Assembly (NCBI GenBank): GCA_964019135.1
Contig: OZ025249.1
Location: 31,447,759-31,511,758 of the forward strand
Length of the DNA: 64,000 nt
Direction of reading: 5' to 3'
Origin: Arenicola marina
Taxonomy: Eukaryota > Annelida > Polychaeta > Arenicolidae
A model generated the notes under the pieces. That model ran no database searches, had not been told where the DNA came from, and worked only from the letters and a program-made list of their open reading frames with translations. Shown here piece by piece: positions 1 to 64,000 of the stretch. Position 1 is the stretch's first letter; every line of letters begins with the position of its first letter. The translations under genes were made by a program, and so were the position numbers.

Positions 1-3000
1 TTTTCTTTGAGGCGCGCGGCGACCGAGCCGGCGTCGAACTGGCGCCGTCTATGTCTCTGTGGCGGGAAGGTCGGCTCGGACATGGCCGTCAGGGGCTTGA
101 AGCGGTCCACGGCGGACACCACGTACATCTCCGGGCCGTTGAAGATGGCCGACAGACTCTTCACCTGAATCGATTAGTATAAGCAAAGATTACCGTAAAC
201 GTTCGAATCTTTCAATACACTGGTGTAGCGTCAATCGTCAGTGGAGCATCGTCATTACACGCCGCACTTACCGGCCGTGCGTCGGTGGTGTACATCAGGC
301 ATACGTCACACTTACCGGGCGTCCGTCGATGGTGTACATCCGGCATACGTCACACTTACCGGGCGTCCGTCGATGGTGTACATCAGGCGTACGTCACGCT
401 TACCGGCCGACCATAGTGTACATTAGGCGTACGTCACACTTACCGGCCATCCGTCGATGGTGTACATCCGGCGTACGTCACACTTACCGGCCGACCGTGC
501 ATGGTGTACATCAGGCGTACGTCACACTTACCGGCCGACCTTCCATGGTGTACATCAGGCGTACGTCACACTTACCGGCCGACCATAGTGTACATTAGGC
601 GTACGTCACACTTACCGGCCGTCCGTCGATGGTGTACATCCGGCGTACGTCACACTTACCGGGCGTCCGTCCATGGTGTACATCAGGCATACGTCACACT
701 TACCGGCCGTCCGTCGATGGCGTACATCTGGCGTACGTCACACTTACCGGCCGTCTGTCCATGGTGTACAACAGGCGTACGTCACACTTACCGGCCGTCC
801 GTCCATGGTGTACATCAGGCGTACGTCACACTTACCGGGCGGCCGTCCATGGTGTACATCAGGCGTACGTCACAATTACCGGCCATCCGTCCATGGCGTA
901 CATCAGGCGTACGTCACACTTACCGGCCGTCCGTCCATGGTGTACATCAGGCGTACGTCACACTTACCGGCCGGGCGTCCATGGTGTACATCTGGCGTAC
1001 GTCACACTTACCGGCCGTCCATGGTGTACATCAGGCGTACGTCACACTTACCGGCCGTCCGTCGATGGTGTATATCCGTCGTACGTCACACTTACCGGCC
1101 ATCCGTCCATGGTGTACATCCGGCGTACGTCACACTTACCGGCCATCCGTCCATGGCGTACATCAGGCGTACGTCACACTTACCGGCCGACCGTGCATGG
1201 TGTACATCAGGCGTACGTCACACTTACCGGCCGACCTTCCATAGTGTACATCAGGCGTACGTCACACTTACCGGCCGACCATAGTGTACATTAGGCGTAC
1301 GTCACACTTACCGGCCGTCCGCCGATGGTGTACATCCGGCGTACGTCACACTTACCGGGCGTCCGTCCATGGTGTACATCAGGCGAACGTCACACTTACC
1401 GGCCGTCCGTCGATGGTGTACATCATGCGTACGTCACATTTACCGGCGGTCTGTCCATGGTGTACAACAGGCGTACGTCACACTTACCGGCCGTCCGTCC
1501 ATGATGTACATCAGGCGTACGTCACACTTACCGGGCGGCCGTCCATGGTGTACATCCGGCGTACGTCACACTTACCGGCCGTCCGTCCATGGTGTACATC
1601 AGGCATACGTCACAGTTACCGACCGGCCGTCCATGGTGTACATCAGGCGTACGTCACACTTACCGGCCGTCCATGGTGTACATCAGGCGTACGTCACACT
1701 TACCGGCCGTCCGTCGATGGTGTATATCCGTCGTACGTCACACTTACCGGCCATCCGTCCATGGTGTACATCCGGCGTACGTCACACTTACCGGCCATCC
1801 GTCCATGGCGTACATCAGGCGTACGTCACACTTACCGGCCGACCGTGCATGGTGTACATCAGGCGTACGTCACACTTACCGGCCGACCTTCCATGGTGTA
1901 CATCAGGCGTACGTCACACTTACCGGCCGACCATAGTGTACATTAGGCGTACGTCACACTTACCGGCCGTCCGTCGATGGTGTACATCCGGCGTACGTCA
2001 CACTTACCGGGCGTCCGTCCATGGTGTACATCAGGCGTACGTCACACTTACCGGCCGTCCGTCCATTGTGTACATCCGGCGTACGTCACACTTACCGGCC
2101 GTCCGTCCATGGTGTACATCAGGCATACGTCACACTTACCGGCCGTCCGTCCATGGTGTACATCAGGCGTACGTCACACTTACCGGCCGTCCGTCCATGG
2201 TGTACATCAGGCGTACGTCACACTTACCGGCCGTCCGTCCATGGTGTACATCAGGCGTACGTCACACTTACCGGCCGTCCGTCCATGGTGTACATCAGGC
2301 GTACGTCACACTTACCGGCCGTCCGTCCATGGTGTACATCAGGCATACGTCACACTTACCGGGCGTCCGTCGATGGTGTACATCAGGCGTACGTCACACT
2401 TACCGGCCGTCCGTCCATGGTGTACATCAGGCGTACGTCACACTTACCGGCCGTCCGTCCATGGTGTACATCAGGCATACGTCACACTTACCGGGCGTCC
2501 GTCGATGGTGTACATCAGGCGTACGTCACACTTACCGGCCGTCCGTCCATGGTGTACATCAGGCGTACATCACACTTACCGGGCGTCCGTCGATGGTGTA
2601 CATCCGGCGTACGGCCATCTGGAACATCTGACTGAGGTCCTCCATGACCTGCTCGAAGCTCTGCGCCGTACGGCGGTTGAGCAGCAGCACGTGTCTCTGC
2701 ATGGGCTCGCCATTCTTTATCACCGTGATCTTCTTCGGCGGCCTAAGCGGCCCGATAGGCACCCCGTTGTCCGGGCGGGGCGCGTCGCCCCACGCGTGCC
2801 GCCGTTCCGACTTGTGGATGCTCTCCCTCTGCCAATCTCTGAGGAAGGCGTTGAGCTGGCGCTTGCCGCTCGGCGCCCTCCCGGCATGCCACGGTTTCAC
2901 CTGGGAGGTCCTGCCAGGTTCAACCGCGCGCGCGAATTTGTTATGGGTCGAGCACACGTAGTGGCCGCCCGGCTCGAGCTTATCCAACGTGTCCACCGAG

Positions 3001-3278
3001 TGCCGACCACGTGACGTGTAGATGCTGCGCACGCCGAATGGAAGTCCGGGGACCTTCCTGGTGAGTTCGTTCTTTAGGACCTCCACATTGTGGTAGTGGC
3101 GCGGGTTTATCGTCAGCTTCAACGCCTGAAAGTTGACGTCGGCGTCTTTGTAGAAGTAGCATATTTTAGTCTGCGGGGGTTCGTAAAGGCTGTAGCGTGT
3201 GATAGGGGCTGTGCCGGGATAGGAGTGCGCCTTGGGGGTACCCCCGTCGTCGTATTCGTCCGTCTCTTCGCTGTACAT
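1..3278 (-). CDS. RP1/RP1L1-type tandem doublecortin protein, 3'-partial
   Basis: Two coding exons are visible: 3278-2580 (233 codons, phase 0) and 164-1 (54 codons, continuing off the window). The first holds a complete doublecortin domain, about residues 35-120 (motifs ICYFYKDADVNF, LPFGVRSIYTSRGRHSV, LEPGGHYVCS), a basic linker, and most of a second domain (KKITVIKNGEP to RMYTIDGRP). The second exon completes it (VKSLSAIFNGPEMYVV, DRFKPL). Doublecortin domains bind microtubules; RP1 proteins act in the ciliary axoneme. The TSRGRHSV motif, the spacing and the divergent C8orf74 neighbour favour RP1/RP1L1 over DCDC2. The ATG at 3278 follows a TTTTGCAG acceptor (exon edge 3317), so a 5'UTR exon must lie upstream. 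The donor is CCG|GTAAGT at 2580/2579. The acceptor at 165-167 has a TACTAAT branch-point match at about 173-179. Oddly, the intron is almost wholly a minisatellite of its own donor. Seen: domains and splice sites. Inferred: ciliary role and RP1 orthology. Confidence 0.86.
241..2617 (-). repeat. 44-bp minisatellite built from an exon/5'-splice-site junction
   Basis: About 54 tandem units with a 44-bp period fill the intron between the two doublecortin exons; a few units are shortened to 40 bp. On the minus strand a unit reads as a short exon-like piece (MYTMDGRP when translated) followed by GTAAGTGTGACGTACGCC. The authentic exon end at 2580 has the same layout: 33 exonic nt from GTACGCCGG to CGCCCG, then 11 intronic nt. 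The heptamer GTACGCC occurs in both the exon and the intron start, 44 bp apart, so the first duplication may have arisen from that pair. Most units keep a consensus GTAAGT; a few have point changes. The period is 3n+2 and plus-strand stops are lacking, so spurious plus-strand frames of up to 420 codons are open. Confidence 0.95.
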
Positions 3279-3317
3279 TGTCAGGTCTGTCTACTTCGTG
3301 GCATGTCAGTTGGAATC

Positions 3318-4971
3318 CTGCAAAATAAATTATACACACTAAGCAACCACGCATTATTACAATGATGTGTAAGTCCTTTAAATTATAAATACAGTGGTAT
3401 TCAGAGTCCTTGCAACGACTACCGCGGATGTTAATGAATAATGTAGATACGTCAGCTCTATGAACAAATACAGAGCAGCATATATGTTGCCCTGCTACGC
3501 CTTCATTGATCTTACAAAAGTTCCTGACACCACCCAATTCGTATTGCGCAATATATCCGGATGTTCCCTTAAGACATCCATCTATATACTCGTTCCTTCC
3601 TTTACAATTGTTGGCGGTTGTATACATGTACGATGGTAAAAGATACTGTTATGTGGGATTGCGCCTGGCTCCAACCATCTTTAGGATTTTAATTCCCATG
3701 CTTCCCACACCGGCGATTTATAATTAAGGAATTCCATTTGCGGCCATGAGGTTTCCAGTCACGTAAAAAGTCGTGGACTGCTGCCCCCGTCGCGAGCTTG
3801 GAGGAACTACATCCTAAACGTTACAACAAAAGTATATATTAACGGCATGGGTCCCCTTTAAAAGCAATTTGAATAGTAGCATTTCTTGAAAAAGAAGCTC
3901 GCTTTCGCCGGATTGGGTAAACAATGCAACGTACGTATCTTTTCCAGGGCACAATGGTGGAAGATCAGATGAGCGCATCCTGCTATCGGTAAATGAACAA
4001 CTGGCCGACCAAAACTGTAAAATGCAACATGCATGTGTCGCCAATGCCGCTTAGCCATCAGGACACTTTAACGCACCACATAATGAACGATCTGCCAACC
4101 AATCATCTCACTAACACAGACGGATGCGATAGAAAGCATGCAACATAGTTAATGATCACCATATTTCATCGTCCACCCTTGGCTGCTAGCTGGATCTAGG
4201 CGATATCCGCTTTTAGCGCCACCATCATTCGCGGAATGAATGACCCGGAAATGAGTGACGGCACCGGAGTATCGTCCAGACTTACCACCAGGTGACGTCA
4301 CGCCACATCTGTGACGTCACGCTAAGAGATCCCGTCGGGCACGTGTTCTCAATTACGTCGGGGTACTCATCCCCGTAGTACCTGTTATCGGCTTTCCAAT
4401 TCGTTACAAAGGAAAACTGGCATCAGTTTAAGCGTCCCGTCTCGACAGCTCAGTCGCCAGTCCATTTATCTAATGAGTGGCAGACTACTCTGGATGGCAC
4501 TCGAGGGGACGGGCCTCGTCCTGTAGGACGTCACCACCGCCACACACGGGGGACAGACACAGCAGCACACTCGCGGGGGCAACCTTTGGAACCAGATCAT
4601 TTTTTCCATAATACCTTATTGTTCCGTTTCTTACTACGAGAGATTGTTGCCAGTATATGAGGTTAACGACCAGGGGTTAACGACCCCCCGACGACAGATT
4701 GCTTGTCTGCTTCTTTAAACTCAACACTGATATCGAGCAGTCCGGCTGGTTCTTGTCTGTACGTGTTCGGCTTGGTAGGATGAGGCTAAGTATATTAAGG
4801 GTTCTGGAAGGGGGGGTCCAGTGTCCAGTGTCGTTTTTTTCAAAATTCGCAGTGAATGTCGATTTTTCACGACGTTCCGTGTCGCTTTTTGGCTACGTTC
4901 AGAGTCGTTTTTGCACAAATCTGTGTCATTCTAGACCCTTATAACGGGTAACAGTTCATTACTGATGGTTG
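3318..4971. other. Intergenic stretch, upstream side of the doublecortin gene
   Basis: I see no convincing coding exon. It should hold the promoter and the 5'UTR exon of the doublecortin gene. Two CRE-like TGACGTCA octamers lie near 4292-4322. Confidence 0.4.
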
Positions 4972-5187
4972 AATACTCAGGACGTTTTAACCACTTTGGT
5001 CATATCGCGCCATGGGAGAAGGGAGGGAGAGTGGAGCCATGTCCCCGGGGGTAACCCCTACTATTTGCCAAGAAGGACATGGGATCTTTATCCTGCGACC
5101 ACACATATATGACCACAGCGGGGCGCCGCGAACCACCGATCTACGTGCCGAGCGCTCTAACCCACTGAGTTATCGAGGCGGCCCCAG
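4972..5187 (-). mobile_element. tRNA-derived SINE, family 1, inverted copy
   Basis: On the minus strand it starts with a tRNA-like head (GCCTCGATAACTCAGTGGGT, RNA polymerase III A-box like). It continues through a shared core (GGATAAAGATCCCATGTCC, then GGGGACATGGCTCCAC) to a tail matching the copies at 9876, 39090 and 56387. The CCAACC tail end is lost here. Confidence 0.75.
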
Positions 5188-5639
5188 TTAATTACGGGGA
5201 AGCACAACAAAGGTCGGAAAGTTTTAACGGGTGGCAACCGGGCAACAGAACAGTGCCTTACAAGCGCTTACTTCTGAGTTTCGCCGACGGTGACAGAACT
5301 AAAAACGGAACTAAATCAATTTACCTTGCGGCAAATTGAGGCGAGGTAAAAACAAAACCTAACGTAAAAGTCATTATACGAGGCCACCGCTTCGAGCATT
5401 TCATGTGCGTTTCTTATGAGGTAAATTTACCGTAGAATGAGTATTGATCAAAAGGAAAGAAGGAGGGTGCCTGTGTGGAAGGGGAAGTGGGGGATCGTCG
5501 TGGGTAAAGGGCGTAGGCATGGGGCGTTCAATAGCCAGACGACCACGTGATCGGCTGATTGAGTCACCGACGATAAGGATTTCTGTTGCACTCGATATCG
5601 CCCGCTACAGGCGGAAGTGAAAAGAAGCACATAAAAGTC

Positions 5640-5905
5640 AAACGATTGCAGTCACGCCACAGCTGTGACGTATCGGTACTTGTTTTAGCCGTCTCGCTAC
5701 CTTTTGGCGTAACACCACAGTTTTGACGTAATGCCTCACTGACACCACTCGCGCGGGATCACATTATTAACAGCAGGCTACATTTGTGACGCCATGCTGC
5801 CTTTGGGACCTCATGCCACACTTGGGGGGCCATAACACACTTGTAACGCCGTGCCATATTCATAACGGCATGTCCCATGACACTTGTTCTGTCACGTGGT
5901 CACCG
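5640..5905. repeat. Degenerate short tandem repeat with TGACG motifs
   Basis: Loosely repeated phrases of about 20-25 bp, of the type CACGCCACA followed by TTTGTGACG, recur with heavy decay. The same phrase occurs twice near 4291-4322. It resembles an eroded minisatellite; no function is evident. Confidence 0.45.
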
Positions 5906-7640
5906 CCTGTTTTGCGCAGCAACAGACGGTACTGATTACATAAAACGACCACGGCCGCCCGGGGAGAATAAAAAAAACACCGGTTTTGTCAGCGTCTCTT
6001 GTTCGGCTGACGTTGTTTTCTAGCAACAGGGTCTGTGTATGTCCTGTTGCACTGGGGTTATAGGTCATGTATTTTTATGTAGTCTGGACTCCACACCGTG
6101 GCACCGGGTGCTGCTGCGGAAACGTTGACGATAAACACAATTGAGTCTAATAAACCACCATGACGGGTTGTACACAACAGAATGCACGAAGTCAAAATCA
6201 TAAGTCAAAAACTGAAGTACCAAAAGGAATATGTGAATCACCCACACTAAAGATTTATGGGGTGGCGGTGCCGCGACAACATCTAAAAGTAATAATGACG
6301 ATAAAGCACTTGGTATGAATGCATCTTCGAGCGAGCTTGAAGACTCGTACATGCGAAAGTCAATTTCTGTTCCTTATTCATAAGGCGCACTTGCCGGATC
6401 AGTTTTGTGCACAGCAAATCATAAGATATATATCATATCGCAACGACCAACAAGCGAACATTTCGGCCGGAGATGTGTGATATTTTGATAACCAAGCATA
6501 TATTTTTGATTGACCAAATTGAGGCTGAAAGGAAATATATATATGTATTAAATTCTTTAAATTTTAGATTAAGTTACATGTATATTTTGTTCACCTAATG
6601 CTACATAATCCGCTTACGATATACGGTAAGCTGGGTCAGGCCCAAGCGCAAACCGAAAACCGGAAGTAGTGACCCAGTTTTCAGTTAAACAATTACGGGT
6701 CTTAAAGCTCGATCACTTTTCTACTTTCCAGAATGCCTCTCTCATTTTTGGCTATGTCATATGTTAAAATATGCCACATGTAAAACGTTATCCCATGGAC
6801 ACTACCCACGGACCGTGCTCTGTATACATCTGTTTACTTATTCACATATAACAGGCTAACATCCGGTCATTCGGAGTCAACTGTGGCCTTCGTTAAGAGT
6901 ATCGCACAATATCGACATCACGTGTTTCAAGGCATCACTCGGCAGGGTCGCGGTTGTCATGGTACGGTGAGTCCCTCCCATACATAATAGCAATTCGGCG
7001 GTAAGCGATCCGTGGTAGTCAACACATTCCATCAATAATAAATATCCGGAGTCTATCCCACGTCACAACAGCCGGGGACAAACCACATCCCTGTCTATCC
7101 ATGAAAGTTTAATGTGGGATGGCTGACTCGCAGTGAGGGAATCTCGCCGGCCACCATCAACCGTCTCTCACCCGGACAATGCCTCGCTGGTCTCTTGTAC
7201 GCACACGAACGGGTCGGCTTGTATATTGGTCGTAGATAAAGTTCATGTAATGAATTGGTAGTAGGTGAATTAGACACATTGCCCCACTTTACCTATAACG
7301 ATGGTTGAAGTAATCCGATCGTAAGGCCGTATTTGACAACCAAGTTTGTGGGCGTTCAATGTATGATAGTAACGAGGTGAGAATGGAAAGAAGGTGGTTT
7401 GGGTGTTTAGGCCACTTTTGCGAACATGAAGGCCGCGTTTGGACAAGAAATCCCTCGGGACAACGACATGGGGTCAGATGAAACATGCCCGAGATATCTG
7501 TGTGCCCCCCAAAAAACCTCCTTTTAACTTTTAGCATAAACTGCATGTATGTTATTTATTTAATGCTGTATAAGGATGCACAACATTAACCAGTTTAGTT
7601 TAGTCGAACATTTTACACCCCCCCCCCCCCCCCCACTCTC
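5906..7640. other. Intergenic stretch without recognisable genes
   Basis: The short open frames here have no domain I recognise and no convincing splice context. The stretch ends in a poly-C run at about 7617-7634. Confidence 0.4.
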
Positions 7641-7920
7641 CATCGGTCTCTTGATATTATTTTTCATATCGCGATCGGGTTATCGAGTAATATTATTTGT
7701 CATACCAGGATCGGTCTCTTGGCGATATTATTGGTCATATGAGGATCAGTCCCTTAAGTTAGACTATTGGTCATATCAGAATCGGTCTCTTCGCCTATAA
7801 TATTTATTGATCATATCCGGATCGATATCTTGAGAGACAATATTGGTCATACCAGGATCGGTCTCTTGAGCGATATTATTGATCATATCAGGATCGCTCT
7901 ATTGAGCAAAATCTTCTGGT
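7641..7920. repeat. Degenerate ~36-bp tandem repeat
   Basis: About seven units of 35-40 bp share the phrase CATATCAGGATCGGTCTCTT followed by a GAGCGATATTATTG-like half. They are moderately diverged and sit directly after a poly-C run. The short frame across it (7576-7800) is explained by the repeat. Confidence 0.8.
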
Positions 7921-9344
7921 AAAATATGTCTACCGGCTGCATTTTAATGTTCTATTTGGGCGCAAAATATTCATCCCTGGCCGTTTCGAACTTAAGTGCT
8001 CAGAAGCACGTTTATCGTAGTAAGCTTCACGTCATGTTTGTCCACTTAACAACCAGCGTCTGCGTACTACCAGCAAAGTGTGCAATCAGTTTGATTACAG
8101 TTCACTACAAGGCTCATTTTTTTTGCATATTAAAACCCTGTGCTAGATCGAGACTAATATATTTATATATTATAAAGCAAAAATCGGGGAGGGAGTAACC
8201 AAAATAATCATCTTACACTTCTTCCTGTGACAGCTTCAGCGGTAGGCCTATCCTTGCATGGCTGCGTCACAACGTTTACCTTTTTTGTCAGGCACAGATA
8301 AGCTCTTGGATCAAAGCGCCTCCTCATAAAATACGGATTAAAAAAATTACGGTTACACGGTAAGTATCTAAATATAGTATCCGGTGTCGACACGAGGCAA
8401 GTAATGAGGGCGTGTAACGGTGAAAACAGGAGTCTCGAGTGACACCTCTGCGACAAACACGGGAGTCGATACCAGGGCACTTGCCAATCGATATTGATCT
8501 GCGGATACCGTAAAATGTAAGACCGGGCGGCATGGGTCGCGACAACGTCAGGACCTAAACGCAAACTTTAAACATGTTACATTCTTCATGCTCCTCATTT
8601 GCATTGTGTAAAGAGGCGTGTGCTCACAAAGACACGGGAGAAGGGGTGGGGGCATCGGGTTAAGATGACCCGCTTCAACGGTAAAGGTCACACCCCGGGA
8701 AAAAACCGACGTCAGAACACCTTACATAACCAGCGAACTTCTTAATCCTTTCTTTTATATAACATTCACTTCATGCTGGATTTTTCTGTACCCAGTGGTC
8801 CAGTACGATGTCGTGAATGAGTAGTCTTACGTCACTGCTAATGCATCGCAGGCATTGAACCTTGTATGACCAATAGTCGATTCGCGGCATGCACGCCGCA
8901 CCACATGCACCCAGGTAGGAAGGCTTGCTACCTTGCAAGACCGTTGCAAGTAATTAAACATTTAGGCCTACTCAATCGCAGATAATCCAATGGAAGTGGT
9001 CGCCTCGCAGGTACCCCAACATAGGAATTGACCTGCAAAGTCCGGCTTCTCCATTGAATTAGGCACTTTGACCAGACGCAGTCGGCTACCATACTCGGCC
9101 ATAGGGGCTCCCCACTGTATAACATGGAGACATCACACGTTAATGGTCGGGAATGGATAGCCGCCTGGTCTCCGCCAGTGATATTGTTGACACATCACGT
9201 GTACCCATCACGTATAAAAGGAAATCTTCACTTGAACTGAATTATAGATTTTAATCATGATCTCTAGTGATTGATCAGAGAGACACTTTCGCCGGATCTT
9301 AATCTAGTTCTCACCCTGGTGTCACTATATAGAATACCAATCCT

Positions 9345-9665
9345 GAATCGCAAATCCCCAAATGTGAAGGAAAGTAATATCGAATCTCCAGCAATTGCAA
9401 TGGTCAATAATAAATTTCCGAAGAAACGACAGAACTTGGCGACCGAGGTGTTAATTTCAACTGACGGGGGCGTGATACGGGCGTGGGCGGGGCGGTGGAA
9501 TGTTATCGCGGCATACTGTTGGTGGCGTATCGCGGTCAGGAAATAGTTGAAATCGCGTTGAACCAAAAAATTACAAATAACTATCCCCGAAGATGGCCAA
9601 CAAATAATTGCGAATTTCTGCGAATTTCTAGATGCCAATGGCGGGGATCAGAAAACATACCCCCC
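9345..9665. repeat. Dispersed repeat, copy 1 of an unnamed family
   Basis: Shares ordered blocks with 14690-14960, including GTAATATCGAATCTCC and CGCGTTGAACCA..AATT, and a later block with AACGATCCCC, ATTGCCAAC and AATCGCGAA variants. It ends in a poly-C run, whereas the other copy lies beside a poly-G run. It is probably a decayed transposon. No coding capacity is seen. Confidence 0.55.
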
Positions 9666-9875
9666 CCCCCCTACCCCCTCCATACATAAGTGGTGGGACA
9701 GGTTTCTTGGCCATGACCATTTCAGAATAAGATCCTAATATGACTAAGGACGGTGGAGCTCATGTGCACACATAAAAGGCATAACGCTCCAATCAATCCT
9801 GGGACGGTGTCCCATTATCCCAGCCTATCATTAGTATTATTGCGTCTGACACAGAGTGTGAACTCCAGCTAACGG

Positions 9876-10160
9876 GGGGCCGCCCCGATAGCTCAGTGGG
9901 TTAGAGCGCTCGCCTTGAGTGTTCTGGCCACCTGAGAGCCTAATGACACGTGGATCTGTGACTCGAGCCCCGCTATGGTCATGCATGGCTGCGTTTTTTT
10001 AAACATCATTTATTTCTGGAAGTTTGCAATAGCGAATTCACATGCTCACCTCTGAAGAGTAGGGGTTACCCCGGGGACATGGCTCCGCTCTTCCCTTACT
10101 TCTCTCATTGACGCGATATGACCAGAAATGGTAAAAGCCTCCTGAACCAACCAACCAACC
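9876..10160 (+). mobile_element. tRNA-derived SINE, family 1, complete head
   Basis: The head reads as a tRNA-like A box (TAGCTCAGTGGGTTAGAGCG). A degenerate B box (TGACTCGAGCCCC) lies about 60 bp downstream. The body ends with the GGGGACATGGCTCCGCTC core, TGACGCGATATGACCAGAAATG, and the tail CCAACCAACCAACC. The same order is seen in the other copies. It is a non-autonomous retroposon, not a functional tRNA gene, because the cloverleaf is not maintained. Confidence 0.85.
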
Positions 10161-11232
10161 TGTTGATGGCACCCCATGCAGCCTAGTGCACGACCCTCAT
10201 GGTACGCACATGATCACTAACGCTGTCCGCCGTATTGAGAATAAATAAAGCCGAAAGAATTACTTCATCGGAATTTTGAATAAAATTATCATATTCGTTC
10301 TAAATTGGTTTATTCCAATATACGAAGGTCGTATAATCAGCGAACTTACTTAAATGAGCGGGAGGCGGGGTGGCGTCTCGACTGATGCAGGTGCTCGGTA
10401 CCACCCAGGAGGTACCATCCAACATGTCAAACATTTCAAATGCATTGTAGTTTATTATGCTCACACCAGCCTCGAAAAAGGACACGACAGGACCACTATA
10501 TTTACAACAATTGCGGTGTAACCTAATTTCATTTTATTATATGATAATGGTGTTGTATGTAAGTTGCCTCTTCCTCGGCCTCTGATTGGCTCGATGGCCG
10601 GAAGTGGCAACGAGTCTCCTCGTGGCCTCTCCCCTTGGCATCCTGTCTGTGGTCATGACAACCACAAACCACAATGCTTATATATCAACATATCATAAAT
10701 GTTTGGTGAGAGCCTGAAGTAGTTTATAAGTGGCAAGAACCATGCATATTGACCACTCCAACAACAAACACTTTGTCGTGCGTATATATACAAGGTCAAG
10801 TGTCATTCGCCCAGCAATTCGTATCACCTGGCGTGTCTTTGACGCAACTGACAACAACGCTCAAAAATATAGCTGATATGGTCACTCTGAACAGCTTTAT
10901 ATATACAGATATGTATATAGACTGAAGCACTCGATAATGGCCACTCCCAGAAGAACTTATGTAGGCAGGGCGACCGCAGTTTCTGTTTGGGGGGTTCGGA
11001 TATATAAATGTACACAGTTACCATGTTTAGCTGCATATACGGGACAAGCGTCTTGGTTGAAACGACCCCCTCCCCCCACCCATCACATGGGGCTTACGAT
11101 AGGAAACCTAGTTACCCCTTAGACCCTCTAGTAGTCTGTCATTCAGTTATAGCCTGGAATGCAGTAAGTATTCCTCGTTTATCAAGTGCCAGTTAAAAAG
11201 ACTTATGTATCGATCATGCAGGCTGCGCCATA
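10161..11232. other. Intergenic stretch without recognisable genes
   Basis: Several AT-rich short frames occur with no recognised domain. I see nothing supportable as a gene. Confidence 0.35.
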
Positions 11233-11400
11233 AGTACAGGCGTCACCAGTACTGACGTCACAAGTACCGACGTCACAAGTACTGACGTCATAAGTACTGA
11301 CGTCACAAGTACTGACGTCACAAGTACGCACGTCACCAGTACTGACGTCACAAGTACGGAAGTCACAAGTACTGACGTCACAAGTACTAACGTCACAAGT
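11233..11400. repeat. 15-bp tandem array carrying CRE octamers
   Basis: Eleven 15-bp units of the form AGTACTGACGTCACA lie head to tail. Six keep the perfect palindrome TGACGTCA, the cAMP response element bound by CREB/ATF factors; the rest have one or two changes. The array lies 4.6 kb upstream of the C8orf74 start codon and about 7.9 kb upstream of the doublecortin ATG, in the gap between these divergent genes. The frames of repeated CDVST or LVTSV residues across it are repeat artefacts. Confidence 0.88.
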
Positions 11401-14400
11401 GGTAACCATGTGAAAGGTCTTCATACACAAGTTTCTATATAGGCCTATGGCATAAGCATCACGATCTGACAGATGGCGCATTCGCAAAGTGATTAGCACA
11501 AAATTCTCGTCAAATATGCAATGCGATACTAACTAACGTCAGTGACAAATAATGGCAGTGACAAGGATACGCAGGGTTCACCGCAATAATGCTTTGGCTA
11601 AAAGGTAATCACTAAGAAATGTGATTATCCGTGGCGGCGGCTCAACTTACTGTGTGCTGCTTCCGGTGGTATCACGTGGACACAGCAAGGCATTCCATGA
11701 CTGTCAAATCACAATGATGGCGCCTGATAGCGAGTTTCGGGAACTACAGGAATTAGAGTAAATGATGCCAAAGAGGTATCAGAATTCTGTCTAATTATGC
11801 AATCTAGAAATCCACACCGATAGATCTCGTTGGCCTGTTTCTGTCAGAGCGCGATGTGTGCCGATGGAAACATTGGCTTTTCTTTTGGTTTCGGTGCCGG
11901 TCACGGGCCGAGAGACAACCGGCGCTATGTGGGGTGGAGGGTCCCATTGACAGCCAATGGCCACGCCAAATGAGCCGCCGGCAGGGGCCCGTTGCTGGGC
12001 TCGACGGTAAATATAAACACAAGCGAATGATAAATCTCGGGGTACACCCCCCCACCCCCCGCGCCCCCTCTCATCCCCTTTATCGCCGCCCGGCTGATCG
12101 ACCCCACACACAGCCTCATACAACCCCCGCTGGCGGTTGCCCCTCGAGAATCAATTGATCGGAAAGACACTGTTCTTCCACCAGTCGCAATGTCAGAACC
12201 GGGGTTGTGTGGGGGCGGAGCTAGGAACGAGCGCATGGGTGTGGGGTGGTGGTGGACTCGTAGACAGTTACCTTTCGGTCATAATACAGCTGTGTGCTGG
12301 AGTGCCGCAGTGGTAGTGATAGGTGGGCAAGAGAGCACGGCGGTGGTTCCTCAAGACAATTACACGGGGCGACGCATGCAATATCCAGATTAATGCGTAT
12401 ACAGAGCGGATCGCAATGACGTCAAAGGTCATGTCTATGGCTCTCTCTCAATGCTCGCGCTCATATTAACATAACAGTAATTCTGCGAAATGGCCATACA
12501 ATGTCAAGGTCATTCATATAAAAGTTCTACAATCGGTTGATCCATAATATAATTGGCAATGATGCTATAAACAAAATATAAATACCAAAAGGACCTTACC
12601 TTTGAGTTCATAATCTACGGCCGCCCCCCCCCCTCTCCCCCTAAGTGACACACACATCCTTGCACACAACCCCCATTAACAATGTGCTCGTAAAATGTCA
12701 CCGATTTGCAAGAGGAACACTTGATGGGGATAACAATACCGGATTTCCACTTAAGTTCAGGTCATTCGAGTACAACACACACAAACGCCATTTGCCACGG
12801 TCTTATACCGTAGAAGCACTCTATTCTCTGGCACAGACGACCGGTTATAGCAAGCAAGCGTCGCACACTGGCCCCAACTGAACCTGCAGCTCACGACTAA
12901 AGCATTTGCCGACTTTTCACTCATTTACTACGCTTACTTGTTTTCCTCTTCCACACACAAGGTACGGTCAAACCCCGGCGCCGGGGGGGTACTTAATACA
13001 TTGCTGGGTTTTCGTGGGTGGGGGCGGGGAGGTCACCGGGAAAATTCGTAACTGCGCGAGGCAGATGGAAGGCGCGTTTAGAGCACATATACTTGTATTG
13101 AGGATGGAAGTTACGCCCGCCCGCCTCTGAATCCGCGACGGCACAGGTAGCAGGCGGGTTTATATGGGGCCCGGACGTGTCACGAACTCGCGTTTATATA
13201 TTTAAGTTAAAGTTGGACTGTGGGTTGCATGGCTGATACACGGTTGCCGGATAACTGACAACGTTCCCGCTACGTGAACAGGTAAGCTTAAAGTTTGCAA
13301 GAAACGGTTGCATGATGACAAAATATCAACGTCAAACTAACGTGTCACGGTAAAACCTAGAGTCGCAGTAACAATAAATGGATATTTATAAAAAGCGTCA
13401 AGGTAAACTAAATGAAAGATATTTTCATCTAAAGTACATCAGAAAGATATTAAACAAGGTATTTCGGTTACACATTTGCAAGCCAACATTTACCATATAT
13501 CTCTTCCAGTTTTTGGACACTATAACACTATACAATAGGAACCAAAATAAGAGATTTCCACCTTAACCATGTAAAGTTTTTCTCAAGGCAGAAGCGGTTG
13601 CCTGAGTACCTTTTAATGTTCTTATCTGCATTTATTGGCACCCTTCTGCCATGTCGGGTTTTGTCTACAGGTCCCCGCTATTGTTTGTGGCGTAAGCTTG
13701 AGGGCTCCGTGGGTCCGCCATGACCGGTACATCACGCTCGCCACTCCTAGCAATCAATAACTGTCACATATAGCGATGGAGACAATGACGCGTACCCAAG
13801 TGTTGCACCTACGTGGGGTGCGGCATGCATTAATTGACACAGATTCTGCACTCTGGCTGGCTGTGCTATGCTGCGAATATGTATGGAAAGTAGATTGAAT
13901 ATTTGACACATTTATGGCGTGATATGATGCAATTTCCTCGTCCCCGATACTGACCGCTTTGATCATTCTTGAAGATCGAAACCATGCGTATATGGGTTTG
14001 GCGTGGCAACCGTCCGTTTGCGAAAAGCAGTTAATCCCATGCTATTATGTTGTGGCAATTGAGGTATTTCCGTTATTTTATGCCGCTTATGACCGAAAAG
14101 CCATGCACGTACCACTAAAGCGAAAGCTGCAACATGTAGCCACATACAAGCATTCCGTCACAGCATTGTGTCCCCATGCAGTTAAATAACGTGGCATAAA
14201 TACTAATTAATGCATAACCGTGAAATATATAATCGGTTCAGATAAACGCTTATCTAAGTTTGTACTGAGGATTATAAGATGATTTGCTTTGCATATATAG
14301 TAGGGTTTATGAATACGGCCTTATTTGACCTATCCACGATCACGTCGTTCATGCGTTATGATATTGGAAGCTATTATTCCGAAACCTTACAGGTATTTAC

Positions 14401-14639
14401 TAGATTTGTGCCCGAGTTGTGAGCAATGGTTGCGACTTGTGCCGTGGTGTGACCAGGACGAATGTACCCCACTGTAGGCATCTAGTTGCGTGACTAGAAG
14501 GTATATCCCCTCGCGCAACAGCGGTGGGACGGAAGGTCACCAGGTCAGACCGAACGGTAGGTGGAGGAGTAGAGGAGTGGAGTGAGTTTTTTTTTCAGTT
14601 TTAAGACCTCAGTTCCATTTTTTTTTGGCGGGGGGGGGG
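11401..14639. other. Intergenic stretch with a GC-rich block
   Basis: 11800-12400 is distinctly richer in G+C than its surroundings and has overlapping open frames on both strands, but none shows a known domain or consistent splice sites. The rest is AT-rich and shows nothing I can name. Confidence 0.35.
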
Positions 14640-14960
14640 GGGGCGAGGAAAACACCCCCTCTGAATCACGCAGGCCCAGGAATATTAGGGAGAGTAATAT
14701 CGAATCTCCAAGATGAGGACTGTTCAAGAGCGGGCGCAAAAAAGGTATCTTAAAAGTGACATCGCAAATATCGGGGAATTCACAAACTGCTACATATATA
14801 TATACATATAACGGATCGCGGTAACTATAGGGAAAGGGTCTTCGCGTTGAACCAGGAATTGTACGGATAACGATCCCCAAAAATTGCCAACAGCCAATCG
14901 CGAAACTCCAAGGATACCTGGATGCAAATCGCGGAGATCGGAAAAGGTATTCCCTCTCCT
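14640..14960. repeat. Dispersed repeat, copy 2 of an unnamed family
   Basis: Diverged counterpart of 9345-9665, beginning beside a poly-G run. The shared blocks are GAGTAATATCGAATCTCC and the GCGTTGAACCAGGAATT to AACGATCCCC section. Confidence 0.55.
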
Positions 14961-15235
14961 CTTTTTGCGTGAACATGCAGCAGTTCACTGTTCACAAACA
15001 TCAAAGTCGTAATCCGCTCTTGCAAGCGGATAATCTAGGGGGAAATCGTCAGTTTAGCTAGGCTTAGTAGGAATAACATTAATTGTCTATTGGCAATGAC
15101 AAAAGTAGACAGATGGGCTGGATTTTGGGGAAATGTTGTGAGGTGGCACGATTAGGTAGGGATAGCCACTCTGCCAGCAGAGGGAGCTCGCCAGTCGCGA
15201 TCGCGAAACGATTGTTGGCGGTCCAGTCCCCCACA

Positions 15236-15384
15236 CCACAGTCACAGTAAATCAGTGGAGGGGGGAGGCCGGGGGGGCGTTGTGGGGCCCCCTCACCCCC
15301 CCTCCACTAATTTACTGTGCCTGTGCCCCCTACCCCCCCCCCCCCCGCCCGGCCTCCCCCCCTCCACTGATTTACTGTGCCTGC
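15236..15384. repeat. Large G/C-rich inverted repeat
   Basis: The left arm (about 15239-15275, CAGTAAATCAGTGGAGGGG then GGGAGGCCGGG) is mirrored by a right arm (about 15346-15381, CCCGGCCTCCCCCC then CTCCACTGATTTACTG). A third partial copy of the arm (CTCCACTAATTTACTG) lies between them. It could form a long cruciform or hairpin. It may be a foldback element. Confidence 0.75.
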
Positions 15385-16030
15385 ATGTGCCCCACACTGT
15401 GGGGCCATGGCCACAGGGCCAGTCACCACAGGGTGCAACATTCAGTCTTATCACTACCCTACGACCAGATTAAAATTACCAGTGGCAGTGACGCATCCGT
15501 AAGCTGACCAGTGAAAAAGTTAAGCCAAAACTTAGCAAAAGGGGCCGTTGACAGGTGTCTGGGCATGGTATCTGGGGTTTTGTCACTAAATCATGCATTG
15601 CTTTTCAATTCGTCTTTGAATATCCTCTCACACACGACTTTAACTTGAACAGAACATTCATGAAGGCATATCAGAACCGTTTGAAATAGATAGATCTATG
15701 TGAAAATGAACTACTTACTAGCGAATCCTACCACGAAATGAGACCCTCGTCTTCCCGTCGCACCTTGTCAGGCATGCACGCGTTCCCGCAGCGATGTAAA
15801 CAAACCTCTCACAATATCAACATTAGTCACGTGGTACAGGATGGCTTTGGCTGTCTTATGCCTTTTATGGGCAAAGTCTGTTACAGAATCATAGACAATT
15901 TGACAAGAGCATCATCACTTCCGTTAATGGTACAAATTATCAACACCTGAAGCACATAGTTACATACTTTTTTTGATATCTAGTTATCCGATATTTATAA
16001 ACTTAACTGTTAGTCGTCATAACAACCAAA

Positions 16031-19000
16031 ATGGCGGACATCACAACAGATCTGACAGATGTGCTGAAAGAAATTAGCTTTCTTGGGGTAATGTCAATAA
16101 TAAGCAATGTTATTGTCTTTCATTTCGCCTGCTACGTCCTTTCTGCATTTGAATGCAAATGATTTAATGCCTAGCGTGGACTATAAGCACTGGTAAACGA
16201 AGATGTAGCCGGTTGTGGATACTGTGTGAGCGATAATAAAGGGACATAATTTGTCATAAGTATTTGACGTATGATACCAAACTGAACTCAAATTCCTAAG
16301 GGCTGTGGACCAATTTAATGAGACCAAACTTACGATTGTACGGCGATTTCTTTGTTATGATACAAACAATATTTCTTAATGCTAATGCTGCATTGACAGC
16401 AGACATACTGTCACAAATATATACTAACTAGATGTCTAGCGTTCGCAGTAATAAGCGAAAGAAATAACAGTATGACAGTATTTTGTTTTATACGTCAAAT
16501 AGTAGCAGGCGGAAGGTAGACATTGGGCAGAAATAATATCGATAATCATATTGACATAAATTGAGACCGGGAGCTACGGAATAATGGAATATATATATTA
16601 AGGATATTTAAACCCTGTGCAATTGTTGTGTATCCAGTACAGAATACTCAAATTGCGGCTAAAGCATGATAATAAACGAATATCAGTCCAGTAAAACTAA
16701 GGCCCAAGCTCATATATTGATTGAGTAAAAAAAAAGGGTTGATTGAGTTAAAAAAGGGGCTATTTCCTGTCCGTTGTTCGTCATTTATTGTATTACTACT
16801 ATCTTCAGTGGATAAAATCTGCCTGACGTCCTGGTTGGTCTATAGAATTGACGTATAGACCGCTTAACTATACTGTAACATTGGATCAAAGATCAAAAAG
16901 ATCAAATCAATTCAAATAGGCAAGGTTCCCTGGGCAGAGTTCGTTCTCTTGCTACTGATGGGAAGTTGTGGGCGCGAGACAGTACAGGATTTGTTTGGTT
17001 TGATGACGGTTCGGGCGATAAGGCGTTGGGAGAAATATTATTACTGTTGGCACCAAGCCAAGTAGCCCGCCGCAGATGGGTGATAAGCACCGAGCGGTTG
17101 TATTGACACATGCCGTAGCGTTGACATGTAAGAGCGACAATTGATACATCAAAGGCGAACCATTCAGTGCATACAGTGGTTCGGTTGGATATAGGTTCAA
17201 GGTGGCTGCCGGTGCCAATGTGCTCTTGCATGCAGCGGCATAGTGGGACAGACAGCTTCATTTTATTAGTATAGATATGAAATGATCCACTACAGTTGAC
17301 ATGATATGTGCATTGCAATTATAGAGGGCATATTATTCAGGGCATGTAAGCACCATAGCAACTGTAGATCAATTCATTGTCTGTGCTTTGGTATGTGAAG
17401 AACTAGCCCTGATACATGGCTCTCATATGTGTTGATGTATCAGGGCTAGATCTAATTTGTGACTAGCTAGTGGTCAAATAATAGAGCATTAGCATGCATA
17501 GATCTAAAAAATATTAGTTATAGTTATTAAATAATTCATGAAAAATATAGGAAGGAAATGTCACTAGATCTACAGCATTTATAAATTTGACTTTAGTCTA
17601 AAGCAACGCCAGCTGACTATCACATGTCAGGATCTAAATTTGTTACAATTTATGGCATTGTTCTTAACATGAAAATATTTAATTGAAGACTTTTATTCCT
17701 ATTTTTGCAGAGAAGAGCTGGCCGGTTGAAGCTTGCTTCTTGTTTCAACATGCATCTTGAAAAAGAAGATGATAAAAAAACAGCTCTTCTTTTAGATTTT
17801 TATTACGACTCTCTCATGTTTTGTGTTACAAAAGCATTTTCTTGGAAAGGATGTGCCAATATTCTTACATTTATGTCAGTGATGCTTGATGAAGCCAAAG
17901 GTAATGGTATGTTTTATTGTCAAGTTAAAACTTGTAAAGCTTTAATTGCATATATTGATTTCCCATTGCTCAATCTGTGATATGTAGGTGTGAGCACTTT
18001 CTTCTAATATCATCAAGTGCATGTGTAAGCCTTCATTGGCCCAATCAGAATTCATCAGGAGATACATTTGAATATATTATTTATTAAGGACATATGCTGT
18101 TTATGTATAATCTACAAGTACTGTTGTGTTATCTCTTTCCAGGCAAAGGCTTGCCAGAGGCAATTAGGATATATCAAAGTCTATTTACAAAGACTGCTGT
18201 GCAGCTTAAAGAAAAGGAACAAAAGATATTCACTGATTATTTTTTCAGCACATATATGCAGCACTTCAAACTTTTCCAGTATATGTTGTTGATGGATCAG
18301 GAGAAAGTCACTATAGATGTAGATTGTGACATCTCTACCCCACCTGCACCCATGCCTTTCACAGAATCTAAAGACATCAAACTTTGGGATTATGAACAGC
18401 AACTACAAAACATCCAAGAATTGCATGACAGAAAAAAACTCATAAGAGATATGGAGATGGAGTCAATGGATGAAAAACTCATACAACAGAAAGAAAAAAT
18501 CCTGGATGACATGCAAACTTTACAAGAAGAAACAGATAGACAGGTATATTGTCGCAATGGTGTTAAGATAGCGGTCGGGTATGATAATGCACAAATCTAC
18601 CGGAATGTGCACTCATATATTTATAAACCAAGCTGGCCTTTTTGGTCTGCTTCGCTAATGTGACCAAGAATATTAATTGTATAATTTCATTTTGTATGAT
18701 AATTTTAGTATTGATGCTCTACTTGTTGTTACAGAGATTAACAGAAATCATCCGTGAGGTTGTTAGTAGTCACATCACCGCAGCCACGAACACTTTGAAA
18801 CACAACATTGATGACGTATCAGAGAACCTATCCTTTATGCTGGAGAAAACCTCTGTTCCAAGGCCATCAGAGCTGGGTATTTATAGTTAACTACGGGTAT
18901 GAGTTAGGTCAAATACAAGAATATGAATATTGTGAATTAAGTAATCGTGTACCTTATATATCGAAGTATGTAACATTAAACGATTATACGCACTGCTTTA

Positions 19001-19816
19001 ACAACGATAATCGAAACGCCAAATTTATCGCAAATAATTTTCGTTCCGAGCTCTTCTTTTTTCTTTCTTGTAAGCAGACGAGGATCTGCGTTCCACCACG
19101 TCACAGAGTTCTCTGGCCCCGTTGCCCAATTTTAAAACGGATACCAGTGAGATAACTATTAATATAGTTTTTGAAGTCTTTCACTTTTTCAAGACCCATG
19201 CAAAGTTCTAGCGGCCGGGTCTTTTGCGCACACAGAAATATTACAATATGCACCAGTTTTGTTAAGCATGCTTTGTATCCCATTATGCGAGCACGAAATC
19301 AGTAGGTCATTACTTGCCGGTAATTAAGTGTCGGTATTGTTCGAAAAGCATGAATGTTATATACTGATCCAGCATGAAAGCGTGTTAGAAATTAATTTAA
19401 ATAGCACCCCCCATAAATAGCTTGCTGTGAAGATGTTCGTAGTAGTAGCTTGTAGTATATATCTGGTAGCGTTTGCAAGTTGGGAGTGTTTATTAACAAG
19501 TTAATAGATATTGTTATTTTGAAAGTGCCAATACTATAACAAATAGTTCGTAAATTGCATCGGTCATTACACCGGATATCTCTGATATATACACCAGACA
19601 TCTCTTAGAAGAGACACCCCAGTAGAAGATCTCTTTTTGGCAACAACAAACTACACCATATCTATCATTGACCAGGTCGATAACGAAGAGTATTCGTTTT
19701 CAGGGCCGCCACCGCGACATCAGACCAAAACCCTGCTTGGTACGTCCACGAAGGCAAAGACACGATCCGGCAAGGAAAGGACCGTGTCCAGCACATCGAA
19801 ACTTGGACGAAAATAG
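16031..19816 (+). CDS. C8orf74: C8orf74 homologue
   Basis: Six exons splice cleanly: 16031-16087, 17711-17900, 18143-18543, 18735-18876, 19078-19146 and 19704-19816. All are GT-AG with matching phases, giving about 323 residues against about 294 in human. The hallmarks of this uncharacterised metazoan family are present in order: an N-terminal helix (DVLKEISFLG), the LLLDFYYDSLMFCVTKAFSW block, TDYFFSTYMQHFKLFQYMLL, the proline motif TPPAPMPF, and LWDYEQQ leading into a charged coiled coil (about residues 145-185). A Lys/Arg-rich tail (TKAKTRSGKERT) ends the protein, as in the human one. The biochemical role is unknown; human C8orf74 is mainly testis-expressed as I recall, which would suit a ciliary or sperm role (inference). 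It is divergent from the doublecortin gene and convergent with EIF3I. The start is chosen because ATGGCGGACATC opens a phase-0 exon whose sequence aligns with the human N terminus. Confidence 0.9.
17403..17449. repeat. Perfect 15-bp stem hairpin in C8orf74 intron 1
   Basis: CTAGCCCTGATACAT (17403-17417) is followed by its exact reverse complement at 17435-17449 across a 17-base loop. It is likely a tiny MITE relic. The CTAGCC ends resemble the hairpin element at 46861. Confidence 0.7.
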
Positions 19817-19926
19817 TGTTTAAACCAGAAGATACAAAGGCTTTAGTGGCCTAAAGTGGCCTATTAAAGAGACTAATAAGCTTGAACGATTTTATGCTAG
19901 AATGTAATAAATGTAAATGGACGACG

Positions 19927-19932
19927 AATAAA
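19927..19932 (+). terminator. C8orf74 polyadenylation signal
   Basis: A canonical AATAAA lies 110 bp after the C8orf74 stop codon in AT-rich 3'UTR-like sequence. Another AATAAA-like hexamer lies slightly upstream. Confidence 0.55.
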
Positions 19933-20215
19933 GTATAAATTCAAATGAATGTTTGTTTAAAGTTTGAGCTGCATAATCGCACTATAATCTCCACGTTTTT
20001 TCAAATTTGAACATGGTAGTATATATATATGTCAGTTATGAAGCAAATAGAGAACAGTACTCTAGCAACGGCCGTACGCAGATTTCCCGATAAACTACGC
20101 CTTGCCAGGGATTGCGTATCTGTGTGCTTCGTCACATGCACACAATTCTCCGCAGTAGGTGTTGTTACACAGGCGCTTTCACAAACACCAGATAACACTG
20201 GCGTTATTCCACTTT

Positions 20216-20221
20216 TTTATT
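20216..20221 (-). terminator. Candidate EIF3I polyadenylation signal
   Basis: AATAAA on the minus strand about 400 bp beyond the EIF3I stop codon. The two convergent transcripts would end about 280 bp apart. Confidence 0.4.
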
Positions 20222-20615
20222 CGACATATATACGATGTACACAGCTCCAAGCAGAACGAACGTGTGAAAAATAATTTACTGCAATGGATCTTGAATACCT
20301 TAAAATTCTGGGGTTTGTCAAAATTCACAAGACTATTCCAACTTATTTGAACAGATGGATAGAACAGATCTACAATTTGTATTTTTATATCCCGATAGTT
20401 TCTTGACGTTCTTCTGAAGACAAAGTGTACAGTCCATTGCGAATTGGTGCATGACTTGATGGAAGAAGTCAATCTCCGGCAACTATGTATAAAGAGACGA
20501 GCGAGGATTACCATGGCGGTCAAAACAGCCACTGAAACGTCTGCAGATACGAACTTGAAGATTGATTTCTGGTTTCAACGAATCGAATGCAAAGCTACCT
20601 AATATATGCTGCTAG

Positions 20616-23600
20616 TTAATACTCTAATTCGAAATCAAAATACTCCGAGTCGAAGTTGTGCACTCTGACGTAACCGTCCTCGCCGCCTGACGCGTAACTG
20701 GAAACAAAAGAAACCATCAACGAACGGCCTTGCTCAGCGAAAATCGCCACGTGTGCTATTCACGCACGTAGAGAAATAATCAATCAACAATAAATATGAT
20801 TTGGAACATTTATCCCATGTACAATTCGATAATGAATATTTTTTCTTCTACATATTACGACTATTTGAATAGACATTAGCTCTGGAGGCGCACGGCCGAA
20901 CAGGCAATGCGCACCTACAGATTAATAATCTATGATAGGAGTCTTTCTCGAAACAATTATCACTCTTGGCGATGAGACGGACTACAGCGAGTCTCACAAT
21001 AACTTAATTACTTCCGACTATCTAGAGCAAAAACTACCCCATAACTTACCCGAGACCATCGGGAGTGAAAGCTACGCTGTTGATGGGTCCGAAGTGACCC
21101 TTGATTCTGCCGAACTCCTCTTCGAAGACCACGTGGTAAAACCTCGCATCGAACTTGCCGATCCTGGTGGAGGTGGTTGTCACATCCATGGCCTCCTGTC
21201 CGCCGCCAAGGACCACCTGCAGGACCAGACCGACACAAAGATCACTCAATCGGTACTCTGATGAAAAGATTCGCTGCCCACCTGTCACCTATTCAGGGAC
21301 ACCTGTCATATAGTCAGGGACATCTGTCATATAGTCAGGGACACCGGTCATATAGTCAGGAACACCGGTCATATATTCCGGGACACCTGTCATATAGTCA
21401 GGGACACCTGTCATATAGTCAGGGATACCTGTCATATAGTCAGGGATACCAGTCATATATTCCGGGACACCTGTCATATATTCAGGGACACCTGTCATAT
21501 AGTCAGGGACACCTGTCATATAGTCAGGGACACCCGTCATATATTCAAGGACACCTGTCATATCGCGTCAATAGGAAAGGTCAAAGTAGACAAAGAGCCA
21601 TGCTCCTGCGTTTGACATACTATTCGCCACGAACGGCATGGGATTTTATTTTAAAACACCACAGAACTGTACAGTGCGGGGCGAACTCACAATCTAAACA
21701 GTTCCCCTGTACAAAAAAACTTAATACTCACGTGCGGTTTGGAAGGTGACAGAGCAGCTGAGTTCACCGGCCGTTCTGTCTTGTACGTTTTCTTGTGGTC
21801 TAACGAATATGTATCGAACAACTGAAACCCCCAAGAGCATGGATTATAAACCCAAGGGGCCAAAGTGAGGACCACCAGCAGTCAACCAATAACTACCGAA
21901 ATTTAACCTTTTAGCAGATATACACATAAAACGATGACGAATGTAGACATAAAACCGAACCAGTCGTTTACTGAAGTGCTTTTAAGTTAAGGTTATGATC
22001 GCATTCTAGGCCACGCCGACAGATCTTTAAGATCTGCAGTTCGCATGCTATATTCATGTGTCACCAACAGTGGTGTTGCAGTGTTGAGGACAAACCATAT
22101 ATGAATCACCTTTGCGGTGTTATCCTTTGAAGCTGTGATGATCATGGTCATGTCCTTAGAAAACTGGATGTCGTTAATCTGCTTCGCATGATCCAGTACT
22201 CTGGTAGTCAAAGCCTGAGACTGTAAATTGAAATCAACAAGCATAAAAAAAAAATCTGCATGGCTATCGGTAATACTTGTAGATCAAGAGTCCAACATGG
22301 AATATCGGTCTTAAGATTGTACATCACTGTCTATACATAATAAATGACAAATAAATATGAAACACCTGTACAAACCACATGAAGAAAATAAAATGCGTCA
22401 CGCATCGACATATAAATAAGTGTTTCGCATAAAACGCTGTCTGCATGGCCATCGGTAATAGTCCAAAGTAGAGTACCTGTCTTAGCATTGTACACCAGTG
22501 TCGGCACGTACCGGGATATTAGGAGCTCAGATGTATGAAATAAATGTACAAACAACATGGAGATAAATTAGGTCACGTATCGATATATAAAAAAAGGTAA
22601 AAACTGAATTTGAAATTTAAATCTACAGATGTCTGACCTTTATGTCGTATTGGCAGAGGTCGCCGTTGTCGTGGCCGGTGATGATCATTTCGTCCAAGGG
22701 TCCCCACACTGCAGCAGTCACCTTGGACTTGGCCATGGGGATGCTACACATTGGCTCATTGTTCTCTGAATACCAGTAAAATATTTGCTTTTTAAATTTA
22801 ATCAATTTCTAGCCCCCTCTAAATTAAAATCAACTGATATTTCTGAAGGAATTTGGAATAATAGGTACATAATTACAGGTAAAGGTTACTAATGTTTTGT
22901 GTTACAAATTATCACCTATATACTTTCATACAGGTTCTTGTAAAAGTAATAGCGGTACTAGTGAATGCAACTGTGATTGGCCCAGTCAAGGTTTCTAGTA
23001 CTTGTATACTTTTTTTATATTTTATTTTAACAAAAATAACGTACGTTACCCGGTAATTTACAATTACGTATCATGTATCATGTAATCCATGAAATTCAAG
23101 TGATTTAATATTTAAAAAAATTAACAATCTCACTGATTTGGTAGTCGTCTCTCATATCGTAGACCTGCATTTCACATATCTGGCCCATGGCTTTGTCTGT
23201 TGTGTACATGATGATGTTACCACTGTAGGAAAACCCACATGTCCTTACAGCCGATTTGGTCTCCATCTCCGAGAGTTGAGTCCCTGTATTAAAAACGCAT
23301 GATCAAATATTTTTATCTTACTCTGGGTAATCTGACCTGGACAATATGTGCCCATATATGTCCTTGTCAGTATGAACGATTATACAAACGTTTGTTCCTA
23401 GATATATAAGTCATTTGTTTACAGACATTAAACGTTAAAATTCCACCTGTTCCAATATATATTACATGTGATTTTACAGTCTATTTAGTCCTTCTCTTCT
23501 AAGTTGTATATCTTTCCAACCTGTTTGACAGTCCCATAGCCGACATGTGTTGTCTGCAGATCCAGTCAGCAATTTGCTTGTTTGCCCTGTTTCAAGTACT

Positions 23601-24061
23601 TAAGAAAAATTCTTGACATTATATGTAACAGTAACAATAAATAGTATTAAGCCAACATTCTGCTGTTAAATAAGTAACAAAAAAACAACATACAAAAATC
23701 CTAGCATTTCAAGTGAAGTCAATCCTGGCTCCAATTCTAACCTATATGTGAACATAAACATTGTCACCAATTTCATGGTCACACATAAAGTAGAGATTAC
23801 ATTATAGATAAATGTATATATTTCATATACAGACTTATCACATCAAATGCATATTGGGATAAATTTCATAAAAAGGATACAGTCAACATCAAGGCACCAG
23901 ACAGCTCCGCCATGTCCTTTGTATGTTCCAAGTCTCTCCCCATTTAGAGCATACCAAACATTTGGCTGACTGTCTTTGGCACAAGAAAACAGCAAGTCTC
24001 CTTCTCTGCTGTACTTGATTTGCGTTATAGCACGCTCATGTCCATGCAACATAAGGGGTCT
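20616..24061 (-). CDS. EIF3I: Eukaryotic translation initiation factor 3 subunit I
   Basis: Eight exons give nearly the whole protein: 24061-23881, 23586-23521, 23283-23134, 22765-22638, 22220-22110, 21821-21732, 21216-21050 and 20697-20616. Phases agree at every junction, and the total with one initiator Met is 325 residues, the human length. It is a seven-bladed WD40 propeller of the eIF3 complex, which recruits the 43S pre-initiation complex in the cytoplasm. Signature segments are [70 protein letters not shown], the subunit-specific [19 protein letters not shown], and the C-terminal [17 protein letters not shown]. The first of these exons starts just after the initiator codon, so the Met must lie in an upstream exon. 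A candidate is ATG at 27385-27383 followed directly by GTAATG. Introns carry a 21-bp minisatellite, a duplicated block and, if the upstream start is right, MITEs. It is head-to-head with TMEM234. Confidence 0.96.
21280..21566. repeat. 21-bp minisatellite in an EIF3I intron
   Basis: About 13 units of 21 bp (GACACCTGTCATATAGTCAGG) fill the intron between the exons at 21732-21821 and 21050-21216. The period is seven codons, so both strands stay open (GHLSYSQ on plus, YMTGVPD on minus). The minus frame ends in a stop at 21289, before the exon. There is no evidence that it is translated. Confidence 0.92.
22244..22610. repeat. Tandem duplication of ~180 bp in an EIF3I intron
   Basis: 22250-22435 and 22438-22605 share ordered blocks (CTGCATGGC.ATCGGTAATA, GATTGTACA or CATTGTACA, AAATAAAT.., GGTCACGTATCGA or CGTCACGCATCGA, ATATAAA). 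The right copy, read on the minus strand, encodes a WD-like phrase ([19 protein letters not shown]); the left copy is degraded. The flanking exons join in phase without it. Confidence 0.65.
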
Positions 24062-24859
24062 CTGAAACATGTAAAAAAGTAAATCTAATAAATATCATTA
24101 CCCAAATATTCTGTTTGAAGTAGGTACATACTATACATTATCTGATAGCTCTGAAAAAGGCAAAAGACACAGAGAGGGTCTTCATCATAAAGAAATGTAC
24201 AGGACAGTGGGGACTCAGCCATCAACCAGCACGGTGGTCCCTGCTTTATGACTTCTGTTCTGCTACCCTGAAAAGCCTGCATAATGGAGGGAGTTGTATA
24301 ATAGAGGGATGCCCTGAGATGGGCAGTTTTCGCGCAAGTATCGCAAACACCAATCAACAATCGTCTTCGAATTAGCTTCGGCCGACTTTCCACTCAGCAC
24401 TGATGCTTATATTGTGGCATGGATGTAAGGTGTTCAGCCACCCCTTGGAAGCAGAGAAATAATTTAGGTCTAGGTCCAGTGAGAAGATCAATATATAAGA
24501 GCTTTCCCCGTCAGAGGAATGTTATGGGACTGCTGTGTTGAACCAGTCAAACGTCAGTCTGTACAGCTTATCCTAAACTATTTTCCTAAGCTTCAGAGTC
24601 TTTGATGCAGCTCTGGCTCCACTTTCCCATTTATCCATGATAGCATCAGCATTCAGTCTAACAAAGCTGCTATGCTGATATTGTTTGTTGTTTTAGATCT
24701 GTGCTGTTTGAATAATGGTGATGTGTTCTTAAACATCTGCTTCTTAAACAACCAGTCAGATTAGGGCAATGTGTTGTTTGTTCAGAGCCAATTGGGTCGA
24801 CTGTCATACTACACGGCACCACCATGTAGTGAGTTGACAAAGGGATTAAATTGTGTGCC

Positions 24860-25560
24860 GGTCATATAACGAGCCAAAATGTCATGTGTTCCGTGCACAG
24901 AGAAAAGAGCGGATAACGAAGGGAGTTGTATAATAGAGGGACTGTATAATGCAGGGACCTCTGTACCATAATTTCTGGGGTAAAAGTCACACTCATTGAT
25001 TTTGAGAAATATGTAGACTTTAGCCATTCTTCATATATAAGTCGCACCAGTGTATAAGTTGCACCTTTGGTGTGAGATTCACTCATGCATTGAAGCACTG
25101 TGTGCATGATGCATGTTGATAATTCTCATCAAGAGATAAACACATGCTGAAGATGAACTTACAGCATTTCTATTTATAATACCATGTGTGCCCACCATTG
25201 TAAAAACTATCGCCCGTAATGGCGTTTAACTCAGCATTTGCACCAATGACTGTCTCATTGTAGCAAGTGGCTTCCTGTGCTAATATTTGTTGTCAAAGAC
25301 TGACATATCGGTATTTCTTTGATGGGTGCTTAAAGCACAGTTTCAGCAGCACAGGCTTAACACTCCATGGCTAACAGTCCACCCAAAGAGCAGTGAGTCA
25401 ATTAAGCACTGTTTATAGTGGTGGTTGACATGTTGCATGCTAAGTAAAGCTGTGTTGCATTTGTAAAGAGAGAGTGGAGTGAGGGTTCCATCATCATCAT
25501 TGGCAGGGGGCCCAATTTTGGCATGGCATGGTTCGGGAAGTAGCAATTGATGATGTAACT
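24860..25560 (-). mobile_element. Decayed DNA transposon, possibly pogo/Tigger type
   Basis: The minus-strand frame at 25546-25343 has a phrase (CNTALLSMQHVNHHYKQCLI) that follows the pattern of the pogo/Tigger DDE transposase C-terminal part, where an N-T-T-L-L-Q-P-M-D-Q-G-V-I block precedes a Y-rich helix. Flanking sequence repeats GGGAGTTGTATAATAGAGGGA at 24288 and 24921, which could be element ends. It is too decayed for certainty, and a chance frame is possible. Confidence 0.35.
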
Positions 25561-26410
25561 TGATACAGCTGCTGTCTTAAACTAACTGGGCCAACATTGG
25601 TTCTACAATTGGCACTGGAGTAATGGGCTTTATGGTGGTAAGCATGGTAAGTGGCAAAAGGTTTGTTTTCATAGATATCTTGAGGAATGATGAATTTGTG
25701 AGTAGTGCTTAGACCTTTAATCTTTGCGCATAGCCATTTATAAATATATCCTGGACATGAGTATATAATATATATATAGTATTTTCATAACATTTTTGTG
25801 AAATCCAGAAATCTTGGTCACACTTTCTGCTTTCAGATGCCAGGCCGGGCTTAGCTATCCATGGCCTTCCGCACAATGTGGGCTATGTTATAGGGCTAAG
25901 CTTACGACAGGCCACTTCATCACTCACAGGCTCGAACTAAATTGGCAGCAGACACCAGCCCATTTGCCGTGAAAACGCTCCTGATGGCATAAAAAATTGC
26001 AATTTCACAATAACATCTTTTCTGTTTTCACATTTCTTTAAAACCAACATAACCACAAATCATTCGACTTTACATTTTAGCTTGTGCAAATAAATGTCTT
26101 ATATGCGAATCGCTGGGTTTCATAACGAGAGCATAATGTCTACGCGGGCCGCTCAGGTGCCATGATTGTTTTCAACGGTTGGTCAAAGTGACTTTTTTCG
26201 TGGGCCTGAAAGTTGCAGTTGAAGACCCCATGTGCTACACAGAGTGGGGCCACTAACATTTGCCACTTTTGACTTCAGAGCACAACGGCAATGGCGGCCG
26301 AAAACAATCCTTGCAACAGGGTGCTCTGACAAAAATCAGCGCTGAGTCTTTTACAAGAATTACTGGGACAGATATTTTTAAATTATAAAAGGTTTTCAGT
26401 TAGGCAGGTA

Positions 26411-26818
26411 TTAAAGTTGCATGTCGAGCTCTTTCCCGCCAAAACTAAAGAGGTCAAAATACAAATAAGAATCAGTCCTTGAATCATTCAAGATTGGTTT
26501 TGTCTATACTCCACCCATGCCAGACTGCCAAATAGTGTCTTTTAGCCTTGCCTGTGATATCAATTTACCACAAATTTTCATTTCAGTGGTAAATGTCATC
26601 AGTTTGTGTGCTTCGCGATGCTTTGTTATAAGTAGCAATGCCGCGACAGAGTGCTGTGGTGTCGCGGGATAGATACGTTTGCCACACCACAGCCGAAACG
26701 GCAAGGTTTATCAGGTTTCTGAATTTATGGAATGGAACAATCGAGTTTTCTGCAAATTTTGATATAAATTTCGCCTGGGCTTACTTTTGGCGGGAAAGAA
26801 CTCGACATGCAACTTTAA
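26411..26818. mobile_element. MITE with ~37-bp terminal inverted repeats, copy 1
   Basis: A 408-bp element begins TTAAAGTTGCATGTCGAGCT and ends with its near-perfect inverse (ACTCGACATGCAACTTTAA). It is flanked by TA on both sides, as expected for a Tc1/mariner-type target duplication. A GCGGGAAAG motif is internal to both ends. It has no transposase and is therefore non-autonomous. A second copy lies at 44716-45124. Confidence 0.88.
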
Positions 26819-26949
26819 TATATAGGGGACAAATACATGACATAATTAAGCTTGTTGTAAATTTGATCCCAACTCTCACGATTGTTGGCTTTCAGCAGAC
26901 TGTCCACTCTGGCCTTTAGGCCAGCTCTGGTAAGGGCTAAGCAGGAACT

Positions 26950-27240
26950 GACCAAGTGTGAAGTGAAACTGTTGTTCGACAGTGAAAATGTTGATTTATG
27001 CAGTCTTCTTGTGTGAATGAGTGCAAATCTTGTCTCCCCATGCTTCGATTTATATCAAGGAAAAAATCTGTTAGCCTATTTCAAAATACAGCTGACAAGT
27101 AACTGTTTTAATCAACATGGGAAAATAGGCTTCTTAAACATCGACCAAGTAACGTCTGAACTCAACGGTTCAGACGTTACTTGTCATTTGATTGCCAACT
27201 GTCTTTTGACAGTGACGTCTTGATTTCACTTTCAGGCTAG
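26950..27240. mobile_element. MITE-like repeat, family B copy 1, with hairpin
   Basis: Shared with 41590-41815: TTTATGCAGT, CATGCTTTGATT..TATCAAG, AAAATA..GCTGACAAGT, GACCAAGT and GCCAACTGTC..TGACAG occur in the same order in both. The ends are loosely inverted (AAGTGAAACTG against TTTCACTTTCAGG). A perfect 16-bp stem with a 6-base loop lies inside at 27146-27183. Confidence 0.65.
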
Positions 27241-27439
27241 GACCAATCTAATTACGCAAATCGGGCACAATATGTCGCAGTTCTCGTAAGTATCTCTGCT
27301 TAAAAATACTATCAGGTGTAGTCTCAACACGAAATCTACCTCCTTAATGATCCTATCTGGACGCTTTCAATGAATACATTACCATTTTTCTTGAATAAAG
27401 CGGCCAGATGATAAATTATGATCTAACTGTTACAAACAG

Positions 27440-27530
27440 CAAGGCGAAAACTCATGTGTTGAAACCGGAAGTGCACCGGCATTTCGCAAGGTGCGCTTGC
27501 GCAATGCGGAAAGTTCCTTGGGTGGCTGGT
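27440..27530. promoter_or_regulatory. Probable bidirectional promoter, EIF3I / TMEM234
   Basis: An ETS-type site ACCGGAAGTG (27464-27473) and an NRF1-like palindrome TGCGCTTGCGCA (27492-27503) lie together in a small CpG-rich island between the two divergent genes. Such sites are typical of TATA-less bidirectional housekeeping promoters. The candidate EIF3I start codon is 80 bp to the left on the minus strand. A candidate TMEM234 exon (27504-27528, phase 1) starts immediately to the right. Confidence 0.5.
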
Positions 27531-28031
27531 GTCAGTTTCTGTGTTTAGCCAGTTTAAAGTTGTGCTGTTGTAGGCTAACCTGCTAACAGGCTAACAGGCT
27601 AAGCAAGTCTAACTTATGTGATAACTTGCGATGCCTGGCTTAGCAGGAGCTCTGAAGTACTGATTATGCACATGGTGATGTGCATTTCCTCACACCACAC
27701 CAAAAAAGAACCCTAAGTAATGGCTTTGTGTGATTTTTTAGTGCTTACAAGGCCAAGACCGCCCGAGCAGCCAGTGTAGCATCATAATGACCCCCTCCAT
27801 GCTTTTGTAAATAAACATTTATAGATAATACCATACTTATTTTCTCATTAAGCTTATCTCTGATTTATCGGAATGACTTTTATCCACAAACTATTCTCTA
27901 CATTAGTCGGTGAATAAAATCATAAACGTCTGCCCTGTATTGAACTTGTTGATTGAAATCAATTACCAAAAAAACGTTGGTTGTGTTATTTATGCCTTTT
28001 ATAATGTTTATGGTGCAACAATCCATTTTAG

Positions 28032-29403
28032 TGGAGGAAAGTCTGCAAGTGGGAAGTGCCTTCTGGCTAGTAGCTGTGGCTGTCCTTTGGGGTGGTACAA
28101 ATCCATTCATCAAGAGAGGAGGTCAAGGCATTGAAAACATCAAGGCAACAAATTTATTTCTGCAGATGCTGGCAGAATTTCGATTCCTTGTTTTTAATTG
28201 GAAGGTCAGCTAGTTTTCATACTAAGCTTATATTGAACAATATATTGACAACTTTATATGTAGTAATCTGTTCTGATATAGGCACGCTTGCTCGCAGGAC
28301 TGAGCTGGAATTAAAATAAAGGAAGAATTTTTAGTGAGTGAAAAGTTATTCCATGAAAGTTATCCAACAGTAAAATAATCAGTTGGCTTGTAATGCGATA
28401 CAATTCAAGGTATATTTTTCCAACTATTTTTACAGTATATGATTCCATTCCTGCTGAATCAGTGTGGCTCTGTATTATTCTACCTGACCTTGGCAACAGC
28501 AGGTAAGACTCTTTTATTTTTATGTTCATTTGTATTAGAGGTATCTGTATTTTGTCAAGCAATTTCAGGCAACCTAGGCATTATGTAATACAGCAGACAA
28601 ATGGGGGGGGGGCAAGGAGGGGTCATGTTCCCAGGTCACAAAGAATAAGTTTCTTTATGCCAAGGTCACAATGAATTAAAAGCAGAACTCTCCGCATGCA
28701 ATGGAAGGGCAGATACACAAACCTAAACTGATGATTTCCTGTTTCACAGTTATATAATGTTAAAATTCCCAGTTCCTGATGAATGAAAATTCTTGACCAC
28801 GGTGGTCGGCTAATACACCATTCCCAAATTTTTGAAGAATTATTTTCCTCATTCCCAGTTCACAGTGAAATGAAAAGCCTATTCCAGAGGAACAGGTCCC
28901 CTCCCCCCACAAATGTATATAATATGACAAAGTAAAAAACAATCCAAAAAAGAAACTGATCACTGTCAAACTAGGTAAAATGCAGAGCAGAATGAATATT
29001 TGCTGTGATTAATTATGCTTTGTTGTAGTGTTGTAAACAGTAGGTAATCTTTCATTTCAGATCTATCCCTAGCTGTACCAATTACAAATTCGCTAACTTT
29101 CATCTTCACTGGATTGTCTGGAAAGTTACTTGGGGAACAGTTTGGAAACAAAGGTGAATGTTGATACACAAGTTTTTTCCTGTTTTTAAAATGATAGTGG
29201 AGGAGCAAGATCTATACTATAGCCCTGTGGGGAGTGCACAGCCTATAAACTATGCAAATGTTTGGAGTATTTCTATCACATATCCGATGGCTGCTCGATC
29301 TGATATGCATATAATTTGGTCCCAATTTTTACTTTCAGAGACCTATTTGGGGATGTTACTGGTTGTGTCTGGTGTGATGTTATGCGTATGGTCCAAATCC
29401 TGA
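28032..29403 (+). CDS. TMEM234: TMEM234 homologue (small multi-pass membrane protein)
   Basis: Four exons are firm: 28032-28204, 28436-28502, 29061-29153 and 29339-29403, with GT-AG junctions in agreeing phases and TGA at 29401. They encode four hydrophobic segments with the family signatures VLWGGTNPFIKR, MIPFLLNQCGSVLFYLTLA, DLSLAVPITNSLTFIFT and GMLLVVSGVMLCVWS. The architecture is that of the TMEM234/EamA-like superfamily: a half-size transporter-like fold of about 140 residues in the membrane. The substrate is unknown. Human TMEM234 is linked to the kidney filtration barrier as I recall. The first exon is uncertain; the best candidate is 27504-27528 (ATG CGG AAA...G|GTGTCA), which gives the required phase 1. 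Alternatively, translation could begin at an in-frame ATG just upstream of the 28032 acceptor. Divergent from EIF3I and convergent with MTREX. Confidence 0.9.
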
Positions 29404-29500
29404 AGCCGTCAAAATAGAGCAGATATAATGTGATATTTTGCATGGATTCGTTTTCGTGATCAATATTCTGTTTTAAAAGTGTAATCTTTCCAGTTTACTA

Positions 29501-29506
29501 AATAAA
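29501..29506 (+). terminator. TMEM234 polyadenylation signal
   Basis: Canonical AATAAA about 100 bp after the TMEM234 stop codon. Confidence 0.6.
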
Positions 29507-29600
29507 AGAGGTATTTTATCTGATAGTTGGATATTATTCTGGATAGTTTTATTCCTGGTAGTGACAGACAGCACAAAAATAAGTCAAAGCTGTAAACTGA

Positions 29601-29606
29601 TTTATT
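29601..29606 (-). terminator. Candidate MTREX polyadenylation signal
   Basis: Minus-strand AATAAA about 580 bp beyond the MTREX stop. It is only about 95 bp from the TMEM234 signal on the opposite strand, so the two 3' ends would nearly meet or overlap. Confidence 0.5.
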
Positions 29607-30186
29607 TATAAACAATGATGCTGTATTCTGACTTCAATGAAGACACAAACACGATTATAGTTTTGCACATGAAACAAAATATGACTGCACATCATAACAT
29701 CATTTTACGAACACACTACACTGGATGATACACCTTGTGGTCACCCGTTTCCAGTGTGCCGCCAACAGGACACGTTGGTCTTACTTTACGGGTCCACACA
29801 CCTGATGCTGGTTACACACGGAATACAGGATGTTAATTAATTATATTCATAACACGGTCAGATATGACTTCACAATATTCCCGACTCAATTGTGTTGCGA
29901 AAGGTAAATGACCCATGCATCCCTTGAAAGCTCTAAAAGCTACTGTTAGCTGATATGATTTACAGCTAACGGATCATCCTCTGCACTAAAATACATTCTT
30001 GAACAGTCTCCATGCGCGCTTGATGTCCACGACGAGCATCACTGTTGTCCTTGAGCTTAACGCGGAGGACTCCGTCCTGGAGCTTAAAGTGACTCTTAGA
30101 TGATTGTTAGCCCGGCTCTGCAACGGCCGCCAACTTCTGGATTCGTTTGAACACGACACCTCAACGCCTCCTTCCGCAGACCACTC

Positions 30187-33100
30187 TCACAAGTACAAGC
30201 TGGCGGCAAAGACAATATCCCTCTTCATCATTTGGATTCCTGAAAGAAAAAAACAACTCGTTACATCGTAATGACATGCGCACTTTTGTAATACTGCACA
30301 AAGCGAAGTAAATACGCATGCTCCAAATATCTGCGCCGATTACTCCGGTCGCATATGCGAACTCAACCTAACTGTCCAGAGCATACAACACACTGAGAGA
30401 TGGCGCCACCTTTCGCAGCTGTGGTTGTATAAGGCACGCATTCCTCCGCAGCCAGCCATAACCTGCATAATATATATGGCATAAGATACAACAAGGTGAT
30501 CGGATACACTAATCAAGCAGACATAGCATGGTACGCGCCTTCAGAGAACTTGTTTTCCAGTTCGGTGTTGCCGATGGTCTTGGCCGCCTGGCACATCTGC
30601 CGCAGTGTCTCTTCCAGGCGTCTCATGCATCGAATAACGCTTCCTGGAAATCAAATATTGGAGCTTTATGCCACGCGCATAGAGGCTAAACTTCCTGGAA
30701 AGTACATTAAATGTATGTAAATTACAAAATCGAACCCTACTGATCGAGTGTCCACCGGCACGGGACAATATATCTGTTAACGGAATAAAACCATCGAAAC
30801 AACTAGGTAGCTGATAAAAAAAAACAGTGTGTACATGTGAAGCAATACAATATCGCTACCACAGAAGGTATACAGACCATTTTGGTGACACAAGAAACTA
30901 TTTGAATGGGATAAATTATAAGATGCCAGTTTTATACTGTAACAAGGAGTCTACTTGCCAACACACTCACAGATAAACTCTTGATAACTAACTGATTGAT
31001 TTAATTAGTATTACCTTCAAAAATGTCTGTCATTTTACAGATCTGGGCGAATGAGCACCCATTGGACCACGCGTGTACAACATCCATCATGTGGGGCTTG
31101 AAGGAGTCCACATAGCTGTCCTCCTCGATTTCCAACTTCGCTTCGGCCGTCACTTTGGCGATACGCCTAGCGGTGTCCTTGAAACGGGGCACGAAAAGGA
31201 AATTTAAGTTACAAATATCTTACTCATAAACGACTTTGAATCTTGCTTTTTACTTCCTTCAGACACAAAGCGTATGTTAGAAACATCTGTGTTTGGATGT
31301 TGGACGACGGAAACACATAAAACTCTACCACCTTGACATACGACCACAAGGAAACCAATTCAGTCGATGATATATATATAGTCGCAATTACTGCTTTGAC
31401 GCCCGAAACTCACTACATCGCTCAATGGTTGATACATACCTGCATGAGTCTGAGGGGCCCGGACAGTTCCTCCGTCAGCTTGGGCATCTCGTTAGCCTTC
31501 TCTTGGAAGACGAAGCAGCTGAGTAAGGCGGACGCTTGTTGCGGCGTCAGGTCGTTGAAGACTCCATTGAACAGGAGCTCGGTCAGCAGCAGTTCGTCGG
31601 CGCTGAAAGGCAGTTGTTAGTTATATAATACATCACACGGTCTTGTCGAAGATTTGCATCGCGTGTTCGCTTCCTTCTATTTAGCTTTAGTTTTAATTGT
31701 AATCATTAGCCCTATCCTCTCCGCGTGGACTTCTGTGTCAGCCCTATTCAGTCCAGTAGCCTTATTCTGTCCAATAGTGTATGTATCTTAGTTTATATTA
31801 AGCCTTACTAAAAAAAATTTTTTATATAAATACGTAATCGCATGGTCATTATGAAGTCCTGGCATATTGGGTCACAGGGTTGAACATGTACCCCAATAAT
31901 ACAAATACAAAGCCCACACCGTTCCGGGGCTACTTTAGCCCGCGCGTGGCGGGTCGGCCCGCGCAAGTCTCCATGGCTACAAACCTGCTGATCTCGCAGG
32001 CCACCCTGCCCTTGAGTTCAATGACGTCGGCTGCTGTAGCGTAACCCATCCTCCGTAGGACCCGCTTCCTACAGCGCAGCTCATCCATTTGAAGCAGTGA
32101 TCGCTTCTTCTTCAGCTCGGACTTTAGCTCCTTGATCTCTCCACCAATCTGCACGTAGACCACCAATAAATGTATCTCTTGGCTGACGCTCACATGGGTG
32201 TTGCTTGCCCGCCATCTTTATTCCCATCACTCTACGGACTATACGATAAGCTTCGGAAATATCTAAACTTAAATTATTATACATTCGCCGCGGATCAGTT
32301 TTAGCAATATCTATACCAGCTTACCTTGGCTTTCTTCTCGTACAGGGAATAATACTCTTCCAACTTGGGATCTTTGTGCATTGGGTGAGAGTACATTCGA
32401 TGTTCAAAGGCTTCGGTTTTCTGCAATGAGAAGTGTAACGCTTTAGTCTTTATTTTTTTCGGTAGCTTAGATCCCCTAAATCATGCGAGAACGCCACGAT
32501 AATAAAGTGTAAAATTGACATGTGAACATTCAAACAATATTAATTTTAAATGCAAAAAACAATGTCATGTTACCTTGACCACATCTTTCAGGCCCTTTTC
32601 TTTGATACCCATGTGTTCCACGGGGTCCAGCATCGGCAAACCGTCGGGGAAGCGTTTGTGTACCTCCTGTTTATAGAGCGCAAAACATCAAATTTAATTC
32701 AACGAAAAATATATACATGCACAGCAATATTGGAATGGTTTTGCGATTGAAAACTGGTAACTTAATAATTTACGGCAGGACATACGACGCCAAAGCCCTT
32801 TATGTTATGTTGCCATCATACTTCTAAAACTCTACCGCTTCACAACGTGTCCTACTTAGTAACACGCTCGGACCTCGTTGAGTGCATTTTTCCAGTTACC
32901 AACAGCTCGTGGGTTCGAACCCCACTCGTGACAAAGTGCAGGATAAAATCCCCATGTCGTGTTTCGCCCAGAGTGAGATACCATACCACAAGGGACGCGC
33001 GTCCGCTCTATTATTGGCCTGTCCAACTCTCGCGACTATGACGTCACAAGTGCATGCGTACCGGATAAATCCACCAACAACCCACCTGGACCGACTTGAG

Positions 33101-36100
33101 GACGCTCATTCTGTTGTCTAATGGTCTGAGGTCTTGCGGGAAGTACACTCGAATGGAACTGATCGCGTTCACCAGGTGAAGCAACACGGGAACCACCTGC
33201 TCAAGTGAACGTGTAAACCATGTACGAGGAATCAAGGCATGGAGTCAAGCGACAATGTCAGCAAACCGAGCATGGCACAACAGGAAGCGTCGCGAACAGT
33301 CAACGGCTACATATAAGTCATCTTATATATCGTATCGGCCATTCTAGGCAATTGATTTGATTTGATTTGATTTGATTGGGGCTAAACGGCACTTTCAGCC
33401 TGGAAGGCTCTATCGTGCCATATTGGTCAATATTAGTCAATATTAAAACCCTGAAAATCAATACATGTGATATGAATAAAACCATGAATGCAGTCTTTGT
33501 GGAATCGATCATTCTAGGCAAGGAGTATGCGATAAACCAACGGACATTGATGATTATTATAGGGTGGGTATTGCGACTAGCACATGTTTTACTATATACC
33601 AATAAAGGACCTTCCCGATTGTCTTGGGCGATTGTGCCACTGGGTGAAGGGAAAGGAGACATGATATTGGAAACGTATCGGTGGCGTTACCTGCATTTCT
33701 CCTCTTTCCCCAGGCGGACACGGCTGGATGGCTGAAGTTTTACTGCCCCTGGCGGTGTCTTTGGTCAGATGCAACAAGACCTCTACCACGTAGATTGGTT
33801 CAGTCTCCGCATCCTTCATCTAGTCAACGACAACAATACAATGTGTAAAACAGTTCCTATAAAACGTACAACAATTCACCCTTCAAGGTCTATGGACTTA
33901 GAATTGTGATTTGCTACTTCAAAGAGCAAAAGACACTAGCTACACTTACGATCTAAAACGTAGATTCGTTCTAAATGTGTTCTTGAGTCTACAACGCATA
34001 TTGTTAAACACCTTAAATATCATAAGAGCGCTTTCAGTTTCATATCAGTCGACTATTAGTGTTATTATTGATGGAAGCGATAATGAACCTTCTTTAAGTA
34101 AGCTAGCCATGTGTGCCCGATCTTGTTTGCTCACCTTGCTCTGGTTGGCTTTCTTTTGAAAATTGATGACTACGCCCCATCCAAAGTCTTTGTCGTCATG
34201 GGTAACCTACGAACGTAAAACAAAGGACATCATGTAACACGCCATTAAGACCAACAGGCAATAAAACTGTATCCATCTTCACTGCCTGACTACAATAATA
34301 CAAATAACGTACAAAATGCTTTCAGAGCGTTCAACGTTTACGTCATCCAAACACATTTAAGGCAAACCAGTTTAATGCAGGTCCACGTGGATCACACGAG
34401 CTCACATAAGTTATCAAACACAATCTAACAAATGACACCAAAAGTACACTATGTTGCTGGAATCACCTGACTCCGAGTACAAGTTTTTGCTCTCTTGTCG
34501 GTCATTAGCACTTGTGCTAATGTTTATTGTTGACTCTCATATGCCGACGTAATCTTTTCTTTTCTTTATCTCTGTACCTCTAATAATCTATGACCTCTAC
34601 CATCCACGAGACGGTTTATTGGATTAAAGAGACCCGATAACTAGATGGCACTTTTTTAATGCGTCGGTCGCAAAGCTAAGAATATTTCAAATTGCGTGTC
34701 ACAAGCCATCTTCGGCCAATCAAACCTCGGCTGCTGACACTCCACTACATGCAGCAGGCACCTTCAAAATTAATCTCACGTGTCATATATAAATAAAAGC
34801 TAATTGACTGAAATGTACGTCACAATTAATAACAACGCGACGAGTTTTCACCTTGACCAATCTGCCGGGCTGGAGGAAGGGAAGAACATATTGCGGCTTG
34901 TGAATGTAACTCAGCATTTCCTTTCCAAGGTTGCTGAGCTGCTGTCTGATCTTGTGGTACGAGGACACTTGGTCCTCATTCGGGATGGTGAGAGCGTGGT
35001 AAGACTGTTCACAAGTCTTCAACTCTACAGCGGATGAAGAGAATCAATTATAAACAGTATAACGTTCAATATCAGTTGTTAAACACCTAGCCACGATCAC
35101 ATCGTCAAACCAATCCAATCACGTTAGATACACAACTTTGATGTTGATATGTCGATCTTTTTCATCTGCTGTAACTGCTGATATTTTATTTATTTGGTTC
35201 TAATTACAATATATGATACTGGCATATGAACAGATGAACAGGGTGTATTCAACAACAACAAAGTTTTTTTAATATACACCTCGAAGGAAGAGCACACTTA
35301 GGAGTATCGAGGCAAGTTAAAAGAATGGATGAATGTGGTACTAACTGTCAATGAGCTCCGGGATAGCTGCGTAGTTCTGGAATTGGTAGAAGCTTCTTTC
35401 CAACATGTACTCCGGGTTAATTTCCTCCACTCGCAACAGGTTGAGGACCATGTTGTAAGTCAAGTGGAACGCACTGTTCAGAGCGTCCGGTTGGCCCTGG
35501 CAAAAACATGCATTTTGTCCTTGAAAGTCGAGATCAGCAGCAATAGCCACGCAGCACCACCACCGTGTGTACATAACTCGGGTTCGTAATCGTAATACCC
35601 TGTAGCTTACGCTGACAACTTGACATATTCAACATATATAACTAGGTCTGTAAAAAATAGTACATGCCGCATCTACGTCTACTACCTTCACATCTAATTA
35701 GAGTGGCACGTAGAACACACAAGTGTAATGCTGCACATATGCCAATACTTAATTACGTAATCGTAAACTTTAATAAGTACGTGGCCCATCCTTAAGACAA
35801 CTAGACCGGTGCCACAAGGCTCCACAGACGAACACGGTACAGCCGACATCGAACAGATTAACACTCCCTCTACCAAGCCAAGGTCACTCCTCCAGTGCCT
35901 CACCTTGAGTATCGTTTTGCCGGCGCTGGGGTCCATTTTCTCGTCCACCATGAGGATGACAATGCCTTTGTCGTCAATGCCACGGCGACCAGCGCGTCCG
36001 CTCATCTGGATATACTCGCCCGAACTCACCTGCCAAAGGGACAATCATCACCTTAATGATAAGTCATTTCAAATCACTGATTTAATACAGTTGACGCGAT

Positions 36101-39100
36101 TTGGTGATTATCATGGATTCAATCGTCTTGGTTAAAGGCTCGTGTCTAGTGCTACTTGAGGCAACTTCAAATAATGTATATGACTCGTATACCACAACGC
36201 TGTGATAGTTTAAAGCAAATCAAGAATTGTGGCTGTTGATATTACCCATCTGAAGTCTTTGCCATCAAATTTTCGTGCTGAAGTGAAAAGTACGGTCCTG
36301 GCCGGCATGTTGAGACCCATAGCAAATGTCTCGGTGGCGAACAAAGCCTGGAATTGCAGAAATACATCACGACATGAGCCAGAGAGAAAAACTTTGTTAT
36401 GTTCATTCTAGAGATTAAAACCTACATATTTACTGCTGATAGAGGTTACGATAGCTAGCTATTTACACATTAAAGTACATTGTTTATACTTCGTCCATGC
36501 ATTTTTTCTCAATTTCACAAGATTACAAATCACTGATCCATACCTTGATCAGTCCTTCTGAGAACAAGATCTCGATGGTTTCTTTAAGAATGGGTAACAG
36601 CCCAGAGTGATGAATGCCGACACCCTTCTTCAACAATGGAAGAACATTCTCCACCTGTAGAGGGGGGTGGGGGGGAAGTAGTATGGATTCATTTGAGAGC
36701 TTGTTCCTATAATATGTACTAATTAAATGTTTTAAAAAAGTATCATTATTTGTATTATTTGGCTGAACAATGCAGCGAATACTCAAATACATATTCGTAC
36801 TATGCTTCGTCATGCATTTTCAGAAAGCATTACATTCAAGCTTGTGTGCACACACGGTTTCAACGATGAAGGCAAGTTAAGAGCTTTAAAAACAAAAAAA
36901 GGCTAACCTGGGGCAATTTCTTGTCTTCGTCTGTCAGGGAGTCAATGGCGTTATCGAACACTTCCATCACTAGTTTCTTCTCCTCCTCTGAAGACAGTAA
37001 AATCAAGTGGTAACTCAACAGTCAACCGATCTTCTACCATTTAGGTATTCAATATATAAATATAAAGATACCAAAAATCGTAACATCTTACGGACGTACA
37101 ACTTGTCATCTCGGTAAAACGTATTTGACCTCTCACGATTCATGTTAGAACTTCCATATACTCTATAAATTAAGGGAAAGCAAGATCTTTCCACTGCAGT
37201 ATGATAATTCCGTCGATGAACGCTAATCATAGCATGCAGTGTAGTTATGACACGCATGTTAACGAGCAACACATTATGAAAAAGTAGCTAAGATTTGTAC
37301 CTGAGTTAAAATCCAGCTTGGTCATCTGCATCGCATAAGACTCGCAATCTTTACGACTGAAGCTGAACACAATAACAGGAGCGAGGTTTCTTTCCATAAT
37401 CATCTTGACGATCTTGAAACAATTGGATTCCCCTGTAAATAAAGAAACCATGCACAGTTGGACTAAAGTGGTTGACCAAAAAGCAACAACATACAAGCCT
37501 ATTCCAGGGTTTGACTAATAGCCCTTTGGCTTTTTGAAGACGCAGAGATTACAAGTCTCATCGAATGTGCAGGGTTATATTTAAAATGTCATATGAAGTT
37601 ATGAACTAGTGACATAACTTTGCATTTTGCCCTGAAAATAGTTGCTATTACCACCCATGGAATATATGTATTAAATGCTTGTAAAAGGATACGCTAAAAT
37701 CGTTTACTGCTAAACCAATGCCTGAAAATCTCTTAGTTTGGCATGCATCACAAAATATTTTTCATTGAATCTCTATTAAATGTTTATGTTCAAGCCAAGG
37801 GTATTTGGCAGTAGGGAGTACCTTTGAAGCCGCCTTTACGACCCTTTGAGTCGCCCTTTCCGGCCCCTCCCGCGTCCTTCAACACTGACATCGCCGTGTT
37901 GAAATTTTCCTCTCGGAAGTCACCCTTAACATACAAGAGGCGTGTTATTAAATACTATGAAACACAATCAAATGAATAAAGAAATACTGTTAAAATATAT
38001 TTTAAAATAACCATCTCCTAAACTAGCTTGAACTATAACGGATGTCTGCATATTTTATTATAAAAGTTGCTAATAATAACATTAAAAATACCAAGCATAT
38101 GCAGCGAGAAGAATCAACGCTATAATGGCTGGATTTTCCAGTAAATGCATTTCTATGGAATGCAATTGCGGACTGAGTTATGGACTGAAACAGAGGTTTC
38201 GACTAACGTTTTCGTCCACCACGAGGTGTATGCCGTCACCGCCTGCTGGGAAGATGTAGTGTTGGAGAGGGGTGGGGCGGTATTCCGTGTAAACCACGTG
38301 ACAGGGCTGTAACAAAAGCAATACAAATCATGCGATTGGCCAATTACACTCAAAAGAAGCCTCCCCGGCATACTGTCAAGTTCCCAGTTTCTGACTGTTA
38401 TATGGAATGTTCTGATAGCATAAGATAATTAAATATATCGGTACTCGGTTTGCAGAAAATATGTGATCACCTGTTTGTGTAAGTAACTGATCCACTCAGC
38501 AAACTGCCGAGCGTTTGGGATGGTAGCAGACAGAAAGACGTAATGAACATTGTCAGGTAGCAAGATGATTGTTTCTTCCCACACAACACCTCGTTCTGAA
38601 AACAAGACACCATCATCGTTTACATTTGCACTCCAGGAGATCATGACTTAACATCCATAAATATCAATTTAACATACTTACTATCAGAGACGATATTTGG
38701 AGCATCCAAATAAGTAAACGTTTATTATGTTATATCATTGATTTAAATTCTGGAACAAATTGAAGAATATCTTGATCACAGTCCTGGACAATTTCTAGAC
38801 AAAACGATAACAATCAACTACGGTACTGGTAATTGTTAATTATCACGATTTCTCGGAATAAATAACAAGTAATTGGGCCTAACAAAATCCACAAAAGAGC
38901 AATGCTGTTGTTTACCTTTATCTCTCATGTAATGAATTTCATCAAACACTACCCAAGCCACCTCACGCATCACTTCACTTCCTCTGTACAACATGCTTCT
39001 CAGAATCTGAAACAAGCAAACCATGGGAATTAAACACGTAAGGTATTTATATTGCCCAAGAGTTATGAATACATGTTGTTCGATTGCAGCTTGGTTGGTT

Positions 39101-42100
39101 GGTTATTCAGGACGCTTTAACCACTTTTGGTCATATCGCGTCAATGGGAGAAGGAAGGGAGGGTGGAGCCATGTCCCCGGGGGTAACCCCTTACTCTTTA
39201 CGAAGAAAGGTATGGGATCTTTATCCTGCGACCACACAGACATGGCCACAGCAGGGCTCGAACCACCGACCCACATGCCGCAAGGCTCTCAGGTGACCAG
39301 AGCACTCAGTGCGAGCGCTCTAGCCCACTGAGCTGTCGCACCAGCCCCTGTTCGATTGCAGGAAGAAGTACTCAGCAAAACTAATAAAATAATTTCAAAC
39401 ACATTCATCATTGTAGTATGGTGCAAACCCATAGAGCAGGACCAATACTATGATTGTGACACTCTTCTAAAAAATCACTTACCTCGGTCGTCATGACTAA
39501 GCAGGAAGCCGTGGGATTAATGGTTACATCTCCAGTCATAAGTCCAACATCGTGAAACTCCTCAAACAGTTCTCTGTACTTTTGGTTGCTGAGGGCCTTA
39601 ATTGGGGTAGTGTATATCACCCTCTGCTTATTTTGTAATGACATAGCTATGGCATACCTGCAAAAAATATGACATACATATTTTTAATACTTGCCATAAA
39701 GCATCGGAAATTTATCAAATAAGATCAACGGTTAAATCAATAATTACGAATAAATATTTAAAGAATATGGATGAAGAACACTTTATATCATTTGCAGTCA
39801 AAAGATCAGTAGCTGCAAACAAACATATCTACCGGTAGCAAACTACCAACCAACCGCAGACTCCTGCCACCTTTTATTTTTATTCATTTCCTGCATTGAT
39901 ATGTCAATTCTTCCTTTCACATTTCATTATTGTACATGAATAGGTCAATTATTTTCCATTACCTGACGTTATATTATGACCTGTACCGGTAATATTTGTT
40001 CTTTATCACACAATTTGGTGGATACTATAATGAGGGACAGATCTTGCCATGTTGCATATGTGGTGGTACTTACTCAGCCACAACAGTCTTGCCAGCAGAG
40101 GTGTGAGCGGACACAAGGACAGACTGGTGGTTCTCCAGACACAACAAGGCCTGCTTTTGGAAAGGATCCAGGATGAAAGGGTATTCTTTGGCTGGCTTTC
40201 CTGTCACAGCTTTCAAAGGCTCAAACTCATGACCAGGCGGGATGGCAACCTGCATGAACATAATGTAGGATACCTATATACCTTGTCTACTTTAGGGTAG
40301 CCTGTACCAAGAACACAAAAAAAACTGGCAATTGGTTTTCCAATACTTTATCAACAAGCTATCACAAATTGGCCTTATTTTCCCATGTTGCCCTTATTCC
40401 TATGATATGAACAATTGCAAAAAACTTGGGATGTGTATAACAGCCAGTATATTTCACATTTATATAACACATGCTATAGGTAATTACAATGTAATTAAAT
40501 ATACCTCATGTGTACAAGCCTCAAGGGTGTCCAGCTTGTGAACTTGAATCCTAGGCATTGCTTCTGCCAGGCTGGAAAGTTATTAGTGGCATGCATTTAA
40601 AGATGTGATGCTAACTTACAAGGATAAAACATTAAATATACCAATACACTTGATGTAAAACTTCTGAAATGGACTATTCCATCAGCTTTAAAATATGCCA
40701 AAACTGCAATGAGATATTTAATTTTAACTGAACTTATTATGCAAAGGTATAAACGAAACATACTTCAATTCTTCTGCCACGGATGCCTTCATCTTTTTGG
40801 ATGGTTCTGTAATCTCATGACCATCACCACCACTATTTCTCTTCAGACCAGCTAATTTGGCCATCAGCTGTTCTGTTTTCTTCCTGAAAGCATCATTGAT
40901 ATCGTTAAGCAGTACAGCAGCAGAAGAATAGATAAAGCTGTACAGAGCTGAAAACACTTCCATATTAAAAAATACCAGCCCTGCAAGGCCCAACTTTTTA
41001 ACCAATTTAATATATTTTTTTAAACCAATAAAGGCATGCTCCAGTATGAAATAACTAGTAGAAAATAATATATTAGAGCTCATAAGGTAAGGAAATAATA
41101 ACTTCTTGGGTCAGGTATTTATAATAGAATTCTATTAATATAAATGGACCTTCTGACAATTCCAGCTACTAGCAGAGATCACTCATTCTATAGTGTTAAC
41201 CAAGGGGTCTTTTATGTATGATGACTGAACTATACAATGGCCTAAGCATTTAAGTAGAATGGAGTGGGGAATGAGGTAAATAGGTGGTATAGGGTGGGAA
41301 GGGATGTCAACTATGTACTACAGTGATTTATCTGTCCATGCTTCACTGATTGGGAATTAATTATTCATAGAATTTTCAGCAAAGGCGGGCTCAGGTTTTT
41401 AGCTGCCAGGCCTAGCCCTTGACAGTAAGAAGAAACTCAAATATCTAGATAATAAATAAAAATCAATTATATATATATATATATGCCTTCTTTGAACCTC
41501 TCTTTAAATGTCATTATTATTGACAAAATGTCAATATAACTGAGGAGGCGTAAGTTAACAATGAGATACCATGGCTAAATGAGCTCACAGTACAAACATT
41601 TGACTGAAAATATAGATTTATGCAGTTATCTTGCCTGAATTAGTGCATGCCATGCTTTGATTCATATCAAGAAAGAAATGTTTTTCAAAATAAGGCTGAC
41701 AAGTGACGGTTTTAGTCAAGATAAGAAAATAGATTTCTTGAACAGCGACCAAGTGCAATGAGTTTAGATGTTGTCTATTGCCAACTGTCGTATGACAGCA
41801 ACATCTTTTTCCTATATTAATAATTGATTTGATACACTGCAGTTATTTTTAATACAGAAATGTATAGAAATCTAAACTGTAGACCTCTTCAAGGACAACC
41901 ACCCTCCCATTTATTTAGAAATTTTGCACTTGTCCAGCAAGCACTTGTCCTGTCAGACATGTACAGGGAAGTGTTCACTTCCACAGCCAAAATAACTCTT
42001 TCCGAATGTAATGAATGTTAATGTCAGGCAGTGCTGGGTCAATTTATTTCATGTCATTTATTCAAAAAAAGTAAGAAACTTACCCAGACATCTCTGTATT

Positions 42101-42217
42101 TTTCGCATTGCTGACTTCTTTGCTTGCTTTCTCAGGCTGAGCCGATCCGGCTCCATCGCCAACTTTGTCGCCAGTTCCTCCGTCGAATACGGTAAACAGG
42201 TCTTCAGATTCGAACAT
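30187..42217 (-). CDS. MTREX: Exosome RNA helicase MTR4 (MTREX / SKIV2L2)
   Basis: Twenty-six exons join in phase to 1037 residues (human about 1042). First exon 42217-42084, last 30239-30187; others: 40883-40764, 40571-40505, 40249-40074, 39657-39483, 39006-38916, 38595-38471, 38306-38208, 37924-37822, 37432-37301, 36987-36908, 36654-36544, 36347-36246, 36029-35904, 35496-35346, 35024-34852, 34206-34135, 33819-33691, 33196-33086, 32666-32574, 32420-32325, 32148-31985, 31602-31440, 31177-31015, 30643-30539. The product is a nuclear DExH RNA helicase that feeds RNA to the exosome. The N terminus DLFTVFDG resembles the RRP6-binding region. RecA1 has AHTSAGKT (about 155-162), DEIH (about 246-249) and SATIPNA; RecA2 has [10 protein letters not shown] (about 513-522). 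The arch/KOW insertion and the DSHCT bundle ([25 protein letters not shown]) follow. The penultimate exon uses a GC donor. Confidence 0.97.
30537..30538 (-). other. Non-canonical GC splice donor of the last MTREX intron
   Basis: The exon ends ...TTC TCT GAA G and is followed by GCGCGT, not GT. The next exon (30239-30187) begins after TTTCTTTCAG with GA ATC CAA, restoring the conserved tail [14 protein letters not shown] four bases further (GCGC|GT) would break the frame. Confidence 0.75.
32868..33040 (+). mobile_element. tRNA-like SINE fragment in an MTREX intron
   Basis: Contains a clear B-box-like phrase GTGGGTTCGAACCCCACTCG, followed by AT-poor body sequence. The A-box region is degenerate. 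Probably a retroposon relic rather than a tRNA gene, since no cloverleaf is seen. Confidence 0.45.
33353..33377. repeat. (TTTGA)n microsatellite
   Basis: Five tandem TTTGA-type pentamers in an MTREX intron, followed by GGGGCTAAACGGCACTTTCA. This could be the tail and edge of a retroposon. Confidence 0.6.
39090..39348 (-). mobile_element. tRNA-derived SINE, family 1, with intact target-site duplication
   Basis: Inserted in the MTREX intron between exons 39657-39483 and 39006-38916. On the minus strand it runs from GGGGCTGGTGCGACAGCTCA (A-box head), through a B-box-like GGTGGTTCGAGCCCTG and the GGGGACATGGCTCCACCC core, to the CCAACCAACCAAG tail. The 13-mer TGTTCGATTGCAG flanks both sides exactly (39077-39089 and 39349-39361), marking target-primed insertion and a fairly recent date. 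Confidence 0.93.
41590..41815. mobile_element. MITE-like repeat, family B copy 2
   Basis: Diverged counterpart of 26950-27240 in MTREX intron 1, with the same block order from TTTATGCAGT to GCCAACTGTC. The 16-bp hairpin of copy 1 is lost. Confidence 0.6.
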
Positions 42218-42766
42218 ATTATCGCTCAGGTAGTGCTTATTTAGGCGATGAAAATGTCAAGTTTCAAAGTTAATCTTACTTCAACTAAGTCTTCGCATGT
42301 AGAATATAACAGGTATTGCCATATACGAAGATCAAGACGTATGTCTGTTAAATAATATACCAAAATAAATATTTCTTATAGGAAAATCGAGCCGAGAAAA
42401 GAGGAAAACATCAACACATGTGGTCTGACTCGAAATAACTTCTAGCAGGCATAAATTTATATGCTCCGCGAAATGGAACAGATCTTGGGTGGCGGCTGTA
42501 CGATACATGTAATTATTAGTATGTACCGATTTATATAATTTACATTTGAACGTTTTCATATTTCCTTTTCCCAGTGGCACCACTGGATTGAATCTGAATT
42601 ACTTTATAACAGATAGTAAATAATAAAATATATTAAACCAAGTAAGCTTCGATAGTGTGCCTCTAACGCCGGAGGCCGTGGCAAGTATCCATGGATTCTT
42701 TTATTTTTTAACGAGCCTTTTCAGTTTCGGTGTAAGTCCAACCCTCAAACGTAGCACATGAAATTA

Positions 42767-43015
42767 TAATTAAAGCGTCTTACTATATAAATTAATTAAA
42801 GCGTCTTACTATATAAATTAATTGAAGCGTCTTAGTATATAAATTAATTAAAGCGTTAATTATAGTAAATTAATTAAAGCGTTAGTCATAGTAAATTAAT
42901 TAAAGCGTCAGAATCATTTTAAATTAATTAAAGCGTCAGAGTCAGATATAATTAATTAAGGCGTCAGAGTCAATTTAAATTAATTAAAGCGTCCCCTAAT
43001 TAAATAACCTAAAGT
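42767..43015. repeat. ~30-bp AT-rich tandem array upstream of MTREX
   Basis: About eight units share AAATTAATTAAAGCGTC followed by a variable 10-13 bp (for example TTACTATAT or AGAGTCAGAT). The array begins about 550 bp upstream of the MTREX start codon, so it lies in the MTREX-SPICE1 divergent intergenic region. Confidence 0.88.
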
Positions 43016-43311
43016 GTCTTTTTAGAAGGTGTAGACATCAACATAATTAATGCTTCTATACCTCTGATTTTTCGAAATATTCAATAGGCCTTAACTTGAT
43101 TACTTAGAATATGGCTGACGCGTATAATTGCTCCTGAGTATTGAATTTTCTGCAACCCCACAAATCTAAGATTAGACAACAAATTAAAACAAGATATCAG
43201 TGAGACACTGATAGGGTATTGGCGAAAAAGACCGATCAGGTTGTCAAGTCTATAACATTTTTCTTGACAATTTTTCATAATCATCAAAGTTTGGTTTGTG
43301 TCACATCTATA

Positions 43312-43437
43312 TATGTGTGTAATGAATTTAATTGTTTATGTGTGTGATGAATTTAATTGTTTATGTGTGTGATGAATTTAATTGTTTATGTGTGTGATGA
43401 ATTTAATTGTTTATGTGTGTGATGAAATCAATTGTAG
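43312..43437. repeat. 25-bp tandem array
   Basis: Five units of TGTGTGATGAATTTAATTG plus TTTATG follow one another. Three are nearly identical and the two outer ones are diverged. Confidence 0.9.
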
Positions 43438-44001
43438 CTTCCCATACTTGATTAACTGAGCTACAACTCAAACCAAACCGTCTTGCTCACGTTGGCGAAA
43501 ATTCAATCCAAGATTTTCTAGATTGTGATGTAGGTCCAACTGGCGCGTCTGCTAATACACGATTTCGCAATTATACGCCATGTTGAAAAATTCGAGACTG
43601 GCGCAAAGAGTTATGGGAAATATTTTGGTGTTATCTTGACTTTTTCTATGGAGATCATTACCATATTTCCACGTATTGGCAAGGCATGTATAAAATTAAT
43701 GAGCATATCTAACTTACATTCAGATTACGTAACATTTCCCTTACATAGATGACACTATTTCATGTTTAAATGTCTACAAAATACGTTGTCAGGCGATGAC
43801 GCCATCTTGACATCTCGCAAAGACCAAAATAATACCCAGAATGCACTGCACATGCAGTGGCGCCTCACGGTGGATAATATTGACGAAAACATGATACATT
43901 CTATCCTTCTTGTATCGTTATTTAAAGTTAATAACATTTCAACCACGCCCCCCCCCCCCCCCCCCAATGTTCAGATTGTAGTCTGAGGCTTAGAATTACA
44001 A

Positions 44002-44165
44002 ATTATGATCAAAGATTTCTTTGAAATCGTGACAACCGTGAGAAGGACCGTTTTTTTCAGAGAAAATATGGGGTTTTTCCACCAAAAACATAAGGGGTGC
44101 TAATCTTCATCGAGAATTGAACGCACAACCCTGCCAGCAAACACCTACCAACTGCGCTATTGGGC
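44002..44165 (-). mobile_element. tRNA-derived SINE, family 2, copy 1
   Basis: On the minus strand: A-box-like ATAGCGCAGTTGGTAGGTG, B-box-like GGTTGTGCGTTCAATTC, then CCCATATTTTCTCT and a body shared with 49482-49675. Distinct from family 1. Confidence 0.7.
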
Positions 44166-44715
44166 TTCACATAGAATTTTCGCGTTTGAACCATGGTTTG
44201 AATACGCATATATGCCTAATTCTGACCGCAGGAAACATTTCGATCTACCCTAGCTGCACATCTGTGTTGGCAAAGGTGAAACATCAATTTTTGGTGCGTG
44301 TCTGTTTGGTCTATTCGGATTGCCCCGTCCATAGCTATAAACTAACAATACGTTGCTCGAATGTACATGAATATTAAGTTCCTAGGAAAGATACATCTAA
44401 ATGCACCACAAAGTACATATTTCACTACAAAAAACAGGTATGCCTCAGAAAAGACTTAAAGTGCCTATAGATATACAGCACTAAAATGTCCATAAATGTA
44501 CCCTACAAAAGTTATATTTCATTGTAAACAAAGTTGTAGAGGAAGTTTTTTAGAGGAAGTTTTTTCCACGGAACCCCTCCGACCATTCTAGGCTACATAC
44601 GTGCCCAACTCCCAGACTGATCAGCTGATCGATCTGCCAAAGACAACCTTCACAGACACGTACCGTTGTGTGCCCCCAGGATGACATCAAAACTTCCCAA
44701 TCGTTCTCTACTAAT

Positions 44716-45124
44716 TTAAGATTGCATATCGGGCTCTTTCCTGCCCAAACTAAAGAGGTCATAATACAAATAAAAATCAGTCCTTGAATCAGTCAAGATT
44801 TCTTTTGTCTATATACTCCACCGATGCCAGACTGCCAAATAGTGTCTCTCAGCTAGCCTTGTCAGTGATATCAATTAACCACAAGTTCCCATTTTAGTAG
44901 TAAATGTCGTCAGTGTGTGTGCTTCGCAATGCTTTGGTATAAGTGCCTCGACATCGCCGCGAGTTCTGTGGTTCCGGGATAGATATATACGTTTGCCACA
45001 TCACAGCCAAAACGGCGATGTTTATCAGGTTTCTGAATTTATAGAATTAAACATGCAATCGACTTTTCTGCAAATTTCGCCTGGGTTTAGTTTTGGCGGG
45101 AGAGAACTCGATGTGCAAATTTAA
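44716..45124. mobile_element. MITE with inverted termini, copy 2
   Basis: Matches 26411-26818 along its length (GTCCTTGAATCA, CCAGACTGCCAAATAGTGTC, GTTTATCAGGTTTCTGAATT) with more substitutions in the termini, so it is older or more decayed. It sits between MTREX and SPICE1. Confidence 0.85.
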
Positions 45125-46860
45125 TTATTGCTGTTTTTTTAACTTTACATGTAAATATCAGTCGGCTAACTTTATGTTCGGAATATTTTAGTTCTGAAGT
45201 AGTATCTTTTTACTATCCGCTCTATAGAAGCATATCTTCATCGAAAGAAGTGTCCGCCTTTTCAAGCATGACTGGATAAAAAGGACAACCAGATTGTGTA
45301 TAATAGCGCCCGCTCCCCTTGTGTAAACATTCAACCGCGTCCCATATCATATCGACTTGAAGCTTGAATGCTAAACAAAATTAATCAATGAACTCTTTTG
45401 GGCGAAATGTAATTTTAAAAGTTGCATCTTGGACCTAATATGCGGTAGATGTTTTGTCAAGATTCGGAACTTGAGAATTAAGTTTTGTTTACGTTTTGTT
45501 TTGTTTTTGAATTAACATTTTATATCAATAATATGTCATTCGCCTGCCGTAATTAAAATCTTATGTTGTCGCATGAACTTTTGCATGTTCTGACATGTTT
45601 TCAAGGTTTCTCTGTCAAATGGAAATAACTTCAAACTGTGTTTCAGAAATGTGATGATAATCTTGCGTAGTGATAAATTAATACACCTCACAATTGCAGT
45701 CAGCAGCTTGAATGCTTTGTTATAAATCTCTATCAAATGGTCATTTGATATTAATGTTAGCTTTGATGGCCTTTCCTGGATTTAGTAAGTTCAGGAATCA
45801 TTTTCCGTTACACATGAGCAGTGCAAGTGGAAACGGCGGTTTGTTTGGTCGGTCTGCAGTGCAAGTATTCTACTTCATACTGTACTTTATTACACAACTA
45901 AGCTTATCTGGTCACTTTGTGGTAATCGCAACCGGTGTGACACATACAAAAATTAACAAATGTATCTGTACAACCAAAACTTTTTATGTTATGCCTTAAT
46001 TAAAGTTATGAAGTAGGCTAGGGCTATTGGGCGCATTTCTTAGGACAAGTTTGGTAACCCGGTGTATCCCTGCGGTGAACTGAATACACACATTACGCAT
46101 CGGTTCACTGCCCGACACTTCTTTCACCTGGGCATGGGCTGATGGGTGCGCGTGCATCCATTTGGTTAGTTCAACAAATTAAATGCGGTCCGGTCCCAAC
46201 TTGGACCCGTGGCCACACAGAGTCTAGTGTGGCTAGACTACCATTCGGTATGCCAATGCGCCCCGTTCAAAACCGCATGGGACATTCGGGAGATGATAGC
46301 GGCTGATTGAAAGGTGATGAGAGTAGGTTGGTTCCAGTGCTCCTACTTGCACCGGATATGAATGGTGTGTGTATTTCATTGGAATAGGCATATCCCTATC
46401 GGCCCACCCGGAAGTTCCCTGTCATGTGTTGCAGGTCCCGGGCGGGATACCGAACCTGGCCCAAAGAAATGTGCCCATTAAGTCCCCCGTTGCTAGCCTG
46501 GTATATGCCCAAGTTGGCAGCAGGATGTTTCGGCTGCGGAACATTTTGACTGCAGTTGGGGTACAGGAGGTAAAGGGAGGGGGGGGGTTGGATTAGGAGC
46601 TAGCCCAAAGGCAAAGTCCTGTGCCACGCTGTGGCAGATTTTACGAACACAGTTCAGCCAACTACAGCGGGTGATTAGTCGGCTAAAGTTGCCATGTAAA
46701 AGATGGGCGAATTTAGTTGACTAAGCGCTGTAAATTATGTATGTAAAATGGGCCACAGTCAAGTTCATAAAGTGATGTGTCAGCCTATATATTCTACACA
46801 AATTTGCCTTGATCGCTCTGAAGTGAGAAAGCAATACCATGCAATTTTCATGATACAAAA
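45125..46860. other. Intergenic stretch between MTREX and SPICE1
   Basis: No recognisable exon. A hydrophobic 95-codon frame at 45712-45999 has no family I recognise and no splice or promoter support. The SPICE1 5'UTR exon and promoter should lie here or just downstream. Confidence 0.35.
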
Positions 46861-46925
46861 CTAGCCTGAAAACAAGACGTTACTGTTAGCAATGGACTAC
46901 AAGTAACATTTTGTTTTCAGGTTAG
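46861..46925. mobile_element. 65-bp hairpin mini-MITE
   Basis: CTAGCCTGAAAACAA at the left end is inverted at the right end as TTGTTTTCAGGTTAG (14 of 15 match). The interior also has inverted GTTACT / AGTAAC. It resembles an extremely short foldback transposon. Confidence 0.65.
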
Positions 46926-47573
46926 ATACCAAACTTATATTTATCTGTTTATACCTGTGTGCTGCAATAATTTTCCTTTTTATGATACAAATAATATTTC
47001 TTGATGCTAACACTCCATTGGAAGCATGCACACTTTCGCAAACATTCTAAAGCACATGTCATAAAACAATGTAGTTGCCATGGCACTGAACATGCTAGAT
47101 AAGCTTACACTGGCTAGGAAGATGCCATGGCAATTAACTATAGAGCCTGTCATTGCCTGTGATTTAGTCTATTTGTGAGTGTCCGCATAAACTTTCAGAA
47201 TTGTCATAATATCAGAGTTTCTGTTGCCTTTCCTTCTATAGTCACTGCTGCTATGTGGGAGTACCGGTAGTATTGGAGGGCAGTTGCTAAATAGTTGGTC
47301 ACACTGTGTAGAGCTGGCATGTTGGGTGACTTGATGATAAGATGACAATAATTATGATCCACAACCAAGCAGACATACTTAACTGCAGTAAAAAATATTG
47401 AAATATAAACAGGGCCACCATCCATCAATGAGCTATCACCAGTCATGGTAATGATTTACCTGTTAGATCACTACATCAACTTATTTGGATTATAATCATT
47501 GATACTCTTCCTTGATGTAAGTTTCCTTTATTTTGCAGGTTTTTGTAAGCCATCTGACCTACAGCAGTAGACA

Positions 47574-50500
47574 ATGTCATTCGTCAAACTTCCTAGCCAT
47601 GCCAGAAAGGCCTCTTCAAGTAAAGATGTCTCCCGAACAAGTGGAGAGCGGCGTAGGAGACCCAAAAAACCTCAGTGGGATGTAAGTGTAAGATGTAAGA
47701 AAGAAATGTAAAAGTTTATATTCCTGGTAGTGCTCATAATAGTGGTGACCCATGATCAGCGTCTGATAATGTAGTGCATGTTAAAAATTGGAGGTAACCA
47801 GGTTGAAGTATCAGAACTATGTACTATGGTATATGTAATAATGTAAGGAGGGGGAGGGGGTGGATGAGGCGAGGTTGAAGGAAGGGGGTGGAGAAGGGCG
47901 TGATCAGACGTTAAGTGGGAGGGTGGAGAGGGTGCATGAGGAGATGAGTGGGAGGATGAAGAGGGTGTAGTAGGGGGTGATGGGAGGAGGATATGAGGTT
48001 GGGGGGAAAGGGTGACATTATGGGGTCGGTACAGGAGGAGGTAGAGGATGAGGGGATAATAGGAGGTCAGGGAATGGAGTGGAACTAGGGGTCAGAATAG
48101 GGAGGAGGGAAGATGTAGTAATAATGATGGTATGCCAAGTTCCGGGGCAGGATGGAGGGGCACTCGTCCGCCTTTGCATAGCGACCTCTGGACATGCAAT
48201 TTGACAAGATCAAGGGCCCGGGTAGTAATGGAGGTCCCAGCCACTAATGACAGTAGATTGATGTAGATAACATACAGGGTGTGCAATGATGTCCCATTAT
48301 TTTTTGGGTGTCCCATTATTGGTTGGGTGTCCCATTATTTTTTGGATGTCCCATAATTTTAAGAAGATCTGGGACATCTGGGACCCATTGGCGTACATAT
48401 CAGAATCACTGAGAAGATCATATCATGCTGGGAATCATACAATCAAGGTGCTTGAACATGTTAGTTAAAGTGATTGTGCCAAGAGAAGACCTACAATAGA
48501 GTAAATTAATGCATTAACCACAGCAAAAGTATATATTTCATTTTACTTGCATGCATATATTTACCGCTTATACTGGTATAGCAGTATTGTGTAATCGAGG
48601 TAGTTTACATGTGATCTTAAACAGGTGGAGATTCCTTTCTATCCTTCTATTTCTTTTGACATACATTTGGAGTATGTCTTTGGGTAATGTCCTTGCAGAG
48701 TACTGTGAACGATTTGTCCGTTTACAAGGCGTCACCAGATGAAATTGTAAGTATTATTGGGCTCTATGAAATCCTTGAAAAACATGGAAGATCAGCTAAC
48801 TAAAGTTTATTGTGACATATCTGAGTAGTAAGTATTGCAGTACATGGTAGTTTTCAATCATTTTTATCTTTTATAGAATATGCCAAATAACATTATGGCT
48901 ACCATGAGTACAAGAGATCAATGAACAGATTGGTTTATAGGCATCCATTGTAACCCTAGGCGGTACACCAGGCAAAGGAAGCTTCTAGAATATTCAGTGG
49001 AGATAAATCATACATATGTAAGATGATTCAGTTTCAACATAAGTGACATTGGTTGTGGTGCATCATTATCAATACATGCTAGTGTCTCTTAATGATATTT
49101 GCTCGAAGTAAAGGTTCTGTGCGATATCTCGCAGGCACGGCGAAAAGCAGCGCATCTCTCGCAAAACATGGACCTGGTGGACGCCGAAAAAATAAAGAAG
49201 AAGCTACACAAAGGTGAGATTATATGTGAATGCATTGTTTAGTACGACTCCTGCATAAATATATGACAAAGAAGTCTATATAAGGTTTACATAAAGGAAA
49301 GTGCTCTTCTGAATTCTCAAATGTATGTCTTTGGTAAAGTTAAACAATGTAAATATATCTACCCGGTAACCGATATTAAAGTTGCTATTAAACATGGGAC
49401 GGGCAGGGCCACACAAATTTAAAGGGAAGGTTTGTCAGTTCAGAAGGAGTCGCATTAAACATCACCTCTCGCTATGAAGCATGGCTAGGTCAGATGGTAG
49501 AATACAGGACTTTGGCTGGCAGGGTTGTGCGTTCAATTCACGAGGAAGGCAGAATAATAGTGAAACAGATTGGCATTTACTGATGTCAACAACCCATATT
49601 TTCTCTACAAAATGTGGTCCTCTCTGCACGGTCGTCGCTTGATGAAGAAAATCCTCGATCGTAATAAGCCCAACTGTCGCTGAACGGGGTCTGCGATGAT
49701 ATACCTTTTGACGGTTGATACACCTGGTTGTAAACAAGATATTTTCATTGTTATGAGCAGTATTTAGACATTTGAAACCAAATCAGCCTGATCATCAGCT
49801 TCAAATCAGGATTTATTGAAAATTAATCTGTCTTTTCGCGACATGTCTTTTCGCTATAAAGTGAGACCCATTTAAGAGGCTAATGGGAAGATTAGTTCAC
49901 GAAGCCCGACGGTTCACTTGTTTACATTTTGTTGAAATACTAACTTTAATTATCTTTAAATTTGTTATCACCCACGAGGCGACTAATCAGTTTTTTTATG
50001 TTATCAAATTGTGTTTAAATAAATATGGTTAAGCCAACTTTAATTATAGCGTCATACAATGTATACCTTGCCATATGTACAGGTAGCCCTGTACGATAAG
50101 CTAACTTATGAACGAAGGTTTGTTATTCATCACAGAGGGCATCATTTGTTTCTCTTATATAATCGCGCCCAAACAAGGCAATATTATTGATCAATCTGAA
50201 GGCCAACTATTTGCATCGTGCACACGGTAGGGGTAAACCCTGAAACGTTTCGCGAAACGGACCTCCCGTTGGCAAAATGGACCGGTGTGCCACGGCAAAA
50301 GGAAATGGGAATCTTGATAGGGTACATGTTATTTATGGTTCGTTCACATATAATATTTATATGCATCCTTAAAATGTCTGTAACTGAAATGCCTTGTCAC
50401 CTTAAAAACCTTCAAACTGTCAATCGGCTACAAGCGGCGTATTACCTGGCTGACCCGTGTCCCTGCGTCCTTCTCGGTGTCCGTGCCTTCTGTGGCCAGC

Positions 50501-53500
50501 GTGGAGTACACTGGGGTCCACCCAGGACTCGCCGGCCGCGGCAACAGAGTCACAGACACCGAGCCGTATGTTCGCACACACCCAACCATCCTGGATCGTA
50601 TTGGAGCAGAAGCCAAACACCGCAGACCAAAAGGGGTGCGCGATCAGATGACTTTGAATAATACTGTTTCCGAGCCACCGTCAGTGATACTACACACTGA
50701 AGAGTAGATACTTAATTGATATATCCCGACTTTGTTGTCAACCAAATTCTCAACTGACTCCACTAGGCGTGGACAAGACCTTCAATATCACCGAGATGCA
50801 CCTGATGACGACAAGAACCTGGCGCTAATCAAGAAAGAAACCAGAGATCATCCCCTTTGTTTCGGCCCGATATTTCTGCATGGGAATTCCGACTTCGAAA
50901 ACTTCTCGTTTTTTTTCACACATCTGGCTATGCAGCTTTCTGGATCGCTGTCACAACTAACCATAGGCAGTGATGACGAGAAGGCACTGCGGAAAGCGAT
51001 GAGGCATGCCTTCCCAGAGGCAGACATGATAACGTGCGAGCGGCATCTTCGCAACAACGTCATAGACAACTTCCATGACAAGCTGGGAACCAACACTAAG
51101 GGCCGAAATACACTCGTGAAAATCATTTTTGGTCAAGAGAGAATATCACATACATCCACAGAAGCGGAGTTTCAGGCGAAAAGTAAAGTCGCACAATGCC
51201 TCATCGCAGAAGTAGACTACAACCTTTGGCGACTACACGAGAAAATGAGATGCCTGCCGTTGTTCCGCGAAAATGCTGCTGCCCAGTTTCAGTATAGGAA
51301 AATGGAGCGGACGCGGCAGCATGGTGCTAAAAAGGACGAAGGAACAACGGGAACGACACATTCAGCGCTTTCTCCACCATATACGGACTGACCCGCAGCC
51401 ACAACGAAGGATCGGAAACTGACAGTGCTGACTGCGTCCCTGGCTGGCAGGAAGCCACACCATCGGAAACGAGGAAGAGACGAGACAACCACGACAGCCA
51501 ACAAGAAAATTAAAAAGTGCTGAGCTGCTACACTGAGCTATTCACTGTATTCACTATAGTATTCAGCTTTCATGTACATATCTCTTTATTGTTAATTGCG
51601 CAGTGTGTGTACCGATGTATATACAATGTGTACGCAAGGATCTCATGGGCCAAACCTGGCAATAAAAGAATGTAATATAACATTGAAAAATACGACCATT
51701 GTTGTTTTCTCCAGTGCTGATATAGGCCTCTAGATTGTTGCTTGTGAGTACCTGTTTGTATTGCCGGTAGCAATTCAGTGTAGGTCATTCATTTTGTGGT
51801 ACTTCACGTTGTATTATAATTTCGAGGGTATGAGCAACACCAGGTTGTTTCGTCTTTCTCTTCAGTTTTCCAGCAGGTCCCCATGTCCAGTTTCATCTCA
51901 TGTCTGCAGAATGTGGCCTTAAAACTAATTCATTCCATACGACCAAACAAGAAAATAAAGTTATGTTCTTTTGCTTCAGCAAACAAGGGAAAACGCACCC
52001 CAGGGAGTGAAAAGAAGAAGAGGCAAAATGCGTTTCTTAGAGAAATACTGCACAATCAAAGTCAGGTATGTTTCCAAGTATGTGTTCATATAGTGTTCGG
52101 TGGCATTGCTTGATTACTTCTGAACGGTAAGAGATACAGATATACACTCTAATATGCTATAATAGTCATTGTATGAGTGCAATTAAGAGATGAAAATGAG
52201 CTGTGGATAATAGTGCCATGGTGTCTGTATCAATCTTGGCCAATGATAAAGACTGGTATGCGCTCCACGTTTGACGTAATGGCAGATCGGTCGTAATGCA
52301 TGAGAAACAAAATTCGCAGTTCAGATTCACGTGATGCAACTTTATGCGTCAAACCTGTAGCGCACAGGTGGGTGCGTTAATCATTCTGCGATTTCTGGTT
52401 CTAGATTGAGGATGCCTTGGCAACCTCTGACAAAGTGATGGCTGTAGTTAAAGACCTATTTGGAGATGACCCAAAGGTTTGTCATTACTACATGTATTGC
52501 AAAATTAACGTGGCTAGAAATATCCCCCCAGAGAATATGTGATACACAAAACACAACTGTAGTTAATTCTCCATCTTCGCGGAGGGAGCTTACCCAGCTC
52601 AGTTAGTAAGCAGGCTGAGCTGCAAATCAACATGTCGTGGATGCGAATCCTGGCCAATTTTTATTTTCCTGCCAGGTTTCTTGGCCCAATTTAGATTTTA
52701 TCCGCCCAAAAGCGGCCTGAAGCACGCGCATGTCATTTCATGTTACATCTTCACGGGCGACAGACCACGATTTGTGCACCACCGAATATTTATAGCGTAG
52801 ATGTACAAATTATTACTATTTATTTATGTACGTGATATTCTACTAACTGTTCGACTGTCTTACACATATATTTTTGTCAAATCAGAAGTTTAGAGGACTG
52901 CCGAACGTCACAGTGGCACCAAACCAGACAGGAATATCTTTAGACAAGTAGGTATACTAAAGAAAGATAAAGTTGTTCTGGTTTCTTTAACTATGGGACT
53001 GAGAGGCCACTAGTTATTCAGTGGTATACGGCGGATAATATGGACTCCAAAATCATGGCAGTATTTAAAACGGCTTTTGGCTTTTGATAAATGTTTGCTC
53101 TTCGTCTAGTTTTTCATTATGTCTAAAGATGGGTTCTCGTTTAAGGTTAAGTAGATTGTAGTCAGTTGTGGGAACCTTGAATATTTAACACTTTTCGCGT
53201 GCCAGGCAGCTATATATGTTTATGTCAATTACGTACTCACATTGCAGCAGCAGGTTGCCTGATGGTCGCTTCCCCAATGATCCTTCCAAACTAGACATTC
53301 TCAGTGACTCTCTTATGGATAAAACTGCTTTGAACGATCTTGAAAATGAATATACCACGGAATCAGGTACGTCTTTTGTATACATTTACAGTGTCACAGT
53401 CTGCGTATATATAATTTCATTACGAAGTCCCATGATGGGGCGAATAAATTCACTCAGGCCAGGGATAAGGATACCAGTAATTGCATCTATTCATATGTTG

Positions 53501-56500
53501 ACACTCCAAAAGGTGACAGATTCAACATTTAGTACCCGTAAATCTAACGCATTCCAAACATGCGCACGGTAGATAAGGACATAACAAAAATGTTGGATAT
53601 CGATGCGATATTTTTTGCGAATGTGTCGAAAAAGTGATATCCCAACGTGTAGAGATACTGATTGGAACTCGGTTTGGTAACGCTGTAGATGAGGAGCCGG
53701 AGGGTCCCCTTGGCTACCAGCCTGTGCTGGACATGAACAGGTTTCATCGTCTGCTGGTTAATGCTGAGAAGGAAGAAGACAAAAAGAAAGGTCATGTGAG
53801 AACGCTCATGACCCATAGCATGGCTGAGAGAGCGCTGCAAAAGACACTTGATCAAATGACGACTGTAAAAGGTGAAGTTATATCGGGATTTAATCATTAT
53901 AATATTATGATATGATGTACGTATTGTTCGTATTTGGCTAAAATAGCGAAGTATTACATGAGTTTTATCAGAAGCTGAAATCAAAAGCACCTTTTACCCA
54001 CTGCTGGAACCCGGACCACAATATTCCAGGCGGCTTCTGTTATGTAAATACTGTTAACACAGCTTTAAGGCTTATGGCTGGTTCGACCCCTATGCCATCA
54101 TTTACCCAAATCGACGATATTTCACCACAATATTCGCTCAATAATAAATTGCCATGTTGCCTTGATAGTGGACGTTTACCTTATTTGTTGTAATAAATAT
54201 CCTACTTGCGTGAGCACGTCCTCTGACAATTCACACTTGCAATTTCTCGCAGAAGGTGATGTCCCTTCCATGCCGGATAACCCTGACGGCAGCTACTTAG
54301 CCTCCCCGGCGGTGACCCGAGGACCGGACTCTGGAGCTATCAATGACACCCAGAAGGTCCAGCGGTCGATGGCCCGCACAGAGCCGGAGCGGTCGCCAGA
54401 CATGGAGCAGGACTTGCCTCCGAGCCACACCAGTGCGGCTGACCTTCACACGGTGGGTCCTGTCGCACGCCGCTTACCTGTATCTAACACTGTGGCTACT
54501 GCTGTTTACAAGTTTACCTGTTCTAGGCTTCCTCTGAGACTCGTAGGGACACTGTCCCACCGGGTGGTTCACGCTGCCGGCGCGCGAAGCTAGCGGCCTT
54601 GGGCTAGATTCCCGGTAGCGACGTCATTATTCTCTAAATTCACTATATGAAAGCCCAATTGTTTCACTCTCGTGTACTTTAACTTCTCTCTTGTATATCT
54701 ATATATATATAAAGAGAGAGGTATTATATATATCGTTTATATAATGCTATTGTTATTTGCTGCGCGTCTTACTTTCAAAATGTACATAATTCTATCGGAC
54801 AAATGTAAATGAAGTGTTATTTGAGGTCGTGGGATGGATAATTAAAAGAATATATATATATTATATAAAAAATATTTGTGAAGATCTTTACATATATATA
54901 AAGATGTGACACAAGCTCTTGATTTCTTCTACGGTAGTCATTACGAATCTGCCATTGACAAAGATTTTGATAACATGTTTAACGCAATGTTATTTATATT
55001 GTGCGCCTTGTATTTTCTCAGGTGCTTGAAGGACTGGAGGCAAACATTGCTGATTATGAACTGGCGACCGGGAGGCCGCGCAGTGATGTGACTCGGCAGA
55101 ACACTTTCTCTGGCTATACACTGGCCCTTGTACAGGCTGTGTCCAAACTGTCGGGGTATCTGAAGGAGGTACATTTACTTACAAATCACTAGAAGCTTTT
55201 TTTTCCTTTTCTGTGTCTTTCTTCTGTTTGCAATTTTGGATATTTCGACGTTGTGTGCGTTTCTACCGTGGATGAAAAATTGATTCCGTTGGTATATATG
55301 TGCCTGTATCTAAACCGTTTGCAACATAGTATAACCTTGTGATATGGCTATGGCAAGGGCGTTAAGGTCATCAAAAGGACATATATCTCTCCATTGATCC
55401 GGGACACGATGATGCCTTCTTTTACGCCAATGAATGTCGTTGAGTTACAATTAAAGAACGTTTTTTTGTCAAAACAATTTCTTATTGTGAAACTTTGCTT
55501 TGAAGAGTGAACTTCAACTTCGGGCTGAGATGACGGTGAGACAACAACTGTCTCAGGACGTAGGGCAGTTGAAAGCCTTGGTGGATGCTCTGACTTCAGT
55601 GAGTGTTACCACAGTTTATTTCGGGTAGATGTTAAAAGTTAAATTATAGAACAAATAAATGTGGATTTCGTAGTGTCAATCTTGTGTCAAGAAAACTCGA
55701 TTAGCTCATTCAATAAATGTTACTCGATTAAAGCTGATTTACTACTTATATTAATGTCACTGTTTTATTATGGATTGTTTAATGAGGACGTATTTTTTGG
55801 GTATTTAGGATATTATCTTGACGCAAGAGGACCTGGCGAAAGTCGAAGGCGACTACACGAGATACAAGATCTACACCGAGCAGCAACTATCTACAATTAG
55901 GGTACTTACTTTTGTCGTCCTTTAATGTTCTTGATATATTTAAAATTTTATATTATACTTTCCAACAATATAGGCATTTTACATGTATACAACAGTAATA
56001 AGCCAAAATATTGAGACCGAGTAAGAAGTCGCTTAAGGCCGAAGAATGTGTTTTGGATATATATATATATGTGTAGTAACCAATGACTTTGTACCTTAAA
56101 TTGTCAAGTATACTTGAGGCACCATACTACTCTTATCTTTTTATGTATCCTATTTATGGCGTATGTTTTGAAAGATATCGATTAAATTAGATGATACTGT
56201 TTCCAGCAAACCCTGACAGCCCGGGGTATTGATGTTCCGCCCGTCTTACCGCTACCCAAACCCGCCTTCGCAGTCCCGCCACCCATGGACTCCGCTTCCG
56301 TGCAGGGGCCAGCCTATCAACATGGTCAGTATCTCCTTAACCATCCCCGACCTGCATATCAAAGGAGATAGTCTTACCTGCATACATGGTTCCAGCCCTG
56401 CTGTGGCCATGTCTGTGTGGGCGCAGGATAAAGATACGATGTCCTTCTTCGCAAAGAGTAGAGATTTAACTCGGGGACATGGCTCCACTCTCCCTCCCTT

Positions 56501-58310
56501 TTCCCATTGATGCGATATGACTAAATGTGGTTAAAGCGTCCTGAATATACAACCAACCAACCTATCTACATACAATTTTTTTTAAACATATATTATACAT
56601 CAGTTATCTCAATATAAAAACTCCAAATATTTCTTGCCATTTTGTGCAATGTTTTAGAGCATCCAGAAAACTGAAAAAGTATATTTTTCTTTTTATTTTC
56701 ATACATATGTACCGGGTATTTTAATCTAAGCGAGTGCAATTCTGTTCCACAATGCACCCACAGGGATGGCTGAGGAGTCGACCCCCTGGATGCCCCAGTT
56801 GGTTACACGTGGACCGGTTACTACCATGGCGGGGGCAATTGCGTCATATCCGGCCACGTTGCTTTCTCCACCTAAACAGGCAGATAGTCCAAAAGTTACG
56901 GGTGAGCAGTGCGCCCTATTTACTATATACATGTATTATGGGCAAACGCAATTGCTTAATAGTATTTAGCAGGTGTATGTAATTCTATTGCGATTTCTTG
57001 CTCTTTACTTCCATGCAATTTTATAAATACCAGGTATAAAGAGAGGAAATTTATACAATATGATATAAAGACCAGAGCTTGCCAGAATGCAAGAATAAAA
57101 ACTAAATTTAAAGTTAACAACCTCTTCGTAGGATAATTGTTTCATATGGTGTGAGCCTTTTTGTTTTTCTTTATACGTCATTTATCCATCTCTTGTTATG
57201 TTTATACAGACTAGTTGTAATTTGATTTTGATTTCATTCGGTCTACTGGCACTGTCTACTGGCACTGTCACTGTCTACTGGCACTGTCAGCCTCAAAGGC
57301 TATTTAGGTTATGTGTCAGGCAAAAAAAAATGTCTTCAAGTGAAACATCCAGTGTTAGTAAGCCTGAAGGTAAGCATGAATTAGTAATTTTATAAGTGCA
57401 TTTCTTTTGTTAATCCTCAGGCGGTAGACACATTGGTCATCCCCATGATATGAGACAGTCATTGCGATTTGGAGCTCCACAAAACGTGCAACAGATCATT
57501 CAGCTGCAACAGCTGCAGCAACAGCAAAGACAAATGATGCAAGAGCAGCAAGAGCAAAAAGAAATGATGCAAGAGCAGCAACAACAACAGGTTAATTTGC
57601 AAAACCAGCAACAGCAAAAAGAAATGATGCAAGAGCAGCAACAACAACAGGTTAATTTGCAAAACCAACAACGACATCAGGCTGCGTTACAACAGCACCA
57701 ACAACAGAGACCAGTGCCGCGAGAGGATGAAACAGGGATTGAACATGCTTCCCCCCAATCGTCGACTCTACAGTCCCAACCCCTGCCCAATCAGCCTGCC
57801 CGCCCCGCAGTTCACACCCACCCTGCCCCGGATGCCGACCAGTGGTTCCCCGGCCCGCCGAGGGAGGGCGCCAGTGTTGAGGACACGGTGACCACTAATT
57901 TGCATTATAAGCTGCAGCAGATTAATCAGCGGGACAATGCTAGCCCCGGGGCGGCGGTCCCCACGTCTACCGGGCTGCCGCAGCCAATGACCGCATGGGA
58001 GCACCACCCGGCACAGTTTACAGGCCCGCACGCCGTTAAAGTCACCGCGCCAGGCCCGACCGGTCTACCGAAACCGTTCCCCGTGGGAGGGTTCACCCAG
58101 CGGGGCCCTGTCCGCCCATCCTATGGCGGCGACGCCCCCGTCCTGCCGGCGCCGGGCCAGGGAGCGGCCGCCCAGCCCCGGGCTGACAACCACTCGGCCC
58201 TGCAGCAGAAGCTGGCGGCGTTAAGCCTGCAGCACAGCGAGGCGCAGCAGAAGCTGCAGGAGCTCATGCAGCAGACCATGGAAGGAGGTCACCACCAGGT
58301 GGCGACACAG
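47574..58310 (+). CDS. SPICE1: SPICE1 homologue (centriole duplication), 3'-partial
   Basis: Fifteen exons give 812 codons in continuous phase: 47574-47681, 48699-48746, 49135-49213, 51980-52065, 52405-52476, 52886-52947, 53248-53366, 53689-53871, 54253-54452, 55022-55168, 55506-55598, 55809-55901, 56207-56324, 56764-56901 and 57421-58310. SPICE1 is a coiled-coil centriole and spindle protein needed for centriole duplication and chromosome congression. Matches to the human protein are MSFVKLPS at the start, PQWDSTVNDLSVYKASPDEI, KFRGLPNVTVAPNQ, the conserved block GYTLALVQAVSKLSGYLKE with SELQLRAEMTVRQQL and LKALVDALTS (residues 320-400), and LQQKLAALSLQHSEAQQKL near the end. The last exon seen has a Gln-rich stretch with a 20-residue duplication. 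The start exon follows a TTTTGCAG acceptor at 47539, so a noncoding 5' exon exists. The exon at 58310 has a GTCAGT donor, so the C terminus lies beyond the window or was missed. Confidence 0.9.
47845..48115 (+). repeat. Strand-asymmetric G-rich purine tract
   Basis: About 270 bp in SPICE1 intron 1 is very largely G and A on the plus strand, with many GGG/GGGG runs (GGAGGGGGAGGGGGTGG, GTTGGGGGGAAAGGG). Several four-run clusters could form G-quadruplexes or triplexes. Confidence 0.8.
48286..48360. repeat. ~20-bp tandem repeat
   Basis: Four units of the form TGTCCCATTATTTTTTGGG, slightly diverged, in SPICE1 intron 1. Confidence 0.85.
49482..49675 (+). mobile_element. tRNA-derived SINE, family 2, copy 2
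   Basis: Shares GGCTGGCAGGGTTGTGCGTT with the family-2 copy at 44002, then CCCATATTTTCTCT, a GGTCCT..CACGGT.GTC block and a GAT..AAATC..GATC end. It lies just downstream of the SPICE1 exon 49135-49213. Confidence 0.7.
50218..51690 (+). mobile_element. MULE-like transposase remnant in a SPICE1 intron
   Basis: Two frames in the same register (50477-50707 and 50732-51391) carry a phrase YVRTHPTILDRIGAEAKHRR and then a MULE-type DDE region (IGSDDEKALRKAMRHAFPEA, ITCERHLRNNVIDNF) where transposases of the Mutator-like superfamily have T-D-x-x-x-A...FP.A....C..H. After a likely one-base shift near 51355, a third segment continues (TFSAFSTIYGLTRSHNEGSE) and ends with a Lys-rich tail at 51523. An AATAAA follows at about 51660. 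In-frame stops and the shift indicate a pseudogene. I did not find terminal inverted repeats. It lies in the large intron between the exons at 49135-49213 and 51980-52065. Confidence 0.6.
52585..52790 (+). mobile_element. tRNA-like SINE, family 3
   Basis: An A-box-like CTTACCCAGCTCAGTTAGTA and a B-box-like GTGGATGCGAATCCTGG are about 50 bp apart, followed by an unrelated body (TTTCTTGGCCCAATTTAG). It lies in a SPICE1 intron. Only one copy is seen in this window. Confidence 0.5.
56387..56562 (+). mobile_element. tRNA-derived SINE, family 1, 5'-truncated
   Basis: Lacks the tRNA-like head. It keeps GCAGGATAAAGATACGATGTCC, the GGGGACATGGCTCCACTC core, TGATGCGATATGACTAAATG and the CAACCAACCAACC tail. 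It lies 60 bp after the splice donor of SPICE1 exon 56207-56324. Confidence 0.8.
57541..57670 (+). repeat. 60-bp coding duplication in the SPICE1 Gln-rich region
   Basis: 57541-57600 and 57601-57660 are almost identical and in frame, giving two copies of KEMMQEQQQQQVNLQNQQ. The surrounding codons mix CAG and CAA. Confidence 0.92.
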
Positions 58311-58539
58311 GTCAGTCAATACAATACGCCTCACGCATCATCATTGCTAGGACTAAAGGAGTGGGCTCACATTTAAACTATGGCATGTGGGATTATTATC
58401 ACGGTATTGATTAAATGGTCTGGTGGTTGGCGCGTTCGGCGTTTGCCAGGACTTCGGTCATGCCAGATTCAAGGGTTGGTGGTTCAAAGTTCTACCTGTA
58501 CCATTGACAAAATCAAAATCTGCGTGTTAGGCCATTGTC

Positions 58540-58740
58540 CAGTGTGTTCTGCCCGGCCAGCCCGAGCAACCGGTTTGTGGTTCGAACCCCATCTGTCCAA
58601 ATGTTTGTGTAGGATATATAGGTCCCTGGTCTTTCCTCGCAAGCAGTACTCCCGGAGATGTGGCTCCTCCCTGTCTTGAACCTTAAACCTTCCCATTGTC
58701 GCGATAGGACCTATTGACTAAAGTGTGCCACTTTAAACGA
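58540..58740 (+). mobile_element. Diverged SINE-like element with tRNA B box
   Basis: A B-box-like GTGGTTCGAACCCCATCTG is followed by ATGTGGCTCCTCCCTGTC and CCATTGTCGCGATAGGACC..TTGACTAAAGTG, which parallels the 3' core of SINE family 1 (ATGGCTCCACTCTCCCTCC, CCATTGATGCGATATGACTA). Likely an old relative. Confidence 0.5.
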
Positions 58741-59039
58741 AAAATGAAAACCTTCCCGGCAGATTAATGTGTCCGTCCCAAACCAAACATACCAATGAAC
58801 CAATAGCGAAATGTTACTATAGGTCAAATCATACTGTTGGGTTCCTGCCGAGCGTTCACACTGGAAAGTAAATAACTTGAACGAAGTATTTCCAATTTTG
58901 GGTTTCTTTATTTAAATTCTAGGTAGCGTGATTACATATCCGTTGGTGTGGGTTCGTAGTCTTTTGGCTGTTTCTCTCGGTGGTCTGTCTGTCTCCAGAC
59001 TGTTCTCCTTATATACACTGGGCTCCTCTACACTTGCCA

Positions 59040-59535
59040 GAGAGTTGCCAGCTCTACACTTGCCAGAGAGTTGCCAGCTCTACACCTACTGTAGAGCAGC
59101 AGCCAGCTCTACACCTACTGTAGAGCAGCAGCCAGCTCTACACCTACTGTAGAGCAGCAGCCAGCTCTACACCTACTGTAGAGCAGCAGCCAGCCCTACA
59201 CCTACTGTAGAGCAGCAGCCAGCCCTACACCTACTGTAGAGCAGCAGCCAGCTCTACACCTACTGTAGAGCAGCAGCCAGCTCTACACCTACTGTAGAGC
59301 AGCAGCCAGCCCTACACCTACTGTAGAGCAGCAGCCAGCTCTACACCTACTGTAGAGCAGCAGCCAGCTCTACACCTACTGTAGAGCAGCAGCCAGCTCT
59401 ACACCTACTGTAGAGCAGCAGCCAGCTCTACACCTACTGTAGAGCAGCAGCCAGCCCTACACCTACTGTAGAGCAGCAGCCAGCCCTACACCTACTGTAG
59501 AGCAGCAGCCAGCTCTACACCTACTGTAGAGCAAC
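59040..59535. repeat. 29-bp minisatellite of potential hairpins
   Basis: About 16 units of 29 bp (CTCTACACCTACTGTAGAGC plus AGCAGCCAG), preceded by two related 26-bp units. Most units contain a 6-bp stem (CTCTAC / GTAGAG) with a 7-base loop; CCCTAC variants lose one pair. It lies downstream of the last SPICE1 exon seen. Confidence 0.93.
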
Positions 59536-59581
59536 CCCAATTCCCGCAGCCGGCTCTGCACGTGTAGAGCTGACCTACATT

Positions 59582-59609
59582 CGTTGCTCTCCAACCGTGG
59601 AGAGCAACG
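59582..59609. repeat. Perfect 12-bp stem hairpin
   Basis: CGTTGCTCTCCA, loop ACCG, TGGAGAGCAACG. It directly follows the 29-bp hairpin array and is unlike it in sequence except for CTCT/AGAG. Confidence 0.8.
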
Positions 59610-61720
59610 ACCTTGGCCTCCCAACCCACGCGCACGTGCTCTGTGGGGTTGGGCTGAGCGCGCGTAACCTGATAGACCTACCTCCGCGCAAGTAGTCCAC
59701 TCCCACCCTCTCCATCGCTAGTATCTGCATCTGGGATACGATATTGCTGTGGATTCTGCATTGATGGAACCAGTTGTCTGAACTAAGTTTCACATTAAAG
59801 CGGGTGTTCAACCTAATCTTATCGCGATTTGCGCCAAAAGTTAAAATTAAATTGGCGAGTGCTAACACTTCGCTTCGGCCGACTGGTAGGGAGAAAAAAA
59901 TTAAGGCAACCCGCCCCCATCAATGTCGCGCAGCGCGCCATTTTGCCGATGCAAGTGACGTATATTGTGACCCTACATGTGGCGCCGCCTGGCGTTATAA
60001 CTGGAAGTTATCTCGCTGAAGGAACTCTCTACAGTGGAGGTAGCCTTCAGGGGAAACTCGTGAAACGAGAGATCAGGGCCGCGACTTGCGGATGAATTGC
60101 AGCAATTCCAAGCCTATCAATATACCATGATCTTAGTGTTTCATGGCAAAATAGCATCCAAACGTAATGATGTATCTCTTTCATCGATTGTCTCCGTAAA
60201 AAAAAGCCATGATGGGACTGATAATCGCAGCTGTTTATATTAGCGATGGTCACGCGCTCTTGTTTTGTTCATTTTGCTGATTAGTTCATCGCGGACACTC
60301 CTCCAAAAAGGGCTGGCGCCTGGTTAAGCGGCGAAATGGTGGCTGCCAGTCACTTCTAAATTTTATTGTGAGCAACAGAAAATTATGTTATTTGGAGGCT
60401 AAGCACTTGGGTATTATATGAATCGGTAAAGCAGCGTTAAATGCCAGGCTGGCAGCTTCCTTTAACTGCTTATGGATTCGTTGTCTTTGGCCCATTTTAC
60501 GATGCAATGTTGAACATGTCTGAAGTGTCTGGAGTCGTGTCAGCCTCTCTTGTCATTGCCCGACGGGGTTCTTTCGCCCCGTTTACCCCCATGCGTGCAC
60601 AAGGTGCTCCAAAATATCCGTCCATCCATCCAAATGCTAGATCTTTCCTTTTTAGTATGCGACATACCAGCCGATGAAACCTCGGAGTTGACTACAAGCG
60701 GCGCCGCCGTAATCATTTGTCAAGCCTAACCAGTTTGATGTTCGTTTGGTTCTTTTTTCTGACGCGGGGACACTTAAAGGCTATTGCTCCGGGATATCCT
60801 GTAATAAATACTGTCTCAATGTCATGCATCCTTAATTCGCTCTGAAGTTGTTTTTAGCGGCTGTATACGGACGGTCTGTCGTGAATTCGTAAATTATAGT
60901 ATAGTAAATTATGTACGAAACATTGCCCTTGCTCTTTTGTACCAAATGCGCCATAAGTAGAAACGCGGCCCAATCATTTATAGTTCTTGTCTTTGATATG
61001 ATGTTCTTATTTAATGAGAATTATTCCATGGATTTATAAATAAGTCTAGGAAATCTATCCTAAAAATGCATTTTAGCAAAACACCGAATATATAACATTT
61101 ATGCTGCCTCCTGACAAAGAGGCCCAAGTTAAGGTAATAATCTAGAAGGCATTCTATTTATTGATTTATTGACCGCGGGCTGAAATGTGAACTCTCGAAT
61201 GATATGCGATTGGATCTGGAGTGTCTCATTAATAAGCGTGCTGACTGTCAGAACGGGCACGAACTGTCCATTGTAAGGCACTCAAAATCTCACTTGAGCT
61301 GAGGGTCTGCTGGTTTCCCCGGTAACGTCACATCTGTAACGTATATCATGTATAGGTTGTTTACCGCAACCAGCTAACCTACAGTGGTGTCTAATATCGT
61401 TTATGACTTGTACATCATCATGTGTGGTGAACTTATGTGGCCAATGACGGCATTACATGTATATATGGTCCATAACCCAAATAAGTTATTATGAGAGTAT
61501 TCAAAAGTATGTATTGTATGGCTAATTGTTGAAACGACACCGGATGAGTCTACCAGCTTTTCAGCCATCCGAAAGGCAATGAATTTGCTATAAATTAATT
61601 AATTCGTGAGATATATGATTCATTAATTAGGTTTGGTCAATCCAGATTTCAAGAAAAATTCTTGGGCCTAGTAGATATCTGCGTATCCTCTACCTCTGGT
61701 GAAAGTTACGAAGTTGGCGA
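59610..61720. other. Stretch without a recognisable gene
   Basis: 59774-60095 has a CpG-richer patch with CGCGCCATTTTG (a YY1-like GCCATTTTG core) and GTGACGTATA, and overlapping plus frames of 80-90 codons with no known domain. This may be a first exon or a promoter, but I cannot assign one. The remainder is AT-rich and featureless. Confidence 0.35.
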
Positions 61721-61724
61721 AGAT

Positions 61725-64000
61725 ACCCCCTGGACTGTATGGTGTCAGGTATTGGTGTCAGTATGGCCCCGACACCCCCTGGACTGAATGGCGTCAGGTG
61801 GTATTGGTGTCAGTATGGCCCTGACGCCCCCTGGACTGTATGGTGTCAGGTATTGGTGTCAGTATATCCCTGACACCCTCTGGACTGAATGGCGTCAGGT
61901 GGTATTGGTGTTAGTATGGCCCTGACGCCCGCTGATCTGATCGGTGTCAGGTGTTGGTGTCAGTATGGCCCCGATACCCCCTGGACTGAATGGTGTCAGG
62001 TATTGGTGTCAGTATGGCCCCGATACCCCCTGGACTATATGGTGTCAGTATGGCCCCGATACCCCTGGACTGTATGGTGTCAGTGTGGCCCTGACGCCCC
62101 CTGGACTGTATGGTGTCAGGTATTGGTGTCAGTATGGTCCCGACACCCCCTGGACTGAATGGTGTCAGGTGGTATTGGTGTCAGTATGGCCCTGACGCCC
62201 GCTGGTCTGATCGGTGTCAGGTGTTGGTGTCAGTAAGGCCCTCACGCCCCCTGGACTGAATGGTGTCAGGTGGTATTGGTGTCAGTATGGCCCTCACGCT
62301 CCGTGACGTGAATGGTGTCAGGTATTGGTGTCAGTATATCCCTGACGCCCCCTGTACTGATGGTGTCAGGTATTGGTGTCAGTATGGCCCTCACGCTCCC
62401 TGTGCTGAATGGTGTCAGGTATTGGTGTCAGTATGGCCCTCGCGCTCCCTGTGCTGAATGGTGTCAGGTATTGGTGACAGTGTGGCCCTGACCACCCCCC
62501 CCCCGCCCTGTACTGATGGTGTCAGATATTGGTGTCAGTATATCCCTGACGCCCTCTGTACTGATGGTGTCAGGTATTGGTGTCAGTATATCCCTGACGC
62601 TCCCTGTGCTGAACGGTGTCAGGTATTGGTGTCAATGTGGCCCTGACTGTATGGTGTCAGGTATTAGTGCGAATGTGGCCCTGACGCCCCCTGGACTGTA
62701 TGGTGTCAGTGTGGTCCTGACGCCCCCTGGAATGAATGGTGTCAGGTGGTATATTGGTGTCAGTGTGGCCCTGACGCCCCCTGGACTGAATGGCGTCAGG
62801 TATTGGTATCAGTATGGCCCTGACGCCCCCTGGTCTGAATGGTGTAAGGTATCGGTGTCAGTGTGGCCCTCACGCTCGCTGGTCTGATTGGTGTCAAGTA
62901 TTGGTGTCAGTATGGCCCTCAAGCTCCCTGGACTGTATGGTGTCAGGTATTGGTGTCAGTGTGGCCCTGACGCCCCCTGGAATGAATGGTGTCAGGTGGT
63001 ATATTGGTGTCAGTGTGGCCCTGACGCCCCCGGGAACTGTATGGTGTCAGGTATTGGTGTCAGTGTGGCCCTGACGCCCCCTGGAATGAATGGTGTCAGG
63101 TGGTATTGGTGTAGGTATGACCCTGACGCTCACTGGTCTGAATGGTGTCAGGTATTGGTGTCAGTGTGGCCCTGACCCTGCCGGGTCTGAATGGTGCCAG
63201 GTATTGGTGTCAGTGTGGCCCTGACGCCTCCTGGACTGTATGGTGTCAGGTATTGGTGTCAGTGTGGCCCTGACGCCCCCTGGAATGAATGGTGTCAGGT
63301 GGTATATTGGTGTCAGTGTGGCCCTGACGCCCCCTGGACTGTATGGTGTCAGGTATTGGTGTCAGTATGGCCCTGACGCCCCCTGGTCTGAATGGCGTCA
63401 GGTATTGGTCTCAGTGTGGCCATGACGCCCCCTGGACTGTATGGTGTCAGGTATTGGTGTCAGTGTGGCCCTGACGCCCCCTGGACTGTATGGTGTCAGG
63501 TATTGGTGTCAGTGTGGCCCTGACGCCCCCTGGAATGAATGGTGTCAGGTGGTATATTGGTGTCAGTGTGGCCCTGACGCCCCCTGGACTGTATGGTGTC
63601 AGGTATTGGTGTCAGTGTGGCCCTGACGCCCCCTGGACTGTATGGTGTCAGGTATTGGTGTCAGTGTGGCCCTGACGCCCCCTGGAATGAATGGTGTCAG
63701 GTGGTATATTGGTGTCAGTGTGGCCCTGACGCCCCCTGGACTGTATGGTGTCAGGTATTGGTGTCAGTGTGGCCCTGACGCCCCCTGGACTGTATGCTGT
63801 CAGGTATTGGTGTCAGTGTGGCCCTGACGCCCCCTGGACTGTATGGTGTCAGTGTGGCCCTGACGCCCCCTGGAATGAACGGTGTCAGGTGGTATTATGG
63901 TGTCAGTGTGGCCCTGACGCCCCCTGGACTGTATGGTGTCAGGTGATATTGGTATCAGTGTGGTCCTGACGCCCCCTGGACTGATTGGTGATTCGTATCA
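61725..64000. repeat. 49-bp minisatellite running off the window
   Basis: About 45 units with a 49-bp basic period, such as GGTGTCAGGTATTGGTGTCA followed by GTGTGGCCCTGACGCCCCCT and GGACTGTAT, interspersed with 52-53-bp variants carrying GGTGGTATATTGG. Each contains the short inverted repeat GTCAG..CTGAC around TGTGGCC. Higher-order groups of two or three units recur and are most homogeneous after 63190. The numerous 60-120-codon plus frames here are repeat artefacts. Confidence 0.95.

Follow-up and report, generated by a model that had tools for sequence, protein, structure and literature searches.

In amphioxus, minisatellite-like duplications of intron/exon boundaries, known as mirages, have been described in globin genes and in Adh3; they are reported to be unstable in length and to splice normally (PMC3087553). 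The genes for troponin C (TnC) and PGBD5 were added to those carrying mirages (PMC3902484), and both reports describe splicing as undisturbed by amphioxus mirages (PMC3087553, PMC3902484). A different outcome is given for the minisatellite of IFI6, where two downstream repeat units are reported to serve as donors and three mRNA species are produced (PMC4526556, citing Turri et al. 1995). When several U1 particles occupy alternative donors, the choice of site is said to change while the efficiency does not, unless the sites are too close to each other (PMC5389562).

The window analysed here, a stretch of 64,000 nt from the polychaete Arenicola marina, holds a very large new case of this already described kind, located in an intron of a gene with doublecortin (DCX) domains (Table 1). 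A sequence-only reading had reported a minisatellite of about 50 donor junctions directly behind the real donor. The array and its place were borne out: TRF returned a single array there (window 265-2613, period 44, 53.9 copies, 90% matches), and 54 donor-like junctions, the real one included, run from 2579 downward. The copy number needed correction, as splitting the array at its junctions gave 53 complete units with 32 distinct sequences; 47 of them are 44 nt long and 6 are 40 nt long. As that reading had proposed, a unit combines the 11 nt with which the intron opens and the 33 nt, or in six of the units the 29 nt, with which the exon closes. The further claim that no such minisatellite had been described fails, given the amphioxus mirages (PMC3087553, PMC3902484) and IFI6 (PMC4526556).

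Table 1. Features of the doublecortin exon, its downstream intron and the array within it; coordinates are positions in the window.
Feature	Coordinates	Strand	Details
Real 5' splice site, CCG/GTAAGT	2574..2582	minus	First intron base 2579; exon/intron boundary 2580/2579
53-unit array behind real donor	271..2579	minus	53 decoy junctions
Most uniform 11 units, adjoining real donor	2096..2579	minus	Units differ pairwise by 1.27 positions on average; the remaining 42, by 4.07
Internal DCX exon, RP1-like gene	2580..3317	minus	738 nt if the acceptor-like TTTTGCAG ending at 3318 is right
Intron	2579 to 165	minus	2415 nt; acceptor AG ends at 165
Residual intron past last junction	165..271	minus	107 nt; TACTAAT branch-like site, ATTCAG acceptor
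Next exon (VKSLSAIFNGPEMYVVSAVDRFKP...)	1..164	minus	Starts at 164 and runs on left of the window; completes second DCX domain

The junctions are nearly uniform. Fifty of the 54 read exactly CCG/GTAAGT, so that nearly every unit does carry GTAAGT as had been claimed, and the other four have GTAACT, GTAAAT, GTAATT and GTAAGC; 50 of the 54 also match CAGGTAAGT at 8 of 9 positions. Within the consensus unit AG occurs only inside the donor, and the consensus therefore lacks an acceptor. Read in the frame of the exon, each of the 53 decoys leads from DGRP to VSVMYA and a stop (TIDGRPVSVMYA-stop), and only the first junction of the 54 reads on into the next exon. The prediction that use of a decoy would truncate the protein inside the second doublecortin domain thus held for all 53. 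The idea that RNA structure hides the decoys was rejected: measured over 9 nt, the real donor has an accessibility of 0.0056, and this value is exceeded in 21 of the 53 decoys. A query of 261 bases of the array, searched against the 867-Mb assembly, gave 14 scored matches, all 14 within the array; this does not prove the array to be unique, as the search skips very common words.

The coding part of the DCX exon extends from an ATG at 3278 to 2580 and gives 233 aa with two DCX domains. Pfam DCX matched the exon in two stretches (E = 2.6e-29), the second domain breaking off at position 39 of the 60-position profile. Splicing the exon to its neighbor from the donor named in the sequence-only reading completes this domain: the joined exons cover positions 1-60 of 60 with 48.3 bits, compared with positions 1-39 and 33.6 bits for the exon without its neighbor and 1-41 and 37.5 bits with the decoy ending VSVMYA. 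The residual intron past the last junction has the size of an ordinary small intron. Further left of the window, PLAT exons are found on the same contig and strand, and they probably belong to the gene of the DCX exon. With two DCX domains and PLAT exons nearby, the host gene looks RP1-like, and its product may be a cilium or photoreceptor-type protein; the source annotation "retinitis pigmentosa 1" is attached to 2 of 36 related proteins.

The units of the array differ in their similarity to each other along its length. The array is most homogeneous at the exon side and most divergent at the intron side, and none of 20,000 random draws of 11 units was as uniform as the 11 exon-side units. Because these units are the most uniform, turnover on the exon side looks recent. 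The unit types form blocks that reappear at lags of 15 and 31 units. The real exon tail shows three differences from the array consensus, and six of the 53 units (2535, 2403, 2007, 659, 403 and 359) are within one difference of it, some near both ends of the array and two inside. We infer that the array derives from the exon from the conservation of the encoded protein, not from the likeness of the units to the exon tail.

Taken together, we consider it likely that the array is an exon-intron boundary minisatellite of the mirage type, mostly neutral, removed with the intron from the exon-side donor and belonging to a class that recurs in this genome. According to this explanation, a short segment reaching from the doublecortin exon's end into an old intron of roughly 100 nt would have been tandemly duplicated and would have grown to 53 units by slippage and unequal exchange, most recently beside the exon. 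The exon-side donor would be the one most likely used, because it is transcribed ahead of the decoys and the complete exon backs it, and the whole array would leave with the intron; the decoys would persist as rarely used sites, not as selected ones. The explanation builds on the anatomy of the array, its homogeneity gradient and the old position of the intron. Among the points against it, intron definition could favor the donor at 271, the last in the row, which would reduce the intron to 107 nt and truncate the protein, and donors in repeat units are used in IFI6.

What is probably the same gene has three further boundary arrays, one at a donor and two at acceptors. The donor array, downstream of the first (L011 4598-4975), has 14 junctions and a 29-nt unit. 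On the acceptor side of its exon lies an array with 113 copies of a 43-nt unit (L011 5134-9901 and L009 1-107; C2:31433248-31438107), in which the CAG of the real acceptor is present in none of 112 units, its C being replaced by G in 109, by A in 2 and by T in 1. This array, a single case, fits the logic of the first-transcribed donor in reverse: the copies precede the real acceptor, and their CAG is lost. A degenerate acceptor array of 7 units stands before a PLAT exon and, by eye, keeps CAG in 3 of 6 copies. The exon at the L011 junction gave no Pfam match and no homologue among proteins of similar length; it has a weak beta-trefoil match (E = 0.00061). This exon and those of L029 and L033 (below) were called from their open frames and splice signals together with the adjoining array.

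Boundary arrays were not confined to this gene. Among 20 random 10-kb pieces of the genome (L012-L031), at least one, L029, contains a donor array, with 10 junctions and a 51-nt unit. ORFs upstream of its junction match sodium-coupled monocarboxylate transporter 1 (SMCT1), an SLC5-like protein (E = 1.5e-5); the match is limited to these ORFs, and the junction exon itself has none. In ALDH1L1, a 6787-nt intron of which both flanking exons were read has a donor array of 39-nt units (L032 and L040, C1:605784-612571), about 167 by length, with the array interior seen only as pattern matches; the protein match (E = 1.4e-21) extends up to the last residue before the junction. A donor array with a 25-nt unit belongs to an HDHD5/CECR5-like exon (TIGR01456 E = 2e-6, below the curated cut-off), and one with a 27-nt unit to the L033 exon, which has two open frames and no credible protein match. 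The recurrence of boundary arrays at several exons of one genome is what is new here, and searches of an open-access library gave no description of recurrence on such a scale.

The screens also returned arrays of other kinds. In the window, GTRAGT was absent from both strands of nine other arrays checked, and an ORF-edge screen tied no exon to the AGGTR-bearing arrays at 21279, 59026 and 61726. The last of these places begins a 49-nt minisatellite (61726-63990, on into L010 to about 749) with CAGGTAT donor-like sites in many units on the plus strand. The window also has an in-frame Q-rich coding repeat with 30/60/90-nt periods in a 320-aa open frame (57515-57703) and a MULE transposase-like open frame (50720-51391; Pfam MULE E = 1.3e-6). 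An array in L031 (4286-4520) lies directly behind the donor-like GGGTAAGTGG, but its unit, by eye, lacks the exon end and it was not counted. In the same piece, an exon-like frame is present in two similar copies, and a GTGAGG-rich array comes immediately after each (4250-4520 and 9656-9901). L013, L016, L025 and L027 hold further candidates from the screen.

If our small samples hold, boundary arrays may number in the thousands genome-wide, given 1 in the 200 kb of random sequence and 3 in 1.09 Mb at the end of one contig. The latter figure comes from the pattern of three spaced GGTAAGT: among the matches listed, which were the first in contig order, six arrays fell in the first 1.09 Mb of contig C1, three of them boundary arrays, one without a clear exon and two not traced to their edge. 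A broader proposal is that splice junctions are recurrent birthplaces of minisatellites, with a genome-wide process repeatedly duplicating exon-end/intron-start segments and leaving donor copies intact and acceptor copies, in at least one array, broken. Early transcription of the true donor, ahead of its copies, could then be what keeps donor copies intact, while the broken acceptor copies are transcribed before the true acceptor. We put this forward tentatively, as one chance among several and clearly less probable than the mostly neutral boundary minisatellite.

We find it improbable that the array is a regulatory device in which U1 binds the decoys, some transcripts stop at VSVMYA and undergo nonsense-mediated decay, and copy number tunes the level of the RP1-like protein. 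In its favor are the match of 50 of the 54 junctions to CAGGTAAGT at 8 of 9 positions and the truncation that every decoy would cause, and IFI6 is reported to use two downstream repeat units as donors to give three mRNA species (PMC4526556). The substitutions within the array do not support purifying selection on the decoy donors: the donor hexamer, 6 of the 44 positions, has 4 of 31 distinct substitutions, whereas 4.2 are expected by chance. Two post hoc contrasts point the opposite way. All 5 variants in the donor region (-3 to +6) are found in a single unit each, whereas among the 26 variants elsewhere this is true of 8 (Fisher P = 0.0076). In addition, none of the 31 substitutions falls in positions -2 to +4 (P = 0.011). 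Both hint that broken donors were not amplified, which favors the regulatory device and counts against the neutral explanation.

The predicted outcomes of decoy use speak against regulation, as they vary at similar exons. In ALDH1L1, the unit keeps the frame and has no stop in the bases read, and use of a decoy would insert 13-residue repeats. A stop is predicted in L011 and L036; in L029, two units are in frame before the third copied unit brings a stop; and L033 is open in one of its frames, with few bases covered. Because the outcomes differ among exons, between a stop and an open frame, we doubt that the arrays have a dedicated regulatory role. Moreover, published mirages are reported to splice normally (PMC3902484, PMC3087553), and multiple U1 particles are described as altering site choice and not efficiency unless the sites are sterically close (PMC5389562). 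The sequence-only reading had suggested that the array acts as a U1 sponge, as a splice rheostat or as a source of poison isoforms, and these roles would appear to be without support here.

We give equally little weight to an active process, such as one driven by R-loops, a nuclease or stalling of a polymerase at junctions, that would target the birth of minisatellites to splice sites and produce boundary arrays above chance. It would account for the four boundary arrays, one of them degenerate, in probably one gene and for the others at four other exons. It would also agree with the genome-wide search for three spaced GGTAAGT, which gave 30,039 matches as against 13,253 for the backward control, but these figures count places matched, not arrays, and rely on one control pattern. 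On the other hand, minisatellites with a period of at least 10 and at least 3 copies make up on average 36% (median 33%) of the 20 random pieces, and with about one-third of the sampled DNA being minisatellite, chance overlap with junctions and tolerance may suffice. One of these pieces, L018, is a single array over its whole 10 kb.

Multiplication of a few real units by the assembler is very unlikely. Tandem arrays are prone to errors in assembly, and the unit count comes from one assembly; against an artefact stand the 32 distinct sequences among the 53 units, the block lags of 15 and 31 units and the presence of like arrays at independent loci.

The age of the intron was assessed from 36 related proteins, found in a search limited to lengths between 0.55 and 1.75 times that of the query, a range that leaves out full-length gene products. 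Two relatives, P0004 and P0007, read through an in-frame intron (40 and 27 codons; 120 and 81 nt) and then match the next exon strongly. Because these two read through the intron at the boundary residue and joining the exons completes the domain, we judge the intron to be old, with a length of about 80-120 nt in the two relatives. The residue V after the boundary is invariant in all 36 proteins, and the tail continues as VS in 26 of them, as expected of a GTNAG donor read through. The tails of the other 34 relatives gave no significant match to the next exon (200 shuffles each, lowest fraction 0.065), in a test that has low power for the 23 of 36 relatives with tails of 15 residues or shorter. 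P0001 is doubtful, as with its tail included the DCX score rises from 30.5 bits to 39.7 and the match reaches profile position 49; in the tails of four other relatives, the DCX match reaches positions 40, 43, 50 and 53. By eye, none of the 36 tails resembles the array. The array would thus only have enlarged a pre-existing intron of roughly 100 nt and not have been its origin. That a tandem duplication of an exon segment with a donor-like site created the intron, although AG/GT tandem duplication is a published model of intron gain for which mirages were suggested to supply the material (PMC3087553), is rejected as extremely improbable, as it requires the intron to be absent from relatives and two of them carry it at exactly the boundary residue, the other relatives found are consistent with one, and the acceptor end is unrelated to the unit.

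With tens to perhaps more than 150 near-identical donors behind the real one, as in ALDH1L1, boundary arrays are a natural experiment on how the spliceosome chooses its site. Should the frequency seen in the small samples hold, they also bear on intron size, gene prediction and genome assembly in the lineage. If minisatellites truly arise again and again at splice junctions, nature would have supplied thousands of multi-donor constructs for testing splice-site choice.

The array described here is a mirage in its make-up, as its unit holds the end of an exon and the start of an intron and the array abuts an authentic junction of a real gene. Its kinship with the amphioxus mirages may be seen as one by likeness only. 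Like those of Adh3, BflGb6, BflGb9, TnC and PGBD5, it has a unit that spans the exon/intron boundary and lies at the authentic site, and in both systems 5' and 3' boundaries are affected, splice signals are carried along and the units are partly homogenized. For mirages, homogenization is expected in the interior and not at the cluster boundaries; in the present array the intron-side end is the most divergent, but the exon-side end is the most uniform. The two differ in scale: the arrays counted here have from 10 to about 168 donor junctions, whereas the BflGb6 haplotypes of amphioxus have 3 and 6 units, and here several arrays occur in probably one gene and more at several other exons. Intron gain by tandem duplication also copies a segment with splice signals, but the intron studied here appears to be old and merely enlarged. 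As in IFI6, the repeat units supply alternative donors directly behind the real one; in IFI6 two downstream units are reported to be used, whereas use of a decoy in the doublecortin intron would truncate the protein.
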